The translations under genes were made by a program, and so were the position numbers. From Marinoscillum furvescens DSM 4134 (GTDB lineage: Bacteria > Bacteroidota > Bacteroidia > Cytophagales > Cyclobacteriaceae): a stretch of 64,000 nucleotides of DNA. Shown here piece after piece: positions 1 through 64,000 of the stretch. The notes under the pieces were generated by a model that was given only the letters and a program-made list of their open reading frames with translations, was not told the origin of the DNA and made no database searches. The first letter of the stretch is position 1. Every line of letters begins with the position of its first letter. The stretch covers positions 1-64,000 of the forward strand of contig NZ_QREG01000004.1 in assembly GCF_003386095.1 (NCBI RefSeq), read 5' to 3'.

Positions 1-96
1 CGTACGTACGGTGGTGTGAGAGGGCTGAAGTAAAGAAGAAATCCTTTCCGGGTTTCCGAAGGTCTAAAAGTCTCCTTTACTTTGCTCTACTCGATT

Positions 97-117
97 TTAG
101 CACCCAGTAGGTGCTAA
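97..117. other. 8-bp perfect inverted repeat
   Basis: TTAGCACC (97-104) and GGTGCTAA (110-117) form a perfect stem with a 5-nt loop. No T-run follows closely on either strand, so it is a poor intrinsic terminator. It may be the tail of a gene outside the window or a binding site. Positions 1-209 otherwise show no coding sequence that I can support. Confidence 0.3.
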
Positions 118-209
118 TATTCTTTGGTGAGGAGGTGGATTTTGAGGTGAAAAATGAAGTGGTAATCCGATTTTCCTAATAATGTTTTTCGGCTTTTTCT
201 ATGGTTCAT

Positions 210-240
210 TTTGTACTTTAAAAATTCTGTCCCACCTTTG
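210..240 (+). promoter_or_regulatory. Bacteroidota-type promoter of the sulfite reduction operon
   Basis: TTTG at 210-213 is followed after 19 nt by CACCTTTG at 233-240. This fits the Bacteroidota primary-sigma pattern (TTTG, 19-21 nt, TAnnTTTG) with one mismatch. The predicted start of transcription is near 246-248, about 10 nt upstream of the riboswitch helix. That position supports the whole downstream leader being one transcript. Confidence 0.6.
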
Positions 241-257
241 TGTCATCAATTCAAAGA

Positions 258-382
258 AATTGATTTATACAGAAGCGTGGAGAGACAGGCTCTTTGAAGC
301 GCTAGCAACCTGAAAGCAACGTTTAAGGTGCTAATTCCTGAGTTTTCTGAGCGGTTATCAGAAGACAGAATATGAATTAATT
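258..382 (+). promoter_or_regulatory. SAM-I (S-box) type riboswitch
   Basis: The conserved S-box core is readable: GGAGAGACAGG near 279-289, TGAAGCGCTAGCAACC near 294-310 and AAGGTGCTAATTCC near 325-338. Positions 258-269 can pair over 12 bp (two G-U pairs) with 371-382, closing a P1 helix around this core. SAM-I aptamers bind S-adenosylmethionine and commonly control sulfur-assimilation and methionine genes, which fits the operon downstream. P1 ends only 4 nt before the start codon of the first Cys-rich leader ORF at 387. Ligand-bound P1 could therefore hide that start region; this last point is inference. Confidence 0.85.
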
Positions 383-386
383 AAAG

Positions 387-473
387 ATGAAATTCACAAG
401 TAGAACATTTAGTAATCCCTTAAGAGAATCATTGCATCACATTTCGTGTTTGTGTTGTTGTTGCTGTATGTAA
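387..473 (+). CDS. Cys-rich leader peptide 1 (28 aa)
   Basis: An ATG at 387 opens a 28-codon ORF beginning MKFTSRTFSN and ending HHISCLCCCCCM before TAA at 471-473. Six of the last eight residues are Cys, written with five TGT and one TGC. It is too short and too biased for an enzyme, and it sits in the leader of a sulfite-reductase operon. I read it as a cysteine-sensing leader peptide whose translation slows when Cys-tRNA is scarce. The start lies directly after riboswitch P1. No Shine-Dalgarno is seen, only an A/T-rich stretch, which is usual in Bacteroidota. Translation is inferred, not shown. Confidence 0.7.
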   Translation: MKFTSRTFSNPLRESLHHISCLCCCCCM

Positions 474-522
474 ACCTTCCCCTTTTACAACAGACAGCCC
501 AATACTACGTACAGACAACACA
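451..522 (+). promoter_or_regulatory. Hairpin sequestering the first Cys-codon run
   Basis: TGTGTTGT (451-458) pairs perfectly with ACAACACA (515-522), and CTGTATGTA (464-472) pairs with TACGTACAG (506-514) with one G-U pair. Together these give a nested 17-bp stem with a 5-nt bulge. The 5' strand is the Cys-codon run of leader 1, so a ribosome there would open the stem. The segment 474-525 is C-rich and G-poor, which could also make it a Rho loading region. The base pairing is read from the sequence; the function is inference. Confidence 0.5.
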
Positions 523-538
523 CGAATAACGAGAAGCA

Positions 539-619
539 ATGATATCTTATATACCTGAAATTTACGGACTCAAAAATGCCCACTGCTGCATGTGCTGTGT
601 GTGTTGTTGTATGCTATAG
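539..619 (+). CDS. Cys-rich leader peptide 2 (26 aa)
   Basis: An ATG at 539 opens a 26-codon ORF beginning MISYIPEIYG and ending HCCMCCVCCCML before TAG at 617-619. It has seven Cys in its last eleven residues. It repeats the design of the leader ORF at 387, with short leader, late His, Cys run and Met near the end, though the N-terminal halves differ. It ends 5 nt before the 5' arm of a predicted antiterminator (622-638), the spacing expected for classical attenuation. An antisense ORF can also be drawn here, but it has no neighbours or motifs. Confidence 0.7.
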   Translation: MISYIPEIYGLKNAHCCMCCVCCCML

Positions 620-621
620 CG

Positions 622-688
622 TGCCGGGATTCGTATATCAAAATATTTACAAAACACCATTCATTAAAGATATATACAAGCCCCGGTA
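622..688 (+). promoter_or_regulatory. Predicted antiterminator
   Basis: Positions 622-638 can pair with 672-688, with 15 of 17 positions paired including two G-U pairs; the mismatches are 629/681 and 632/678. The 3' strand overlaps 678-686, the 5' arm of the terminator, so the two structures exclude each other. A ribosome that finishes leader 2 at 617-619 should cover the 5' strand and allow termination. A ribosome stalled on the Cys codons at 584-610 should leave it free. This is my own pairing; no energies were computed. Confidence 0.65.
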
Positions 689-710
689 GACATTCTTCCG
701 GGGCTTTTTT
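678..710 (+). terminator. Leader terminator (attenuator) before sulfite reductase
   Basis: AAGCCCCGG (678-686) pairs perfectly with CCGGGGCTT (698-706) around an 11-nt loop and runs into six T residues (705-710). It lies 19 nt upstream of the sulfite reductase start, so it can only act on this operon's own leader transcript. Confidence 0.85.
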
Positions 711-729
711 GTAAGAATAAACAGTAGCC

Positions 730-2853
730 ATGAGTACAAAAACAATTTCTAAAGAAGCACAAGCAGACATTACGGAGTTGAAGGATAAAATCCAAAGCTT
801 TAAGTTAGGTCAGATTCCTGAAGAGCGGTTCAAAGCTTTTCGTCTTGCCCGTGGAGTATACGGTCAGCGCCAGCAGGGTGTGCAGATGTTTCGCTCCAAG
901 TTGCCATTCGGCAAAATCACACCAGACCAGCTAGAGCGCTTCGCTGATCTGGCAGAGCAGTACACCAATAGCAATCTGCACCTGACCACCAGACAAAATA
1001 TTCAGTTGCACTACGTAAAACTGGACGATTCGCCCATTATCTGGGAGCAGCTGGAAGAAGTAGGGGTGACCAGTAAAGAAGCCTGTGGAAACACCGTAAG
1101 AAACGTCACCGCATCGCCTTATGCAGGCATCGATCCGGAGGAGCCCTTCGATGTGGCTCCTTACGCTTATGCGGTGTTCGAGTATTTTCTTAGAAATCCT
1201 ATCTGTCAGGAGATGGGCCGAAAGGTGAAAATCGCCTTCTCTTCTTCTAAAGCAGATGCTGCTTTTACATACATTCATGACTTTGGTTTTATCCCTAAGA
1301 TTCAAAACGGAGCTTATGGGTTTGAAGTGATTATAGGCGGAGGACTAGGGGCTCAGTCTTTTATGGGACTCAAGGCATACGATTTTCTTCCTCAGGATGA
1401 GCTGATTCCGTTCATCGAAGCAGGCCTGCGTGTGTTTGACCGCTATGGTGAGCGCGAGCGTAGACACAAAGCACGTATGAAATACCTCATAGAGCCTAAA
1501 AAAGGACTCGGTCTCGACGGATTTCTGGCGCTCGTAGAAGAAGAACGTCTGGCACTTAAAAACAAGACTTATAAGATCAATACCAAGAAGGTAATCACCA
1601 AAATACCTGAAGATCAGCCAATGCTTGGGGTAGAAAGTGTGGAAGTGGATGAGGCTTATGATCAATGGTACAAGACCAACGTGTTTGAGCAAAAGCAAGA
1701 AGGTTTCTATGCGATCAAAGTACGTATCCCTCTCGGTGATATCAAATCTCCCAAGGCACGTATACTGGCTGATATCGCAAGAAAGTATGCAGCGGAAGAT
1801 ATGCGTCTCACCCTCAATCAAGGTGTGTTGCTGAAGTTTGTACGAGCAGAAAACATCCCTGCTGTGTACAATGAGCTCAAAAAGTTGGGCTTTGGAGAAG
1901 CCGGCTTTGATACATTGGCAGATGTGACGGCCTGCCCAGGTACTGATACATGTAACCTCGGTGTGACCAACAGTACTGCACTTGCACTAGAGCTGGAAAA
2001 ATTGATCAAAAATGAATTTCCACACCTTGTGGATGAAACGCTGATCAAAATCAAAATCAGTGGGTGTATGAACTCCTGTGGCCAGCACATGGTAGGGAAT
2101 ATCGGTTTTCACGGAAGTAGTATCAAAAATGGAGATAAAATCGCACCTGCTATGCAGGTAGTGATCGGTGGGGGTGTAGATCCTGATGGTAAGGGCTACA
2201 TCGCCGAAAAAGTGGTGAAAATTCCGACCAAGCGAATCCCCGAAGCAGTTACTGTTCTGCTGAATGATTTTGAAGAGAAAGCTACTGACGAAGAGTATTT
2301 TAACGCCTATTTCCGAAGACAAGGCAAGCGCTATTTCTACGACTTGCTCAAGCATCTTGCGGATGTGAAAACGCTGGCTGATGAAGACTATCAGGACTGG
2401 GGTAAAGCAGATGACTTTGTGCCGGAAATTGGTGTGGGGGAATGTGCCGGTGTGATGATGGATCTGGTAGGTACCATCATTAATGATGCTGCCGAGCGTC
2501 TGGAAAAAGGTAAGGCCGCATACGGTGAAGGCAAATGGGCAGATGCGATCTACTATGCATACAATACGCTGGTGATCGGAGCTAAAGCCATACTTCTCAG
2601 CAAAGATGTTCAGTGCAACACACATCAGGGCATTATTGCTGATTTCCAGAAAAAGGTAGTAGAAACTGGTGATCTGGAGCTTTCTGAAGGCACTTTCCAG
2701 GATCTGGTACTACAGATCAATAAAAACGAACCGAGTGAAGCCTTTGCGTCAGCGTATCTGGCTCAAGCCGATGCTTTCTTTGGTCAGGTGCAAGCCCTTA
2801 GAAACAATGAAGCTGGCAAGAAGCTGGTAGTCAATGAATTTTATAAAGCCTAA
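730..2853 (+). CDS. Sulfite/nitrite reductase hemoprotein with C-terminal HEPN-like domain
   Basis: A 707-aa siroheme/4Fe-4S reductase of the assimilatory sulfite/nitrite reductase family, reducing sulfite to sulfide by six electrons in the cytosol. It has the duplicated ferredoxin-like and siroheme-binding halves; the cluster cysteines are Cys402 and Cys408 (CPGTDTC) and Cys446 and Cys450 (CMNSC). Residues from about 575 to 707 go beyond a standard hemoprotein and form an all-helical region (AAERLEKGKAAYGEGKWADA and onward) resembling the HEPN tail seen in Bacteroidota versions. It is first in an operon with siroheme synthesis genes and APS reductase, which favours sulfite over nitrite as substrate. 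The role of the HEPN-like tail is unknown. Confidence 0.9.
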   Translation: MSTKTISKEAQADITELKDKIQSFKLGQIPEERFKAFRLARGVYGQRQQGVQMFRSKLPFGKITPDQLERFADLAEQYTNSNLHLTTRQNIQLHYVKLDDSPIIWEQLEEVGVTSKEACGNTVRNVTASPYAGIDPEEPFDVAPYAYAVFEYFLRNPICQEMGRKVKIAFSSSKADAAFTYIHDFGFIPKIQNGAYGFEVIIGGGLGAQSFMGLKAYDFLPQDELIPFIEAGLRVFDRYGERERRHKARMKYLIEPKKGLGLDGFLALVEEERLALKNKTYKINTKKVITKIPEDQPMLGVESVEVDEAYDQWYKTNVFEQKQEGFYAIKVRIPLGDIKSPKARILADIARKYAAEDMRLTLNQGVLLKFVRAENIPAVYNELKKLGFGEAGFDTLADVTACPGTDTCNLGVTNSTALALELEKLIKNEFPHLVDETLIKIKISGCMNSCGQHMVGNIGFHGSSIKNGDKIAPAMQVVIGGGVDPDGKGYIAEKVVKIPTKRIPEAVTVLLNDFEEKATDEEYFNAYFRRQGKRYFYDLLKHLADVKTLADEDYQDWGKADDFVPEIGVGECAGVMMDLVGTIINDAAERLEKGKAAYGEGKWADAIYYAYNTLVIGAKAILLSKDVQCNTHQGIIADFQKKVVETGDLELSEGTFQDLVLQINKNEPSEAFASAYLAQADAFFGQVQALRNNEAGKKLVVNEFYKA

Positions 2854-2857
2854 ACTC

Positions 2858-3625
2858 ATGAGTAAGACTCCTAAACTTACGCTGGTAGGTGCAGGCCCAG
2901 GTGATCCAGAGCTGATCACACTGAAAGGTCTAAAAGCGCTGCAAGCTGCCGATGTGGTGCTATATGATGCCTTGGTGGACCCAGAGTTGCTCACCTATGC
3001 GCCGGATGCGCTGCATATTCCGGTAGGCAAGCGTGCGGGGAAGTCTAGCGTGTCGCAAGACACCATCAACAGCCTGATCGTGCAATATGCCAAGGAGCAT
3101 GGGCATGTGGTACGACTCAAAGGCGGAGACCCGTTTGTGTTTGGTAGAGGCTTTGAAGAAAAAGCCTTTGCTGAGCAGCATGGACTGGAAGTAGATGTAG
3201 TAGTAGGGGTGAGCAGTGTGATGCTTCCCGGTTACTTTGGCATACCGTTGACATGCAGAGGTATCAACCAAAGTTTTACCGTAGTGACAGCTACTACCCG
3301 CGAAGGCAAACTCAGTGATGAAGTGCTCAATGCAGCAGCATATGCTCCCACTACACTGTTTTTTATGGGGCTGGGAAAGCTGGATATGATAGCGGAGGCT
3401 TACGTGCAAAACGGTCGTGGAGAACTTCCTGTGGCTATTGTAAGCAAAGGCTCTCATAAAGATGGGGAAGTGATTAAAGGTACGGCCAACACCATAGCAG
3501 AAGTAGCTGCCAAAAAGCAGCCTGAAGCACCAGCTTTGCTCGTATTCGGTGAAGGTGCCGCGCTGGCATCTAATGAGCAGCAGGTCAATCAATGGTGGGA
3601 AACTGTAAAAACTGAAGTGGCATGA
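2858..3625 (+). CDS. cobA: Uroporphyrinogen-III C-methyltransferase
   Basis: Transfers two methyl groups from SAM to uroporphyrinogen III to make precorrin-2, the first committed step to siroheme, the cofactor of the reductase just upstream. The family signature VGAGPGDPELITLKG is at the N-terminus, followed by VRLKGGDPFVFGRG. I chose the ATG at 2858 (MSKTPKLTL, 255 aa), 4 nt after the previous stop; an in-frame ATG at 2834 would add eight residues and overlap the upstream gene. The product is the stand-alone type, without the dehydrogenase half of CysG, which is encoded by the next gene. Confidence 0.93.
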   Translation: MSKTPKLTLVGAGPGDPELITLKGLKALQAADVVLYDALVDPELLTYAPDALHIPVGKRAGKSSVSQDTINSLIVQYAKEHGHVVRLKGGDPFVFGRGFEEKAFAEQHGLEVDVVVGVSSVMLPGYFGIPLTCRGINQSFTVVTATTREGKLSDEVLNAAAYAPTTLFFMGLGKLDMIAEAYVQNGRGELPVAIVSKGSHKDGEVIKGTANTIAEVAAKKQPEAPALLVFGEGAALASNEQQVNQWWETVKTEVA

Positions 3626-4260
3626 GTGAAGCAATCAAAACGGATGGAAATGTGCTTTTTCCGGTATTTCTAAAGCTCAACCAACTACAAACTGTAGTAG
3701 TAGGTGGAGGAAATGTAGGGTTGGAAAAAGTGGAGGCACTGTTGAAAAATGATCCCAATGCCCGTATCCGTGTGATTGCTCCTGAAATAAAAACCGAGCT
3801 GCGAGCAATTGCAGCTCAGTCTGAATATATAGAAATCGTAGAGCGCAAGGTGAGGGGTAGAGATCTCCGCAAAGCAGACCTTTTGATTCTGGCTACTGAT
3901 AATTACTCGCTCCATGAGCGACTTAAGCAAAAGGCTAAGCGACGCAGACTGCTCACTAACGTGGCAGATACTCCGAACCTTTGCGATTTCTATTTGGGAT
4001 CTACCGTTAAAAAAGGTGACCTCAAAATTGGGATCAGCACCAATGGTAAATCACCAACGTTTGCCAAGCGCTTCCGGCAGACATTAGAAGAAATTTTACC
4101 AGAAAGCACCCCTGAGCTACTTAATCAGCTCAAAACCATTCGCGACCGACTGAAGGGAGATTTTCAGTACAAAGTGGATAAGCTGAATGAAATCACTTCG
4201 GTGATGGTAAACAACGAAAACAACAAAGACGAACATGGAGAGCGAATTGAGACTCACTGA
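3622..4260 (+). CDS. Precorrin-2 dehydrogenase / sirohydrochlorin ferrochelatase-like
   Basis: A 212-aa protein of the Met8/CysG N-terminal type. It oxidises precorrin-2 to sirohydrochlorin with NAD and may insert iron to give siroheme. The Rossmann loop VVVGGGNVGLEKVEALL is near residues 22-38 and the family motif ISTNGKSPTFAKRFR lies in the second half. The start overlaps the methyltransferase stop by 4 nt (ATGA), indicating translational coupling. Whether it also chelates iron cannot be told from sequence alone, but no other ferrochelatase is in the operon. Confidence 0.88.
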   Translation: MSEAIKTDGNVLFPVFLKLNQLQTVVVGGGNVGLEKVEALLKNDPNARIRVIAPEIKTELRAIAAQSEYIEIVERKVRGRDLRKADLLILATDNYSLHERLKQKAKRRRLLTNVADTPNLCDFYLGSTVKKGDLKIGISTNGKSPTFAKRFRQTLEEILPESTPELLNQLKTIRDRLKGDFQYKVDKLNEITSVMVNNENNKDEHGERIETH

Positions 4261-4900
4261 ACTCAACAAGCGATACAAGAACCTGACCTATCTGGATCGG
4301 ATCAAAATGCTGTTTGGGGAGTTTGATGCAGACAAGATTTTGGTCACTACCTCTTTTGGTAGCACTTCTGTAGTGCTGCTCCACATGATCAATAAGGTGG
4401 CTCCAGACCACCCTATCCATCTGATCAATACAGGGTACCTTTTTAAAGAAACTCATGCTTACAAACAGGAGCTTCGAGACGAATGGGGACTCAATGTAGT
4501 GGATGTTCACCCTCGGGAGCGATCTCACGACTTTTCGCGTAAGCACAAGGTTTGGAACGACAACCCGGACTTTTGTTGCTTTATCAACAAGGTAGAACCG
4601 ATGATGGAGCTAAAGCGGGGCAAAGACGTTTGGGTATCTGGATTGCTGGGCTTCCAAAACGCAAACCGCGCTAACAAGCAGATTTTTGAACACCATCAGG
4701 GGCTCAATAAGTTTCATCCGCTGATAGACATGAATCAGGAGGACCTGAATCTTTACCGCACGATCTATGAGCTGCCCACACACCCGCTCATGTACGAGGG
4801 CTATGGCTCCATAGGCTGTGTGCAGTGCACCAAAAAAGGTGAAGGGCGTGAAGGTCGCTGGGAAGGCCGTGAAAAAACAGAGTGCGGATTGCATCTGTAA
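4235..4900 (+). CDS. cysH: APS/PAPS reductase, 4Fe-4S type
   Basis: A 221-aa thioredoxin-dependent reductase that turns activated sulfate into sulfite for the reductase at the head of the operon. It carries the cluster-binding cysteines of the APS-reductase type: Cys114-Cys115 (DFCCFINK) and Cys195/Cys198 (CVQC), plus catalytic Cys217 in ECGLH at the C-terminus. The iron-sulfur motif favours APS over PAPS as substrate. The start overlaps the previous gene by 26 nt. ATP sulfurylase genes (cysDN) are not in the window. It should be under the same SAM and Cys leader control as the genes before it. Confidence 0.92.
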   Translation: MESELRLTELNKRYKNLTYLDRIKMLFGEFDADKILVTTSFGSTSVVLLHMINKVAPDHPIHLINTGYLFKETHAYKQELRDEWGLNVVDVHPRERSHDFSRKHKVWNDNPDFCCFINKVEPMMELKRGKDVWVSGLLGFQNANRANKQIFEHHQGLNKFHPLIDMNQEDLNLYRTIYELPTHPLMYEGYGSIGCVQCTKKGEGREGRWEGREKTECGLHL

Positions 4901-4909
4901 AAGGTAAGA

Positions 4910-4927
4910 GTGCCCCAAACGGGACAC
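4910..4927. terminator. Weak hairpin between convergent genes
   Basis: GTGCCCC (4910-4916) pairs with GGGACAC (4921-4927) with one mismatch and an AAAC loop, between the ends of cysH and the minus-strand peroxidase gene. Only loose T-rich sequence follows on either strand, so it is a possible weak bidirectional terminator. Confidence 0.3.
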
Positions 4928-4948
4928 CCTCGAGCAATCAAATCCTTT

Positions 4949-6754
4949 TTAGTATGCTGCAACAGCAGCAACATCATCGTTAAGAGCGTGCATAAACGCT
5001 ATGATTGCATCTATTTCCTCCTGGTCGAGACCGAGGGAGTCAGGGGGTAAAGTCTGATGCGGTACCTGAAGCCCCATGCCTTCTCCGCCACCGGCGTTGT
5101 AGAAATCCATTACTTGTTCTAAAGAATCATATACACCATTGTGCATATATGGAGCCGTGAGTGCTACATTTCTAATGGTTGGCGTCTTGAAGAAAAATCG
5201 TTTTTCTTCCGTGTGAAAGAGGCTGAACCTTCCAGGGTCCGTGTCTATTTTTTTGTTTTCTGCCGTGGCTGGTACTCCCAGATTTTCCAGCTCTGAGTCT
5301 TTCCACCTTGGTGGTACGGTACCATTGAAAAACGGAGGGAAATGGCATGTGGCACAGGCAGCTTTGCCCATGAATAGATTGAAACCTAATTTTTCCTGTT
5401 CATTGAGGACCTCATTTTCAGACTGAAAATGACGATCGAGTTTGGAGCTGAAAGGAGCCAGGCTTCTGATGTAGGAGGCAATGGCCTGCCTGACCTGGGC
5501 CTCTACTATGGTGGTAGTTTTAAAAGCTTTAAAAAACTGCTGCCTATAAGTCGTGTCTTTGGTTATAGAGGCTTGAAGAGTTTGGAGGTCTGAGTGAAAT
5601 TCATTTTCATCGTTGACCACTTGAGTGATTTGAGCCTCCAGGCTATTGGACCTTTTGTCGTAAAAAAATCCTTTTTGAAATCCGGCATACAACAGTGTAG
5701 GGGCATTTCGCAGCAGTTCCTGCCCCTGGTTTCCAATGGATTTTTTCTTGCCGTCTGTAAATGCCAGCTTAGGTTGGTGGCAGCTTCCGCAGCTCATTTT
5801 TCCATTTGCAGAGAGTTTTTGGTCGTAAAAGAGCCTTTTGCCAAGAGAAAGCAGTTCAGGTGTTGGGGCGGGACCATTAGGGTCAGAAAAGTACTTTAAA
5901 TTGTAGCTTTCTGCCTCAAATAAGTTGTCGGCATCATTGGATAGTGCTAGTGAAAACGGGAAGGAGACATTCCAGTCTGCTACGGTTTGGTTCCAAAGTC
6001 TTAGCTGAAGATGCGTATGGTTTTTGATGAATTCTAAGCGATCAAAAGTGTCAAACTCTCCTTTTTTGAGTGTTTCAATGGTCTTTTGCAGTTCCTTTTG
6101 CCAGCTATGATGCAATGCTGGGTCTGAAAACCTGTTTTTTTGTGAGTCAAGCCAAAAGGAGAGTGTCTGGTATACTTCGGTAGCATCATTTAGCGAATTA
6201 ATTAGCATTGGAGAGTCAAATCCGGAAAGTCCAGTGAGCGCGGTGCCTACTATGCTGTTTCGAATGGCCCATAAGACGTGGTGAGGTTTCAGCGCTTCTA
6301 AGGAGGTGTTTTTATTGATTAGGCCAGCTCTTTGGATCACAAAGTTGGCCTTGCGTGCGATAAGGGCTGTGTCAGGACGGCTTGCAAATAATAGTTCTTC
6401 AATGACCTGAAAGCCTTCCGGGGCCTTGATTCGAATATTGGTGAGGTCCTCTTCTTCTACTTGGAGTAGGTTAGGTTGGTTTAGGGTTTCGTAGTTTTCA
6501 ATGTCCACAAAAGCGAGCATAGGCTCTATAGCTTTGAAAGCACTGCGTGAGGCTTTATATGCTTTTCTTTTTTCGTCAAGAGTGGGAGCATTTTGTACGA
6601 TTAGCATTTGAGATGCCATTTCATCCAGTTTTTCGTGGTAGTAGGCATCGGGTGTTACGGGCTGCTGAGAGCGCTCTACACATGAGAATGCAAAAAAGAG
6701 GCCTACAGTCATGTAAGCCCCTTTTTTGACACGATATAAAAAGGTGTCTATCAT
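4949..6754 (-). CDS. Imelysin-like/di-heme cytochrome c peroxidase lipoprotein
   Basis: A 601-aa exported protein. The N-terminus (RVKK, hydrophobic stretch, then FSC at residue 25) looks like a lipoprotein signal. Residues about 35-280 are helical and contain EGFQVIEELLFA near 113-124, reminiscent of imelysin-type GxHxxE segments. Residues about 285-601 are a MauG/CcpA-type di-heme peroxidase with heme motifs CGSCH (Cys322, Cys325, His326) and CATCH (Cys467, Cys470, His471). Known di-heme peroxidases reduce H2O2 in the periplasm or oxidise protein partners. The imelysin link is my reading of one short motif and is less sure than the peroxidase half. The gene follows a PhoX-like lipoprotein gene by 23 nt, probably as one operon. 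Confidence 0.8.
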   Translation of the reverse strand: MIDTFLYRVKKGAYMTVGLFFAFSCVERSQQPVTPDAYYHEKLDEMASQMLIVQNAPTLDEKRKAYKASRSAFKAIEPMLAFVDIENYETLNQPNLLQVEEEDLTNIRIKAPEGFQVIEELLFASRPDTALIARKANFVIQRAGLINKNTSLEALKPHHVLWAIRNSIVGTALTGLSGFDSPMLINSLNDATEVYQTLSFWLDSQKNRFSDPALHHSWQKELQKTIETLKKGEFDTFDRLEFIKNHTHLQLRLWNQTVADWNVSFPFSLALSNDADNLFEAESYNLKYFSDPNGPAPTPELLSLGKRLFYDQKLSANGKMSCGSCHQPKLAFTDGKKKSIGNQGQELLRNAPTLLYAGFQKGFFYDKRSNSLEAQITQVVNDENEFHSDLQTLQASITKDTTYRQQFFKAFKTTTIVEAQVRQAIASYIRSLAPFSSKLDRHFQSENEVLNEQEKLGFNLFMGKAACATCHFPPFFNGTVPPRWKDSELENLGVPATAENKKIDTDPGRFSLFHTEEKRFFFKTPTIRNVALTAPYMHNGVYDSLEQVMDFYNAGGGEGMGLQVPHQTLPPDSLGLDQEEIDAIIAFMHALNDDVAAVAAY

Positions 6755-6777
6755 TTTGTTGAGAGATTGTGCGTAGC

Positions 6778-8358
6778 TTATCTGGCCAAACCTTTGATGG
6801 CAAATAATACACTTCCTTCGGCTCTGGAAGACTCCAGGTCAGGGTTTGCATTTTTGTCAGTAAACTGACCACTGGCAGGTTCCCATCCGTGGTTTTGAGT
6901 CATCATCAAAAAGGTGTTTTCTGATCCGCCTACTACGTCGGTTACATCTATCATACCGGTAATCTCCCAGGTGCTATTGGTGGTGCCATAGCCTAGAGAC
7001 TCAGCAGTAGCTTGGTTACATTCTAGTACTACTTTCAGGTCACCGGTGTTTAGGTCATACTGGTAGAGGTATGCAAAGTGATCAGCAGCTGCTTTGCCTT
7101 CATAGCCATCTTCTCGTGCAGGTACTACACCATTAGGGTCTTCCTGGATATAGGCGTAGTTTTCTGTAACCAGGATGTTGTCTGGGCTGTGAAACATTTC
7201 AGCTTTTCCACCCACTTTGTCTCCATCCAGTATACAGGTGATGGTGGCAGCTCCCGTAGGGTCAGTCTCATTGAGCACTACCTTGTACACTCGACCTGTC
7301 AGGCTTCCTTTGCCGATAAGTCCACCTCTATTGCGGCCCGTTACCGCCATGTATAGCTCGCGCTGGTTGGCAGCACTTCCTCTTCTCCAGTCAATGTCTT
7401 CTAGTCTGGAAAAGCCCATTACGCCTTTTTCTTTAGCCTCAGCATCTAACAAGTCGATTTGAGTTTCTTCTAGCGCCACCCACTCTACATTGTAAGCTAC
7501 GCCTTCTTCCATGTCCATTTCATAGGTGATGCCTGCGTCTGTTACCTTCAGACCGTATAGTTGGCCTGAACGCAAGTCACCTCTGCCACCTACATACATG
7601 CCCAGCTGTCCCGAAGGGATAGAGCTGTCGCTGTGGTCGTCACCGATAAATACTACTGTTTGGCTCGGGTATGCATCTTTACCTATTGCCACGGCGTTTT
7701 CTGTAGACCACTGACCCATTGCTGGTAGCATTTCTGCAAAGCTTGCGTCATTTGTGGATTTGTAAGGGCTTGTTACAAATACGCCTTTAGATCCGCCTCC
7801 CCATTCGCCACCGGAGAGGTATAGCGGGCCAAAGCCATGTTCTTCAGGAGTGATCAGTGAACCTGAGCACTGAGCAGTAAATGCAGTAGCATTGGCATTT
7901 ACAATGTATTCGCCGTGGAATGGTCGTAGATTTTGATCTAGAAAAATACGTGCTATAGAGTAGTCTGCCTCTATGTTGTTGATCAGCATATAGCTGGTAT
8001 CTGTATCTTTTAGTAGGCCGGCACCATCTGCCATACTTCCATATACAAATTCAGTACTGCTAGGCAGGGTGTCTTCTGAGCTAAGTAGCACCTCTACCGT
8101 GATGTTAGAGAAGTCAGATTTTACATCCAGAAGATCTGCAGGAGTATTGGAAGTTGCCAATGGGATCATCTGACCTGTGGTGTAATCTGCACCATCTTGT
8201 CCATCAGTACCGTCTTGTCCATTGGCGCCATCAGCACCGTCTTTTCCGTCAGTGCCTGCTGGTCCTTGAGGGCCCTCAGGACCTTCACAGCTAGTAGCAA
8301 TCACTCCTGTGAGCATTAGAGCGCTCAGAAGGATAGGTAGTCTTTTCAATAGTTTCAT
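6778..8358 (-). CDS. PhoX/DUF839-like lipoprotein with collagen-like Gly-X-Y tract
   Basis: A 526-aa predicted lipoprotein (lipobox ATSC, Cys24). Directly after the lipid anchor comes a collagen-like tract with Gly at every third residue from 26 to 56, eleven triplets in all, probably a stiff spacer. The rest resembles the PhoX/DUF839 beta-propeller group: GGEWGGGSKGVF, EDIDWRRGSAANQRELY and a late SPDNILVTENYAYIQED segment, which matches the family's PDN...Q.D region. PhoX members are calcium-dependent phosphatases, but activity cannot be assigned here. It is first in an apparent operon with the di-heme peroxidase fusion, suggesting a shared envelope role. Confidence 0.65.
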   Translation of the reverse strand: MKLLKRLPILLSALMLTGVIATSCEGPEGPQGPAGTDGKDGADGANGQDGTDGQDGADYTTGQMIPLATSNTPADLLDVKSDFSNITVEVLLSSEDTLPSSTEFVYGSMADGAGLLKDTDTSYMLINNIEADYSIARIFLDQNLRPFHGEYIVNANATAFTAQCSGSLITPEEHGFGPLYLSGGEWGGGSKGVFVTSPYKSTNDASFAEMLPAMGQWSTENAVAIGKDAYPSQTVVFIGDDHSDSSIPSGQLGMYVGGRGDLRSGQLYGLKVTDAGITYEMDMEEGVAYNVEWVALEETQIDLLDAEAKEKGVMGFSRLEDIDWRRGSAANQRELYMAVTGRNRGGLIGKGSLTGRVYKVVLNETDPTGAATITCILDGDKVGGKAEMFHSPDNILVTENYAYIQEDPNGVVPAREDGYEGKAAADHFAYLYQYDLNTGDLKVVLECNQATAESLGYGTTNSTWEITGMIDVTDVVGGSENTFLMMTQNHGWEPASGQFTDKNANPDLESSRAEGSVLFAIKGLAR

Positions 8359-8597
8359 TGTAGTTTATTAGGTTTCTTTTCTGCCTCGAAAAAACACAAT
8401 GAATTTTGCTCTATGATTACCTGAATTGCTTGCTTGCGTTAAGAAAATAGGTGTCCTGTGGAGTGGTTTTAATCTCTGCTTAAATAATGTATTACTGGCC
8501 TAATACGTTCATAACCTAATAGGTGGGTTGTTCAGTGAAATGCGGTCACTATCAGCTGGTTCAAGGTTATGGATTGTTAATGTAAAAGGTAGAAGTC
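8359..8597. other. Intergenic region with no gene seen
   Basis: This stretch separates the start of the collagen-tract lipoprotein gene from the terminator of the IscA-type gene, both on the minus strand. It should hold the promoter of the lipoprotein operon, but I see no convincing TAnnTTTG box. Small ORFs here have no recognisable features. Confidence 0.5.
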
Positions 8598-8627
8598 AAA
8601 AAAAACCACCTCTCCAGGGAGGTGGTT
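8598..8627 (-). terminator. Intrinsic terminator of the IscA-type gene
   Basis: AACCACCTC (8604-8612) pairs perfectly with GAGGTGGTT (8619-8627) around a 6-nt loop. On the minus strand the stem is followed by a run of eight T residues (A-run 8598-8605 on the plus strand, partly inside the stem). Confidence 0.85.
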
Positions 8628-8658
8628 CGAAGTGTATTTCTTGTAAGTGTCTAGCTGT

Positions 8659-8985
8659 TTATACAGAAAAGCTTTCACCGCATCCGCATGTTCTGGTGGC
8701 GTTTGGATTGATAAACTGAAAACCTTTGCCATTGAGGCCATCAGAAAAATCAAGTGTGGTGCCCAGCAGGTACAGCATGCTTTTCTTATCTACAATTACT
8801 TTCACACCTTTATCTTCAAAGACTTCATCGCTATCAGCGAGCTTGTCGTCAAACAGGAGGTCGTACATGAGGCCCGAGCAGCCACCTCCTTTTACCGCTA
8901 CGCGTACATTGTGAGCTGGTGAGTGTCCTTCTTCGGCTCTTAGCTCCATGATTCTTTCTTTGGCTTTATCTGTTACGTTGATCAT
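8659..8985 (-). CDS. HesB/IscA-type iron-sulfur cluster assembly protein
   Basis: A 108-aa A-type Fe-S carrier or scaffold. The three conserved cysteines are present: one in KGGGCSG near residue 36 and two in the C-terminal CGCGESF. Such proteins pass clusters to apo-enzymes in the cytosol; the window itself encodes possible clients (the sulfite and APS reductases), though these are not linked in an operon. The start codon shares one base with the stop of the upstream unknown gene (TAATG), so translation is coupled. IscA, SufA and ErpA subtypes cannot be told apart here. Confidence 0.92.
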   Translation of the reverse strand: MINVTDKAKERIMELRAEEGHSPAHNVRVAVKGGGCSGLMYDLLFDDKLADSDEVFEDKGVKVIVDKKSMLYLLGTTLDFSDGLNGKGFQFINPNATRTCGCGESFSV

Positions 8986-9392
8986 TACGCAATCGGGTTT
9001 AATACTACACTAAATACTGTAAGGTTGTTCATATCTCGGCCATAGTACAGTTTATCCATGGCGTCATAGATGTTTTTGGCACGAAAGTATGACGTCTGCA
9101 GCTCGCCCATGCCTTTGGTAGCCCACTGGATGGTGTAGCTGCTTTCTTTCTCTTTGTGCGTTTTTACATAGTCCAGCATTTTGTTTAGCGCATCCGTTTT
9201 GTCAAATCCTGTGATGGATTTGAAGAGAAACGACTGGTTATGTCTGGGATTGATCGTAATCAAATCCAGCTTCACCTTGCCATCTACATTACTATATTCA
9301 AAAATCAGGTCGCTGCTTTTGAGCCCCAGAAAGTTTTTGATTTCGTTTTGAATGCGTGCCGCTTCTACGTGGACGTCAGCCCTGTACTCCAT
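8985..9392 (-). CDS. Conserved-looking unknown, 135 aa, coupled to IscA-type gene
   Basis: I do not recognise a family. The 135-aa product begins MEYRADVHVEAARIQNEIK and has no signal peptide, membrane segment or cysteine cluster; it looks like a small mixed alpha/beta cytosolic protein. It is first in a two-gene unit with the IscA-type gene (1-base overlap) and has a well-placed promoter upstream. Position suggests a link with Fe-S assembly, but nothing in the sequence proves this. Confidence 0.8.
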   Translation of the reverse strand: MEYRADVHVEAARIQNEIKNFLGLKSSDLIFEYSNVDGKVKLDLITINPRHNQSFLFKSITGFDKTDALNKMLDYVKTHKEKESSYTIQWATKGMGELQTSYFRAKNIYDAMDKLYYGRDMNNLTVFSVVLNPIA

Positions 9393-9411
9393 AGACTATG
9401 TTGCGTTTATC

Positions 9412-9443
9412 TAAAATTACAACAACTCAGGAAACCTTTCAAA
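9412..9443 (-). promoter_or_regulatory. Promoter for the unknown/IscA-type unit
   Basis: On the minus strand, TTTG (9443-9440) is followed after 20 nt by TAATTTTA (9419-9412), close to the Bacteroidota TTTG-N20-TAnnTTTG pattern. The start codon lies about 20 nt further on. Its -33 box overlaps that of the divergent epimerase promoter. Confidence 0.5.
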
Positions 9444-9468
9444 TCCCCGAAAAGTTTCCTCATTTTTG
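9437..9468 (+). promoter_or_regulatory. Promoter for the epimerase-thiL unit
   Basis: TTTC (9437-9440) and CATTTTTG (9461-9468) are separated by 20 nt, one mismatch each from the Bacteroidota pattern. The start codon at 9495 is 27 nt downstream of the -7 box. Confidence 0.45.
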
Positions 9469-9494
9469 CGAAATTAATACATAATCGGCACAAC

Positions 9495-9917
9495 ATGGTC
9501 AGGATAGAGCATATAGGTATCGCAGTGAAAGAACTGGACAAAGCCAACGAGCTTTTTAAGAAACTCTTTGGTGAAGCGGCCTATAAAGAGGAGGCTGTGG
9601 AATCAGAAGGCGTGACTACTTCGTTTTTTGGTGTAGGCCCTAATAAAATAGAGCTTTTACAAGCCAAAGATGAAGATAGCCCCATAGCCAAATACATCAA
9701 CAAACGTGGAGAAGGTATCCATCACATTGCTTTTGAGGTGGACGATATCCATGCCGAAATGGAAAGGCTAAGAGGAGAAGGATTTGAGCTGCTCAATGAT
9801 CAGCCCAAAGCGGGTGCCGACAACAAACTGATTTGTTTTTTGCACCCTAAAAGTACCAATGGTGTGCTGGTAGAACTGTGTCAGGAAAACGAGATAACGA
9901 ATAATTTAAAGCCATGA
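9495..9917 (+). CDS. mce: Methylmalonyl-CoA epimerase
   Basis: A 140-aa vicinal-oxygen-chelate protein that interconverts (R)- and (S)-methylmalonyl-CoA, linking propionyl-CoA metabolism to succinyl-CoA. The family start RIEHIGIAVKELDKA and the later metal-site segment GEGIHHIAFEVDDI are intact, with a closing Glu in VLVELCQE. I chose the ATG at 9495; the open frame extends further upstream, but that part overlaps the promoter and the divergent gene and has no family similarity. The stop overlaps the thiL start by 4 nt. Confidence 0.9.
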   Translation: MVRIEHIGIAVKELDKANELFKKLFGEAAYKEEAVESEGVTTSFFGVGPNKIELLQAKDEDSPIAKYINKRGEGIHHIAFEVDDIHAEMERLRGEGFELLNDQPKAGADNKLICFLHPKSTNGVLVELCQENEITNNLKP

Positions 9918-10945
9918 GCGAAGAGAAAAGAACAGAAATAGGTGAAATAGGCGAGTTTGGTCTGATAGATCAGCTAGCGGAGAAGGTTCGCTACTACCAT
10001 GGTGAGACAGTGAAGGGGATAGGTGATGATGCTGCGGTATATGATGCAGGCGATCATTATATGCTTATCAGCTCAGACATGCTACTAGAAGGTGTACATT
10101 TTGACCTGAGCTACATGCCTTTGCAGCATTTGGGTTACAAGGCCGTAGCAGTAAATGTGTCCGACCTAGCTGCCATGAATGGCGTGCCCAGGCAAATTAC
10201 TGTGAATCTCGGCTTGAGCAATCGCTTTTCTGTAGAGGCAGTAGAGCTTATCTACGAAGGCATTCGGGCCGCATGCGAGGCATTCAAAGTAGACCTGGTG
10301 GGTGGTGATACGACTACTTCCAAGTCGGGCCTGGTGATATCAGTAACCGCTACGGGCGCTGTGGACAAAGACAAGATCGTCTACCGCAGCGGCGCTAAAG
10401 AAAGCGAAATCCTGTGTGTGACAGGAGATGTAGGGGCGGCATTTATTGGCCTCAATGTGCTGGAGCGTGAAAAACAAGAGTTTTTAGGGAATCCAGACAT
10501 GCAGCCTAAGCTGGACAAGTACCCGTATGTGGTAGGTAGACAGCTACGGCCACAAGCACGGATGGATATCATCCATGAGTTTGCAGATCTGGGCATTGTG
10601 CCTACAAGCATGATCGATGTGTCCGATGGACTGGCCTCTGAGATTTTTCATCTTTGTAAGCATTCGGGGCTGGGTGCAGCTATCTATGAAGACAAGCTGC
10701 CGATAGACAAAGAAGCCTATGAGACTGCTGCAGAGTTTAGCATAGACCCTAATACCTGTGCCCTCAATGGAGGCGAGGATTACGAACTGCTGTTTACCAT
10801 CAAACAGGAGGATTTTGAAAAGCTGAAGAACCATGCCGAAATACACACCATAGGCTACATGCAGGCCATGGACAAAGGGCGAACGATGGTGACCAGAAAT
10901 AACAATGTCATAGAGCTACAGGCACAGGGCTGGAAACACTTTTAA
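9914..10945 (+). CDS. thiL: Thiamine-monophosphate kinase
   Basis: A 343-aa ATP-dependent kinase making thiamine diphosphate from thiamine monophosphate in the cytosol. It shows the PurM/ThiL hallmarks GEFGLIDQLAEK at the N-terminus, GIGDDAAVYD, LVGGDTT in the middle and IDVSDGLASE later. It is translationally coupled to the epimerase gene (ATGA overlap), although the two enzymes have no obvious shared pathway. Confidence 0.93.
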   Translation: MSEEKRTEIGEIGEFGLIDQLAEKVRYYHGETVKGIGDDAAVYDAGDHYMLISSDMLLEGVHFDLSYMPLQHLGYKAVAVNVSDLAAMNGVPRQITVNLGLSNRFSVEAVELIYEGIRAACEAFKVDLVGGDTTTSKSGLVISVTATGAVDKDKIVYRSGAKESEILCVTGDVGAAFIGLNVLEREKQEFLGNPDMQPKLDKYPYVVGRQLRPQARMDIIHEFADLGIVPTSMIDVSDGLASEIFHLCKHSGLGAAIYEDKLPIDKEAYETAAEFSIDPNTCALNGGEDYELLFTIKQEDFEKLKNHAEIHTIGYMQAMDKGRTMVTRNNNVIELQAQGWKHF

Positions 10946-10953
10946 TTCACAGC

Positions 10954-10989
10954 AAAAAAAGAACCCCGGCTCCTAAAAGGATACCGGGG
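10954..10989 (-). terminator. Intrinsic terminator of the YceI-like gene
   Basis: CCCCGG and CCGGGG arms (10964-10969 and 10984-10989) form a stem with an inner TCC/GGA pairing. On the minus strand it runs into seven T residues (A-run 10954-10960 on the plus strand). It lies between convergent genes but has no T-run for the plus strand. Confidence 0.8.
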
Positions 10990-11019
10990 CTCACCGCCTA
11001 ACCTAACTATTGTCTTATC

Positions 11020-11598
11020 TTATTTTGTGGCTTCAATGTTGACTGTAAGGTCAAAATTGTCGTAGATGGTTTTGTCTCCCAGGTCATCGAAGAAGCTTCC
11101 AGATCCGTAGCGCACATCGAACTTAGAACGATCGATGGTGAGGTTTGCCAGACCGTAAACTTTGTCGCCAGACTCCGTCAGCTGAGCTGGAAATGTGATC
11201 GTTTCTGTTTTGCCTTTGATCGTCAAGTCTCCTGTTACTTCATACTTTCCGCCACCTTGTGCTTTGGCTTTTTTGATGACGAACACTGCGTTCGGATATT
11301 TTTCTACTCCAAAGAAATCATCAGATTTTAAGTGACCTTCTAGTTTTTGTTTCCATTCACCTTCCAGATCTTCAGACACGATAGTGGTCATATCTACGGT
11401 AAATGTTCCTCCAGTCAATTTGCCATCCTCAAATTCGAAAGAACCAGACTTGAGCTGTACTGTGCCATTGTGCTGGCCAGTTACTTTTTTGCCCAACCAG
11501 GATACTTTGCTGGCTTCTGTGTCTATTTTGTAAGTGGCTTGTGTGCCTTCACTCGTTGGCAATAAAATCGCTAAGGCTAAGATGATTGTTTGTAACAT
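11020..11598 (-). CDS. YceI-like exported lipid-binding protein
   Basis: A 192-aa protein with a short signal peptide (MLQTIILALAILLPTSEG) followed by a YceI-type lipocalin-like barrel. Recognisable segments are ATYKIDTEASKVSWLGKKV at the start, the central KYPNAVFVIKKA, and the late KFDVRYGSGSFFDDLGD. Family members bind long isoprenoid or quinone-like lipids in the periplasm; the ligand here is unknown. It stands alone with its own terminator. Confidence 0.88.
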   Translation of the reverse strand: MLQTIILALAILLPTSEGTQATYKIDTEASKVSWLGKKVTGQHNGTVQLKSGSFEFEDGKLTGGTFTVDMTTIVSEDLEGEWKQKLEGHLKSDDFFGVEKYPNAVFVIKKAKAQGGGKYEVTGDLTIKGKTETITFPAQLTESGDKVYGLANLTIDRSKFDVRYGSGSFFDDLGDKTIYDNFDLTVNIEATK

Positions 11599-11724
11599 AG
11601 TTTTATGTGTGTTTAGAAATTAAATGTATGTACATATAAATGTTGTGATAAGGATAACGCCATATCTGAAAAAGGGTTTCAGAATGTTTGAAATTTTTTT
11701 CAAAATTCATCTTAGCGCTTTCTT

Positions 11725-11732
11725 TACCTTTG
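11725..11732 (+). promoter_or_regulatory. -7 box upstream of the DUF3109 gene
   Basis: TACCTTTG is a perfect TAnnTTTG box, 35 nt before the start codon at 11768. A T-run at about 11692-11700 sits where the -33 element should be, but no clear TTTG is present. Confidence 0.5.
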
Positions 11733-11767
11733 CATTTCCATTCTAATACAAATAGGGACGAGGCGCA

Positions 11768-12337
11768 ATGATTCAGATAGATCACACACTTATTTCGGAT
11801 GACATCAAGGAGCAATTTTTTGTTTGTGACCTGGACAAATGTAAAGGAGCATGTTGCGTGGAAGGTGATCTGGGCGCACCCCTGGAGAAGGACGAGTTGC
11901 CTGGTATAGAAGAAGTAGTAGAGGTGGTAAAGCCATATCTATCGAGTGAGGCCATTGCTGCACTGGAGGAGCATGGAGCATATTTGCTGGATGAAGATGG
12001 AGACTTTAGTACCACTACCATCGACAACAAGGAATGTGCCTTTGCCTTTTATGATGACAAAGGCATTTTGAAATGTAGCATAGAACAGGCCTGGCGCGAT
12101 GGTAAAACAGATGTGCAAAAGCCTGTGTCCTGTCATCTATATCCTATTCGTGTGGCTAAACTTCACGAGTTTTTGGCGCTCAACTACGACCGCTGGCATA
12201 TTTGTGCTCCAGCATGTGAGCTGGGAGAAAAGCTATCAGTACCTGTGTACAAGTTTCTGAAAGATCCATTGATTCGCCGCTTTGGAGAGGACTGGTACCA
12301 GCGCCTGGTTGCCGAAATAGAGGGTGAGCGCTCTTAA
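11768..12337 (+). CDS. DUF3109 family Cys-rich protein
   Basis: A 189-aa cytosolic protein of the DUF3109 family, common in Bacteroidota and related to YkgJ-like putative metal or Fe-S binding proteins. It has a clear cysteine pattern: [11 protein letters not shown] near residues 19-29, then single cysteines in [14 protein letters not shown] and VSCHLYPIR, and a C-terminal CAPAC. That spacing suggests a bound metal or cluster. The biochemical role of the family is not known to me. It stands alone. Confidence 0.85.
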
Positions 12338-12508
12338 GGCCTATTTTTCTACATTAGTTTCTTTTATCCGAAAGGATAAACCCATAAAAGTCTTGGTTGT
12401 GTGAGTGAAAAGCAAGTAGAGCTACCATCTTGACAAACAAATAACATAGATGTGAGAGCCATAATTTTTCCTTAACCTATAGGCTCCAATCAGGATATAC
12501 CGCGCTTT

Positions 12509-12516
12509 TAGCTTTG
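12509..12516 (+). promoter_or_regulatory. -7 box upstream of the giant nucleotidase gene
   Basis: TAGCTTTG is a perfect TAnnTTTG box, with a predicted start near 12522. No good -33 TTTG lies 19-21 nt upstream. The predicted start point falls next to the palindrome at 12523-12536. The region 12338-12508 shows nothing else I can support. Confidence 0.4.
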
Positions 12517-12522
12517 GAAGTC

Positions 12523-12536
12523 GGAGCAATTGCTCC
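12523..12536. other. 14-nt perfect palindrome
   Basis: GGAGCAATTGCTCC is a perfect inverted repeat, followed on the plus strand by T-rich sequence. It could be a weak terminator for the DUF3109 transcript or an operator at the predicted start of the nucleotidase transcript. Confidence 0.4.
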
Positions 12537-12596
12537 TATTGATTTTTATTGAATCAGATAATTTCAAAGATCTAAGAGATGCCAAGAACTTTACGA

Positions 12597-15500
12597 ATGA
12601 AAAAACCTGGGGGCCGATCAAGTCGCTTTTTAGCGATTTTGATCGGCTTTTTTATTTTAGGACTGAGTGCAAGTTATGCTCAGACGGATGTGTCACTGGA
12701 GCTCTTCATTACACAGGAAGAGGATGCTGCGGAAGAGCAGTTGGAGTCTGGAGAAATTGATTTCGCAAGTAGCGATCTTGAGTTCGGTAGTGAATTTGCC
12801 GATGGTGGTGACCCACAGCGTGTAGGGGTGAGGTTTAGAGGGTTGGACCTACCCTCAGATGCTGAGATCACTTCTGCATACATTCAGTTTACAGTAGACG
12901 AAAACGGCAAGAACGTAGACCCTTGTGTTCAGACTATCTATATAGAGGACAATGCCAATGCTTCAGCTTTTACTGCTGATGCTAAAAACCTAACTGACCG
13001 GTCTACAGCAGAAACCACAGTTTCCTGGTCCATAGAAGAGGGTAGCTGGTCTACAGTAGGAGAATCTGGGCAAGATCAGCGTACTCCAGACCTTTCTGGC
13101 CTGATAGCATCTGTTCTCAATTCAGATGAGTGGGAAGCAGGTAATGCTATTGCCTTTTTCTTCGAAGGCTCAGGCCTTCGTACTGCTGAATCGGCTCAGG
13201 CTGGAATAGAGGGAGGAGCGCCCAGACTTGTGATCAATGCTACCATACCTCCGGCAAAGCCTGAAGTGGTACGGGAGATAGAAGATATCACGGTACGTTC
13301 AGGTTGGTCACTTTCCATTGATGTTGCTACCTACTTTCGTGATTTGGATAGTGAGCTGAGTTTTGAAATCGCTACTCCTGCTGGAGACGCACTCCCCGCG
13401 GGACTAAGCATGAGTGGCACAGTGCTTACAGGTATGCTCAGTGAAGTAGGCTATTACACCTTGAAGGTGACTGCCACTGAAGAAGTAGCTTCAGGTGAAG
13501 CTGAGTCTGTGAGTCAGTACTTCGGGATCGCAGTAGAACCTGAACCAAATCGTTTTATAGAGCCGATTTCTTCTGTTTCACTCGGCGCCTTTGGTGAAGG
13601 TGCAGCGGAGATTTCAGCATTTGACAAAGGGTCCAAAAAGCTTTTTGTGACCAATGCTGAAACCAAAAACGTTGATATCATTGACCTGACCAATGTAGAA
13701 GCTCCCGAAATCGTGAAAAGCATAGATGTCACTACTTATGGAGGTGGAGTCAATAGTGTGGCTGCCTATGATGGGCTGCTGGTGGCTGCTATAGAGGCAG
13801 ACAACAAACAAGAAAATGGCAAAGTAGTCGCTTTTGATACAGACGGCACCTTCCAGTGGGAGGTAACTGTGGGCGCATTGCCAGATATGCTTACTTTTAA
13901 TGAAGATGGTACTAAAATCCTAGTAGCCAATGAAGGTGAGCCTTCAGATGATTATACCGTGGATCCGGAAGGTACGGTTTCAATTATTGATGTAGCAACA
14001 AAAAATGTAACCACTGTAGACTTTCAGGCATATAATGGTCAGGAAGCTCAGCTTTTTCAGGAGGGTGTAAGGGTGTTTGGCCCAAATGCCACTGTAGCTC
14101 AAGACCTGGAGCCAGAGTATATCACAGTGGTGGGTGATTCGGCCTATGTTGCCCTGCAAGAAAATAATGCAATTGCCATCATAGCTATCAGCACAGGGGA
14201 GCTCAAAGATATTTTTGGCCTGGGCTTTAAAGACCATAATGTAGCTGGAAATGGCCTGGATGTTCCATTTGATAAAGAGACAATTTATATCACGACATTA
14301 CCCGTGAAGGGTATGTACCTTCCAGATGCAATTTCTGGATTCAGAGCGGGTGGCAAAACGTACATCATGACAGCCAATGAGGGAGATGCACGAGAATATG
14401 AAGATGGCGATTTTCTTTATACAGATGAAACAAAGATCAAAGATGTGGAACTAGACCCTGAAACGTTCGATGTAGATCTGGTAAACGAGCTTGCAGGAAA
14501 CCTGAAAATAACGTCTGCTCATCCAGACACTACGGCAGATGGAAAATACAAAACACTGTATAGCTTTGGAGCTCGTTCGTTTTCGATATGGGATGCCGAA
14601 ACCGGTACTCAAGTGTATGATAGTGGTGATGATCTGGAGCAAATTACGGCTGCCACTAACCCATTATACTTCAACTCTACTGATGATGAATATGCACTAA
14701 AGGATCGTAGCGATGATAAGGGACCCGAGCCAGAAGCGATTACCTACGGAGTGATAGGTGACAAAACCTATGCCTTTGTTGGTCTGGAGCGACAGGGTGG
14801 TATCATGGTTTATGACGTTACAAATCCTGCTGCGCCGGAGTTTGTAGAATACTTCAACAATAGGAACTTCAATGTAGAAGTTTCATCACCAGCTGCGGGT
14901 GACCATGCGCCGGAAGGTTTGGTGTTTGTGCCTTCAGCTGATAGTCCCAATGGTAAAAACCTTCTGATTGTTTCCAACGAGGTGAGTGGTACAGTTACGA
15001 TCTATTCTGTAGGTGAAGCTCAGAATCCATATACTCTAGCTATTTTTCATAACAATGACGGTGAGTCAGCATTGCTTGCAGATACCGTAGCTATTAAAGG
15101 GCATGAAACGCCAGCAGGTAGCGTTGCTCAGTTTAAGTATATGGTAGATAGCCTGAAAGCTCAGGCTGATGCTTACGGGTTCAATTCGCTAATGCTGTCT
15201 TCTGGAGACAACTTTTTGCCAGGTCAGACTTTCAACGCGAGCAACGCCAATGGTGTGTTCTACGACGCTATGGCTCTTGATGCCATCGATTATGATGCCA
15301 TTTGTTTAGGAAATCATGATTTTGATTTTGGTACGTCAGTGCTGGCAGATTTTATTGCTGCTTTTACTACCAATAAAGCGCCATACCTCTCGGCCAACCT
15401 GTCATTTGAAAATGTGCCCGTACTCAAAGCGCTTGCTGATGCGGACAGAATAGTGCCAAGCACTGTGGTAGAGAAAGGAGGCGAGAAGATTGGAATTGTT

Positions 15501-18158
15501 GGCCTTACCACACCTGAGATCACCAGCATTTCCAGTCCGGGAAATACCACAGTTTCTACTGACCTGGTGGCGAAAGCTCAGGCCGAAATCGATGCACTCC
15601 TGGAAGCAGATGTTAATAAAATCATACTCATCAGTCACTTGCAAGGTCTGGAACAAGACAAGGAATTGATTCCTCAGCTTTCTGGAGTGGATATCGTCAT
15701 TGCCGGTGGTGGTGATGAGCTGCTTTCTAATGATGATCAGCTAGGAGCACCTTATAAGCTGGATGCTAAAGGGCCATACCCTATTGTGGAGCAGGACAAA
15801 GACGGCCAAGACGTTTATATCGTGACTACTCCTGGCAACTACCGCTTCCTCGGTCATCTTGTTGTCGATTTTGATGCTGATGGCAAAGTGAGGCGTGTAT
15901 ATGACTCCAATCCGGTACTGGTTTCAGGTAAAGCTGATGCTGACCTGTTAGCAAATGCTGAGAAGCCGGTGAGGGATTACATAGAAGACCTGGTGACCAA
16001 CATCGTAGCTACTTCAGAGGTAGATCTTGATTTTCGTAAGCCAAGCCTACGTACAGGTGAGACCAACGGAGGCAACTTGTTTGCGGATGCCATGCTGTGG
16101 CAAGCGAAACAAACCTATGCAGATTTTGGTACGGCAGAGCCACACGTTGCTATCCAAAATGGAGGTGGCCTTCGTATAGAAAAAATCATCGAAAAAGGTG
16201 ATTTTAACGAAAATCTGACTTATGAGGTAGCGGCTTTCACCAACATTGTGTCCGTGGTAGAGGAGGTTGCTCCTGAAGTGTTCAAATCCTTGATAGAGCA
16301 TGGTGTAGCAGACGCTCCAGTGGCTGTGGGTAAGTTTCCACAAATAGCCGGATTCAAAATTACGTATGATCAGGGCAAGCCGGCGGGCTCGCGCGTAGTG
16401 TCAATTACCCTCGATGATGATACCGAAATTGTAAAAGACGGGGCAGTAGTAGATGGTGCTCCGGCACTCAATGTGGTTACTATCGATTTCCTTGCCAATG
16501 GTGGAGACGGTTATCCTTTTGGCGATTTGGACTATACCACGCTGGGCGCTACTTACCAGCAGGCATTTCTCAATTACCTTACAGCAGAAGACGGGCTGGA
16601 TAGCCTGATCACCTCTGCGGCATACCCTGAGGGAATGAACGAGCGTATTTTGGTAGACAAGTCGCCTGTGGAAGCTGTAGCTTCTATCTCTGAGGACTTT
16701 GATGACGCTTGTCCTACTCCAGACGGTTGGGTGAAGTATAACACAGAATCTGATCTTCAGTTTTGCTCAGGTGTAGGCAACATTAAGCAGCAGTTTAATG
16801 GCTACAAGGTAGGTGCTGGTACGAGTTGGGTGATTGCCCCAAGGGTGAAAGTGGATGAAGGATACATCTTGTCGTTTGATTACACCAATAAATATGATGG
16901 CCCTGCTCCAGAGTTTGTGTACTCCACAGATTATGTAGGGTATGGAGATCCAGCGGATGCCACCTGGACCAACCTCACCGAAGTGGAAGATACCATTAAG
17001 GTAGCCACTGATGGATGGGCACATGTAGACCACATAGATATATCTACTCTAGGTACTGTTTCTTTTGCATTTCGCTATACCTCCGAGGGTGAAAGCAGTG
17101 GGCAGAGTATCAGCTTTGGTTTTGACAATTTTATGGTGGCCAAGCCTACAGTGTCTGTCCTGGCAAACATCGAAGAGACTTTTGATGCGGAGATTCCGGC
17201 AGATTGGACAGCATACAATGAAGGTGCAAACCTACTCAGCTATAGTGGCAGTCAATATGTGGATTTTAATGGTTACAGTGTTGGTTATGGTACTAGCTGG
17301 TTGGTAGCACCTAAAGTAGACTATTCGGTAGGTACTTTCGAAATGAGCTTCGATCACGTCACTGCATTTAGTGGGCCTGAAGTAGAAGTGGTGTTCTCTA
17401 CCGATTATCCTGGGTATGGAAGTCCTGAGTTTTACAGCTGGACCAGGCTCGTTGCTGCCACTGATAGCGCCAATGTAGCTACCAAAGAAGTTGATGAATT
17501 TGAGAACACTGGAGCCATTGCTTTGGATGTAGAGGAGGCTGGATTTATTGCATTTCGCTATACATCAGAGGGAAGTCAAGGAGGAGAGAGTATTCGCTTT
17601 AGAGTGGATAGCATCGTGGTTCGTCCATCTAATCTAAATCCTGTTGCCAGTGACATTGATGACCAGCTCTTGACCGAAGGGTTTGGTGCTGTCACTCTGG
17701 ATCTGACTACTTATTTTGTGGATGCTGACGGTGACGACCTTACCTTCACAGCAAGCTCTACCGAAGAAACGGTAGTGACTGTGTCAGTGGCTGATGCCAC
17801 ACTTACCCTTACTGAAGCTGGACTCGGGGCTAGTGAAATTTCAGTGGTAGCGTCTGATGGAAACGGAGAGACTACCTCCACCTTCAAAGTAACAGTGGAA
17901 GCATTGCCATTGGAGGCAAACACAGATGCAGACCTTGGAGTCTATCCAAATCCTACAGCATCTCTGGTTTACTTGCCTCAGCATAATTTGAGATTTGAGA
18001 ATGTTTCGGTTTACTCTGTGGGTGGGCAGCTAATGGCTCAAGCAAAAATCCAGGATGGAATCATAGATTTGCGAGCATTGAAGTCTGGTATCTATTTGTT
18101 ACATCTCTCAGATCCGAATTCCGGCGAAACGATGAAGGTTAGAGTAGTGAAAAACTAA
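12597..18158 (+). CDS. Giant secreted 5'-nucleotidase-family protein with T9SS-type tail
   Basis: An exported protein of 1853 aa from the ATG at 12597 (MKKPGGRSSR); an ATG at 12579 would add six residues and weaken the signal peptide. After the signal (LIGFFILGLSASYAQ), regions in order are: a beta-sandwich domain (about 30-215), an Ig-like segment (about 220-310), a choice-of-anchor I type propeller (about 315-806), a UshA-like metallophosphoesterase/5'-nucleotidase (about 811-1340, with SSGDNF, GNHDFDFG near 905 and ISHLQG), two choice-of-anchor J jelly rolls (about 1360-1515 and 1520-1675), a cadherin-like segment, and a C-terminal sorting tail (VYPNPTASLVYLP onward). The tail implies export by the type IX system to the cell surface or medium. 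It probably recovers phosphate and nucleosides from nucleotides. The N-terminal boundaries are approximate. Confidence 0.85.
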   Translation: MKKPGGRSSRFLAILIGFFILGLSASYAQTDVSLELFITQEEDAAEEQLESGEIDFASSDLEFGSEFADGGDPQRVGVRFRGLDLPSDAEITSAYIQFTVDENGKNVDPCVQTIYIEDNANASAFTADAKNLTDRSTAETTVSWSIEEGSWSTVGESGQDQRTPDLSGLIASVLNSDEWEAGNAIAFFFEGSGLRTAESAQAGIEGGAPRLVINATIPPAKPEVVREIEDITVRSGWSLSIDVATYFRDLDSELSFEIATPAGDALPAGLSMSGTVLTGMLSEVGYYTLKVTATEEVASGEAESVSQYFGIAVEPEPNRFIEPISSVSLGAFGEGAAEISAFDKGSKKLFVTNAETKNVDIIDLTNVEAPEIVKSIDVTTYGGGVNSVAAYDGLLVAAIEADNKQENGKVVAFDTDGTFQWEVTVGALPDMLTFNEDGTKILVANEGEPSDDYTVDPEGTVSIIDVATKNVTTVDFQAYNGQEAQLFQEGVRVFGPNATVAQDLEPEYITVVGDSAYVALQENNAIAIIAISTGELKDIFGLGFKDHNVAGNGLDVPFDKETIYITTLPVKGMYLPDAISGFRAGGKTYIMTANEGDAREYEDGDFLYTDETKIKDVELDPETFDVDLVNELAGNLKITSAHPDTTADGKYKTLYSFGARSFSIWDAETGTQVYDSGDDLEQITAATNPLYFNSTDDEYALKDRSDDKGPEPEAITYGVIGDKTYAFVGLERQGGIMVYDVTNPAAPEFVEYFNNRNFNVEVSSPAAGDHAPEGLVFVPSADSPNGKNLLIVSNEVSGTVTIYSVGEAQNPYTLAIFHNNDGESALLADTVAIKGHETPAGSVAQFKYMVDSLKAQADAYGFNSLMLSSGDNFLPGQTFNASNANGVFYDAMALDAIDYDAICLGNHDFDFGTSVLADFIAAFTTNKAPYLSANLSFENVPVLKALADADRIVPSTVVEKGGEKIGIVGLTTPEITSISSPGNTTVSTDLVAKAQAEIDALLEADVNKIILISHLQGLEQDKELIPQLSGVDIVIAGGGDELLSNDDQLGAPYKLDAKGPYPIVEQDKDGQDVYIVTTPGNYRFLGHLVVDFDADGKVRRVYDSNPVLVSGKADADLLANAEKPVRDYIEDLVTNIVATSEVDLDFRKPSLRTGETNGGNLFADAMLWQAKQTYADFGTAEPHVAIQNGGGLRIEKIIEKGDFNENLTYEVAAFTNIVSVVEEVAPEVFKSLIEHGVADAPVAVGKFPQIAGFKITYDQGKPAGSRVVSITLDDDTEIVKDGAVVDGAPALNVVTIDFLANGGDGYPFGDLDYTTLGATYQQAFLNYLTAEDGLDSLITSAAYPEGMNERILVDKSPVEAVASISEDFDDACPTPDGWVKYNTESDLQFCSGVGNIKQQFNGYKVGAGTSWVIAPRVKVDEGYILSFDYTNKYDGPAPEFVYSTDYVGYGDPADATWTNLTEVEDTIKVATDGWAHVDHIDISTLGTVSFAFRYTSEGESSGQSISFGFDNFMVAKPTVSVLANIEETFDAEIPADWTAYNEGANLLSYSGSQYVDFNGYSVGYGTSWLVAPKVDYSVGTFEMSFDHVTAFSGPEVEVVFSTDYPGYGSPEFYSWTRLVAATDSANVATKEVDEFENTGAIALDVEEAGFIAFRYTSEGSQGGESIRFRVDSIVVRPSNLNPVASDIDDQLLTEGFGAVTLDLTTYFVDADGDDLTFTASSTEETVVTVSVADATLTLTEAGLGASEISVVASDGNGETTSTFKVTVEALPLEANTDADLGVYPNPTASLVYLPQHNLRFENVSVYSVGGQLMAQAKIQDGIIDLRALKSGIYLLHLSDPNSGETMKVRVVKN
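12613..12653 (+). terminator. Terminator-like hairpin inside the signal-peptide codons
   Basis: GCCGATCAA (12613-12621) pairs perfectly with TTGATCGGC (12639-12647). Inside it TCGCT (12623-12627) pairs with AGCGA (12632-12636), and a run of six T follows at 12648-12653. It has every mark of an intrinsic terminator, yet lies 16 nt after the start codon of the giant nucleotidase gene. It may be an attenuator opened by translating ribosomes, or a chance result of the encoded hydrophobic residues. Confidence 0.6.
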
Positions 18159-18201
18159 CCAACACAATCATAAGCGTGCCCTTACTGAAAGGGATATTAG
18201 C

Positions 18202-18233
18202 AAAAGCGGCTCCTTGGAGTCGCTTTTGTTTTT
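18202..18233 (+). terminator. Terminator of the giant nucleotidase gene
   Basis: AAAAGCGGCT (18202-18211) pairs with AGTCGCTTTT (18218-18227), with one G-T wobble, around a 6-nt loop, followed by GTTTTT. Confidence 0.85.
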
Positions 18234-18422
18234 AGTGTTCAATCGAGATTTGTCCCGTAAAACGAAGAATTCATCCAAAACTGTGAATTCTACTTCGTTG
18301 AATTTTTTTCTATAGCGCTCATGGCCTATTTTTCAATTTGAGCATATGGATGATAGCCCGAATGGAACAGGTGCGTCGTACATGTGCTATGCGCAGTACA
18401 TATAGAATTCCAATTGGCCTTT

Positions 18423-20954
18423 ATGAATTATAACCTGAACATACGGAGAAAAATGATGCTCCTCATCGTGGGAGTTACCGTACTTACCTATTTGATTACC
18501 CTCATGTATGCGGCATTTAGCTTGAGAGATCAGGCGTTGGATGAAGCGAAAAAACTGGTAAATACTGCGGCAGCCAAAAAAGCAATGGAAATTCGGTCTG
18601 AGCTCGATCAGGATATCAGCATTGCTAAAACTATGGCATTGGCTATGAAAAATTACTTGCAGCTCCCCACCTCTCAAATGAACAGCCTCAAAAACGAATT
18701 GCTTCGGGAGGTTTTGCAGTCGGATGAAAAATACGAAGCTAGCTGGGTGAGTTTGGAGCTGTCAGCCATAGATCCTAAGTGGGACAAGCCGTTCGGTCGC
18801 CAGCGAAATACGGCGTATTACGAAGACGGTGAGCTAAAGACATATAGTGAGCTTGTCAATCTGGACGGTGACCCGGCTTCAGGGCTTTATGTAGACATAA
18901 AATACAATCCAAGATCCAAAATCGGAGAGCCGTATGAGTTTTCAGCTTATGGAGGTAACACAGATCGGGTGTACCTGGGAGTATCTCCATCTGCACCGAT
19001 TATGCTTGATGGCAAGTTTGTAGGGCTGATTGGTACAGATATGTTTCTGGACGATTTTCAGTCCATGGCTACCATCGACTTCTATGATCGGGGATATGCG
19101 TTTCTATTGTCCAATGAGGGCATTATAATTTCGCATCAGGATGAAATGCTGGTGAGCCAAAAGCTGGACTCGTTGCCGGTGGTCAAGTCTTCTAACATCG
19201 AATTGAACGATAGAATAGGTTCAGGAGAAGCCTTTTCACTGGCCATCAATGACCCAATGCTCAACGAAGAAGTTTTGTTGGCCTTCGCTCCCATAGATAT
19301 AGCCGGAGCGGGGGAGCCCTGGGCAGTGGCGGTGCAGGTACCTATGGCCGAAGTAACTCGATCTATCGATCGCACATTTACCACTACTATCATTGTAGGG
19401 TTGTTAGGGCTATTGCTTCTCGTTTTTATCGTATATCGCATTGCCACCAATACCGCCAGGTCTATAGAATTGTCCAGCGGACTGCTGGGCGAATTGGCTA
19501 AGGGGAATCTTTCGGCAAAGAAATTACAGAAACGTTCAGACGATGAGTTGGGGCAGCTTGCAGAGTCTGCCAATCAGCTGATGGATGAGCTGGCGCGTAA
19601 GGCGGACTTCTCTTATCAGGTAGGACAGGGCAATCTACAAGCAGAGTTTACCCCTTCGAGTGGAGAAGACCTTTTGGGTAAGTCGCTGCTCCAGATGCGA
19701 GCCAACCTCAAGGCCGTGACAGATAAAACCAAAGAAGTGATAGTAAAAGCGGGTGACGGTGGTGATCTGAATGCACGTATTCCTAATGGGTCAGACGAGG
19801 GAGCCTGGAAGGAGCTCACTATGGCGATTAATAACTTGTTGGACTCTGTTTCAGCACCTTTTCATCAGATGAACAAGGTGGTGGATGCCATGTCCAAAGG
19901 TGACTTTACCGTAAGGTATGATCACTCACTGGCAAAAGGTGACATTTTGGCTATAGCCAAAAACCTCAATGTGGCCCTTGATAACATCAATGAATTGATT
20001 CAGGAGATTGTGAGAGGCGCAGAGGTGGTAGACAGCTCCGCCAACGAAATGCTGGTGGTCAATGAAGAAATGACCTACAATACCAAAGAAATAGCTTCGT
20101 CTATCTCGGAGATGAGCAGTGGCGCACAAAACCAGGTAATGAAAGTAGACGAGTCGTCTACGCTGGTAGAAGGGATATTACGTTCTTCTCAAGAGATGGG
20201 CGATCAGGCAGAGGCCATCAATGGTGCAGCCCGAGAAGGAGCTGAGAGCAGTGATAAAGGGCAAAAACTGGTGAGAAAAGTGGGTTTTAGTATGCGAGAT
20301 ATTGCCGCTTTTTCCAGCGATACTTATGACTCCATACAGGTACTCACCAGGCGTTCACAGGAGATATCCAAGGCACTGAGTGTCATTACGGAGATTGCCT
20401 CCCAAACCAACTTGCTCGCTTTGAATGCTGCCATAGAGGCGGCTCAGGCTGGTGATGCAGGCCGTGGGTTTGCCGTGGTAGCCGAAGAAATCCGGAAATT
20501 GGCAGAGGATTCACGTAAATCAGCGTCCGAAATTGCTCAGTTGGTAGTAGATGTGCAAAAGGATGTAACCACTGCCGGGCAGGCCATAGAGATGATGAAA
20601 GCCAGCGTAAAAAGTGGAGAAGACGCCACACAACATGCATCGGAAGCTTTTGGTGAGATTACAGACTCGACCTCACGTACGCTGCAGCAGTCAGAAGAAA
20701 TCCGCCAACGCGTGAAGCAGCAGCTCGACGCAATCAAAAATGTGGTTACTATTACAGAATCTGTTGTGGTCATAGCCGAAGAAACGGCTGCCGGAACAGA
20801 AGAGATAGCTAGCTCAGCTACACAGCTTTCTTCTGGAATGGACAACTATGGCAGCCGTGCGCGTCAGCTGACACAGGTAGCTGAGGAGTTATCTGCTAAG
20901 TTGGCCAAATTCCAACTTCGTGAAAATGAATCAGATGCGTCAGAAGGTTTGTAA
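18423..20954 (+). CDS. Methyl-accepting chemotaxis protein with periplasmic Cache-type sensor
   Basis: An 843-aa chemoreceptor. I chose the ATG at 18423 ([14 protein letters not shown]); an ATG at 18384 would add a poorly supported 13 residues. It has a first membrane segment (about 12-35), a dCache-like periplasmic sensor (about 40-310, with [13 protein letters not shown] and [10 protein letters not shown]), and a second membrane segment (about 320-345, [15 protein letters not shown]). Several HAMP-like repeats (about 345-540) and a cytoplasmic signalling hairpin follow, the latter with the conserved tip [20 protein letters not shown]. Cache sensors usually bind small ligands such as amino acids or organic acids. 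It is the first gene of the chemosensory cluster and shares its signalling core with the second MCP at 21631. Confidence 0.92.
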
Positions 20955-21057
20955 GCATCTTTTCAATTGTGGAAAATTAGCTGTCAGGCATTTTGGCTCG
21001 CTTGAAAAAATTGGAATAGATTACAGGTTGTGAAGAGAATTTTAGTCGAAGTTACCT

Positions 21058-21612
21058 ATGGCATTGGGAGAAAATATAAAATCTGCAAAAAAGACTAACC
21101 CACCAGCTGATACGGCTGCTGGTGCCAGCTGGGTAGATGCTGCATCAAATACCCAGTCGGACACGCAGGAAGCTGAGGTGGTAGAACAGGTTGTACTGGC
21201 AGTCTTTCCAATAGGACGAGAGCACTACGCCATCCCTATTGATGTAGTAAAAGAAGTAGTGAAGACCCCCCAAATAGCCCCCATACCCCAGGGGCCAGAA
21301 TATGTGGTAGGCGTTGCCAATGTAAGAGGCAACGTGCTGGCCATGATAGATTTACGAACCAAAATAAACCCCAATGATGCCCTAACCCCAGAGGGGCAAC
21401 AGTATACGATAGTAATCAAACATAAGACCATACAGGCTGGATTGCTGGTGAATACTGTGCCCGATACTCTGAAGGTAGAAGTGGAAAAAATCAACACTTC
21501 TGCTGCTGTGATTAAAAACCTGTCAGTAGAAGATGTTTTTATCTCGGGAATAGTCAAAGCCGATGATGGGCCCATGATTATCCTGATAGACCTTTTTGAA
21601 ATGATTCAATAA
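21058..21612 (+). CDS. cheW: CheW-like coupling protein (first copy)
   Basis: A 184-aa adaptor linking receptors to the CheA kinase. An N-terminal tail of about 45 polar residues is followed by one CheW domain with EHYAIPIDVVKEVVKTP and GVANVRGNVLAMIDL. It lies between the two MCP genes and 18 nt before the second. The tail is longer than in classical CheW. A second CheW (25012) has a different tail, so the two may couple different receptors. Confidence 0.92.
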   Translation: MALGENIKSAKKTNPPADTAAGASWVDAASNTQSDTQEAEVVEQVVLAVFPIGREHYAIPIDVVKEVVKTPQIAPIPQGPEYVVGVANVRGNVLAMIDLRTKINPNDALTPEGQQYTIVIKHKTIQAGLLVNTVPDTLKVEVEKINTSAAVIKNLSVEDVFISGIVKADDGPMIILIDLFEMIQ

Positions 21613-21630
21613 ACCAACCGGCGATTTTTT

Positions 21631-24237
21631 ATGAACGAATATTTAATTACCATCCTAATCCTTCTAGCTGCTGGAGGCTCTATTATCCTTGCCTCCAAAA
21701 AGATATTCAAACGATCATTTCTTTATGATATGGTCGTATTGGTCGTGTCTTTATGTGTTTTGATTGCCTTCATTGCTTTTGTGGTAGGCAAAAATGGCAT
21801 TGTTCACTTGACCTGGGCCGTACCAGTAGCTGTGGGCACATTTGTAGGTGTGTATACATACATCTATCAGAAGCTTCACCGTCCATTAGAAAGCATCATC
21901 CAGGATATACTGCGTCTATCAAATGGTAGTACAGATACCCATTCTACTATCAGTCAGCTCCAGAAACGGAAAGATGAAATAGGAGACATAGCCAGGGCTA
22001 TGGATGACCTTACCAATTCGCTTACTAACGCATCCAGCTTTGCCCGGGAGATTACCGCTGGCAATTTGAATGCTCCTTATCATCTGAGAGGTGATGAGGA
22101 CGTGTTGGGGCATTCATTGGTGCAAATGCGAGATAATCTGGAAAATATGCTCGGGGAAACCAACCGGGTAGTGCAGATCGCCGGACAAGAAGGTAACCTG
22201 GATGCGAGAATTGACGCGCAGGATAAAGAAGGTGTATGGCTAGAACTCGCTGGATCTATAAATGAGCTGTTGGAAAATATTTCTCAGCCGTTTACGTCTA
22301 TCAACAAAATTGTAAACGCTATGGCGTCTGGTGACCTGACCCAAAGGTATCAGGCAGCAGCTAGTGGCGATATTCAGCGCATGGCGGACAACTTGAACCT
22401 TGCACTCGATAACCTGGAGGGGCTGTTGTCACAAATTTCTCAAAATGTATTGATCATTGATGAATCAGCCGGAGAAATGAAAGTAACCGGTGAGGAAATG
22501 AATGCCAATACCAATGAAATAGCCTCAGCTATTGCTCAAATGAGTAATGGAGCTCAAAATCAGCTTCAGAAGGTAGATGAGTCATCTGTGCTGGTAGAAC
22601 GCATTTTGCAGGCGTCACGTCATATGATGGAACGCTCAGAAGGCATCAATGAAGCAGCCCAACGTGGCGCCGATAGCAGTGAAAAGGGCATGGGTATCGT
22701 AGACGGAGTGGTGTCTAGTATGCAAGAAATATCCGAGTACTCTTCTAAGACAGATGAGTCTATGCGGATACTTACCGAGCGGTCATCAGAAATCTCACGC
22801 GTGCTGGGCATGATCACCGAGATAGCCTCTCAAACGAACCTTCTGGCCCTCAATGCAGCAATAGAAGCAGCCCAGGCTGGCGATGCAGGTCGAGGTTTTG
22901 CGGTAGTGGCAGAGGAGATTCGTAAGCTTGCAGAGGATTCTCGTCGTTTTGCCAAAGAGATAGAAGAGCTTGTAGGCGACGTTCAAAATGATACCGGAGA
23001 GGCCGCAGCCATTATTACACAGATGAACACCGTAGTAAAGGCCGGGCGAGAAACATCACAAAAGGCGTCGGCATCTTTCAGGGAAATACTCGAAAGCTCT
23101 ACAGAAACCTTGCGTTTGTCTGAAGAGATACTTTCCGCAGCACAAAATCAGATCGAAAGCATCAACAATGTAGTAGGTATCACCGAAAGTATTGTGGTCA
23201 TAGCAGAGCAAACCGCTGCAGGTACCGAGGAGGTGGCCAGCTCGGCTACTCAACTATCCGCAGGTATGGGCTCATACAATGAAAAAACGCACGGCCTGGC
23301 AACAGTAGCAGAGCAGTTCAAAGAGGGTATTAGCATGGTGAAACTCACCGGACAGGCTAGCGAAAACAATGCACTGTTTAAAATGAGAGAGGCATATGAA
23401 ACCGAAAAGAGCCTGTTGGATGCCTTGCTAAACTATATGCCAGATTTCATTTATTTCAAAGACCTTGAAGGCAAGTTTACTAGAGTGAGTAAGTCTATGG
23501 CACCAAACTTTGGAGCCAATAGTGTGAAAGATCTCATCGGAAAGACGGACTTTGACTTCTTTGGAGACCATGCTAAGAAGGCTTACGAAGACGAACAAGA
23601 GATCATCAGAACGAAGAGACCTCTACTCAATCAAATCGAGAAAGAAGATAAGCGAGATGGCACCACTTCTTTTGTATCCACTACCAAGCTTCCATTGTAT
23701 GATCAGGAAGGTAAGGTAATTGGCACATTTGGAATTTCTCGAGATATCACTGATTTGAAGCTGGCTCAGATGAAAACCGAAGAGCAAGCCGCAGCTTTGA
23801 GGAGCATGAAGAAACAAATTCAAGGTTCCAGTGATCATCAGGAAATCATCGATCAACAAAATGAATTTTTTGGACAAGTGATTAACTATATTCAGGATAA
23901 AATGGTAGTGCAGTCACCTGATGGTAAGGTGTACCTGGTCAACAATGCCATGGCCAAAACGCAGGGAAGCAAAGCCTCCGATCTCATAGGGCAGTCACTG
24001 GATGGCCAATGGGCACTAGACCCTGCTTTGACTCAAGGCAGACAAGCCCAAACCCGGGCCTATCGTCAAAACCGATCCGATGTAGTTATAGAAACAAAAG
24101 CTCCGGTATATATTCCTGAGTATCACGACTGGGGCATGCTTTCGGTACAGAAAAGCCTGACTTCTAACGGGAGTTCAGAATCACAACTTGTGAGTCAGTT
24201 GAAGAAAGATTACCCTGAAATCACCATTGATATCTAG
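21631..24237 (+). CDS. Membrane MCP with C-terminal PAS domains
   Basis: An 868-aa receptor. Two or three N-terminal membrane segments (within residues 1-75) leave almost no periplasmic domain. HAMP-like repeats (about 75-270) and the MCP signalling hairpin (tip [20 protein letters not shown]) follow. Two PAS domains then come after the signalling region: about 597-713 ([19 protein letters not shown], ending in [13 protein letters not shown]) and about 750-845 ([19 protein letters not shown]). Most MCPs carry sensors before the HAMP, so this order is unusual. It suggests sensing of an internal signal such as redox state or a small cytosolic ligand. Confidence 0.9.
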
Positions 24238-24266
24238 AAATTCAGCTTTCCCAATCGTAAAAAACT

Positions 24267-25010
24267 ATGATCATAGCAGTAGTCAACCAGAAAGGAGGAA
24301 CAGCCAAAACCACAACTACCGTAAACCTCGGTAAAGCGCTTGCTGATGCAGGAAAGCGTGTGCTGTTGGTAGATCTGGATGCACAGGGAAGTTTAGGGTA
24401 TAGTCTGGGGATACAAGAGGCGCCTCACTCCATCGCCGACGTATTGGCTGGTGAAATTGACCTTTCACAGGCCCTGATAGACCGTGAGGGGCTGCAAGTT
24501 GTAGCTTCGCAAATAGGGCTGGCAGACCTGGAGCTGGAGCTAGCTGGTATGCAGGAGCGTGAGCTGTTGCTTGCGGGTGTACTTCAATCGGTAGAAGAGT
24601 CGTTTGATGTCATTTTGATTGATTGTCCGCCATCACTATCACTGCTTACAGTCAATGCTTTAAGCGCGGCAAATCAGGTGATCATCCCCATGCAGATGGA
24701 GGTGCTGAGTTTGCAAGGGTTAGACCTGATATCGGAGACCATTACGAAAATAAAGGCTGCACTCAACCCGCATTTGGAGGTATTGGGCATACTGCCTGTC
24801 ATGGTGGACAAGCGCCGAAAACTTAGTTCAGAGGTACGAGAGCACATACAGGAAAACTACCCGTTTAGAATTTTTGATACGAACATCAGGCCAAATGTAA
24901 GAGCCTCTGAGGCTCCGTCTTTTGGTCAGAGTGTGATCTCCTATGCACCAGATTCCAATAGTTCAAAAGATTATCAACAGTTGGCAAATGAAGTACTAAA
25001 CAACCTCTAA
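24267..25010 (+). CDS. ParA/MinD-family ATPase
   Basis: A 247-aa ATPase with the deviant Walker A motif KGGTAKTTTTVN near residue 10, VLLVDLDAQGSLGY and the later LIDCPPSLSLLTVNAL. No parB follows; the next gene, 1 nt away, is cheW. ParC-type ATPases in other bacteria place chemosensory arrays, so I infer a role in positioning or segregating this cluster's array rather than plasmid or chromosome partition. Confidence 0.88.
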   Translation: MIIAVVNQKGGTAKTTTTVNLGKALADAGKRVLLVDLDAQGSLGYSLGIQEAPHSIADVLAGEIDLSQALIDREGLQVVASQIGLADLELELAGMQERELLLAGVLQSVEESFDVILIDCPPSLSLLTVNALSAANQVIIPMQMEVLSLQGLDLISETITKIKAALNPHLEVLGILPVMVDKRRKLSSEVREHIQENYPFRIFDTNIRPNVRASEAPSFGQSVISYAPDSNSSKDYQQLANEVLNNL

Positions 25011-25011
25011 G

Positions 25012-25683
25012 ATGGCGTTGGGCAAAAATTTAAAGAAAAGTAAACTCATACCAGACACTCCGGTAAAAAAGAAGGCCACGACAAAGGCGGTATCGGTAGA
25101 GGAGGACCTTCCGCAGGAAAGCACCACTCCTGATGGTACGGTCACGCAGGCAGAATACGAGAGGCGCCGGGCACTTCATCAGAAATTTCACAAAGAGATC
25201 GAAAGTCTGGAACGCAAGCAGGTGCACTTAATTGCCTTTGAAGTTGGTGGGGAAGAATATGCCATTGACATAGATAAAATCAATGAAGTAGTACCTACCC
25301 CAGCGATTACACGTATGCCCAAAACACCAGTGTACATTTCCGGTATTGCCAATATTCGGGGGCGAGGTATTGTAACCATAGATTTAGCTAAGAAGCTGGG
25401 ATTGGTTCCTGATGAGCGGGAGCTTGAAGGGCGAACCAACTACACCATCGTGGTGGATACAGGTAGGTATACCGTTGGGTTATTGGTGCCTAATGTGCCT
25501 CATAATCAGCGCTTTTCTGGTAGTGACATCCAGCCGGCCTCAGATAGTGTTTCGGATACCACCCTTGACGAAACATACATCAAAGGACTGATTCGGGTCA
25601 ATGACCGGATGATATTTTTTATAGACATAGACGAGCTGGTAGAAGGTGATCGTCTCAAATCAAGGGTGGTAAAAGAAGCTTAA
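25012..25683 (+). CDS. cheW: CheW-like coupling protein (second copy)
   Basis: A 223-aa adaptor with a CheW domain from about residue 65 (VHLIAFEVGGEEYAIDIDKI, GIANIRGRGIVTIDLAKKLG) after a 60-residue charged N-terminal tail rich in Lys, Thr and Glu. It starts right after the parA stop. The tail could be a docking segment for ParA, but that is inference. Confidence 0.92.
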   Translation: MALGKNLKKSKLIPDTPVKKKATTKAVSVEEDLPQESTTPDGTVTQAEYERRRALHQKFHKEIESLERKQVHLIAFEVGGEEYAIDIDKINEVVPTPAITRMPKTPVYISGIANIRGRGIVTIDLAKKLGLVPDERELEGRTNYTIVVDTGRYTVGLLVPNVPHNQRFSGSDIQPASDSVSDTTLDETYIKGLIRVNDRMIFFIDIDELVEGDRLKSRVVKEA

Positions 25684-25685
25684 CT

Positions 25686-26720
25686 GTGGCAAAAAAAATT
25701 AGCATATTAGTTGTAGACGATTCCGCATTTTTGCGCCTTCTTATCAATGATCTACTCTCCAAAGAAGAAGATCTGGAGGTGGTGGGTACGGCTACAGATG
25801 GTAGGGAAGCTGTAAAGCAAACCCTGGCATTAAAGCCGGATATTGTACTGCTCGATATGAATATGGGAGACTATGACGGCATGTTTGCAGTAGAGCAAAT
25901 CATGGAAAAGCTTCCTACGCCTATATTGATACTCAGCTCTGTGGGTAATACCAATCTCCACCAAATTTTTGATGCACTGGAACTGGGAGCTGTGGATTAT
26001 ATCAACAAACCTGTGAAGGGTGGCTCCAAACTTCGAGAAATTACCACCGAACTAGTGGCAGCGGTAAAACGGGTGGCTAAGGCTCGTCCGCGAACTACAC
26101 CAGTGAACCGTGATGGTCTCAATGAACTGCACCACACGTTTGATGACAGCCCCAACTATGATGTTATTGTGATAGGAGCGTCTACTGGTGGCCCTACTGC
26201 TGTAGAAAAGGTGTTGCTATCCCTTCCGGCAAACCTGAATGTGCCGCTTGTAATAGGTCAGCATATGCCACCAAACTTTATTTTGTCATTTGCCGCACGG
26301 CTAGACCATATGAGTCCGCTAAGGATAGTGGTGGGGAGGCCAGGGATGGAGCCCAAGCCAGGAATGGTAATCATCGCTCCGGGCGATGGGAACATGATTC
26401 TGGAAAAGCGAGATCAACAAGTGCTGGTAGGATTTAGCGATCGAGATTACCCTGAATATAATCATCCCTCTATCAACGCACTGATGTATTCTGTGGCTGA
26501 AATATATGGTCCTAAAGCGCTAGGGGTGCTGCTCACAGGTATGGGGAAAGATGGGGTGAAAGGATTGAAAATGATTCGAAACAAAGGAGGAAAAACCATC
26601 GCTCAAGATGAAGAATCCAGCGTAATATACGGCATGCCCAAGCTCGCATACGAAACCGGGGCGGCCGAAGTGGTTATGCATGTAAAAGAAATTGGTGGCT
26701 ATTTGGTAAACTGTCTCTAA
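25686..26720 (+). CDS. cheB: Protein-glutamate methylesterase
   Basis: A 344-aa CheB with a receiver domain (phospho-acceptor Asp57 in VLLDMNM) and a C-terminal methylesterase/deamidase domain (catalytic Ser in GASTGGPTA, then GQHMPPNF and LTGMGKDGVKG). It removes methyl groups from MCPs after phosphorylation by CheA, giving adaptation. The start codon is GTG at 25686, 2 nt after the cheW stop. Confidence 0.95.
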   Translation: MAKKISILVVDDSAFLRLLINDLLSKEEDLEVVGTATDGREAVKQTLALKPDIVLLDMNMGDYDGMFAVEQIMEKLPTPILILSSVGNTNLHQIFDALELGAVDYINKPVKGGSKLREITTELVAAVKRVAKARPRTTPVNRDGLNELHHTFDDSPNYDVIVIGASTGGPTAVEKVLLSLPANLNVPLVIGQHMPPNFILSFAARLDHMSPLRIVVGRPGMEPKPGMVIIAPGDGNMILEKRDQQVLVGFSDRDYPEYNHPSINALMYSVAEIYGPKALGVLLTGMGKDGVKGLKMIRNKGGKTIAQDEESSVIYGMPKLAYETGAAEVVMHVKEIGGYLVNCL

Positions 26721-26721
26721 C

Positions 26722-28443
26722 GTGAAAGAAAAAGAATACAAAGAACTTTTCCTCATGGAGGCCAAAGACAACATCGAGCAGCTAGACAAGCTCTTTGTGG
26801 ATTTGGAGAAAGATCACGGCAATGCAAATGCCATTAAGGAGATCTTTCGCATTACGCATACGCTCAAGGGCAATGCGATGGGACTTGGTTTTGAACCAAT
26901 CGCACAGCTTTCACATGTCATGGAAGACGTCATGCTGGCCATTCAGGAGGGGAAAATCAATCTCGATCAGGACCTCTTCAAAATTCTCTTTCGTGCCAAC
27001 GATAAGCTCGGAGCGCTGGTCAATGCACTCGAGACTGAGGAAAAAGTGAGTTATCTGGGTATCAAAACCAGTCTTTCTTTGTTTTTGCAAAAGGCGCTAA
27101 ACCAAAAAGAAGAAACACCTGACGAAGAACCTGCCGACAGCCCGACTCCACCGGCACTTGAAGCCGAAGAAGAAAAGCCTCAGCCAGTACCAGAAGAGAC
27201 GGGTACGCAAATTTCCTTTTCTGATGTCATACAGATTCCGGTTCGCAAAATGGACGAACTGATGAATGAAGTAGGGCAGCTGATCATTGAACGCGACAGG
27301 TTAATTGCGATGAGCGACGAGCTGGGAATTCGCAGCAGCGAGCTAGACAGGCTCAAACGCATTACATCCAATCTTCAATACAGCATTATGAATGTTCGTA
27401 TGGTTCAGATTGGCTTCCTGTTCAACAAGTTTCATCGCGTATTGAGGGATGCGGCTGCCATAGAAAACAAAAAAGTAAACCTTGTCCTCAAGGGCACAGA
27501 AATAGAAATAGACCGCAATATTCTCAAAATTATCAGTGATTCGCTGGTGCACCTTGTGCGCAATGCGGTGGGCCACGGCATAGAAGCCGCCTCGCAGCGT
27601 ACCACACAAAACAAACCCGAAGTAGGTACGGTGATGCTAGATGCCAAGTACGAACGAGACCGGGTAGTAATCATGGTCACCGATGATGGAGGAGGGATCG
27701 ATCACGAAATCATCCGTAAAAAAATAGTAGAAAAAGGACTGGTCAGTGAGGTTATTGCCAAAAACCTGAAGCCAGAAGAAGTCATTCAATACATCTTTGA
27801 GTCGGGTTTTTCCAATGCTGCTGAGGTAAACGAAATCTCAGGTCGGGGAGTAGGCATGGATGTAGTGAAAAAAGCTGTAGAGTCTATAGGCGGGCAGGTC
27901 AAAGTGGAAACCATCGTAGGAGAGGGCACTACAGTATACCTTCACGTGCCTTCTTCCCTTGCTCTGAAAGGCACCCTGTTGTTTAAAGTGGATGACCAGG
28001 AGTATGCCATGGCATTGTCCTATACTGAATCTGTGGTTCCGCTGAATAGTCATGATATTTATAAGCTCGGGAGCAGTTTGATGACCCGCTATCAGGAAGA
28101 AACCATCTCTGTCGTATTTTTAAAAGACATCCTGGACCTGCCCACCCTGTCTGCCATCAATGAACGTGGAGTACTGCAGCGGTCCTATGAAGCTATTGGG
28201 GAGGAGGCAGTAGACTTCAATGCCATCGTGGTGTCTTATGCCGGGCGCACCACAGCTGTGATCGTAGATCAGGTATTGCAGCAAAAAGAAATCATCGAAA
28301 AGCCACTAGCCAGGCCGCTTACGCAAGTGAGGTTGCTTAGTGGTACCACCATATTGGGCAATGGCAACGTTTGTCCAGTAATAGATATCGCCGCACTCAC
28401 GGACCTGCTTCATAAGCAGGCCCTTCAATCACAACATGAATAA
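26722..28443 (+). CDS. cheA: Chemotaxis histidine kinase
   Basis: A 573-aa CheA, starting with GTG at 26722, one base after cheB. It has P1 Hpt with phospho-acceptor His46 (ITHTLKGNAMG), a Pro/Glu-rich linker (about 128-160), P3 dimerisation (about 170-240), P4 ATPase (N box LVRNAVGHGIE, DDGGGID, GRGVGMDVVK) and a P5 CheW-like domain to the end. No clear P2 CheY-docking domain is visible between P1 and P3. It is the core kinase of the array and should phosphorylate CheB and the CheY-like proteins downstream. Confidence 0.95.
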   Translation: MKEKEYKELFLMEAKDNIEQLDKLFVDLEKDHGNANAIKEIFRITHTLKGNAMGLGFEPIAQLSHVMEDVMLAIQEGKINLDQDLFKILFRANDKLGALVNALETEEKVSYLGIKTSLSLFLQKALNQKEETPDEEPADSPTPPALEAEEEKPQPVPEETGTQISFSDVIQIPVRKMDELMNEVGQLIIERDRLIAMSDELGIRSSELDRLKRITSNLQYSIMNVRMVQIGFLFNKFHRVLRDAAAIENKKVNLVLKGTEIEIDRNILKIISDSLVHLVRNAVGHGIEAASQRTTQNKPEVGTVMLDAKYERDRVVIMVTDDGGGIDHEIIRKKIVEKGLVSEVIAKNLKPEEVIQYIFESGFSNAAEVNEISGRGVGMDVVKKAVESIGGQVKVETIVGEGTTVYLHVPSSLALKGTLLFKVDDQEYAMALSYTESVVPLNSHDIYKLGSSLMTRYQEETISVVFLKDILDLPTLSAINERGVLQRSYEAIGEEAVDFNAIVVSYAGRTTAVIVDQVLQQKEIIEKPLARPLTQVRLLSGTTILGNGNVCPVIDIAALTDLLHKQALQSQHE

Positions 28444-28448
28444 TATTA

Positions 28449-29294
28449 ATGAGACCAGCACAACCAGTGAGTGACAACAAGCCCGTAGAAATGATTACCG
28501 ATGAAGAAATGAATGCGCTCATGGTGGCGATCAAAAATCGGTATGGACTAGATTTTACCAATTATGAAAAAACCTCCTTGAAGCGCGGCATTACCCGGCT
28601 GATGATGAAGCATGGCATGGAGTCTTCTTTGGACCTATGGGGACGCGTACTTCAGGATTATGAGTTTTTCAACAAAGCAATCGATGACTTGCTCGTCAAC
28701 CTCACCGAGCTTTTTAGAAATCCTGATGTTTGGATTCGATTGCGCGATGAGGTACTGGATCGGTTTGGCAATGCACCGCTCAACATCTGGCATGCAGGCT
28801 GCTCTACCGGTGAAGAGGTTTATACCATGTCCATAGTACTGGAAGAAAAAAACCTGCTCAATAGCACAAGGCTGGCTGCTACAGATTTGAGTACAAAGGC
28901 ACTGGAAAAAGCCAAAAAAGGAGAGTATCCGCTGGAGTTGATCAAGCAATACCTCACACCGTTTCTGAAATTTTTTCCAGACCGTAAACTCGAGGACTAC
29001 TTTGATTTTCATGACAAACATGCCACTATAAAATCCAGATACCGCAGGCAGGTTATGTTTGAAAAACATAACCTGGTCCACGATCCGGTACATGGTAGCT
29101 ATGACATAGTCTTTTGTAGAAATGTCATGATTTATTTTGACGATCAGCTAAAGACTAAAGTGCTAAATCTGATGCATCGCGCCTTGAAACCAGGGGGGTA
29201 TTTAATTATCGGTTATTACGATATTATGCCAGATGCAGGGAAGAAATTGTTTGAGGTAGAAGATATACGGACAAGAATCTATCGAAAGAAGTAA
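28449..29294 (+). CDS. cheR: Chemoreceptor methyltransferase
   Basis: A 281-aa SAM-dependent methyltransferase that methylates MCP glutamates. It has the helical N-terminal domain (about 15-85) and the SAM-binding core with HAGCSTGEEVYTM and DIVFCRNVMIYFD. It begins 5 nt after cheA and completes the CheB/CheR adaptation pair. Confidence 0.95.
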   Translation: MRPAQPVSDNKPVEMITDEEMNALMVAIKNRYGLDFTNYEKTSLKRGITRLMMKHGMESSLDLWGRVLQDYEFFNKAIDDLLVNLTELFRNPDVWIRLRDEVLDRFGNAPLNIWHAGCSTGEEVYTMSIVLEEKNLLNSTRLAATDLSTKALEKAKKGEYPLELIKQYLTPFLKFFPDRKLEDYFDFHDKHATIKSRYRRQVMFEKHNLVHDPVHGSYDIVFCRNVMIYFDDQLKTKVLNLMHRALKPGGYLIIGYYDIMPDAGKKLFEVEDIRTRIYRKK

Positions 29295-29318
29295 ATTAGA
29301 AAAGAAAACAACAGAAAA

Positions 29319-29687
29319 ATGGGCCATAGAATACTGATTGTAGATGACTCTGGTTTTTCCAGGGCCACTATTCGGAAAATACTCGAAGAGGCCGGGCTGG
29401 AAGTAGTAGGGGAAGCAAAAAATGGAGTGGAAGCGCTCGATCAAATAGAACTGTTGCAGCCAGATCTTATCACATTGGACAATATCCTTCCGGATATGAC
29501 AGGCCTGGAAATACTCAGGGTATTGCGCGAACAGGAAATTGTAGCCAATGTAATCATGATCAGCGCAGTGGGGCAGCGATCAGCCATAGAAGAGGGACTA
29601 CACCTCGGAGCTAAAAAATACATGATTAAGCCTTTTACAGCAGACAAATTGCTCGAAGAGGTCCGGGAAGTATTAGAAATTACTTGA
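29319..29687 (+). CDS. CheY-like single-domain response regulator (first of twins)
   Basis: A 122-aa receiver with Asp54 as phospho-acceptor, in the unusual context LDNILPDMTG rather than the common LDxxMPxMDG. ILIVDD, the Ser of MISAVGQ and the Lys of IKPF complete the active site. A close paralogue with the same LDNILPDM motif lies at 30476, with a CheC-like gene between them. A 158-nt gap with a 12-nt palindrome (ACTCAATTGAGT, 29716-29727) follows, which may hold an internal regulatory site. Confidence 0.92.
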   Translation: MGHRILIVDDSGFSRATIRKILEEAGLEVVGEAKNGVEALDQIELLQPDLITLDNILPDMTGLEILRVLREQEIVANVIMISAVGQRSAIEEGLHLGAKKYMIKPFTADKLLEEVREVLEIT

Positions 29688-29845
29688 GATTTCAGTGGAT
29701 TAAAGGTGGTTTATAACTCAATTGAGTAAATTAGGCCATGGTCGGCTTTTATTCCCACTCCCTTTAGTGATTTCGTGTTTGAGCCATGAAAAGTTGAACT
29801 AATTATCCAAAATTAACACATTGCGATACCAACCAAATAAAGTAG

Positions 29846-30448
29846 ATGTTAGATAAGCTAAACGAAACAGAATTAGAAGTAGCCTCCAAGCTCGTATTTG
29901 ATGGGCTGTCTATGGCCAAGAGGTCTATGGAGCAAATACTACAAAGTCCTATTTCACTAGAAAAAGTAGACTATAGTAGTAGTGTACATGCCCCTTTACC
30001 TACATATGATAAACATGCAGAGGAAAGTGTACACGTCATTAAAACTCAGTTGATTGGTGAGCTTAAAGGTACCAGTCATTTGATTTTTAGTGAAGACGAG
30101 GTGGCCAAGGTATTTAAGGCATGTTTGCCGGCTAATCTTATCGAGAGTGACTCGCCAGAAAGCAAAATGATGAAAATGGGCTTTCTGACAGAGATAGATA
30201 ACATGATGGCCGCAGCAGTCATTACAGAATTTTCAAACTTTTTAGGTTTGGAAATCTACGGACATGTACCTTCGCTGAATGTTATGAAAGCCCATGAGCT
30301 CAATGGGTTTTTAGAGAAAGAGTCAGGAGAGTTTGACTCTATTATCCACTTCAAGGCTATTTTTCATGGCAAGGAGCTGGATATAGCACCAGATTTCGTG
30401 TGGATATTCCACGAGGAGTTTGTAAACAAAATCAAAAACTTAGTTTGA
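29846..30448 (+). CDS. CheC-like CheY-P phosphatase
   Basis: A 200-aa protein of the CheC/CheX/FliY group, which dephosphorylate CheY-type receivers. The active-site signature E-x2-N-x22-P is present (EIDN then exactly 22 residues to the Pro of GHVPSL); the preceding Asp/Ser of the full signature is replaced by Gly. It is bracketed by two near-identical receivers, its likely substrates. It resembles the 35097-35723 gene in length, motif and tail (APDFVWIFHEEF versus APYFIWILDENF), so the two are paralogues. Confidence 0.75.
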   Translation: MLDKLNETELEVASKLVFDGLSMAKRSMEQILQSPISLEKVDYSSSVHAPLPTYDKHAEESVHVIKTQLIGELKGTSHLIFSEDEVAKVFKACLPANLIESDSPESKMMKMGFLTEIDNMMAAAVITEFSNFLGLEIYGHVPSLNVMKAHELNGFLEKESGEFDSIIHFKAIFHGKELDIAPDFVWIFHEEFVNKIKNLV

Positions 30449-30475
30449 GTTTTCCCAACAATATAGAAAATAACA

Positions 30476-30835
30476 ATGAGTAAGAAAGTACTAATAGTTG
30501 ACGATTCGATTTACATGCGGTCACTCATTCGCACTGCGCTAGAAGAAGAGGGCCTGGAGATTGTAGGAGAAGCTAAAGATGGCGAGACAGCCATTGATCT
30601 GGCACTGGAAACTACCCCGGATCTGATCACCCTGGATAACATACTGCCAGACATGATGGGGTTTGAAATCCTTAAAGTGTTGCGAGATCAGGGATTGGAG
30701 TCTAAAGTGATCATGATTAGCGCGGTAGGACAGCAGACTGTAGTAAACAAGGGTAAGGAGTTGGGTGCTTCTGATTATATTGTAAAACCCTTTACCTCTG
30801 AATCTTTGCTAGAAGTGGTAAATAGAGTGCTTTAG
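30476..30835 (+). CDS. CheY-like single-domain response regulator (second of twins)
   Basis: A 119-aa receiver with Asp54 in LDNILPDMMG, the Ser of MISAVGQ and the Lys of VKPF. Its motif set nearly duplicates that of the receiver at 29319, pointing to a local duplication. Having no DNA-binding domain, it should act by protein contact, perhaps on the motility or secretion machinery. Confidence 0.92.
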   Translation: MSKKVLIVDDSIYMRSLIRTALEEEGLEIVGEAKDGETAIDLALETTPDLITLDNILPDMMGFEILKVLRDQGLESKVIMISAVGQQTVVNKGKELGASDYIVKPFTSESLLEVVNRVL

Positions 30836-30868
30836 TCCACTAATTTTTAAAAGGATCAAACAGACAGT

Positions 30869-33499
30869 ATGCGCATTCTTTACGATTTACCTATAAGAAT
30901 CAAATTCGCTGTGGTGCTGGTGCCACTTATAGTCATCATTATTTGTTTTGATTATCTACAGATCAAACACAACTATCTGGACTATAGTGATTCCCAACGA
31001 CTCAACCAGACACTGCAATTGGGGGTGGAAATCAACCATGCCGTACACGAACTACAGAAGGAACGAAGTATTTCTATAGGGTTTGTGTCCAATGATGGTT
31101 ATTCTTTCGTAGAGGAAATGGAGCATCAGCGGCAAGTGACCGATAGCACCATTCGCGCATTTTATAAAGAACTAGAATCCTCCGATCTGGATGGAGTGTT
31201 TTCCATTCATATGGACGATATCGAGTTGTTAAAAAGTCAGTTTCAGTCCATCAAAAGTATTCGAAACAGGGTAGATCAACTTGCCCTGGACCCTTTGCAG
31301 ATTTTAGAGTACTACTCTGATATAAACGATGTGGCCCTCAACACGGTGGACATGTTGATCAATGAAACCAGAGACAAAGACATAGCTCAGCAGGTACACG
31401 CCCTCATTTATTTTTTGAAATCCAAAGAGCGAGCAAGTATTGAGCGTGCTATTGGTACTCAGGCGTTTTCACATGAAGTGATAGATGACGAACTCTACAG
31501 CAGTTTTGCTGCGCTAGTAGCGGAGCAAGATGCATATCTCGATGCTTTTTTGGTCATAGCAGACCAGGAATCCTTTAATGTTTACTCTCGCCTTATGTCA
31601 GGACATGATGTGGGTGAAGTAGAGCGGCTGAGGGAAGTGGTTCATGATCGCAACGAAATGGGTGAGGTAGACCCTGCTTACTGGTATGACATGACCACCA
31701 GCAAGATCAACCTTCTAAAGCAAGTGGAGGATCATATCTCTGATCGGCTATTGAGTCACACTGAGTATTTGTATGTTACGGCTTTTCGTAAGTTTTGGAC
31801 GTTTATCGTACTGGATATCATCATCGGCGTGATAGCCGTGTGGCTGATGTCTATCATTGTCACCAATCTCCTGGCCAATGTGAAAATATTGGAAAATTTC
31901 ACCTTGCGCATTTCCAAAGGAGACCTGTCTAAGAAAGTAAACATACCGACCAAGGATGAAATTGGGCAGTATGCCAAGACTTTCAATGTGATGGTAGACG
32001 AAATTGTGAAGTCTCATAACATCCTTAGAAAAGAGCGGGATAAGGCCAAGTTTCTCTACAACAACATCTACAGGGTGTCTTTGGTGGTATTTCAAAACAT
32101 CCATCAGGGGATATTCCTACTCGACCGAAACTTTAAAATGAGTAAGCTCTATTCCAAGTCCATGGAGAAGATCTTTGGAGAGCAAAAGATTGCCGGTGAA
32201 AACTTTGCCAATTTCATGCGTCCGCTCATTATTCCCCGAGACCTGGAGGCCTTAGAGATGTTTATGAGGCACTTGTTTAATGAAGATATGGATGAGGACG
32301 TGGTAAACCAGCTCAATCCCATAGAACAAGTAAAGATCTATAGTGAAAATGATGGGGTTGTAACTACCAAGTACATCCGAGTCAACTTTACGCGAATCTG
32401 GCGCAGAGACCGCATCACCAATATCATGGTTACAGTTTCTGATGAGACAGAAAGTGTATTGCTCCAAAAGCACCTGGAAGAAGCAGAGAAGAAAAAGAAA
32501 CAGGAAACCGAGCAAGTACTCAGTATTCTCAAAATAGACCCATCGCTCATTCGTGGATTTCTTTATAATGCCAAGCGTACCTTGCGTAGCATTTCAGAAA
32601 AGTATGAAAGCAGCAAAGATGGTGACTTAAGAGGCTTGCTGGACTTTACTTTCGAGACGATACACAACCTCAAAGGCAATGCAGTAGTGATTGGCCTGGA
32701 CATCATGTCTCAGAAGTTTCATGAGGTGGAAGATGCCATAGAAGAGCTAAAAACCAAAGAAATTACCGGTAAAGACTTCCTAACGATTCTTTATGAGATA
32801 GATGATGCCGATAAGATCATTGATGAAATGAGCTCAATGCTGAGAAAGGTGGCGGATATCTACCGCAAATACCCTTCTGGTGGGCATGTAGTATCCAATA
32901 TCATGCTCATAGATACTCTGGAGCGCTCCGTAAAAGTGATCGGCGAGAAAATGGATAAGCAGGTAGATTTCTTCTTTAAAAACGAAGGAAACCTCGTGCT
33001 GCCTAATGAACATATAGATGTTTTCAGGGATGTGATGATTCAGCTTATCCGAAATTCTATCAAGCATGGAATTGAGCCAAAGGATCAACGTGTGGCAGCA
33101 GGTAAATTGGCCCGTGGAGGTATTACCATAGAGCTGGATCAGCCAGCGGAGGGGCAGCTACGTGTTATATATAAAGATGATGGTAGAGGGCTGGATATAG
33201 AAAAGATCAAAGACCGGGCGATCATGAATAATTTACTAACAGAATATGACGCTGAAAACCTCACAGATGAAGATGCAGTCGGTCTCATCTATGAGAAAGG
33301 TTTTTCTACCTCTCAGGAAGTGGACGAAATAGCAGGGAGAGGCCAGGGCATGAATTTGGTGAAAAATTTGATAGAAAGTATCAAAGGCACATTTAAGACT
33401 GAATTTGAAAGTGGAAAATATTTTAGGCTGATAATCGAACTGCCTGTCAGCGGAAACATACAAGATCAAGAAGAAACGAATGAGGTTGCTAATAGTTGA
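30869..33499 (+). CDS. Membrane NIT-HAMP-PAS histidine kinase with CheA-like Hpt and ATPase
   Basis: An 876-aa kinase of unusual design. A first membrane segment (about 9-32) is followed by an extracytoplasmic domain (about 35-300) resembling the NIT nitrate/nitrite-sensing fold (LQKERSISIGFVSNDGY), a second membrane segment (about 310-335) and HAMP (about 335-390). A PAS-like region (about 395-530) and an Hpt-like helical domain with His599 (ETIHNLKGNAVV, matching CheA P1) come next, then a CheA-style ATPase with LIRNSIKHGIE, KDDGRGLD and GRGQGMNLVKN. There is no P5 CheW domain, so it should not join the array through CheW. It likely phosphorylates the receiver whose gene overlaps its 3' end. 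Confidence 0.85.
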   Translation: MRILYDLPIRIKFAVVLVPLIVIIICFDYLQIKHNYLDYSDSQRLNQTLQLGVEINHAVHELQKERSISIGFVSNDGYSFVEEMEHQRQVTDSTIRAFYKELESSDLDGVFSIHMDDIELLKSQFQSIKSIRNRVDQLALDPLQILEYYSDINDVALNTVDMLINETRDKDIAQQVHALIYFLKSKERASIERAIGTQAFSHEVIDDELYSSFAALVAEQDAYLDAFLVIADQESFNVYSRLMSGHDVGEVERLREVVHDRNEMGEVDPAYWYDMTTSKINLLKQVEDHISDRLLSHTEYLYVTAFRKFWTFIVLDIIIGVIAVWLMSIIVTNLLANVKILENFTLRISKGDLSKKVNIPTKDEIGQYAKTFNVMVDEIVKSHNILRKERDKAKFLYNNIYRVSLVVFQNIHQGIFLLDRNFKMSKLYSKSMEKIFGEQKIAGENFANFMRPLIIPRDLEALEMFMRHLFNEDMDEDVVNQLNPIEQVKIYSENDGVVTTKYIRVNFTRIWRRDRITNIMVTVSDETESVLLQKHLEEAEKKKKQETEQVLSILKIDPSLIRGFLYNAKRTLRSISEKYESSKDGDLRGLLDFTFETIHNLKGNAVVIGLDIMSQKFHEVEDAIEELKTKEITGKDFLTILYEIDDADKIIDEMSSMLRKVADIYRKYPSGGHVVSNIMLIDTLERSVKVIGEKMDKQVDFFFKNEGNLVLPNEHIDVFRDVMIQLIRNSIKHGIEPKDQRVAAGKLARGGITIELDQPAEGQLRVIYKDDGRGLDIEKIKDRAIMNNLLTEYDAENLTDEDAVGLIYEKGFSTSQEVDEIAGRGQGMNLVKNLIESIKGTFKTEFESGKYFRLIIELPVSGNIQDQEETNEVANS

Positions 33500-33863
33500 T
33501 GACTCGTCGATTATGCGCCGCATAATCGAAAAGAATCTAAAAGATTACGACATACAGATCATAGGGATGGCACCGGATGGGCAGACTGCATTACAGCTTG
33601 TAAAAGAACATATGCCGGACGTGATCACGCTAGATATTACCATGCCAGGTATGGATGGATTGGCCTGTCTGGATGAAATCATGGCTGTACATCCCAAAGC
33701 CAAAGTGATGATCATTACAGCTCTCTCCGATAAGCTTACAGGCCTTCGGGCGTTGGACAAAGGGGCACGAGGATTTTTATATAAACCAGTAAATGCTGTG
33801 GATTTGGCCAAAGCATTTGACAGACTTTTGAAACGCAATGAAAACAAGCAAGGCAGAGTTTGA
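33480..33863 (+). CDS. Response regulator paired with the NIT kinase
   Basis: A 127-aa receiver with the standard motifs LLIVDDSSIMR, Asp52 in TLDITMPGMDG, MIITALSD and FLYKPVN. It differs from the LDNILPDM twins upstream. Its start overlaps the kinase gene by 20 nt, making the kinase its likely partner. The next gene, a CheX-like phosphatase, overlaps its 3' end by 26 nt. Confidence 0.92.
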   Translation: MRLLIVDDSSIMRRIIEKNLKDYDIQIIGMAPDGQTALQLVKEHMPDVITLDITMPGMDGLACLDEIMAVHPKAKVMIITALSDKLTGLRALDKGARGFLYKPVNAVDLAKAFDRLLKRNENKQGRV

Positions 33864-34305
33864 TGCTACATGTAACCTGTTTATCAACTCGGTAAACAAC
33901 TATTTTCGACACCTGACGGAAATAGATTCTGAGTTGAATGTGCCTTACTTGAAGCAGTCTGAGGGACTGATGCTGAAGGACTATACAGGGATGATCGGTA
34001 TCTCCGGAAACCGAAAAGGGTTCGTCTATATTTCGGCTAATCGTGACATGTACGAAGACCTAATTAAGATATTTATAGGCATAGATGACCCATCCGACGA
34101 AGATATATTGGATATGGCAGGTGAAATCTCTAATGTAGTCGCAGGAAACGTGAGGGCAAACCTTGGTGCAAACTTTATGATATCTGTACCCGTTGTTTTT
34201 AAAGGGATGCCCAGCCAGCTGAAAATTCCAGATGATGTATCTATCTATGTAGTACCTATCATGTGGAACAATCACGAGGCATTCGTCGTAATAGGATTGC
34301 AATAG
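33838..34305 (+). CDS. CheX-like CheY-P phosphatase
   Basis: A 155-aa protein resembling CheX. D-x3-E-x2-N is intact in DMAGEISN, the catalytic pair of this family; the downstream Pro comes after 18 rather than 22 residues. It should dephosphorylate the receiver encoded just upstream, whose gene it overlaps by 26 nt. Confidence 0.75.
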   Translation: MKTSKAEFDATCNLFINSVNNYFRHLTEIDSELNVPYLKQSEGLMLKDYTGMIGISGNRKGFVYISANRDMYEDLIKIFIGIDDPSDEDILDMAGEISNVVAGNVRANLGANFMISVPVVFKGMPSQLKIPDDVSIYVVPIMWNNHEAFVVIGLQ

Positions 34306-34311
34306 AAACGA

Positions 34312-35094
34312 ATGAATCAAGAACGAGCATATTTTAATCTGGGAATATCAAACGCTGAAGATGCTACACTAAAAAACTACATGTCGCTCTTTCCAGAAGA
34401 GCTTATTGTAAGTGTATTGGATGCCTTTATAGTTAACCGACCTATGAGTGGAAAAGTGGGTGGGGATGGCTTTTGGGTATATCAGGAAGGCGATGATTTT
34501 TACCTGGCCGTTTTTGATTGTATGGGCCATGGTCATCTGGCCAGCATGATGACGAGGATTTATACTCAGACGTTTCAGCGTATCGTTCAGAAAGATGAGG
34601 TGAAAGATCCTGGAACCATCCTCAGGTATTTACATCATAAAATGGATCACCGCTTCCGTGGGAAAGACAACATGCAGGTGGGATCTGGAGCCGATGTAGG
34701 GCTGCTAAAAATTAACCTGGGCGTGCGTAAAATGGAATACGCAGGTGCGAAAATGGACCTGACCCATGTGAGAGATGGAGCTCTGGGCACTATTAAGGCT
34801 GATCGTATGCCAATAGGTGAACTGTTTGAGTACAATCATGATTACCATACGCGAACGGTGCATTTGAGTGATGATACCCGTACTTGGTTCTATTTAATGA
34901 GCGATGGCTTCAAAGACTTGATGGGTGGGCCAAACGGTAAAAAACTTGGACGCAAAGGTGTACAGGAAGTACTACAACAGGTCAATAATAGATCCTCCGT
35001 GGATCAGCGTGAGTATTTACTTGGTTTTTTAGACGAATGGAGTGGCTCAAATATGCAGTTGGATGACGTACTCGTCATAGGCTTTGCATTATAG
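34312..35094 (+). CDS. SpoIIE/PP2C-type Ser/Thr phosphatase
   Basis: A 260-aa PPM-family phosphatase with the metal-binding acidic motifs GGDGFW, FDCMGHG, MSDGFKDL and LDDVLVIG. It carries no fused receiver, PAS or HAMP domain. Proteins of this type usually act on anti-sigma antagonists or other phosphoproteins; no such partner is in the window. Being last in the chemosensory run, it may be the output stage controlled by the upstream receiver through direct contact, which is inference. Confidence 0.88.
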   Translation: MNQERAYFNLGISNAEDATLKNYMSLFPEELIVSVLDAFIVNRPMSGKVGGDGFWVYQEGDDFYLAVFDCMGHGHLASMMTRIYTQTFQRIVQKDEVKDPGTILRYLHHKMDHRFRGKDNMQVGSGADVGLLKINLGVRKMEYAGAKMDLTHVRDGALGTIKADRMPIGELFEYNHDYHTRTVHLSDDTRTWFYLMSDGFKDLMGGPNGKKLGRKGVQEVLQQVNNRSSVDQREYLLGFLDEWSGSNMQLDDVLVIGFAL

Positions 35095-35096
35095 TC

Positions 35097-35723
35097 CTAC
35101 ATGTCTGAGGTGTTGAGCTTCAGAATTTTTATGAAATTTTCATCCAGTATCCAAATAAAGTAAGGGGCCACATTTACCGCTACACCCTCTAGTACCGTTT
35201 TTACGTGGAAGGCCGTCTTGTATATTTTGTTTTCCTTTTCAAAAAACTCATTAATTTGATCGCATGGGATAATCTGAATTTGAGGGACTTTAAGCTCCAG
35301 CTGTACGCCCAGGTATTCAGAGATCTCTTTCATAGATAGCGCCGCTATTACGTTTTCTATTTCAGACATGAAGCCGTGCTTCATGAGTTTGTTTTCCGTT
35401 CGTTTGTCAGACTTAAATTCGTCTGGTAGGCACACAGAATTGATCAGGTCCACTTCATGATCTAAAATCACAAAATAAAAAGCTCCTCTGATATCACCGC
35501 TAAAGACGAGTTTGACGAGGTGTGCCTTAAACCTGCCCAATAGATCCAACTCGCGTATTGGGCGTAAGGGCTCCGTCTCAAAATCCACTATAGGGGCGTT
35601 GATTCTTATCTTGAGCATTTTCTCCATTGACTGCACGGCCTTCTCCATGGCATTGTGCACCATCTCAGAGATGATTTCTCTTTGTTCTTCAGTGAGGCGA
35701 TGAGTAGGGTATACTGTAGACAA
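35097..35723 (-). CDS. CheC-like phosphatase (second copy, opposite strand)
   Basis: A 208-aa paralogue of the CheC-like protein at 29846. It keeps E-x2-N-x22-P (EIEN, then 22 residues to the Pro of KVPQI) and the C-terminal PYFIWILDEN segment. It is convergent with the PP2C gene, with only 2 nt between stop codons, and is transcribed toward the cluster. Its own promoter would let the cell tune CheY-P removal apart from the main operon. Confidence 0.72.
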   Translation of the reverse strand: MSTVYPTHRLTEEQREIISEMVHNAMEKAVQSMEKMLKIRINAPIVDFETEPLRPIRELDLLGRFKAHLVKLVFSGDIRGAFYFVILDHEVDLINSVCLPDEFKSDKRTENKLMKHGFMSEIENVIAALSMKEISEYLGVQLELKVPQIQIIPCDQINEFFEKENKIYKTAFHVKTVLEGVAVNVAPYFIWILDENFIKILKLNTSDM

Positions 35724-35860
35724 AGTTGTAGGATTAACGATTTATTCTGCGAGTGTAAATATAATAAGAAGCGTGTGTCCTGTAGGTTAAGTTTTTTGAT
35801 GGGCTATGTATAAGACGGTAGCTGAGGTAAAAGGTTTATATCGGCCAGGTGGCGAATATA

Positions 35861-35895
35861 AAAAAAGGCCCTTGATATAAAATCAAGAGCCTTTT
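35861..35895 (-). terminator. Intrinsic terminator of the accB-accC operon
   Basis: The arms 35863-35876 and 35882-35895 pair over 14 positions with one mismatch, with a short AT loop. On the minus strand the hairpin ends in a T-run (A-run 35861-35866 on the plus strand). Confidence 0.85.
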
Positions 35896-35914
35896 GAATG
35901 TATTAGTACTGATC

Positions 35915-37258
35915 TTAAAGATCAGAAAAGTCGAATGTATCGAGGAATTTAGTTGTGAAATTCCCTGATTTAAATGACGGGTCGTCCATGAGCTTAATGT
36001 GAAACGGTATAGTGGTTTTGATGCCCTCTATGACCATTTCCTGAAGCGCTCGTTTCATACGCACGATAGCTTCCTCTCTAGTTTGTCCAGTCACGATCAG
36101 TTTCGCAATCATGGAGTCGTAGAAAGGAGGAATAACATATCCGGCGTACACATGGCTATCTACTCGCACTCCATGTCCACCAGGGAGATGCAGGTTGGTG
36201 ATTTTGCCAGGGCTTGGGCGGAAGTCATTGGCTGGATCTTCAGCATTGATACGACACTCTATAGAGTGCAACTGAGGGTAGTAGTTTCTTCCAGAGATTT
36301 CTACTCCAGCAGCCACTTTTATTTGTTCTTTGATCAGGTCAAAGTCCGTTACCTCTTCAGTGATCGGATGCTCTACCTGAATACGAGTATTCATCTCCAT
36401 AAAGTAGAAGTCTCCGTGTTTGTCCACGAGGAATTCCACGGTACCAGCTCCTTCATATTTGATGGCTTCAGCACCTTTGATAGCTGCCTGTCCCATCTTT
36501 TCACGAAGCTCCTGAGAAACGATCGGAGAAGGGGTTTCTTCTACCAGTTTTTGGTGTCTTCGCTGTATGGAGCAATCACGCTCAGACAGGTGGCAAGCCT
36601 TTCCTCTACTGTCACCTATGATTTGGATTTCAACGTGACGAGGCTCTTCTACAAATTTCTCAAGATAGAGTCCATCGTTGCCAAACGCTGCACCAGCTTC
36701 CTGGCGTGCGTCATCCCAGGCTTTTTTAAATTCGCTCTTATCTTTCACCAGGCGCATACCCTTACCTCCACCACCAGCGGTAGCTTTTAGCATGATAGGG
36801 TATCCGGCTTCCTCTGCTATGGCCATGCCTTCTTCTATAGAGCTTAGAAGCCCTTCCGAACCAGGAATGGTAGGAACGCCAGCTTCTTTCATGGTAGCCT
36901 TGGCTGTAGCCTTGTCACCCATGGCGTTGATCATATCAGCCGATGCACCGATAAACTTGATGCCGTATTCTGTGCATACTCGTGAAAATTCGGCGTTTTC
37001 TGCTAGAAAGCCATATCCAGGATGGATTGCATCCGCATTTGTGATTTCAGCAGCAGAAATGATTTGAGGAATTTTCAGGTATGAATCTTTACTTGCGGCA
37101 GGTCCGATACACACGGCCTCATCCGCAAATCTCACATGAAGGCTGTCTCGATCTGCAGCTGAATATACAGCTACCGTCTTGATGCCCATTTCCTTACACG
37201 TTCTAATGATACGTAAGGCAATTTCGCCGCGGTTGGCTATAAGTATTTTATTGAACAC
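35915..37258 (-). CDS. accC: Acetyl-CoA carboxylase, biotin carboxylase subunit
   Basis: A 447-aa biotin carboxylase that carboxylates BCCP-biotin with ATP and bicarbonate, the first step of fatty acid synthesis. It shows [12 protein letters not shown] at the start, [12 protein letters not shown] (ATP-grasp glycine loop), [13 protein letters not shown] and [15 protein letters not shown]. It is last in the run from DUF177 to accC and directly follows accB. Confidence 0.96.
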
Positions 37259-37277
37259 AGTGATTCGCAGTTTAAAG

Positions 37278-37754
37278 TTATGAAGGATCTACCAGGAAGA
37301 GTGGTTGGTCATACTCTACAGGTTCGGCGTTTTCCACCAATACTTTCACGATTTTTCCAGCAACTTCTGATTCTATTTCATTGAAGAGTTTCATGGCTTC
37401 AATGATGCATACTGTGTCTCCTTTGGAGATGGTGTCTCCTACATTTACAAATGGACCAGACTCTGGGTTTGCTGATCTGTAGAAAGTACCAATCATAGGT
37501 GATTTAACCGTGATAAGGTTGGAGTCATTTGCTGGAGCGTCTGCTTTAGGAGCCTCAGCTGCTGGTGCAGGAGCTGCAGCCGGTGCTGGCGCGGGAGCCG
37601 GAGCAGGTGCTGGAGCTGCCGCAGGTACAGATACTGTGGCCTGTGGAGTAGATCGCTTCACATTGATTTTAAACTCTTCAGTCTCGATATTGACCTCTTC
37701 AAGGCCTGATCCTGAGATGAAATCTATTAAATCACGAATTTCTTTTGCTTTCAT
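37278..37754 (-). CDS. accB: Acetyl-CoA carboxylase, biotin carboxyl carrier protein
   Basis: 158 aa from the ATG at 37754 (MKAKEIRDL). The frame is open for 15 more codons upstream, but MKAKEIR matches the usual BCCP start. Between the N-terminal helix and the biotinyl domain lies a flexible Ala/Pro linker (about residues 48-75). The biotin attachment site is the Lys of EAMKL. It pairs with accC 19 nt downstream. Confidence 0.95.
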
Positions 37755-37838
37755 ACTATGAGCATTTTTGGTTGAATTGGTACGCATAGAAATGCGCACC
37801 AGGCTTGTTATGTCTAGTCCGGTTAAAGGTAATTATTT

Positions 37839-38402
37839 TTATTTTACTCGCTCCACGTAGGAGTTGGTCAGGGTGTTGATCTTGATGACCTCATCCTGAT
37901 CAATAAACAAGGGTACCTGTACAGTAGCACCTGTCTCCATTTCTGCAGGCTTCGTTGCATTGGTTGCCGTATCGCCTTTTAGGCCAGGCTCGGTATATAC
38001 TACCTTCAATACCACGTGCTGAGGGAGCTCCACACCCAATACTTTTTCCTCTTCTGCATGGAAGAGAATTTCTACTTCCTGACCATCTTTTAAAAACTGT
38101 GGCGCATTGATCAGGTTTTCCTGCACTGGGATTTGCTCAAATGTGTTGCTGTCCATGAAATGGTAGCCCATGTCATCTTTAAACAAAAACTGGTAATCTC
38201 GTCGCTCAACACGAGCGGTGGTCACTTTATGACCTGAAGTAAACGTGTTGTCGATTACTTTTCCAGTGGTAAGGCTCTTGAGTTTTGTTCTCACGAATGC
38301 AGGGCCCTTGCCTGGTTTTACATGCTGGAATTCGACGATACTGAACAGGTCGTGGTTAAACTCTATTACCAGTCCATTTCGAAAGTCTGCAGTTGTTGCC
38401 AT
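37839..38402 (-). CDS. efp: Elongation factor P
   Basis: A 187-aa translation factor that relieves ribosome stalling at polyproline. It has KOW and two OB-type domains. The tip loop [13 protein letters not shown] carries Lys32 at the position modified in many bacteria. The modification enzymes are not in the window. It lies between fabH and accB, a common order. Confidence 0.96.
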
Positions 38403-38417
38403 GATGTATAGTAAGGT

Positions 38418-39416
38418 TTATTTTGGATCGTATGCCCATTTCACCCAGGTAGCTCCCCAGGTAAATCCACCACCGAATGCTGCTAAGATGACATTGTCAC
38501 CTTTTTTGAGCTGCGACTCATAGTCCCAAAGACAGAGGGGTAGTGTTCCTGCTGTGGTGTTTCCATATCGGTCTATGTTGAGCATCACTTTGTCGTCACC
38601 CACACCCATTCTGCGAGCCGTAGCATCGATGATGCGTTTGTTGGCCTGGTGAGGTACGAGCCATGAGATGTCATCTCCCGAGAGGTTGTTTTTTTCCATG
38701 ACCTCTGCAGCTACATCTGCCATATTGGTAACGGCAAATTTAAACACCGTGGAGCCTTCCTGATAAGCAAAGTGCTCACGGTTAGCTACTGTTTCAGCAG
38801 TGGCTGGCTTGCGGCTACCACCGGCTTTCATGTGGAGGTATGGGGCTCCTGATCCGTCAGATTTGAGGATGGAGCTCATGACGCCTACTTCTTCTGTAGT
38901 AGGTTCTAGTAGAGCTGCACCACCTCCATCACCGAAAATGATGCAAGTGGTACGGTCTGTGTAATCGATGATGGAAGACATTTTGTCTGCACCGATTACG
39001 ATTACTTTTTTGTGCATCCCAGTTTCGATAAACTGAGCTCCAGTAGCGAGTGCGTAGAGAAAACCTGAACAGGCAGCACTTAGGTCATAACCAAAGGCAT
39101 TTTTGGCTCCAACCATATCTGCTACCAGATTGGCAGTAGCCGGGAAAGGCATATCGGGTGTCACCGTGGCACAGATAATAAGGTCTATTTCCTCTGGATT
39201 TGTGTTTGTCTTCTCCAGTAGTCCTTTTACCGCTTCTGCCCCGATTACCGAGGTGCCCTGGTTTTCACCTTTGAGAATGCGTCTTTCTTTGATGCCAGTA
39301 CGTGTCTGGATCCATTCATCGTTGGTATCGACCATGGTTTCCAGTTCCTGATTGGTCAGTACATAGTCAGGTACATATCCATGTACCCCTGTGATTGCCG
39401 CTCGGATTTTACTCAT
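38418..39416 (-). CDS. fabH: 3-oxoacyl-ACP synthase III
   Basis: A 332-aa KASIII enzyme that condenses acetyl-CoA or another acyl-CoA primer with malonyl-ACP to start fatty acid synthesis. The catalytic triad is visible as Cys in [11 protein letters not shown], His in VPHQANKRI and Asn in RYGNTTAGT. The operon setting with rpmF, efp and accBC is typical. Confidence 0.96.
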
Positions 39417-39440
39417 GCTGTTTTTTTTGTTTGGCCGAAG

Positions 39441-39632
39441 TTAAGCCAAAACTTCTTTTTCCATCACCACTTTACCTTTATAGTAAAGTTTACCTTCGTG
39501 CCAGAATGCTCTGTGAGGTAGGTGCGGCTCGCCAGTAGCCTGGCAAATCACGTAGCTCTTAGGGGTAGCTTTTACGTGCGTTCTTCTCTTGTCCCTTCTA
39601 GTCCTCGAAATTTTTCTCTTAGGATGCGCCAT
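39441..39632 (-). CDS. rpmF: 50S ribosomal protein L32
   Basis: A 63-aa basic ribosomal protein with the family start [19 protein letters not shown]. The zinc-ribbon cysteines of some L32 forms are reduced here (one Cys in YVICQATGE), so it appears to be the zinc-free type. It lies 9 nt after the DUF177 gene, the usual pair. Confidence 0.95.
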
Positions 39633-39641
39633 TTTATTGTA

Positions 39642-40175
39642 TTATTTATTGTCTTTCAATTTTTTTAATGCTTCCCAGCGAGGGTCTACCGTTTCTTCAT
39701 TTTCTTCCGGTTCGTCTCCCTGTGAAGTGTATATCATATCTGGCTGCTCATCTTCCTGCCCTTCGTAACGAGGGTGCAGTTTTTTCATGGGTACAGCCAC
39801 ATTGATAAACTCATATATATACTCACTGACATCTATAGTAGGGGTGTCACCTTTGATCACCAATACTTCTTCACTCAATGAGTAGTTCTCTTCCCCAAAC
39901 TTGATGATCAACTGTTCATCAAGCTGGATGGGATAGTCAAAAGTATCAAGGCTACGATCACACGTGAGCTCTATTTTCACATCTATGTGAAAGTCTAGCG
40001 TCATCATTGTGGCCGTCTTGTCTAGCAAAAGCTTGCAAGTGCCAGATCCTTTTTCAATTAGGCTGTGCTCATGAAGTTGGAACAAACGCTCATCAATTTT
40101 GAACTCAAACTCGTGTTGCTTGAGGCCTAAATTGAATATATCTATGTGAAATTCCTTCAAACTGTTCATGCACAC
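39642..40175 (-). CDS. DUF177 (YceD-like) protein
   Basis: A 177-aa protein of the DUF177/YceD family, nearly always next to rpmF and linked in some bacteria to 23S rRNA accumulation. It has a cysteine in VKIELTCDRSL and an acidic C-terminal tail ending VDPRWEALKKLKDNK. The ATG at 40169 (MNSLKEFHID) is an equally good start, two codons later. It is the first gene of the fatty acid/translation operon. Confidence 0.88.
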   Translation of the reverse strand: MCMNSLKEFHIDIFNLGLKQHEFEFKIDERLFQLHEHSLIEKGSGTCKLLLDKTATMMTLDFHIDVKIELTCDRSLDTFDYPIQLDEQLIIKFGEENYSLSEEVLVIKGDTPTIDVSEYIYEFINVAVPMKKLHPRYEGQEDEQPDMIYTSQGDEPEENEETVDPRWEALKKLKDNK

Positions 40176-40201
40176 TCGCCTTCTATCCGCCTAAAGAACC
40201 G

Positions 40202-40209
40202 CAAATTTA
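40202..40209 (-). promoter_or_regulatory. -7 box of the DUF177-rpmF-fabH-efp-accBC operon
   Basis: On the minus strand TAAATTTG is a perfect TAnnTTTG box, about 27 nt before the DUF177 start, with a T-run about 19-20 nt upstream in place of the -33 TTTG. Confidence 0.55.
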
Positions 40210-40251
40210 GAAATAAACGAGATATAAAAAAACTAAAATAAGGGTGTAGTT

Positions 40252-41277
40252 TCAATTGTGTTCCTTCCGGGCTCTTACAATATCAGCAGCCATGTAAATG
40301 GCCTGGCGCATAGATGATTCACTGGCTTGACCTTTGCCAGCAAGTGGAAAGGCGGTGCCGTGATCGGGAGAGGTACGGATAAAACTCAATCCCGCAGTGA
40401 AATTTACCCCGTTGCCAAAGGCAATGCTTTTAAATGGAATAAGCCCCTGATCGTGATACATAGCCAAAATACCATCGAAACTTCGATATTGCGGACTACC
40501 GAAAAAGCCATCTGCCGGGAATGGTCCAAAAACCAGATTACCTTTTTCTTTAAATTCCTTGATTACTGGTTCTATGATCAATTCTTCTTCACTGCCGAGG
40601 AGACCATTTTCTCCAGCATGAGGGTTGAGCCCAAGCACACCTACACGCGGCTTTTTTATGCCAAAGTCCTTTTTTAAGGATTTGATCATTAGCTGGAGTT
40701 TGTCACGTACCAGGTCCTTGTTGAGTTTGGTGGCTACATCTTTCAGCGGAATGTGGCCTGTGACTACTCCGATGCGTACTTCCTCTGAGACCATAAACAT
40801 CAGGCTGTCGCTGGCACCATCTTCTTTGGTTAGGTATTCTGTGTGCCCGGGGAAGTTAAATTCCTCCGTTTGAGCCAGGTCTTTACTCAGAGGAGCTGTA
40901 ACCAATGCGTTTAAATGTCCGGCTTTTAAGTCTTCGAGTGCTCGCTTTAGCGAAAGCACGGCATACTCTCCGCCGGTTTTGTTGGGCTGGCCTGGAGTGA
41001 CTTCTATGTGCTGTTCGTTAAGGTTGAGCACATTTACCTTGCGATGGTGAATCTTATCAATGGTTTTGGTTTGGTTGTAATTGAAGTTTTTGAGGTCCAG
41101 TTCTTTTCGGTAGTAAGAGATCACACGTCCGTCTGCATAGATTACGGGTGTGAGGTGGCGTAGGATGCGGTTGTCGGTGAGTGCCTTGATCACTACCTCG
41201 GGGCCTATGCCATTGATATCGCCAATTGAAATGCCGATCAAAGGTTTATTATCTGTATTGCGGGAAGATTCACTCAT
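40252..41277 (-). CDS. pdxA: 4-hydroxythreonine-4-phosphate dehydrogenase
   Basis: A 341-aa enzyme of the DXP-dependent pyridoxal phosphate pathway. It has PLIGISIGDINGIGPEVV at the start and the metal-binding region TAPLSK, LNPHAGENG and MYHDQGLIPFK. I chose the ATG at 41277 (MSESSRNTDN); a 25-codon extension upstream would run into the divergent rsmA gene and has no family similarity. Confidence 0.94.
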   Translation of the reverse strand: MSESSRNTDNKPLIGISIGDINGIGPEVVIKALTDNRILRHLTPVIYADGRVISYYRKELDLKNFNYNQTKTIDKIHHRKVNVLNLNEQHIEVTPGQPNKTGGEYAVLSLKRALEDLKAGHLNALVTAPLSKDLAQTEEFNFPGHTEYLTKEDGASDSLMFMVSEEVRIGVVTGHIPLKDVATKLNKDLVRDKLQLMIKSLKKDFGIKKPRVGVLGLNPHAGENGLLGSEEELIIEPVIKEFKEKGNLVFGPFPADGFFGSPQYRSFDGILAMYHDQGLIPFKSIAFGNGVNFTAGLSFIRTSPDHGTAFPLAGKGQASESSMRQAIYMAADIVRARKEHN

Positions 41278-41332
41278 AATTTTGGCAATTTTACAGCTTC
41301 GAAAATACAAATGATTTAAAACTTCAGCGCTT

Positions 41333-42094
41333 TTGAAACACGTTTCGCCCAAAAAACATCTCGGTCAGCATTTTTTAAAGGATGAAAACATCGCTCAGAA
41401 AATAGTAAATGCGCTGATAGGCAAAGCTGCAGGTACTCTTATAGAAGTAGGGCCGGGTACGGGAGTGCTTACCAAATATTTACTCGACGAAAGTATCCAT
41501 CTCCGTGCTATGGACGTGGACAAGGAGTCGGTAAGCTATCTGAAAGAAGTTTACCCTGAGCATGAAGCGAAATTTGTTTTAGAAGATTTTCTTAAAACAG
41601 ATTTAAAAGCATTGGATGCGCCTATAGCTGTAATTGGAAACTTTCCGTACAACATTTCTTCGCAGTTGTTTTTTAAAATATGGGATCATCGCAATGAGGT
41701 GGAAGAAGTGGTTTGCATGATTCAAAAAGAAGTAGCGGATCGTATTGTGGCCAGGGAAGGGAATAAGACTTATGGAATATTAAGTGTATTGCTTCAGGCA
41801 TTCTACGACATAGAGTATTTGTTTACTGTGCCCAGGGGTGTTTTTAACCCACCACCTAAAGTACTCTCTGCAGTGATACGCCTCAAACGAAACGATGTAA
41901 CCCGGCTGACCTGTGATGAGGTGCTATTTAAACGTGTAGTGAAAGCGGGTTTCGGAAAACGTCGCAAGACCTTGCGCAACGCCCTAAAAGACCTAAATTT
42001 GGCCTTCGCTACAGACGCTCCCGTGTTTGACCAGCGAGCCGAGCAGCTTTCAGTAGAAGAGTTTGTACAACTGACCAATCAAATTTCGTCATGA
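41333..42094 (+). CDS. rsmA: 16S rRNA dimethyladenosine transferase
   Basis: A 253-aa methyltransferase (KsgA) that dimethylates A1518 and A1519 of 16S rRNA late in 30S assembly. It has KKHLGQHFLKDENIA, EVGPGTGVLT and GNFPYNISS. The start codon is TTG at 41333: an in-frame stop lies 21 nt upstream at 41312-41314 and there is no ATG before the conserved KHLGQHF block, so the rare start is well supported. It is divergent from pdxA with a 55-nt gap, and its 3' end overlaps mgtE by 4 nt. Confidence 0.94.
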   Translation: MKHVSPKKHLGQHFLKDENIAQKIVNALIGKAAGTLIEVGPGTGVLTKYLLDESIHLRAMDVDKESVSYLKEVYPEHEAKFVLEDFLKTDLKALDAPIAVIGNFPYNISSQLFFKIWDHRNEVEEVVCMIQKEVADRIVAREGNKTYGILSVLLQAFYDIEYLFTVPRGVFNPPPKVLSAVIRLKRNDVTRLTCDEVLFKRVVKAGFGKRRKTLRNALKDLNLAFATDAPVFDQRAEQLSVEEFVQLTNQISS

Positions 42095-43458
42095 ACGAAA
42101 CGATCATGCAATTTGAGCTTTCCAAGGAATATCTTGAGCGTTTTCAGCAGGCACTCAATGAGCAGGATGCGGAGTTTATCCGAAGCTCATTAGAGGGCGT
42201 GAACCCCGCAGATATTACGGCTCTGTTGTATGAGTTTGATGCGGAGGAATGTAAGTATGTGTTTAGTCTCCTCCCCAAAGAAGTAGATGCTGCCATTCTC
42301 AACGACCTGGAAGATGATTTGCGCGAGCGTTTTATTTCAGAGTTTAGTCCTGAAGAACTGGCCCAATACCTCGAGCATCTAGACTCTGATGATGGTGCAG
42401 ACATCCTCTATCAGATGTCCATCAAAAAGCGTGAGGAGGTGATCAAATACATCGAAAACGAAGAAAAGGCCAGCAACATACTGGATCTCCTTCGCTACGA
42501 TGAAGATGTGGCTGGTGGACTCATGGCCAAGGAGCTCATCAAAGCCAACATCAACTGGACCATCCTGCAATGTATAGAGGAGATTCGCAAACAGGCTGAG
42601 AATGTCCAGAAAATCTACTCTGTATATGTAGTAGACAACCTGGGAAAGCTGGTGGGCAAGGTTTCTCTAAAGCGCATTATTCTGGCTGAAGATGGCGTGA
42701 AGATCGCAGATATCTATGATGATACCGTAGTGTCTGTAGAAACTTATATGGAAGATGAAGAGGTGGCACAGATCATGCAGAAATATGATTTGGAAGCCGT
42801 GCCAGTGGTCAATGCACGTGGTAAGCTAGTGGGGCGTATTACCATCGATGATGTGATCGATGTGATCACAGAAATGGCCGAGGAAGAACGTCAGATGATG
42901 GCTGGTATCAGCTCTGATGTGGAAGAGGACGATACGGTATGGATGCTCTCCAAAGCCCGGCTGCCCTGGCTCATAGTGGGTATGGTGGGTGGATTGGCTG
43001 GAGCCCAGTTTATTGGATTGTTTAAAGGGGATATCGCCCTGATTCCGGCTTTGGCATTTTTTATCCCACTCATTACAGCTACGGGGGGAAACGTAGGCAT
43101 ACAATCATCGTCTATCGTTGTGCAGAGTCTGGCCAACCCGAATGTGTTTTCCGACGGGCTGTTGCGCAGGCTAATGAAAGTGCTCTTTGTAGCCGTGGTA
43201 AACGGAGTGATTTTGGCGCTGATGGTGTTTGGAGTAGTGATGCTCTTCAATCGCAATGAGCCCCTTGCCGCTACTGTTTCTATCGCACTGTTTAGTGTGG
43301 TGCTACTGGCATCTTTTATGGGTACGATCACTCCATTGGTGTTGGACAAGTTTGGAATCAATCCAGCACTGGCATCAGGCCCATTTATCACTACAGCGAA
43401 CGATTTGCTGGGTTTGGCCGTTTATTTTTCCGTCGCACATTTGCTATATAACTTATGA
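42091..43458 (+). CDS. mgtE: Magnesium transporter MgtE
   Basis: A 455-aa inner-membrane Mg2+ channel. It has a helical N domain (about 10-130), paired CBS domains (about 135-260), a connecting helix, then five membrane segments with the pore motif TATGGNVGIQSSS and the late PFITTANDLLGL. The cytosolic domains sense Mg2+ and gate the pore. It is coupled to rsmA (ATGA overlap) and to the next dehydrogenase gene. Confidence 0.95.
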   Translation: MNETIMQFELSKEYLERFQQALNEQDAEFIRSSLEGVNPADITALLYEFDAEECKYVFSLLPKEVDAAILNDLEDDLRERFISEFSPEELAQYLEHLDSDDGADILYQMSIKKREEVIKYIENEEKASNILDLLRYDEDVAGGLMAKELIKANINWTILQCIEEIRKQAENVQKIYSVYVVDNLGKLVGKVSLKRIILAEDGVKIADIYDDTVVSVETYMEDEEVAQIMQKYDLEAVPVVNARGKLVGRITIDDVIDVITEMAEEERQMMAGISSDVEEDDTVWMLSKARLPWLIVGMVGGLAGAQFIGLFKGDIALIPALAFFIPLITATGGNVGIQSSSIVVQSLANPNVFSDGLLRRLMKVLFVAVVNGVILALMVFGVVMLFNRNEPLAATVSIALFSVVLLASFMGTITPLVLDKFGINPALASGPFITTANDLLGLAVYFSVAHLLYNL

Positions 43459-44411
43459 ACCAACCAACTAATAATCGAGTGCTTATCGTGGATCAAATGC
43501 ACGATAGCGTGGAACGCCTGTTTACCGAAGCTGGTTTTGAGCCAGATTACCGGCCAGATATCAAACCTGCTGAAGTGCTGGACATCATCCACCAGTATGG
43601 AGGAGTGGTAGTACGCAGCAAAATGGCTATTGATAAGTCTTTTTTAGATGCTGCGGTAAACTTGAGATTTGTGGCCCGAGCAGGTGCGGGTATCGATAAG
43701 ATAGACTACCCATACCTTACAGAGAAAGGCGTGAAACTGGTCAACGCGCCAGAAGGCAACCGGGACGCTCTTGGTGAACATGCTATTGGGATGTTGCTCA
43801 ATTTGTTTCACCGCCTGGATAAAGGCAACCGAGAGGTGAGAGACATGATCTGGGACCGTGAGGGCAATAGAGGCTTTGAAGTAAAAGGCAAGACAATTGG
43901 AATCTTTGGTTTCGGATTTATGGGCTCCGCATTTGCGGAAAAGCTTCGCGGGTTTTCGTGCAGGGTGCTAGCTTATGACAAGTACAAAACGGATCTTTCC
44001 AACGAATACGTAGAGCAGGTAGACCTGGAAACCTTCTTTAGAGAAGTAGAGATATTGAGTATACACGTGCCTCTTACTGCCGAAACCAGATTCTTGTTTG
44101 ATGAGGCTTATCTGGAGCGTTTTCAAAACTTAAAAGTAGTGGTCAACACCAGCCGTGGTGAGGTGTTGAAACTCTCAGCGCTCAATAAGCTACTGGCAGA
44201 AGGTAAGCTGCTGGGGGCAGCACTGGATGTGTTGGAAAATGAAAAGCTGAAGACACTCACTGAAGAGCAACAGCAGGATTTTGATACACTGAGAGCATTT
44301 GGAAACGTGATACTAAGTCCCCATGTAGGTGGGTGGACATTTGAGTCTTACGAACGCATCAATGAGGTGTTGGTTTCCAAGTTGCAGGCCGAAGGGCTGG
44401 CGCATGTGTAA
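43455..44411 (+). CDS. D-2-hydroxyacid dehydrogenase (phosphoglycerate dehydrogenase-like)
   Basis: A 318-aa NAD-dependent dehydrogenase. It has the nucleotide-binding loop GIFGFGFMGSAFAEKL, the catalytic Arg in NTSRGEVL and the catalytic His in LSPHVGGWT. No ACT regulatory domain is present. Serine biosynthesis (SerA-like) is possible, but the substrate cannot be fixed from sequence. Its start overlaps mgtE by 4 nt. Confidence 0.88.
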   Translation: MNQPTNNRVLIVDQMHDSVERLFTEAGFEPDYRPDIKPAEVLDIIHQYGGVVVRSKMAIDKSFLDAAVNLRFVARAGAGIDKIDYPYLTEKGVKLVNAPEGNRDALGEHAIGMLLNLFHRLDKGNREVRDMIWDREGNRGFEVKGKTIGIFGFGFMGSAFAEKLRGFSCRVLAYDKYKTDLSNEYVEQVDLETFFREVEILSIHVPLTAETRFLFDEAYLERFQNLKVVVNTSRGEVLKLSALNKLLAEGKLLGAALDVLENEKLKTLTEEQQQDFDTLRAFGNVILSPHVGGWTFESYERINEVLVSKLQAEGLAHV

Positions 44412-44415
44412 TGGA

Positions 44416-44447
44416 ATTGTGAATCAGCAGCAAAAAAATTATATTTG
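44416..44447 (+). promoter_or_regulatory. Promoter of the greA leader
   Basis: ATTG (44416-44419) and the perfect -7 box TATATTTG (44440-44447) are 20 nt apart. Transcription should start near 44453, upstream of the hairpin at 44481 and about 87 nt before the greA start. Confidence 0.6.
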
Positions 44448-44480
44448 CGTCCACCAAGCATATACGAAAGAAACCATAAG

Positions 44481-44513
44481 AGAAGGCGGTCCATCTGGGC
44501 CGTTCTTTTTTAT
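44481..44513 (+). terminator. Terminator in the greA leader
   Basis: CGGTCC (44487-44492) pairs with GGGCCG (44497-44502), and AGAA pairs with TTCT around a 2-nt bulge, leading into a run of six T (44506-44511). It lies between a good promoter (44416-44447) and greA. It may end the upstream dehydrogenase transcript, act as an attenuator in the greA leader, or do both. Confidence 0.7.
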
Positions 44514-44539
44514 TTATAAGTAGGTAAAAGAAAACGAAA

Positions 44540-45013
44540 ATGTCAGGAGTCAATTATTACACTAAAGAAGGTTTGCAAAAACTCAAAGACGAACTAAATG
44601 AGTTGAAAACCAAAGGCAGAGCCGACATGGCTAAACAAATCGCCGAGGCTCGCGACAAAGGAGATTTGAGTGAAAATGCAGAGTACGATGCGGCGAAAGA
44701 CGCCCAGGGGCTTCTGGAATTGAAAATATCCAAATTAGAAGCGGTAGTAGGAAATGCCCGAGTAATTGACGAATCAAATCTGGATACCTCAAAGGTTGGA
44801 ATTCTCTCCAATGTGAGAATTAAGAATAAGAAAACAGGCATGGAGGTAAAATACCAGATAGTGGCTGAAGAAGAAGCCGACCTGAAGCAAAACAAAATCT
44901 CCATTAAGTCACCTATAGGCAAAGGACTTCTGGGTAAAAAAGTGGGCGAAATCGCCAAAATCAAAGTCCCTGCTGGAGAAATTGAATTTGAGGTACTTGA
45001 AATCTCGTTCTGA
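44540..45013 (+). CDS. greA: Transcription elongation factor GreA
   Basis: A 157-aa factor that stimulates RNA cleavage by backtracked RNA polymerase. It has an N-terminal coiled coil with the acidic tip segment GDLSENAEYDAAKD and a C-terminal FKBP-like domain ending GEIEFEVLEISF. Length is normal for the family. A promoter and a terminator hairpin precede it, so a short leader RNA is likely. Confidence 0.95.
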   Translation: MSGVNYYTKEGLQKLKDELNELKTKGRADMAKQIAEARDKGDLSENAEYDAAKDAQGLLELKISKLEAVVGNARVIDESNLDTSKVGILSNVRIKNKKTGMEVKYQIVAEEEADLKQNKISIKSPIGKGLLGKKVGEIAKIKVPAGEIEFEVLEISF

Positions 45014-45411
45014 TGGCTAGTATTTTTTCACGAATTATTTCCCGAGAAATACCAGCGCATATCGTAGCTGAGAGTGATGAATATTTAGCTTTCCTGGATA
45101 TCAACCCACTTACTCAGGGGCATACACTGGTGATACCCAAAAAGGAAGTGGATTATATCTATGACCTGGATGATGAGACCCTTTCGGGCTTGCATGTTTT
45201 TGCTAAAAAGGTAGCCAAGGGGATAGAGTCAGTGATTGATTGTGAACGTATAGGTGTGACTGTAATCGGGCTGGAAGTGCCACATGCACACGTCCACCTA
45301 ATTCCCATCAATGCTGTGGATGATATGAATTTTGGTCGGATGAAACTGGCTCCAACAAATGAAGAGCTTGCTGAAACTGCTCAGAAAATTAAAGAAGCCA
45401 TTCACTCATGA
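45013..45411 (+). CDS. HIT-family nucleotide hydrolase
   Basis: A 132-aa histidine-triad protein (HinT/Fhit type) that hydrolyses nucleoside phosphoramidates or related nucleotides. The catalytic motif HAHVHLIPI is near residue 96. The start shares one base with the greA stop. Its own stop codon sits inside the stem of the following terminator. Confidence 0.92.
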   Translation: MASIFSRIISREIPAHIVAESDEYLAFLDINPLTQGHTLVIPKKEVDYIYDLDDETLSGLHVFAKKVAKGIESVIDCERIGVTVIGLEVPHAHVHLIPINAVDDMNFGRMKLAPTNEELAETAQKIKEAIHS

Positions 45412-45422
45412 ATGGCTTTTTT
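45395..45422 (+). terminator. Terminator overlapping the HIT gene stop codon
   Basis: AAGCCATTCA (45395-45404) pairs perfectly with TGAATGGCTT (45409-45418) around CTCA, followed by T residues to 45422. The TGA stop of the HIT gene (45409-45411) is the first part of the 3' arm. Confidence 0.85.
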
Positions 45423-45480
45423 CGTGTTAAGCGACTGATCTGACCACTCAGGTAGTTCAAAACGGGAAACCCTCTGATTC

Positions 45481-46710
45481 ATGCAGATTTTGTATTGGCT
45501 TGCTGTTCAGCTTTATCACCTCGCAGTAGGTCTGTTGGCCCCTTTCCACCGGAGAGCTCGTGTGTTTTCCAGAGAGCGGATAGGAGCTATCCAGCGTATA
45601 GAGGATGCCCTGGATGGGCGTAAACCTGGTCCACTTGTATGGGTGCATATAGCGTCAGTGGGGGAGCTAGAACAAGCCAAGCCAATCATTGAGAGGCTAA
45701 AAGCCACAGAGCGCCCACCTCAGGTATTGCTTACTTTTTTCTCACCCTCTGGTTTTAAAGCGGGTCAAACATACAGGTTTGCAGATTTTGTTCACTACCT
45801 ACCCAAAGACACGCCTACAAATGCACGCCGTTTGGTTCGGGCCGTAGCCCCGTCCACAGTAGTGTTTGTCAAGTATGATCTTTGGTATTTCCTGCTCAAA
45901 GAGCTTCACAGGCAAGAGCTTCCCGTGTATGTGGTCTGTGCTCATTTCAGGCCTTCTCAGATGTATTTTGGTATCACACGCAGGTTCTGGTTACAAGTAC
46001 TCAAGCCTATTAAGCATTATTTTGTGCAGAGTGAGGAGGTGGCCATGCTATTGCGACTACACGGTATTCACCAGGTGATAGTAGCTGGAGATACGCGTTT
46101 TGATCGAGTGGCGGCAGTAGTGAATTCGGCACGCAGCTGGCCAAAAATTCAACGTTTTAGAGGTGAAGAACCCCTAATGGTACTGGGTAGTATATGGCCA
46201 TCTGACATGGAGGTGTGGGAGCCGATCATTCGGAAACATGTTAGTACTGTCAAATGGTTGATAGCGCCACATTTAGTTGACTATACTGACCAGTTGTTGT
46301 CATTGCCGCATAGTGTACGCTATACAGATAGTGCTCTTGGTGATCAGCACCGAATATTGATTTTAGATACCATGGGCATGCTGTCTTCAGTCTATGGGCT
46401 AGGTGCCGTAGCTTATGTAGGTGGTGCTTTTCGGGGCGCACTTCACAATGTACTGGAACCCGCAGCACATGGAATGCCCGTATTGGTTGGAGCACACAAA
46501 AAAAATAGTAAATTTCTGGAAGTGGCAGCACTGCAGGAGCGAGGAGGGCTACGGCGTTTTACTCATACAGAAGATCTGGAGCAGGTCTTCCTGCAATTGA
46601 TGGAAAACAAAAGAAAACGAATGGAAATGGCCGAGGCATCAGCTAAATTCATTGAAGAGCACGTGGGTGCTTCTAATTTAATCGTGAAAGAACTTATAAA
46701 ATGGATATGA
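45481..46710 (+). CDS. waaA: 3-deoxy-D-manno-octulosonic acid transferase
   Basis: A 409-aa GT30-family enzyme that adds Kdo to lipid A precursor at the inner membrane. It has one N-terminal membrane anchor, WVHIASVGELEQA, the nucleotide-sugar region GSIWPSDMEVWEPI and GGAFRGALHNVLEPAAHG. It shows the cell makes Kdo-containing LPS. Its 3' end overlaps rsgA by 10 nt. Confidence 0.93.
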   Translation: MQILYWLAVQLYHLAVGLLAPFHRRARVFSRERIGAIQRIEDALDGRKPGPLVWVHIASVGELEQAKPIIERLKATERPPQVLLTFFSPSGFKAGQTYRFADFVHYLPKDTPTNARRLVRAVAPSTVVFVKYDLWYFLLKELHRQELPVYVVCAHFRPSQMYFGITRRFWLQVLKPIKHYFVQSEEVAMLLRLHGIHQVIVAGDTRFDRVAAVVNSARSWPKIQRFRGEEPLMVLGSIWPSDMEVWEPIIRKHVSTVKWLIAPHLVDYTDQLLSLPHSVRYTDSALGDQHRILILDTMGMLSSVYGLGAVAYVGGAFRGALHNVLEPAAHGMPVLVGAHKKNSKFLEVAALQERGGLRRFTHTEDLEQVFLQLMENKRKRMEMAEASAKFIEEHVGASNLIVKELIKWI

Positions 46711-47624
46711 CGGGATTGGTTGTGAAGTCTACAGGGTCTTGGTATCGTGTGCGCTTAGCTACAGGCGGGGAGGTAGAGGCTCGTTTACGCGGAAAATTTA
46801 AGCTAGAAGGCAAAAAAATCACCAACCCCATAGCCGTGGGAGACCAGGTGGTTCTTGAGCAGTTTCAAGACGAATACATCATCAGCTCCATTGCAGATCG
46901 TTCCAACTATATCATACGTCAGTCACCCCGAAAAAAGCACCATGATCACTTACTGGCGGCTAATGTGGATCAAGCCATTATGATCGCCACGCTGAAAATG
47001 CCCCGAACTTCACTCGGATTTATTGATCGGTTTTTAGTTACGCTTGAGACCTTTCGGATTCCCGGTATCATTGTTTTTAATAAGATGGACCTGCTCTCTG
47101 AAGAAGAAAAAGATGATGCGGGCTACCTTTCGTTTCTCTATGAGCAAAAAATAGGTTACAAATGTCTCCAGACAGCTTTTTTGGAAGAAGGTGTACCCGA
47201 AGAGTTGAGCGAGCTACTGCAAGGCAAAAAAACCTTGCTTTCTGGACATAGCGGAGCTGGCAAGTCTACGCTAATCAATATGCTGATCCCCGACGCAGAG
47301 CAAAAAGTCACTGAGATTTCTTCTTTTGCCAATAAGGGTGTGCACACTACCACCTTTGCAGAGATGTTTTTTCTAGATGAAGCTTCAGCCATTATAGATA
47401 CACCCGGCATCAAAGAGCTCGGATTGGCAGAGATTGATCCCGAAGAACTAGCGCATTATTTCCCGGAAATGCGAGACTACCTGGGGGAATGTAAATTTCA
47501 TAACTGCATTCACACCAACGAACCAGGCTGCAAAGTGAAGGAAGCATTGGAGGAAGGTAAGATCTCTTCTGAGCGCTACTATAGCTACCTTTCCATGCTG
47601 GATGATGAGGACAATCGTCGGTAG
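46701..47624 (+). CDS. rsgA: Ribosome small-subunit GTPase RsgA
   Basis: A 307-aa circularly permuted GTPase in late 30S maturation. It has an N-terminal OB fold, G4 as FNKMDLLS, then G1 as GHSGAGKSTLIN and G3 as DTPGIKELG. The C-terminal zinc-binding segment CKFHNCIHTNEPGC follows. The permuted order is diagnostic. Its 3' end overlaps the convergent glycosyltransferase gene by 40 nt. Confidence 0.95.
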   Translation: MDMTGLVVKSTGSWYRVRLATGGEVEARLRGKFKLEGKKITNPIAVGDQVVLEQFQDEYIISSIADRSNYIIRQSPRKKHHDHLLAANVDQAIMIATLKMPRTSLGFIDRFLVTLETFRIPGIIVFNKMDLLSEEEKDDAGYLSFLYEQKIGYKCLQTAFLEEGVPEELSELLQGKKTLLSGHSGAGKSTLINMLIPDAEQKVTEISSFANKGVHTTTFAEMFFLDEASAIIDTPGIKELGLAEIDPEELAHYFPEMRDYLGECKFHNCIHTNEPGCKVKEALEEGKISSERYYSYLSMLDDEDNRR

Positions 47625-48478
47625 CTGGCATTCATCAGTTTTACATATTTAGGTATCAACCCAAAGTTTAAGGTGCGGGTGCACTGCCGGATTTCATACT
47701 GAATGCGTTTGCGTAGCGCTTGCCGTTCATCCTCCGCCGTGCAGAGGTTCAGAGCTTTTTGGCATACGCGGAAAGTCGACTTCTGGTGTTGGTTTCTAAA
47801 GGCAAACTGAGCGTTTGAATGTGAGCCTGAGACAGTGCGTTTTTTCGTGAGGGGAGCAGGATTGAAAATGTAGTGAAACTGCCGTGCAGAGCGAACCCAA
47901 AAGTCAAAGTCTTCATAGCTAAGTGTGTCATCATAGCCATTGAGCGCTGCGAATACTTCGCGTTTCATCATCATGGTAGGTGGGCAGATAAAATAGCGCT
48001 TAATTACTTCCGTAAATATGTCGCCTTGAGGTATTGGCGTAGTGAGCTGGCCATCGGTGTTGCGTGGGTAGTGGGTAGTGCGAATTGCTCCTGACTCATC
48101 ACAAATAAAGGCATCACTAAAGTGCACTCCTGCATGCTCTGTGGCATTTGCAAAATCATTGATACCTGTTTCCACACGTTTTGGTAGTAACATGTCATCG
48201 GCGGCCAGATCAATGATAAAATCTCCGCGAGATTTTTCCAATCCTTTGTTGAATGCCGCGCAGTTGCCTAGATTGTCGGATAAATCAATAAATGGCACTT
48301 CGGTGCCTTCAAGCAGTTTGCGTATAGTGGCTTTGCTGTCGTCTGTGCTGCCATCATCTACTACGATGAGTTCTATATTTTGGTAGGTTTGTGCGCCTAC
48401 AGAGCGGATAGCATCTGCTACGTATTTGTTTTGATTGTGACAAAGACAAATGACCGAAACTAGAGGTAATGATTCCAT
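47585..48478 (-). CDS. Family 2 glycosyltransferase
   Basis: A 297-aa GT-A glycosyltransferase with VSVICLCHNQNKYV, the nucleotide-binding VVDDGSTDDS and the metal-binding DLAADDMLLPKR (DxD-like). It belongs to an envelope-glycan group with the sulfotransferase and GT4 gene on the other strand. Its tail overlaps the end of rsgA by 40 nt. Sugar and acceptor are unknown. Confidence 0.9.
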   Translation of the reverse strand: MESLPLVSVICLCHNQNKYVADAIRSVGAQTYQNIELIVVDDGSTDDSKATIRKLLEGTEVPFIDLSDNLGNCAAFNKGLEKSRGDFIIDLAADDMLLPKRVETGINDFANATEHAGVHFSDAFICDESGAIRTTHYPRNTDGQLTTPIPQGDIFTEVIKRYFICPPTMMMKREVFAALNGYDDTLSYEDFDFWVRSARQFHYIFNPAPLTKKRTVSGSHSNAQFAFRNQHQKSTFRVCQKALNLCTAEDERQALRKRIQYEIRQCTRTLNFGLIPKYVKLMNASYRRLSSSSSMER

Positions 48479-48499
48479 AGGATACTGTCAGGTGTAAAT

Positions 48500-49420
48500 A
48501 TGAGAAGAATAAAATTAGCACGTACACTACAGCAACTCACAGGCTTGTTTCCCGGCAAATATCCTCTTCATAGCAAAGTTGGAACCCGCAATGAACCTTT
48601 TTTTGTCTTTGGTAGTGGTAGAAATGGTAGTACCATGCTCAACCGGATTTTGAACCAACATCCGGCGTTTTTCCTGCCATCAGAGCAGTATTTTCTTGGG
48701 AATAGTATTATCAAATTTAGGCTGTACAATTTTTTGATTTGGCGGGATTTGGTGAAAATCATCGCGGGAGAGCTGCTGCCAGCTACAGGCAGCCATACCT
48801 GGAGTTACGGTCCTGATGCAGTCATCAAAGACCTGTTTCACACGTCGGACAAAAGCCTGCAATACGTGGTGGACAGGATTTTCAGGTCTTATGGTGAAAG
48901 TAGAGAGGTGCAGTTTGCTCGTTGGGGAGATACTACACCCATGAATACACGCTATATGCCCGAAATCACGGATCTTTTTCCTAAAGCAAAATACATCTTT
49001 TTGTTACGTGATGGCCGCGATGTAGTGGCTAGCTATCAAAAGGGTGGAAAAGATTATTTGGGTGAATTGGCCGCACCCATGAGTGCAGCCAGGCACTGGC
49101 TACGCTCTGTGGCTATGTACGAACAAATGCTCAAAAAAACGGATATATTGCTGGTGAGATATGAAAAGCTGGTGCAGGATCCCGAGTTTGAGCTCACACG
49201 ATTGTGCCAAACTTTGGATGTGGAATATGATCCGGGCCTGTTGGACTTTCATTTATCTACTCCTCAGGAAGCTTTGTATCAGGAGCCACAGCACGCCAAT
49301 ATACGCAGACCAATATCTGGCTCTTCTGTTGGTAACTGGCAACGAACACTCGCCAAAGAGGACCTGGATATGATCATGCCACTTTTGCAGGATACACTGG
49401 CTAAATATGGATATGTATGA
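48500..49420 (+). CDS. PAPS-dependent sulfotransferase
   Basis: A 306-aa sulfotransferase-family protein that would move sulfate from PAPS to an acceptor. It has the 5'-phosphosulfate loop FVFGSGRNGSTMLNR near residue 33 and the 3'-phosphate region FLLRDGRDVVASYQKGGKD. It sits 21 nt from a divergent GT2 gene and overlaps a GT4 gene by 4 nt, which suggests sulfation of a surface glycan or glycolipid. Use of PAPS would draw on the sulfate-activation step that feeds the cysH operon at the start of the window. Confidence 0.85.
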   Translation: MRRIKLARTLQQLTGLFPGKYPLHSKVGTRNEPFFVFGSGRNGSTMLNRILNQHPAFFLPSEQYFLGNSIIKFRLYNFLIWRDLVKIIAGELLPATGSHTWSYGPDAVIKDLFHTSDKSLQYVVDRIFRSYGESREVQFARWGDTTPMNTRYMPEITDLFPKAKYIFLLRDGRDVVASYQKGGKDYLGELAAPMSAARHWLRSVAMYEQMLKKTDILLVRYEKLVQDPEFELTRLCQTLDVEYDPGLLDFHLSTPQEALYQEPQHANIRRPISGSSVGNWQRTLAKEDLDMIMPLLQDTLAKYGYV

Positions 49421-50616
49421 ATGTATTTGTGATCCCGTCGTGGTACCCCTCGGAGGCACACCCATCTACAGGAATTTTCTTTAAGGAGCAATCAGAACTA
49501 CTCGCCCGACATGCCCAAAATATACGTTTAGGTATCAGTGTGTGGGGACAGCACGAGCCTAGTCTGTGGCTTCCTGTGCATAAGCCGTTATCGAGCCTGA
49601 TAAAGCTTGCTTCACGTCCATCAATCAAAAAAAAAGACGTTCACTTAAATGAACGTTGTGTGGAGTTTTTCACTCCGGCTTATACCTGGAGCAGGAAGAT
49701 AGGTAAAGGCAATGCTAAAGGTATACAGGAAGCTAACGAGGCAAATTTTCAGCGTTTTACCCAAGCATTTGGCCCACCTGATCTTATTCATGCGCACGTG
49801 GCTTATCCTGCAGGTGTCATTGCGCAAAAACTGGCAAAGAAGCACGGGATTCCGTTTTTGATCACCGAGCACATGAGTCCGTTTCCCATGCCATCGCTCA
49901 AATCGATCTTTAAATCCAAAATACTTCCAGTGCTGGCCACAGCCGATCGTGTATTTGCGGTGAGCAAGGCCCTGGCAATGGACATAAGTAGCTATGCTAT
50001 CGGCAGTGAAGTGCTGTCCAATTTCATTGATGATGAGCAGTTTATGCCAGGTAGTGAGCGCAAGGGGGGTAAGATGTCTCTTTTGGCTGTTGGGCGGTTA
50101 GAAAAGCAAAAGAACTATTCGCTGATGCTGCAGGCCATGGGCAAGCTTCGGGATGCTGGTGTGGATTTTGAATTGAAAATTATTGGAAGTGGTAGTATGG
50201 CCAATACCCTACAGCGTCTCACACAGCAACTATCTCTGGACACACATGTGGAGTGGCTGGGAGAATGCAGTCGAGAGGGGGTGAGTTGTCACATGAAAAA
50301 TGCAGATGTTTTGCTCAACACCAGTATGCATGAAAACCAACCTGTAGCTATTTTGGAAGCACTTGCCTCTGGGCTGGAAGTAGTTACTACCAAATGGGCA
50401 GGTGCGCAAGAGTTTGCCCGTACGGTAAATAGTCACCTGGTGGGGTATTCACCTAAAGAGGTGGTGGCTGCACTTGTTACTTTGAGCAAAGAAGGAGTAA
50501 GACCCAAATCCCAAATTCGCGCTCTATTCGATGCGCATTACAGCACGCGTAAGCAAGTAGATCAGCTTATTAGCCGCTATGAAATGGTTGTTAATCGAGC
50601 TGTTTCCAAAGAGTGA
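49417..50616 (+). CDS. Family 4 glycosyltransferase
   Basis: A 399-aa GT-B enzyme with an N-terminal acceptor half (PSWYPSEAHPSTGIFFKEQ) and a C-terminal donor half with VGRLEKQKNYSLMLQA and the catalytic-type HENQPVAILEALASGLEVV. It is coupled to the sulfotransferase (ATGA overlap), so the two products probably modify the same glycan. The 3' end overlaps the convergent GNAT gene by 26 nt. Confidence 0.9.
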   Translation: MNVFVIPSWYPSEAHPSTGIFFKEQSELLARHAQNIRLGISVWGQHEPSLWLPVHKPLSSLIKLASRPSIKKKDVHLNERCVEFFTPAYTWSRKIGKGNAKGIQEANEANFQRFTQAFGPPDLIHAHVAYPAGVIAQKLAKKHGIPFLITEHMSPFPMPSLKSIFKSKILPVLATADRVFAVSKALAMDISSYAIGSEVLSNFIDDEQFMPGSERKGGKMSLLAVGRLEKQKNYSLMLQAMGKLRDAGVDFELKIIGSGSMANTLQRLTQQLSLDTHVEWLGECSREGVSCHMKNADVLLNTSMHENQPVAILEALASGLEVVTTKWAGAQEFARTVNSHLVGYSPKEVVAALVTLSKEGVRPKSQIRALFDAHYSTRKQVDQLISRYEMVVNRAVSKE

Positions 50617-51457
50617 CCCGCTCAGTACGTATGCCACCCATATTTTCCTTGAAACGAATGAGGCTTTCCTGTGGAGTGCCATTGATAGAGGAGATGCCCA
50701 GGTCTATGTAATGAAATTTACGTTCTTGAAAGTACTGGTATATGTGATGTATCAGCCGCACCATGGGGCTTTCTGACTTGTGATCAGGGTGAGTGGCTGG
50801 TAGGAAGTAATAAGCAACAGCTTCTATAGGGATGGTCATGACCACTGCTGCTATGAGCTGGCTGTCCTTTCTGGCTGTAAACAAAACATACCTTTCGGGA
50901 AAAGTCTCCACCATCTTTTGGAGCATTTCATAGCTGATATTGATTTCCAGGCCCTGCTCTTGTCTACACCTGCTGATAAACTGGTGGACCTCCAGTAGTG
51001 CTTCTTCCGATTCTACCTGGCACGTAAATGAGGCTGGTTTGTCCAGTTTTCTTTTTTCCATGCTATGGAGCCTGTCTTCCAACTTGCCTTCCAATGGGAT
51101 GTAATGGGTGATTTCTGCAACTCGTTGCTGAAAACCAATCAGCTCCAAAATGGTAGGGGATACAGCTCCAGGGTAGAAATGAGGGGCCTGAACTACTTCC
51201 AACTTGCGGACGCCCATATGTTGTAGTGCATTTTCTGTTTTATTCAGGAAATCCAGAAAATCAGATTTTTGTGCATTTTCTATGAAAAACCCACCAATTG
51301 GGCTTTTCGGCATGGAAACTGCTCTTTCACCATCCAAAAAGAAGCTGATTTGAGCGCACTCAGAATGTATTTTTTGATAACTGTCGAGCTTGTGGATTTG
51401 AGCATATTCTGGGGTGAAGTAGAAACAAGGGAGGGGTTCTTGCAGTTTTGTTGACAT
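50591..51457 (-). CDS. FemAB/GNAT-like acyltransferase
   Basis: A 288-aa protein resembling FemAB-type and GNAT_6 acyltransferases. The later half has a GNAT-like sheet with RYVLFTARKDSQLIAAVV and ends YIDLGISSINGTPQESL, similar to the peptidoglycan or lipid-modifying group. There is no signal peptide. Substrate is unknown; the neighbours suggest surface polymer modification. The call is from overall pattern, not from an invariant motif. Confidence 0.65.
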   Translation of the reverse strand: MSTKLQEPLPCFYFTPEYAQIHKLDSYQKIHSECAQISFFLDGERAVSMPKSPIGGFFIENAQKSDFLDFLNKTENALQHMGVRKLEVVQAPHFYPGAVSPTILELIGFQQRVAEITHYIPLEGKLEDRLHSMEKRKLDKPASFTCQVESEEALLEVHQFISRCRQEQGLEINISYEMLQKMVETFPERYVLFTARKDSQLIAAVVMTIPIEAVAYYFLPATHPDHKSESPMVRLIHHIYQYFQERKFHYIDLGISSINGTPQESLIRFKENMGGIRTERVTLWKQLD

Positions 51458-51507
51458 CTATTTTATGGATCGGTGTGTCCTTAAAGTTAGTCAGTTTCTT
51501 TTTTTGA

Positions 51508-52689
51508 ATGACTAAAGCTTCTGCTAAATTGCCCTTTAATAAATACAACGATATCTATTTAAAATTCAAATTGAAGTCAGGACTTACCGCCATATTTTTG
51601 TCTGTAGTACTTCATGCTCAGGCTCAGCTGTTTGACAGCCCAAAGAACATAGCGCTTGTTCGTACGGGTATAGATTATATATACAACATCCAGCCCGACT
51701 CAGCGGAGCTTTATATAGTGAAACTGGAGCATAAACTACCCAATCACCCCTGTGTGCCTATGTTGCGCGCGCTAAATGTGCTGTGGACGCACATACCAGT
51801 GGTTTCAGTAGATTCTGTTTTTAGAGACTTTAGTCAGCACCTTAGGGAATGTATCCGGCTTTCGGCGCATTTGGATGGTGGCCGTCAGGAACATCCCGAG
51901 GCTATCTTTTTTGAGATGTCTGCACGGGGACTGCTCGCAGAGTATTATGCCGATGCTGGTCAATATATGAAGGCACTGTCGGAGGCCGGAAAAGCCTATG
52001 ACCTCATCAAGAGCGGTTTTGAACTTACAGACCAGGTGCCAGACTTTCTACTCACCACGGGAGTTTACAATTACTTTCGTGAAAAATATCCAGAGAAGCA
52101 TCCGGTTTACAAACCGTTGCTGTGGTTTTTTAGAGCCGGAGATGTGGAGCTGGGTCTTGCGCAGATCACTGCTGCCACCGAGCGCGCGTTGCTCACTCAG
52201 GTAGAGGCCTATGTTTATCTGGCATACATCTACCTCAGGTATGAATACAAACCTGAGAAAGCGCAGCGTTTCCTCTGGGAGCTGGCGAAAAAATACCCGA
52301 ACAACTTCTATATCAAAGCCAAGCTTCTGGAGTCTCTTACTCCCAAGGGAGATTTTGAGGAGGCGCCCATGGAGTACATCAAAGAGCTGAAGCAATCTGA
52401 CAGGCCTTACTATCAGCTTGCAGGAAATTCCTTTTATGGACTTTATCTAGAGCAGGTAACTTTGGAGGTGGGGCGTGCGGCTGATTTTTATCGAAAGGCT
52501 CTAGCGTCAGGGTCTCAGATCGTAGGGCATGGTACTTATTACAAAAGTTTGGCCCATCTGGGACTGGGACGTATAGCAGCCAAACAGGGAGATACTGCAG
52601 AGGCTGAATATCATTACGAGCAGGTTTTGGAGATAACAGAAACGGATACCTTTCGGAAAAAGGCTGAGCGTTTGCTAAAGATGTTGTAA
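51508..52689 (+). CDS. Exported TPR-type protein of unknown function
   Basis: A 393-aa helical protein with TPR-like pairs (AQRFLWELAKKYPNN and a final LGRIAAKQGDTAEAEYHYEQ). The ATG at 51508 puts a basic 20-residue stretch before a hydrophobic segment (LTAIFLSVVLHAQAQ). A TTG at 51571 would give a cleaner signal peptide and may be the true start. It is divergent from the GNAT-like gene with a 50-nt gap and shares one base with the IMPACT-family gene downstream. No specific role is recognisable. Confidence 0.75.
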   Translation: MTKASAKLPFNKYNDIYLKFKLKSGLTAIFLSVVLHAQAQLFDSPKNIALVRTGIDYIYNIQPDSAELYIVKLEHKLPNHPCVPMLRALNVLWTHIPVVSVDSVFRDFSQHLRECIRLSAHLDGGRQEHPEAIFFEMSARGLLAEYYADAGQYMKALSEAGKAYDLIKSGFELTDQVPDFLLTTGVYNYFREKYPEKHPVYKPLLWFFRAGDVELGLAQITAATERALLTQVEAYVYLAYIYLRYEYKPEKAQRFLWELAKKYPNNFYIKAKLLESLTPKGDFEEAPMEYIKELKQSDRPYYQLAGNSFYGLYLEQVTLEVGRAADFYRKALASGSQIVGHGTYYKSLAHLGLGRIAAKQGDTAEAEYHYEQVLEITETDTFRKKAERLLKML

Positions 52690-53291
52690 TGAATGAATTT
52701 TTTACCATAGAAGCTCCTTCAGAGGGGCTTTTCAAAGAAAAGGGAAGCAAATTTTTGGCGTATGCCTATCCGGTAGAAAGCGAAGCAGACGTCAAAAACC
52801 GATTGGAAGAGCTGCGCAAACAATATTATGATGCCCGCCATCATTGCTATGCCTACATTATTGGTCTGAAAAAGCAGGCGTATCGTGCCAATGACGATGG
52901 TGAGCCGAACCACTCGGCAGGAGATCCCATATTGGGGCAGATTCGTTCGATGAATCTGACCAATTGTCTCGTAGTAGTGGTGCGCTATTTTGGTGGTACA
53001 AAACTAGGTGTGGGGGGATTGATAGCAGCGTATAAAACAGCAGCAGAAGAGGCGCTAAAGCAGGCCAAAATACGAACGATATATTCTCAGACAACATTTG
53101 ATTTGACCTTTTCCTATGAAGCTACTGCAGAAGTGGAACGTGCGTTGGCTGGATTTGATATCCACTACCTGGAAAAAAACTATACAGACTCCTGTCAGTT
53201 TGTAGGGCTTCTCAAAGATGAAGATGTGCCACTGCTGGAGGCAAAGCTGGAATTGACAGAAGGCGTACGGCTGACTTTTGCTGCGGATTAG
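52689..53291 (+). CDS. IMPACT/YigZ-family protein
   Basis: A 200-aa protein of the YigZ/IMPACT family, with the signature RYFGGTKLGVGGLIAAY and the earlier DDGEPNHSAGDPIL. Family members have been linked to ribosome or peptidase-related functions, but the biochemical role is unsettled. The start shares one base with the upstream stop (TAATG), and the end overlaps the convergent exonuclease gene by 4 nt. Confidence 0.9.
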   Translation: MNEFFTIEAPSEGLFKEKGSKFLAYAYPVESEADVKNRLEELRKQYYDARHHCYAYIIGLKKQAYRANDDGEPNHSAGDPILGQIRSMNLTNCLVVVVRYFGGTKLGVGGLIAAYKTAAEEALKQAKIRTIYSQTTFDLTFSYEATAEVERALAGFDIHYLEKNYTDSCQFVGLLKDEDVPLLEAKLELTEGVRLTFAAD

Positions 53292-53878
53292 ATATAACCT
53301 TTGTCCAGCAACATCTTGTAGATTTTGATGCATACCCAGGCGTCCGTGGCTGCGTAGGAGAGCTGACCAGTGGTAAGCTCCCTGGACTCCCAGTTGGAGG
53401 TTTGCTGGCTTTTACTTATTCTGGATTTTAGAAATATTCCTGACAGGCTTTTCATTCCGATTTGGCGAATGCCGAGCTCTCCGGCTATGTCGTTGAGGTC
53501 TACAAATCCGGCTGGTCGGAAGTTTCTGCATTTCTTAAGCTCTTTCAGATCATCCCTGATGCTGATGCCTACTTTTACAATGTCAGGATCTTCCAGTAGG
53601 TTTTTAAGCAGATTAGAGATGCCCAGATCTTTGATGCGGATGATAAAAGCGTCTGTAAGGGTGGAGAGTTGGATCAGGGCAGTTTGGTTGTACTCGCCTT
53701 TGTTAAACGTGGGCTTGGTCTCGGTATCGAACCCGAGGATCATCTCATGCTCCAGCAGCTGCATGGCTGCCAACATGGATTTTTCAGAATCTACCAGATG
53801 AATCTTACCCCCAAATCTGATCAGGGGGAGATGCTTAATGTCTTCTTTGGCTATTTCACTTGGAAACATAGTACTCAT
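53288..53878 (-). CDS. RNase D-like 3'-5' exonuclease
   Basis: A 196-aa single-domain DEDDy exonuclease. The acidic residues are visible in GFDTETKPTF (Asp and Glu), GISIRDDLKEL (Asp) and YAATDAWVCIKIY (Tyr and Asp). It lacks the HRDC domains of full RNase D. Its start overlaps the nhaC stop by 4 nt, so it is translationally coupled to the antiporter gene, a pairing without an obvious reason. Confidence 0.88.
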   Translation of the reverse strand: MSTMFPSEIAKEDIKHLPLIRFGGKIHLVDSEKSMLAAMQLLEHEMILGFDTETKPTFNKGEYNQTALIQLSTLTDAFIIRIKDLGISNLLKNLLEDPDIVKVGISIRDDLKELKKCRNFRPAGFVDLNDIAGELGIRQIGMKSLSGIFLKSRISKSQQTSNWESRELTTGQLSYAATDAWVCIKIYKMLLDKGYI

Positions 53879-55308
53879 ACTTCGGGTTTAATGCGTCGTA
53901 TTTTATAACCGATAAATGCGAAAAACATGGTCATAAAAGGACTGATGATATTGAAAAAACAATAGGGTGCATAAGTGAGGGTAGAAACACCCAATACGCT
54001 GGCGTGGTAGGCGCCGCAGGTGTTCCAGGGGATGAGAACTGAGGTAACCGTGCCTGAATCTTCCAGGCTACGGCTGAGGTTTTCGGGAGCCAGGCCTTTG
54101 CGCTTGTAGATGTCAGTATACATACGTCCCGGTACTACGATGGCCAGGTACTGGTCAGAAGCCGTGATGTTGAAAAACACACAAGTGCCAACAGTGGAAG
54201 CCACGAGTGCTCCCGTAGAATTGACAAAGCTGATGATCGTTTTGGCGATACGCTTGAGCATGCCAGAGCTCTCCATCACACCACCAAATATCATGGCCGA
54301 CAGGATGAGCCAAATGGTGCCGAGCATGCCGGCCATGCCGCCGGAGGATAAGAGTTCGTTCACCATATCATTGTTGGTAACGATAGCAATGTCACCATAC
54401 AGTGATTTCATAACTCCTACAAACATGCCTGCCGCGTGGGCACCACCACCTATGTTGGCCACTACTTCAGGTTGGAAAATCAATGCAAATAGCCCTCCGA
54501 GCAAGGTGCCCGCTAGTAAAGCTGGAATAGCAGGGACTTTTTTTACGATTAAGATGACTACCACAATGGGCACTATGAACAGCCAGCCGTTGATGTTAAA
54601 GCTGCCCGCAATGGCGTCTAGTATGATGCCTGTCTCTACCGCCTGTCCAGAAGTATCTGTGGTAAATCCGATCACCAAAAAGACGATCAAAGCCAATACA
54701 ATAGAAGGCACTGTGGTGATGGCCATGTAGCGAATGTGCGTAAATAAATCGGTCCCGGCCATGGCAGGGGCGAGGTTGGTGGTGTCGGATAGCGGAGACA
54801 TTTTATCTCCAAAATAGGCCCCGGAGAGGATGGCTCCGGCGATCATTCCTTCGGATACACCCAGCGCTTTACCTATACCTATCAGGGCGATTCCTACAGT
54901 AGCTGCGGTGGTCCATGAACTACCTGTAGCTACCGATACGATAGCACATACAATACAGGCTGCAAATAGGAAGATAGTAGGGTTAAGTATCTGAAGACCG
55001 TAATAAATCATGGCTGGCACAATGCCGCTCAGCAGCCAGGTGCCTGCCAGCGAACCGATCAGCAGGAGGATCAATAAAGAGGTCATGGCCGAACTGATGC
55101 TCTTGACGATTCCATCTTGTATTTCATTCCACTTAAAGCCCAGTCTGGTAGCCACAATTGCCGCTACGGCGGCAGAAAGTATTAGTACGATTTGGTTGGA
55201 ACCATCAAGCGCAGCATCTCCGAAAATTCCTACGTTTATGGAGAGTAAAATGATTAAGAAGATTACGGGGATTAAAGCTTCAAAAAGGGTGGGTTCGCGC
55301 TTCGCCAT
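53875..55308 (-). CDS. nhaC: Na+/H+ antiporter NhaC-type
   Basis: A 477-aa inner-membrane antiporter with about eleven to twelve hydrophobic segments. The family segments ATGSSWTTAATVGIALIG and GAYFGDKMSPLSDTTNLAPA are present, as is the C-terminal PWNTCGAYHASVLGV. It exports Na+ in exchange for H+, in line with a marine or salt-tolerant lifestyle. Confidence 0.93.
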   Translation of the reverse strand: MAKREPTLFEALIPVIFLIILLSINVGIFGDAALDGSNQIVLILSAAVAAIVATRLGFKWNEIQDGIVKSISSAMTSLLILLLIGSLAGTWLLSGIVPAMIYYGLQILNPTIFLFAACIVCAIVSVATGSSWTTAATVGIALIGIGKALGVSEGMIAGAILSGAYFGDKMSPLSDTTNLAPAMAGTDLFTHIRYMAITTVPSIVLALIVFLVIGFTTDTSGQAVETGIILDAIAGSFNINGWLFIVPIVVVILIVKKVPAIPALLAGTLLGGLFALIFQPEVVANIGGGAHAAGMFVGVMKSLYGDIAIVTNNDMVNELLSSGGMAGMLGTIWLILSAMIFGGVMESSGMLKRIAKTIISFVNSTGALVASTVGTCVFFNITASDQYLAIVVPGRMYTDIYKRKGLAPENLSRSLEDSGTVTSVLIPWNTCGAYHASVLGVSTLTYAPYCFFNIISPFMTMFFAFIGYKIRRIKPEV

Positions 55309-55350
55309 CAGTCAATTTTCTACCAAAAAAACGAAAAGATAACACAATTT

Positions 55351-56472
55351 TCAAAAACTGCCTTGTAGTATGAGGTCTGCCAAATCGTCTCCGGCCAGGC
55401 TGCCCAGTGCCACGCCCATGCCGCCAAGTCTTGCGGCCAGGTAGCGGTGGTCACCCAAAGCTTCTATTAATGGATTTTTTGTAGGCCCAAATGCCATAAT
55501 GCCCGACCATTTCATCTCCACTTCATAGGCGCTATTTGGAAGTATGATTTCATTTAAATCTTCGAGTAATTTCTGCTCAATTCGTGGATTTAATCCGAAT
55601 ATTTCGGTTTGCTCTTCGGCTAAAGCCAGGTTACGCCCACCACCGAAAATAAGCTTCCCATGGAAGTCTCTAAAATAAAAGTACCCTTCATCATAATGAA
55701 AAGTACCCTCAAATGGCAGTGTTTTTTTAGGTTTTACCAGCATGACCATGCCTCTGCCCGGAGTGATATCCACTGAAGGCTGCAGTAGCTTATTGGTGAA
55801 GGCATTGGTGCAAATGCCTGCGGCACGAGCGTGGAAAGTAAGTGTCGGTGTGGTAATGGAAACGCCCTGCTTTTCTGGTTGGATGGCCGATACTTCTGTG
55901 CCGGTTAGGACCTGTACTCCCAGTTGCTGGCAGTATTGCCACAGGCTTTTCATGAGCTTGCCTGTATCTAGCTGCCCTTCGAAGGGGTTGAAAATGAGAT
56001 GTTTCGTGTTTTTGAATCCAAATGTGTCGAGTTGTGATGTGTGGTCTGCAAATACTGGCGAAGGGAAGATTGGTTTTAGGAGATCGTTGAGCGTGGAAAG
56101 GTCATGCAGGTAATGTGCATTGTTGGCTGTGAGCAGCTCGTAGCCTCCTTTTTGCTGAAGGTCAATTCGGTCAGGTCCTAATCGGTTGGACGTTTTTTGC
56201 AGGCCTTTCCAGCGTCTGGACACCAGGTTCACCATGCCAGATTCTCCTAACGCTTTGAGATCTTGCGCCAACTCAGAAATGCTGCCAAAACAAGCAAAAC
56301 CCGCATTTTTGGTGCTAGCGCCCGTGGGTAGTGTGCCACGCTCCAGTACCAATACACTCAGGTTAGGGGCTTTTTCTTTGAGTGAGGCGGCTGCCGACAG
56401 CCCAGTGATGCCTGCACCAACGATGATGATGTCGTAAGTCAAAAAAGACTTACGTTCCCAAAAACTTACCAT
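55351..56472 (-). CDS. DAO-family FAD-dependent oxidoreductase
   Basis: A 373-aa flavoprotein with the dinucleotide fold DIIIVGAGITGLSAAAS at the N-terminus, the glycine-oxidase-like GASTKNAGFACFGS and the C-terminal GGMGVALGSLAGDDLADLI. It would oxidise an amine or amino acid. The substrate is unknown. It is upstream of nhaC on the same strand with a 42-nt gap. Confidence 0.85.
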   Translation of the reverse strand: MVSFWERKSFLTYDIIIVGAGITGLSAAASLKEKAPNLSVLVLERGTLPTGASTKNAGFACFGSISELAQDLKALGESGMVNLVSRRWKGLQKTSNRLGPDRIDLQQKGGYELLTANNAHYLHDLSTLNDLLKPIFPSPVFADHTSQLDTFGFKNTKHLIFNPFEGQLDTGKLMKSLWQYCQQLGVQVLTGTEVSAIQPEKQGVSITTPTLTFHARAAGICTNAFTNKLLQPSVDITPGRGMVMLVKPKKTLPFEGTFHYDEGYFYFRDFHGKLIFGGGRNLALAEEQTEIFGLNPRIEQKLLEDLNEIILPNSAYEVEMKWSGIMAFGPTKNPLIEALGDHRYLAARLGGMGVALGSLAGDDLADLILQGSF

Positions 56473-56507
56473 GTGGGGTTGCTGTTATTTATTCAAACCC
56501 AAAACTA

Positions 56508-56984
56508 ATGAGGAAAATTGATCGATTGCTCTCGGAGTATGGCGAAAGCCACCAAAACCCCACCAATAAATTGATCCACTGGATTTGTGTGCCAGCTATA
56601 TTTTTAAGTATCGTTGGGCTTATCTGGAGCATACCCTCCGATAATCTGCGGTTTGTGCTTGGCTCCGGACCGTACATCAATTGGGCCACGGTGGTGCTGT
56701 TTGTCGTAATGCTGTATTACTTGCGCATTTCGGTGCCGCTGGCATTTGGTTTGTTGGTTTTTGCTGTGGTCTGTTTGTTTTTGATCCGGCAGCTGGAGCT
56801 CTACCTGCCTATTCCTGTATGGAGTACCAGCTTGGGTATTTTTATAGTCGCCTGGATTGGGCAGTTTTACGGACACAAGGTAGAAGGCAAAAAGCCCTCA
56901 TTTCTTAAAGATTTGCAGTTTTTGCTCATAGGCCCTGCCTGGCTCATGCACTTTATTTACAACCGCGTAGGGATTAAGTATTGA
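56508..56984 (+). CDS. Mpo1-like (DUF962) membrane protein
   Basis: A 158-aa protein with three or four membrane segments, of the DUF962/Mpo1 family. It has SEYGESHQNPTNKLIHWICV at the start and FYGHKVEGKKPSFLKD later, with the conserved histidines of this group. Yeast Mpo1 is an Fe2+-dependent dioxygenase in 2-hydroxy fatty acid alpha-oxidation; the bacterial role is not established. Its 3' end overlaps a convergent GT4 gene by 11 nt. Confidence 0.88.
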   Translation: MRKIDRLLSEYGESHQNPTNKLIHWICVPAIFLSIVGLIWSIPSDNLRFVLGSGPYINWATVVLFVVMLYYLRISVPLAFGLLVFAVVCLFLIRQLELYLPIPVWSTSLGIFIVAWIGQFYGHKVEGKKPSFLKDLQFLLIGPAWLMHFIYNRVGIKY

Positions 56985-58254
56985 GCTGCTCAAATACTTT
57001 CTCCATTTGCTGTATAGACGTCTGCCAGCTCAGGCGGGAGGCCTCTTTTTGACAGTATGCAAGCGTAGATTTTCTATAGTCTGGGTCGGTCATGAGTCGC
57101 TCAGCCAGACGTACGTAGGAGTAGTGGTCCCAGCGCTCCACCTGCGGGAGTGATGGGATAAACTCTGCAATGCCTACTCCTCTGGCCGCTGCTACCGGCA
57201 CGTTTTTGAGTAGCGCTTCCAGTATGATGAGGCCAAAAGGCTCGGATGTAGAAGGCACGATGAGGAGGTCTACTTTTCCCAGCTGCTGCAGGAGCTTTGA
57301 GCGATCCAGAAATCCGGTAAATGTTACTCTCTGGCTAAAGTTCGAATTGGAAACATGTGCTTCCAGGTTTTGGCGCAAGTGTCCATCACCCATGATTAAG
57401 TATTGGAAATCATGCCCTCGTGAGGTAAGGTCTCTGGCAATGTCTATGAAAGTAGAAGGGCTTTTTTGCTGTGTCAGGCGTCCTGCAAAGGCGATGGTTT
57501 TGGGTACTCTTTTTGGAGGTTCGCTCGCCAGTATTAGGCTAGAGGCATTTGGTATTACGGATATTTTACTTGCGTCTATGCCATATCTGGTGGTAAGTGT
57601 GTTGCGTACCATACGGCTCACACAAAACACGTGATCAGCAGCCTGCATTCCTGTTTGTTCTTCGCTTTCTATTTGTTTCTGTGCATGCACGCCATTGCGA
57701 TCATACTCCGTACTATGAATGTGTACGCACAGTGGAATGCCCAGTAGCTCTTTGATCAAGACACCTGCCTGGAAAGTGACCCAGTCATGCGCATGGATTA
57801 CGTCCGGTTGAGATTTCCTGGCTACCTGCACTGCTAGCAAGGCATATTTGAGCAACTCAGCATGCAGGTCTCCATGGTATTCTCCAGTAAGTTGTAGTTG
57901 TTCTAAAAGCTCAGATTCCTCAGTGGGCTCCAGTTTTTTGATTACCTGCTGTCTGGTGCGGGCAATTTCAAACGTTTCATAGCCGATGTATGGTAGCAGG
58001 CGGCTGCCTAACTCTACCTCTTGAATGCTTTTGGTATAAGCCTTTTCCTGCTTCCAGAAGTCTATATCAGGCGTGAGTGAGGAGGCGTCTATAAGTTGGA
58101 TGTTTTTGCTCACCTGAGCTGAGGATTTGGTAGGGAGTAGAAAGGCTACCTGATGACCATTAGAGGCTAGCGTTTCTGCCATTTCCTGGCATGCTACTCC
58201 GAGACCACCGGAGATTCTTGGGGCATATTCCCAGCCGAGCATGAGTATTTGCAT
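56974..58254 (-). CDS. Family 4 glycosyltransferase, glycogen-synthase-like
   Basis: A 426-aa GT-B enzyme that opens with LGWEYAPRISGGLGVACQE, the glycogen/starch-synthase-like ADP-glucose region. It goes on with VIHAHDWVTFQAGVL, FAGRLTQQKSP and STSEPFGLIILEALL. A role in making a glucan or another polysaccharide is likely; no other glycogen genes are near, so glycogen synthase itself is not claimed. Confidence 0.88.
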   Translation of the reverse strand: MQILMLGWEYAPRISGGLGVACQEMAETLASNGHQVAFLLPTKSSAQVSKNIQLIDASSLTPDIDFWKQEKAYTKSIQEVELGSRLLPYIGYETFEIARTRQQVIKKLEPTEESELLEQLQLTGEYHGDLHAELLKYALLAVQVARKSQPDVIHAHDWVTFQAGVLIKELLGIPLCVHIHSTEYDRNGVHAQKQIESEEQTGMQAADHVFCVSRMVRNTLTTRYGIDASKISVIPNASSLILASEPPKRVPKTIAFAGRLTQQKSPSTFIDIARDLTSRGHDFQYLIMGDGHLRQNLEAHVSNSNFSQRVTFTGFLDRSKLLQQLGKVDLLIVPSTSEPFGLIILEALLKNVPVAAARGVGIAEFIPSLPQVERWDHYSYVRLAERLMTDPDYRKSTLAYCQKEASRLSWQTSIQQMEKVFEQLNT

Positions 58255-58367
58255 AGTGTATGCTTGCTATAAAGGTTTTGTGTCATTTGACCGTGGGGCT
58301 ACGGCCTGCTTTTGGGATAAAAAGTTAGGGATAATTCCTGAAGGTAAAAGGATATCAACTGAAAAGC

Positions 58368-60026
58368 TTAATGGTATTTTACCCTTAGGATGTCAGCTTT
58401 GATTTTTTGTTGGTTGAGAAAGTCGATCCAGAAAAGCTGCTGAGAGGACAGGTGGTCGTTTGGAGATTTGATTTCGTAAAAATGATAAGTTTTGTCATTC
58501 CAGATAAATAAGTCTGGAAATCCCGCTCTATTGTCTTTTACATTTTTAGACATCTCTAGCAGCACGTTGAGGAGCCCTTTGAGGGGTAGGTGCCCGATGC
58601 ACGCCCTGATAGTGGGTAGCAGGCTGTCATGCCAGCTGACCAGTCGGTTGTTGATGCCCTGTTTTTCAGTATATACCTCCTCCAGGTGAGTGATGATTTT
58701 CTTTTTTGTGCGAAATGCTTTGGTTTTTTTTAGAAGGGCTTCTTTTCTATTGGTATAAAAGTCTTCTGTGTGCAAATCACTAGGTGTGCGCTGGAGCGGG
58801 TGATGAAAAGTGGCGTGCTGCTGGTCATAGAGGATGTCCCAAAAAAACAGCCCAAAAAGCCCTTTCCAGAGGTGGTTTTCAGTGTGTTCTCCTTCAAATC
58901 CACGCTCCGCATAATACGCCAGCGCATGCGCCTCCACACGATGGCCTACAGGGTTGGTGATGGTGATTTCGGGGCTTTCGTTGATTCGGGCAGTGGTGGT
59001 GCGGTAGTTGCGTTTGCTTTTCTTGCCCAGGTAATCTTTGGCGAAAAGCTCTTCGGAGGCATTGTAGGGGTTGTCTAGTGCTACTTCGGCTATTTCGCGA
59101 GCAGCTTCCACTTCGCCTAGTTTTTCCAGTATTCGGATTCTACGCTCTCGGGCAGGGTGCTTCCTGGCCAGACTATAAAAATTTAGCGCATCTTCGGAGA
59201 GGCCTGCTTTTTCAAAATACTCTCCCAGCCGGAGCATAAACCGGTCTCCAATTTTCCTTGATTTGGGGTGCTGGAGAAATACACTCCAGTTGACTGCACC
59301 GGCGAGCTCCAGTATTTCTTCGGGGAGCATGACACTCATGGCGTGGCGGATGGTATAGTCCCATTTGTAGAGCTCAAATACGGAACGGGCTTCTTCCTGA
59401 GAATCAAACCACGGAGTAAAATCGTGATTGTCCAGGTTTTCGAGCTTTACGTTGCCTATGTCCCGAATCACAAACTCAGTCATCATGCCGTGTGCATGCC
59501 CAAAAAAGAGAAGTTTGAGGTATTCGATTTGCTCCTGGACCAAAAAATGAATGGTGGTGTGCTCGGAGCGAAGTAGTTCATAGTCAGCGTGCTTTTCCGC
59601 TTCGGCAAGCTCCAGGAGGATGTCATCCTTTTTCATTTTATTGTATTCCCGGTCAGGATACAACCTGTGTAGCTCTGCTTTGGTAAACAACCTGAAGAGC
59701 AGGTAATCATCCGGAGGATCGAGTGAAATAAACTCGACCTCTACCAGCTCTTCGGTAGCTTGTGGGATGCTTTCGATTTCTTCATAGCTGAGTTTTTCCA
59801 TCCGGAAATATTCGCCTTTGCGGTTCATCATGCGCACAAACAAACAGCGGGCGTCTTCCGAGAGAGACTCAAAGGTAGCTATGAAGGATTCATCGTCTGG
59901 ACTGAGGAGGTGAGCTGATCCGGTCCGAATAAAATCCAGCAGATACTGAAAGTAGTCCAGGTAATACTTTGGGGGTAAAATGACTTTTCCGTCTTCGGAA
60001 ATGGTTTTTTCAGGCTGTTGCTTCAT
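58368..60026 (-). CDS. FAN1-like VRR-NUC nuclease
   Basis: A 552-aa protein whose C-terminus carries a VRR-NUC nuclease domain (GFPDLFIWN, FYEIKSPNDHLSSQQL, the PD-(E/D)xK-like core). The rest is helical, with a SAP- or wHTH-like N-terminal region and a TPR-like middle (LEKLGEVEAAREIAEVALD), matching the layout of FAN1, a structure-selective nuclease for interstrand crosslinks and flaps. It is divergent from the GT2 gene at 60084 with a 57-nt gap. Confidence 0.82.
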   Translation of the reverse strand: MKQQPEKTISEDGKVILPPKYYLDYFQYLLDFIRTGSAHLLSPDDESFIATFESLSEDARCLFVRMMNRKGEYFRMEKLSYEEIESIPQATEELVEVEFISLDPPDDYLLFRLFTKAELHRLYPDREYNKMKKDDILLELAEAEKHADYELLRSEHTTIHFLVQEQIEYLKLLFFGHAHGMMTEFVIRDIGNVKLENLDNHDFTPWFDSQEEARSVFELYKWDYTIRHAMSVMLPEEILELAGAVNWSVFLQHPKSRKIGDRFMLRLGEYFEKAGLSEDALNFYSLARKHPARERRIRILEKLGEVEAAREIAEVALDNPYNASEELFAKDYLGKKSKRNYRTTTARINESPEITITNPVGHRVEAHALAYYAERGFEGEHTENHLWKGLFGLFFWDILYDQQHATFHHPLQRTPSDLHTEDFYTNRKEALLKKTKAFRTKKKIITHLEEVYTEKQGINNRLVSWHDSLLPTIRACIGHLPLKGLLNVLLEMSKNVKDNRAGFPDLFIWNDKTYHFYEIKSPNDHLSSQQLFWIDFLNQQKIKADILRVKYH

Positions 60027-60083
60027 CTACTCGTTCAAAACACCGCATTTTTGCAAGGCGCTTACAAAGTAACACACTAGACG

Positions 60084-60926
60084 ATGAATCTGCCCAAAAT
60101 CTCTGTGATCATTCCGGTGTACAATCGGATTACTTACCTGAAAGAGGCTGTGGAGGCTGCAGTCAATCAGACGCTGGCACCGCATGAGGTCTTGATAATA
60201 GATGATGGCTCTGTGGAGGAAATAGCTGCTGATATAGATAAGTTGGCGAAGGAATATCCCTATTGTAAGGTGCTCCACCAGCCAAAAAACCTGGGCGTGT
60301 CTGCAGCCAGAAACCGAGGGCTGCGGGAAGCTACGGGAGACTATGTCCTTTTCCTGGATGATGATGACCTATTGGCCCGAAATTATTTCAATAATGCCTT
60401 AGAGCTCATGCTGGAAGATCGTTCGATAGATGTGTTTGTAGGGCTCTCCACACTCGTGGGTGATCCCGGCAGGCGCCTAAAGAAACTTCAGCAATTCAAT
60501 GCTAAGCTCGCCAGGGATCACCAGGATGTAAAGGATCCGCTTTATTTTCTGAGGTATTGTCCGGCGATTCATGCCATGCTGTTCAAGCGAAGCGCATTAG
60601 CTGGTCACTATTTTCCAGAAGGCGTGGACTATGGTGAAGATCGTCTGTGGCTCTTGCAATTAAAGGCGGCAGGAGTGTCCTTTCATCCAGAAGAAATGGT
60701 CGTGGCCTTTTACCGAATCCACCGCGAGCACCATCCTGTGGGTGCTCCTGAAAAATTTGTAGAAGCTGCACGTGAAATGGTCGATCACCCTGCGCAGCGC
60801 GCACATTTGAATTTGCTGGAAGCACACTTTGCTCGGAAGGCTGGAAAGCCATTCCGTTCCCTGATTTCCATTTTTAAAGCACTTCGATATCCTTCGGTAG
60901 TGTGGCAGGCGCTCAAATTGCTCTGA
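60084..60926 (+). CDS. Family 2 glycosyltransferase
   Basis: A 280-aa GT-A enzyme with ISVIIPVYNRITYLKEAVEA, VLIIDDGSVEE and the metal-binding FLDDDDLLARNYF. It then has DYGEDRLWLLQLKAAG, the acceptor-side acidic motif. It probably adds a sugar to a surface polymer; donor and acceptor are unknown. Confidence 0.9.
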   Translation: MNLPKISVIIPVYNRITYLKEAVEAAVNQTLAPHEVLIIDDGSVEEIAADIDKLAKEYPYCKVLHQPKNLGVSAARNRGLREATGDYVLFLDDDDLLARNYFNNALELMLEDRSIDVFVGLSTLVGDPGRRLKKLQQFNAKLARDHQDVKDPLYFLRYCPAIHAMLFKRSALAGHYFPEGVDYGEDRLWLLQLKAAGVSFHPEEMVVAFYRIHREHHPVGAPEKFVEAAREMVDHPAQRAHLNLLEAHFARKAGKPFRSLISIFKALRYPSVVWQALKLL

Positions 60927-61070
60927 CTGTCTCATAACAGAACATTTTTGTTCGATTTCGAACAGTGGCTTGTAGTCAAATAGCTCTGGATGTTGATTTT
61001 AAGCCCTTTTTACACTGCGGCATAAAATTGGCATTGAGAGATCATCATCTCGTTTATAGCTTATCACCTT

Positions 61071-62792
61071 ATGAAAAACCTACTACTTACCCTGTCCACA
61101 TTGTTTGCAGCATTTTTTGCTCATGCTCAGCAAGTGACTGTAGGGGATATTTACCCGAATGATTTGGAGACGGTGGCATTCACCCTGCCGTCAGAAGCCA
61201 GAGTTTCCATCGATGGTACCGGTGGCGTATTTCGCGATGACTATAAGCTCCTAATGTTTTATGGGTGGATTCTAGATGCCAGTTCCAGAGAAGTAGTTTG
61301 GCATGTATACGATCACCTCAAGGAACATGATCTGGCACGAGAAAAGGGCTTGTATGATTTTTCTGATGAAATCACATTGCCTGCAGGAAGCTACGAGCTG
61401 TACTTCACGGGAGGCTACGATCATCGGGGTTGGGGAGATAGCTGGACCATTAGCGATTTTAACGACCTCATCGATGAAATTTTTGACACGCGCTATAGAG
61501 AGAAGTACAGAAGCAGCATGCGTGAAGACTTGTATGTGACTGTGTCCGCTCCAGGCTTGAAAAAAGCCAGTATGGAAGATTTTCTTGCCGCCAAAACCGA
61601 TCAGGCAGCTATTTACTTTGTCAAAGCTCGTGATGGAGAGACTTTTAAACAGGGCTTTACGCTGAACCGTGAGGCTACCCTACAGGTGTATGCTTTGGGA
61701 GAGGGAGATCGGGACGAAATGTATGACTATGCCTATATCTATGACGTGGTAGGCAGGAAACGCGTATTTGAGATGAGCTATCGCAATACCTCACACGCTG
61801 GCGGTGCTGATAAAAACCTGAAGGTGGATGAGGAGATCACCTTGCCCAAAGGTAGTTACATGCTGGCCTATCATACGGATGGTTCGCACTCCCACGAGGA
61901 GTGGAATGCACTTCCTCCAGATGATCCCCAGTTTTGGGGTGTGGCACTCTTTCCAGAGTCAGTAAAAGACCGTGAAGCATTCGCTGAAAACTTCAACCCA
62001 CCTGCATTGGCTCGGCCGGTGGCGGAGATTGTAGGTGTGAGAAACTACGAAACTCGTTCGCTGGGCATACGCCTCAGTGAGGAGGTGAAGCTCAATCTGC
62101 TGTGCATTGGTGAGCGTGGGCACAGTGATAATATGGCGGATTATGGCTGGATACTCGATGCAAACACCCGTCAGCTGGTTTGGAAAATGAAGGAATACCG
62201 CACATCGCATGCCGGTGGGGCCAGCAAAAACCGAATGGTAGAAGAAGACTTGACATTGCCAGCGGGGGATTACCTGCTGTACTACAAAACAGACGGTTCA
62301 CACGCGTTTAATTCCTGGAATGCTACTCGTCCTTATGATCCAGATCGCTGGGGAATCACCCTATGGGCTGCGGATGAGCGTGGACGCAAGGCGGTGAGCA
62401 CTTTTGATCCTGATGCTTACCGTTCACAAAAGGTGATAGCGGCTATCTCTGATGTGCGTGACGATGATTACTTAAAAGACGCCTTTGATATCAAAAGGAC
62501 CACTGAGGTGGTGATCCACGCCATAGGAGAAGGTGATGATGATAAGATGTATGACTATGGATGGGTCCGAAATATGGATACTGGCCGTATCGTCTGGGAG
62601 ATGGACTACCGCAGTACAGAGCATGCGGGTGGTGCACGAAAAAATAGAGAGATAAGAGAAAAAATTACACTGGAGCCCGGAGAGTATCGGGTGTATTACC
62701 GAACGGACGGCTCGCATTCTTCCGAAGATTGGAACGATGAGCCGCCTTCAGATCCAGAATTTTACGGCATTCAAATCTTTTTAGCTGAGTAG
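61071..62792 (+). CDS. Exported protein with three near-identical 138-residue repeats
   Basis: A 573-aa protein with signal peptide MKNLLLTLSTLFAAFFAHAQ. I do not recognise the family. The motif HAGGA lies at residues 242-246, 380-384 and 518-522, exactly 138 apart, each preceded by a YDYGWI-like stretch (DMYDY or ADYGW) and followed by a segment like ITLPxGxYxLYYxTDGSHS and WNxxPPxDPxFWGI. A more divergent fourth unit without HAGGA occupies about 25-160. The conserved residues (His, Asp, Trp, Gly) suggest a binding or catalytic beta-rich domain. There is no T9SS tail or lipobox, so it is probably periplasmic or released. Confidence 0.85.
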   Translation: MKNLLLTLSTLFAAFFAHAQQVTVGDIYPNDLETVAFTLPSEARVSIDGTGGVFRDDYKLLMFYGWILDASSREVVWHVYDHLKEHDLAREKGLYDFSDEITLPAGSYELYFTGGYDHRGWGDSWTISDFNDLIDEIFDTRYREKYRSSMREDLYVTVSAPGLKKASMEDFLAAKTDQAAIYFVKARDGETFKQGFTLNREATLQVYALGEGDRDEMYDYAYIYDVVGRKRVFEMSYRNTSHAGGADKNLKVDEEITLPKGSYMLAYHTDGSHSHEEWNALPPDDPQFWGVALFPESVKDREAFAENFNPPALARPVAEIVGVRNYETRSLGIRLSEEVKLNLLCIGERGHSDNMADYGWILDANTRQLVWKMKEYRTSHAGGASKNRMVEEDLTLPAGDYLLYYKTDGSHAFNSWNATRPYDPDRWGITLWAADERGRKAVSTFDPDAYRSQKVIAAISDVRDDDYLKDAFDIKRTTEVVIHAIGEGDDDKMYDYGWVRNMDTGRIVWEMDYRSTEHAGGARKNREIREKITLEPGEYRVYYRTDGSHSSEDWNDEPPSDPEFYGIQIFLAE

Positions 62793-62821
62793 TAGAATTT
62801 TTAGCTAATTGCGCAGGAAAG

Positions 62822-62847
62822 AACGCGGGCATTTGTCCGCGTTTTTT
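62822..62847 (+). terminator. Terminator of the repeat-protein gene
   Basis: AACGCGG (62822-62828) pairs with CCGCGTT (62837-62843) and is followed by six T (62842-62847). The reverse strand has a shorter T-rich stretch after the stem, so it may also serve the convergent uxuA gene. Confidence 0.85.
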
Positions 62848-62850
62848 CTT

Positions 62851-63999
62851 TTACTGCATCATTTCCAATATCCCCATTTCCAATCCTCTCAGCTCAGCGA
62901 GGCTTTTGAGTCGGCCTATGGCGGAGTATCCCGGGTAGGTTTTTTTCTGTAAATCATCGAGCATTTGATGACCATGATCCGGGCGCATTGGAATGGAGCG
63001 CTGCTGCTTTTGCATGATCCGCAGGGCTTGCATTACAATGCCTGCCATGTCTGCATCACCTTCCAGGTGAGGAGCTTCTTCAAAATTGCCGTATGCATCA
63101 CTTTTGGTATTCCTTAGGTGTAAAAAGTGGATGTGCTCTTCGAATTGCTTCATCATACCGATGAGGTCATTGTCAGGACGAGCTCCAAACGATCCTGTGC
63201 AAAAGCATAAGCCGTTGGCCGGAGATGGGACACAGTTGATGATGTCTGCGGCATCCTCTGCCGTGCTCACAATCCGCGGAAGACCGAGGACAGGAAATGG
63301 CGGGTCATCCGGGTGGATGGCCAGCTTCAGGTTGCATGCTTCAGCTACAGGTACTACAGCTTCCAGAAATGCGAACAGGTGCTGTTTCAGCTGGTTCCGG
63401 TCGATGTTGTCATAGGTTTTGAGTGCCGCTAAGACCTGCTCAGGAGTGAATGCATCCTCACTGCCAGGTAAGCCCAGCAGGATGTTTGAGAGTAGAGAGT
63501 CTTGCTCGTCTATTGTGAGGTTGTTGAGGTAGTTTTCCGCGGCGGAAATTTCCTGTTCACTATAGTCTTTTTCAGCGTTTGGTCGCTTGAGTAAGAAAAT
63601 GTCAGCAGCCGCAAAAGCATCACGCTCAAACCGCAGGGTAGTGGATCCATCAGCTCTCCGGTGGTAGGGGGCTGTGCGGACCCAGTCGAGCACTGGCATG
63701 AAATTGTAAGTGATCACCTCCAGGCCTGCAGCTGCCAGGTTTCGAAGTGACTCCTGGTAGTTGGTAATGTAGGTAGTAAAATTTCCCGTTTGCTTCTTGA
63801 TGTCTTCATGCACTGGCAGGCTTTCTACTACCTTCCAGGTCATGCCCGCACCTTCCACTAGTGCTTTGCGCAGCTCAATTTCTTCAGGAGTCCAAACGTC
63901 TCCTACGGGTATGTGATGAAGAGCTGTTACTACGCCTACGCAACCAGCCTGACGGATGTGTTCCAGACTGACCGGGTCATTCGGGCCATACCAGCGCAT
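62851..63999 (-). CDS. uxuA: Mannonate dehydratase (5' end probably outside the window)
   Basis: The 382 visible residues match UxuA, which dehydrates D-mannonate to 2-keto-3-deoxygluconate in glucuronate breakdown. It shows RWYGPNDPVSLEHIRQAG, GVVTALHHIPVGDVWT, LAIHPDDPPFPVLGLPR, HLRNTKSDAYGNFEE and PDHGHQMLDDL. The first codon here (63997-63999) is a Met one residue before the conserved RWYGPND. In UxuA proteins several residues usually precede that, so the true start is likely beyond the window edge. Confidence 0.92.
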   Translation of the reverse strand: MRWYGPNDPVSLEHIRQAGCVGVVTALHHIPVGDVWTPEEIELRKALVEGAGMTWKVVESLPVHEDIKKQTGNFTTYITNYQESLRNLAAAGLEVITYNFMPVLDWVRTAPYHRRADGSTTLRFERDAFAAADIFLLKRPNAEKDYSEQEISAAENYLNNLTIDEQDSLLSNILLGLPGSEDAFTPEQVLAALKTYDNIDRNQLKQHLFAFLEAVVPVAEACNLKLAIHPDDPPFPVLGLPRIVSTAEDAADIINCVPSPANGLCFCTGSFGARPDNDLIGMMKQFEEHIHFLHLRNTKSDAYGNFEEAPHLEGDADMAGIVMQALRIMQKQQRSIPMRPDHGHQMLDDLQKKTYPGYSAIGRLKSLAELRGLEMGILEMMQ

Positions 64000-64000
64000 G

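Follow-up and report, generated by a model that had tools for sequence, protein, structure and literature searches.

The window analyzed here comprises 64,000 nucleotides (64 kb) of Marinoscillum furvescens DSM 4134 DNA, and contains near its start a leader region followed by four genes on the forward strand (Table 1). A preliminary description, made from the sequence alone, had read in this leader a promoter, a SAM-I aptamer with a 12-bp P1, two short open-reading frames (ORF) with runs of Cys codons, and a terminator with a competing antiterminator, all preceding genes for siroheme synthesis and sulfite reduction. The downstream genes agree with that reading, encoding a reductase, a uroporphyrinogen-III C-methyltransferase, a siroheme synthase N-domain and a PAPS reductase. 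The reductase falls below every NCBIfam equivalog cut-off, its best match being the NirA family (259 bits against 523), and its designation as a sulfite reductase, probably assimilatory, therefore rests on its Pfam domains and neighbors.

Table 1. Features of the leader and downstream genes (window coordinates)
Feature	Position	Strand	Description
Promoter-like site, Bacteroidota type	210..240	+	TTTG at 210-213, 19 nt, CACCTTTG at 233-240
P0	245..264	+	245-251 x 258-264 (5' strand of P1, outer part); candidate alternative to P1 without SAM
SAM-I (S-box) aptamer	258..382	+	RF00162 match at 262-378; P1 (258-269 x 371-382) extended by eye
Leader peptide 1	387..473	+	ORF, 28 aa, MKFTSRTFSNPLRESLHHISCLCCCCCM; Cys codons within 447-467, at the end; SAM-module type
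Long hairpin	421..549	+	5' arm, leader 1 end with Cys codons; 3' arm, spacer and leader 2 start codon
Leader peptide 2	539..619	+	ORF, 26 aa, MISYIPEIYGLKNAHCCMCCVCCCML; Cys codons within 584-610; belongs to the attenuator of the reductase itself
Antiterminator	622..688	+	622-638 x 672-688; 672-688 includes the terminator 5' arm
Intrinsic terminator and T run	678..710	+	Stem 678-706, -18.9 kcal/mol
NIR_SIR reductase	730..2853	+	Probably assimilatory sulfite reductase (Pfam domains, neighbors)
Uroporphyrinogen-III C-methyltransferase	2834-3625	+	
Siroheme synthase N-domain	3622-4260	+	
PAPS/APS reductase (cysH)	4235-4900	+	

Parts of the leader

The aptamer, for which the preliminary description had proposed a model search, was recovered by Rfam as RF00162, the sole family above its gathering score in the whole 64-kb window (71.2 bits against a gathering score of 44.4; E 1.2e-14; model positions 1-108), with no second aptamer or T-box in the leader at that threshold. 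This score, which reflects sequence and a four-helix structure, identifies a SAM-I aptamer, predicted to bind SAM. Read by eye, P1 has the 12 bp first described and ends 4 nt before the ATG of leader 1, placing aptamer structure beside the initiation region of this leader, as control of an upstream ORF (uORF) by a riboswitch requires. The promoter claimed further upstream is plausible: the TTTG element is present, and the downstream box CACCTTTG carries five of the six fixed letters of the TAnnTTTG consensus (as quoted in the available part of PMC7366714), but the box match by itself is weak, at least five letters also being reached by 55% of 550 shuffled regions. The RNA would start at about position 245.

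Both Cys-run leaders are open as claimed. An ATG ORF with at least five Cys in eight codons arose in 2 of 5000 dinucleotide shuffles of positions 379-729, and two non-overlapping ORFs of this kind in none of 5000; leader 2 itself has seven Cys in nine codons. The terminator with a competing antiterminator also holds behind leader 2, the antiterminator duplex scoring -17.8 against a shuffle mean of -9.5 (z -3.39; 0 of 100 shuffles). No intrinsic terminator belonging to leader 1 could be seen by eye in positions 474-538, and leader 1 is for this reason not classed as a classical attenuator.

Distribution of the two kinds of leader

The search for leader ORFs before reductase genes advocated in the preliminary description covered 162 upstream regions (159 of at least 250 nt; 144 distinct). 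It drew on the 80 top-ranked among 585 confirmed reductase loci and on a family sample of 29 loci and 60 further regions, approximately one per genus, the family having matches in 143 of 196 genomes. Eight of the 29 loci, in which the motif was absent, were omitted (L087, L092, L104, L105, L107, L109, L112, L113), so that the genus member G007 lies outside the reductase terminator and antiterminator counts, and distances for L085-L113 were measured from the motif within the gene instead of the gene start. A Cys-run leader was found in 94 of the 162 regions, with a terminator behind 89 of the 94, compared with 4 of 470 shuffles; 82 of the 86 distinct leaders have one. Over these 89 the antiterminator gains modest support, with z averaging -1.76 and falling below -1.64 in 41. 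An aptamer does not accompany every tandem Cys leader, 20 reductase loci, chiefly from Saprospiraceae, having no SAM match, and that generalization was discarded.

The position of the Cys run relative to the stop codon differs between leaders next to SAM-I aptamers and those of reductase genes, indicating that the leaders are of two kinds. Measured in one way, the run lies at most two codons from the stop in 40 of the 44 leaders of the SAM type, against 2 of the 94 before reductases; taking the last Cys of the peptide, the counts become 41/44 and 9/94, and a further count (41/44 against 2/94) measured the distance from run to stop differently in the two sets. The two reductase exceptions are leader 2 of the window and a SAM-type leader in G042 that is counted in both sets. 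In the window, leader 1 belongs to the SAM type and leader 2, by its terminator and its place, to the reductase type. For a reductase leader, the Cys run of leader 2 lies unusually near the end of its ORF.

A census was made of every SAM-I match in 40 genomes, one per genus, hand-picked from the 196 family genomes, yielding 110 aptamers. A Cys run was defined as at least three Cys in six codons, with ATG, GTG or TTG as start, a criterion that misses weak leaders (e.g. L038/G061) and counts a few chance matches (e.g. L098, L175); the metZ class was defined by blastp (E<=1e-10) against one MetZ, and pools MetY with MetZ. Forty-four of the 110 have a Cys-run ORF beginning next to them, distributed as 36 of 56 metY/metZ-type aptamers, two of three before reductases, 6 of 16 unclassified and none of 35 before metH. 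The metH aptamers are hence a natural control, sharing genomes and aptamer family and lacking the leader. Of the 44 leaders, which range from -10 to +15 in this respect, 23 have their first start codon 8-10 nt beyond the Rfam match, as do 20 of the 36 before metY/metZ; taking the in-frame ATG nearest to +8 raises the latter count to 24 of 36, a choice that favors that value. Seven genera have no Cys leader at metY/metZ or the reductase (G001/G085, G018, G026, G031, G034, G039 and G047/G169), as if the whole Cys response had been lost in them; in G047 a weak Cys leader precedes an unclassified gene. No Cys leader stood beside SAM-I in the 30 top-scoring loci from a draw of 80 genomes of the phylum, a biased sample. 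The notion of a fusion specific to the genus was rejected because SAM-I with a Cys leader is common before metY/metZ, and the locus is likewise not the single unusual one that it had first seemed: the module usually lies before metY/metZ, leader 2 being the leader of the reductase's own attenuator.

All six genomes of the genus, that of M. furvescens included, carry the aptamer (69.4-78.9 bits) and two Cys-run leaders before the reductase, with the AUG of leader 1 (AUG1) a few nt after the P1 strand TATGAATTAA in each and 46-65 nt between the leader 1 stop and the leader 2 start. Loss of the Cys codons in relatives had been named as an observation that would speak against the preliminary description; the Cys run is kept in all six, with leader 1 peptides diverging outside it except in the near pair G133/G180 (G133 matches Marinoscillum pacificum, L004, in coordinates and leader). 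A terminator was found by the computed test in five members and by eye in G007. We regard this anatomy, as read from sequence (its parts, their recurrence and their spacing), as nearly certain.

Among relatives, the order in G060 and G072 is aptamer, leader, metZ, leader and then reductase; G059 repeats the stack seen in the genus, with two leaders and the aptamer adjoining the reductase, and G042 has the aptamer and one leader before the reductase, with no terminator by the same test. In all six genomes of the genus the closest metZ lies away from the locus, at no SAM-I site found; the 400 nt before it hold no Cys-run ORF in four, and in the other two a seemingly unrelated CCC ORF at a distance of over 330 nt. 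Since relatives hold metZ between the two modules, the stack looks like two modules joined when metZ left. The same placement of metZ could mean that only leader 2 and the terminator, already a complete attenuator, matter at this locus, the aptamer and leader 1 being a remnant of metZ control with little or no effect. Under that reading it would be hard to see why the aptamer, the spacing of P1 and AUG, and the Cys run of leader 1 are kept in all six genomes though most of leader 1 changed, or why G059 and G042 also have an aptamer adjoining the reductase, and we consider it unlikely. The reading that we prefer takes both modules as active.

Predicted switching and termination

A switch on the 5' side of the aptamer is suggested by the layout upstream of P1, where a candidate stem, P0, would compete with P1 for its outer 5' strand (for example, AAGTCAATTAC with GTAATTGATTT). 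The pairing was seen by eye in all six leaders of the genus, and a P0 of at least 6 bp can form in 28 of 44 SAM-I loci with a Cys leader, compared with 4 of 35 metH loci. Mean stem length is 7.1 in the former (shuffles 5.5) and 4.3 in the latter (shuffles 4.5), the P0 regions of the loci with Cys leaders being higher in A and T, so that shuffled stems are longer there too; tested locus by locus, 15 of 44 reach p<=0.05, against 0 of 35 for metH. Loci without a Cys leader are intermediate (metY/metZ 1/20, unclassified 2/10). Thirty SAM-I loci with Cys leaders and 17 metH loci have a perfect TAnnTTTG box; its end lies 16-43 nt upstream of the aptamer in 29 of the former and 3-6 nt upstream in 16 of the latter, leaving room for P0 in the first group and not in the second. 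The set-back box is also found in 9 of 10 unclassified loci without a Cys leader, and so tracks aptamers other than those of metH instead of the leader itself. In this arrangement P0 and P1 may alternate, with P1 covering the initiation region of leader 1 in the presence of SAM.

Folding at leader 2 was modeled with a ribosome at successive positions, and evaluated at the decision point, when the polymerase has yet to make the 3' arm of the terminator. In the window the modeled antiterminator amounts to 0.78 with the ribosome on the Cys codons and 0.07 with it on the stop codon; in G133, G180 and G007 the corresponding values are 0.73-0.76 for the first Cys codon, 0.46-0.50 for the last and 0.05-0.19 for the stop. 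The antiterminator drops between the first Cys codon and the stop codon in five of the six genus members, in G161 the response to Cys appearing only with a stall on the first Cys codon, and G088 showing none in this model. The full-length RNA prefers the terminator in every modeled case, and the choice between the two structures must therefore be kinetic. By its sequence and modeled folding, leader 2 has the properties of a ribosome-mediated Cys transcription attenuator, and a response to Cys-tRNA is predicted.

The same model bears on the sign of the SAM response. When leader 2 carries no ribosome, all six genus members fold by default into the antiterminator (0.49-0.77 at the decision point), from which it follows that a block of translation alone would turn the genes on, and that SAM could repress only through an additional OFF step, be it Rho or another. 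The preliminary claim that SAM hides the start of the first leader gains comparative support, given the Cys-run ORFs beside aptamers across the census and in the whole genus, but such hiding would not repress by itself.

The start codon of leader 2 lies in the 3' arm of the long hairpin, whose 5' arm includes the Cys codons of leader 1. Its fold z is -5.0 in the window and -3.6, -4.2, -4.2, -2.6 and -1.3 in the other five genus members, the hairpin being strong in five of the six, weak in G088 (-1.3) and absent in G059 (z -0.16). As a plain duplex it clearly beats shuffles only in G000 (z -4.6) and G007 (z -2.9), with values of -0.6 to -1.5 in the remaining members, and seven sequences of the region spanning both leaders yielded no consensus fold. 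In the model, the 15 nt that precede the AUG of leader 2 (AUG2) become more open when a ribosome stalls at the first of the leader 1 Cys codons, rising from 0.14 to 0.44 in the window and from 0.34 to 0.87 in G133. Pairing of the leader 1 Cys run with the next 60 nt was rejected as a general mechanism (mean z -0.28; 1 of 44 below -1.64). The hairpin may therefore be a local refinement, being absent in G059 and such pairing not being general at metY/metZ.

With respect to the OFF step, a terminator was found behind 1 of 35 SAM-I and Cys leaders of metY/metZ, compared with 3 of 105 shuffles. In tnaC the stall codons stand at the very end of the ORF. Rho is a natural candidate because the Cys run likewise ends the ORF of leader 1, SAM-type leaders have no terminators of their own, and a rho gene is present in the genome; we tentatively propose it as the OFF step for SAM. 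The C over G ratio behind SAM-type leaders (1.46) shows no excess over the metH control (1.67), and Rho sites are thus unsupported by composition, an approach that was dropped. The spacers of the genus are C-rich (3.2), which pairing with the Cys codons could equally cause.

We propose that the two modules act in series. In the presence of SAM, P1 would form with its 3' strand in the initiation region of leader 1, leaving this leader untranslated; in its absence, the 5' strand of P1 would enter P0 and leader 1 would be open. If Cys-tRNA is then short, a ribosome would stall on the terminal Cys run of leader 1 and, held there, would protect the RNA behind it from termination in a manner like that of tnaC or mgtL, probably against Rho; in the genus, it may also open the hairpin that covers the leader 2 start codon. 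A stall on leader 2 would leave 622-638 free to form the antiterminator, and a ribosome at the leader 2 stop codon would cover this segment and allow the terminator. The net outcome would be expression of the reductase, siroheme and cysH genes under a joint shortage of SAM and Cys-tRNA. The module of aptamer and leader 1, found elsewhere before metY/metZ, would have come to adjoin the reductase's own attenuator. For the whole two-input mechanism, in which we infer SAM binding, translation, the signs of the responses, Rho and the history of the locus, we lean slightly towards acceptance. Of the nested logic first suggested, in which SAM hides the start of leader 1 and cysteine sets the position of the ribosome, the elements stand (SAM-I, two Cys leaders and an attenuator), but as a full account it falls short, since folding favors the antiterminator when leader 2 is untranslated.

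At metY/metZ, the distance from the leader stop to the next start is 45-145 nt in 25 of 36 loci and longer in the other 11. A sequestered metY/metZ start was considered and rejected: RNAalifold gave 0.0, with no common fold in 29 loci, and the starts are mostly unpaired (fold z averages -0.96, with 6 of 29 below -1.64). The unpaired starts, the absence of a terminator before metY/metZ and the terminal position of the Cys run in leader 1 would also suit termination-reinitiation, in which completion of leader 1 feeds the next ORF, turning expression on when SAM is low and Cys sufficient, an outcome fitting for metY/metZ; this route has been published for the riboswitch-controlled uORF of ppe2 (PMC11260477, available part). 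The ORFs of ppe2 overlap, according to the same part of that source, and the gaps here are long, both those at metY/metZ and those of 46-65 nt before leader 2 in the genus, making reinitiation improbable in our estimation.

The series mechanism with a separate OFF step has to be weighed, finally, against a relay that dispenses with Rho. There, SAM would close leader 1, the 421-549 hairpin would close leader 2 and the antiterminator would form, so that high SAM would cause read-through and termination would be confined to SAM-poor, Cys-replete conditions; the ribosome-free fold at the decision point and the hairpin over the leader 2 start agree with it, but its sign is wrong for a pathway with SAM as an end product, SAM-I switches are known as OFF switches and the hairpin is not general, and we give it little credence.

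Returning to the series mechanism, its general form would be a recurrent module of Cytophagales-like Bacteroidota in which SAM-I gates the start of a Cys-tRNA leader through P0 and P1, reading "SAM low and Cys low" in series, and which in the genus may also control the start of a second attenuator's leader, a relay in which the signal would pass from the metabolite through two successive ribosomes to the polymerase. We see this general form as evenly poised between true and false.

Relation to known systems

Both parts of the module are known, and their order was not found described in the open literature: no paper joining a SAM riboswitch to a Cys leader was recognized among open full texts. 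Riboswitches and amino-acid attenuators are usually seen as alternatives. Here, and in many genera, the two are combined, with an aptamer placed at a preferred distance over the initiation site of an ORF that would sense an amino acid, and with genes of a single pathway behind. Should the arrangement function as its layout implies, RNA and ribosomes alone would form a natural logic gate that takes the two end products of sulfur assimilation as its inputs. Its apparent history suggests how such a gate can be built, from two ready modules joined once the intervening gene had left. Attenuation has been little studied in the host phylum, and the Cys attenuator of the reductase, with 89 terminators behind 94 leaders, provides a large set in its own right.

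The comparisons that follow refer to the available parts of the cited sources. Attenuation by leader peptides before amino-acid operons is treated in general terms in a flavobacterial transcriptome study (PMC9723704). Cys-codon leader peptides are known from the cys and cbs operons of Actinobacteria (PMC1262725), from cysS of Rhodobacterales (uORFC-8-2; PMC8632094) and as polycysteine sORFs in mycobacteria (Canestrari 2020, as referenced in PMC13236596). They share with the leaders studied here a short Cys-codon ORF before sulfur or Cys genes, with attenuation proposed or, going by title, shown; they belong to other phyla, and neither a preceding aptamer nor a second leader is described in the parts available.

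Leaders that receive two signals offer a second comparison. In Salmonella, mgtCBR has tandem attenuators with two short ORFs whose two signals act independently, and mgtA combines a Mg-sensing riboswitch with a proline-codon ORF; in Bacillus clausii, metE has SAM and B12 riboswitches in tandem (all PMC3641672). These share with the present locus a single leader for two signals. As described there, the signals of mgtCBR are independent and metE uses two aptamers, whereas in the present leader the aptamer overlies the initiation site of the amino-acid sensor.

Among SAM riboswitches, the SAM-II switch of metA acts on a distant start (PMC9373788), and SAM-I elements with the 3' side of P1 at the ribosome binding site have been described (PMC2258182). 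The window resembles the latter in having an aptamer above the RF00162 cut-off with the 3' strand of P1 at a translation start, and differs in that P1 covers the start of a Cys-run leader instead of that of an enzyme gene. The closest likeness in kind is with ppe2 of Mycobacterium tuberculosis, in which a B12 riboswitch controls a uORF that acts by termination-reinitiation (PMC11260477): in both, the first target of the riboswitch is a short ORF governing the next gene, translated in ppe2 and predicted to be translated here. The uORF of ppe2 is not described in the available part of that source as an amino-acid-run sensor, whereas the leader studied here has a run of Cys codons and counterparts in many genera, and a second leader and a terminator lie behind it.

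Leaders and reductases

Two non-overlapping Cys-run leaders (short ORFs rich in Cys codons) lie within 600 nt in 25 of the 162 reductase upstream regions, 18 of which, many from Saprospiraceae, fall outside the window's genus; an Rfam scan covering all of these 18 except L178 found no SAM aptamer.

A window-type leader, together with a reductase 81% identical to that of the window, was also observed in a metagenome-assembled genome titled 'Rickettsiales bacterium' (locus L005, PBTY01000042.1). The same place appears in our genome set as G180, a member of the window's genus, and the title is therefore probably a mislabel.

Nine reductase leaders have in common an RCACWFWCC-like peptide core, with Trp among the Cys residues, and its variants include RACWFWCC, RCACWHWCC and RCACWYWCC. 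These leaders are conserved at the peptide level, whereas the other reductase leaders lack such conservation; the retention of the core as a peptide suggests either a nascent-chain effect or common descent.

The NirA family model matches residues 46-541 of the window reductase, leaving approximately 165 residues that extend past the match, in which Pfam named no further family.

SAM-I loci and their expression platforms

In the window's own genome, a SAM-I aptamer is also present at the metY/metZ-type gene of locus L002 (a pooled class, assigned by blastp to one MetZ), and behind it comes a short ORF, MTSNNSLFALQSVSGFFTKSPVSHKYSSYGMYCCMCLLR (translated by eye), whose Cys cluster is weaker.

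Within the window's taxonomic family, some of the SAM-I aptamers that lack a Cys leader carry an intrinsic terminator of ordinary type (-14.1 to -18.1 kcal/mol) on their 3′ side, and the genes behind them include those for homoserine acyltransferase-like and homoserine dehydrogenase-like proteins (named by eye). Other expression platforms thus coexist among the SAM-I aptamers of this family.

Loci and coordinates of the features described
Feature	Loci	Coordinates
Double-leader reductase regions outside the genus	L021-L024, L026, L029, L036, L037, L043, L046, L048, L050-L052, L058, L062, L071, L178	
Reductase leaders with RCACWFWCC-like core	L135, L138, L139, L142, L143, L144, L146, L165, L187	
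Reductase extension		window 2353-2853
SAM-I aptamer, metY/metZ-type gene	L002	G000:C7:164351-164454
SAM-I loci with terminator, no Cys leader	L188, L189, L190, L198, L210, L248
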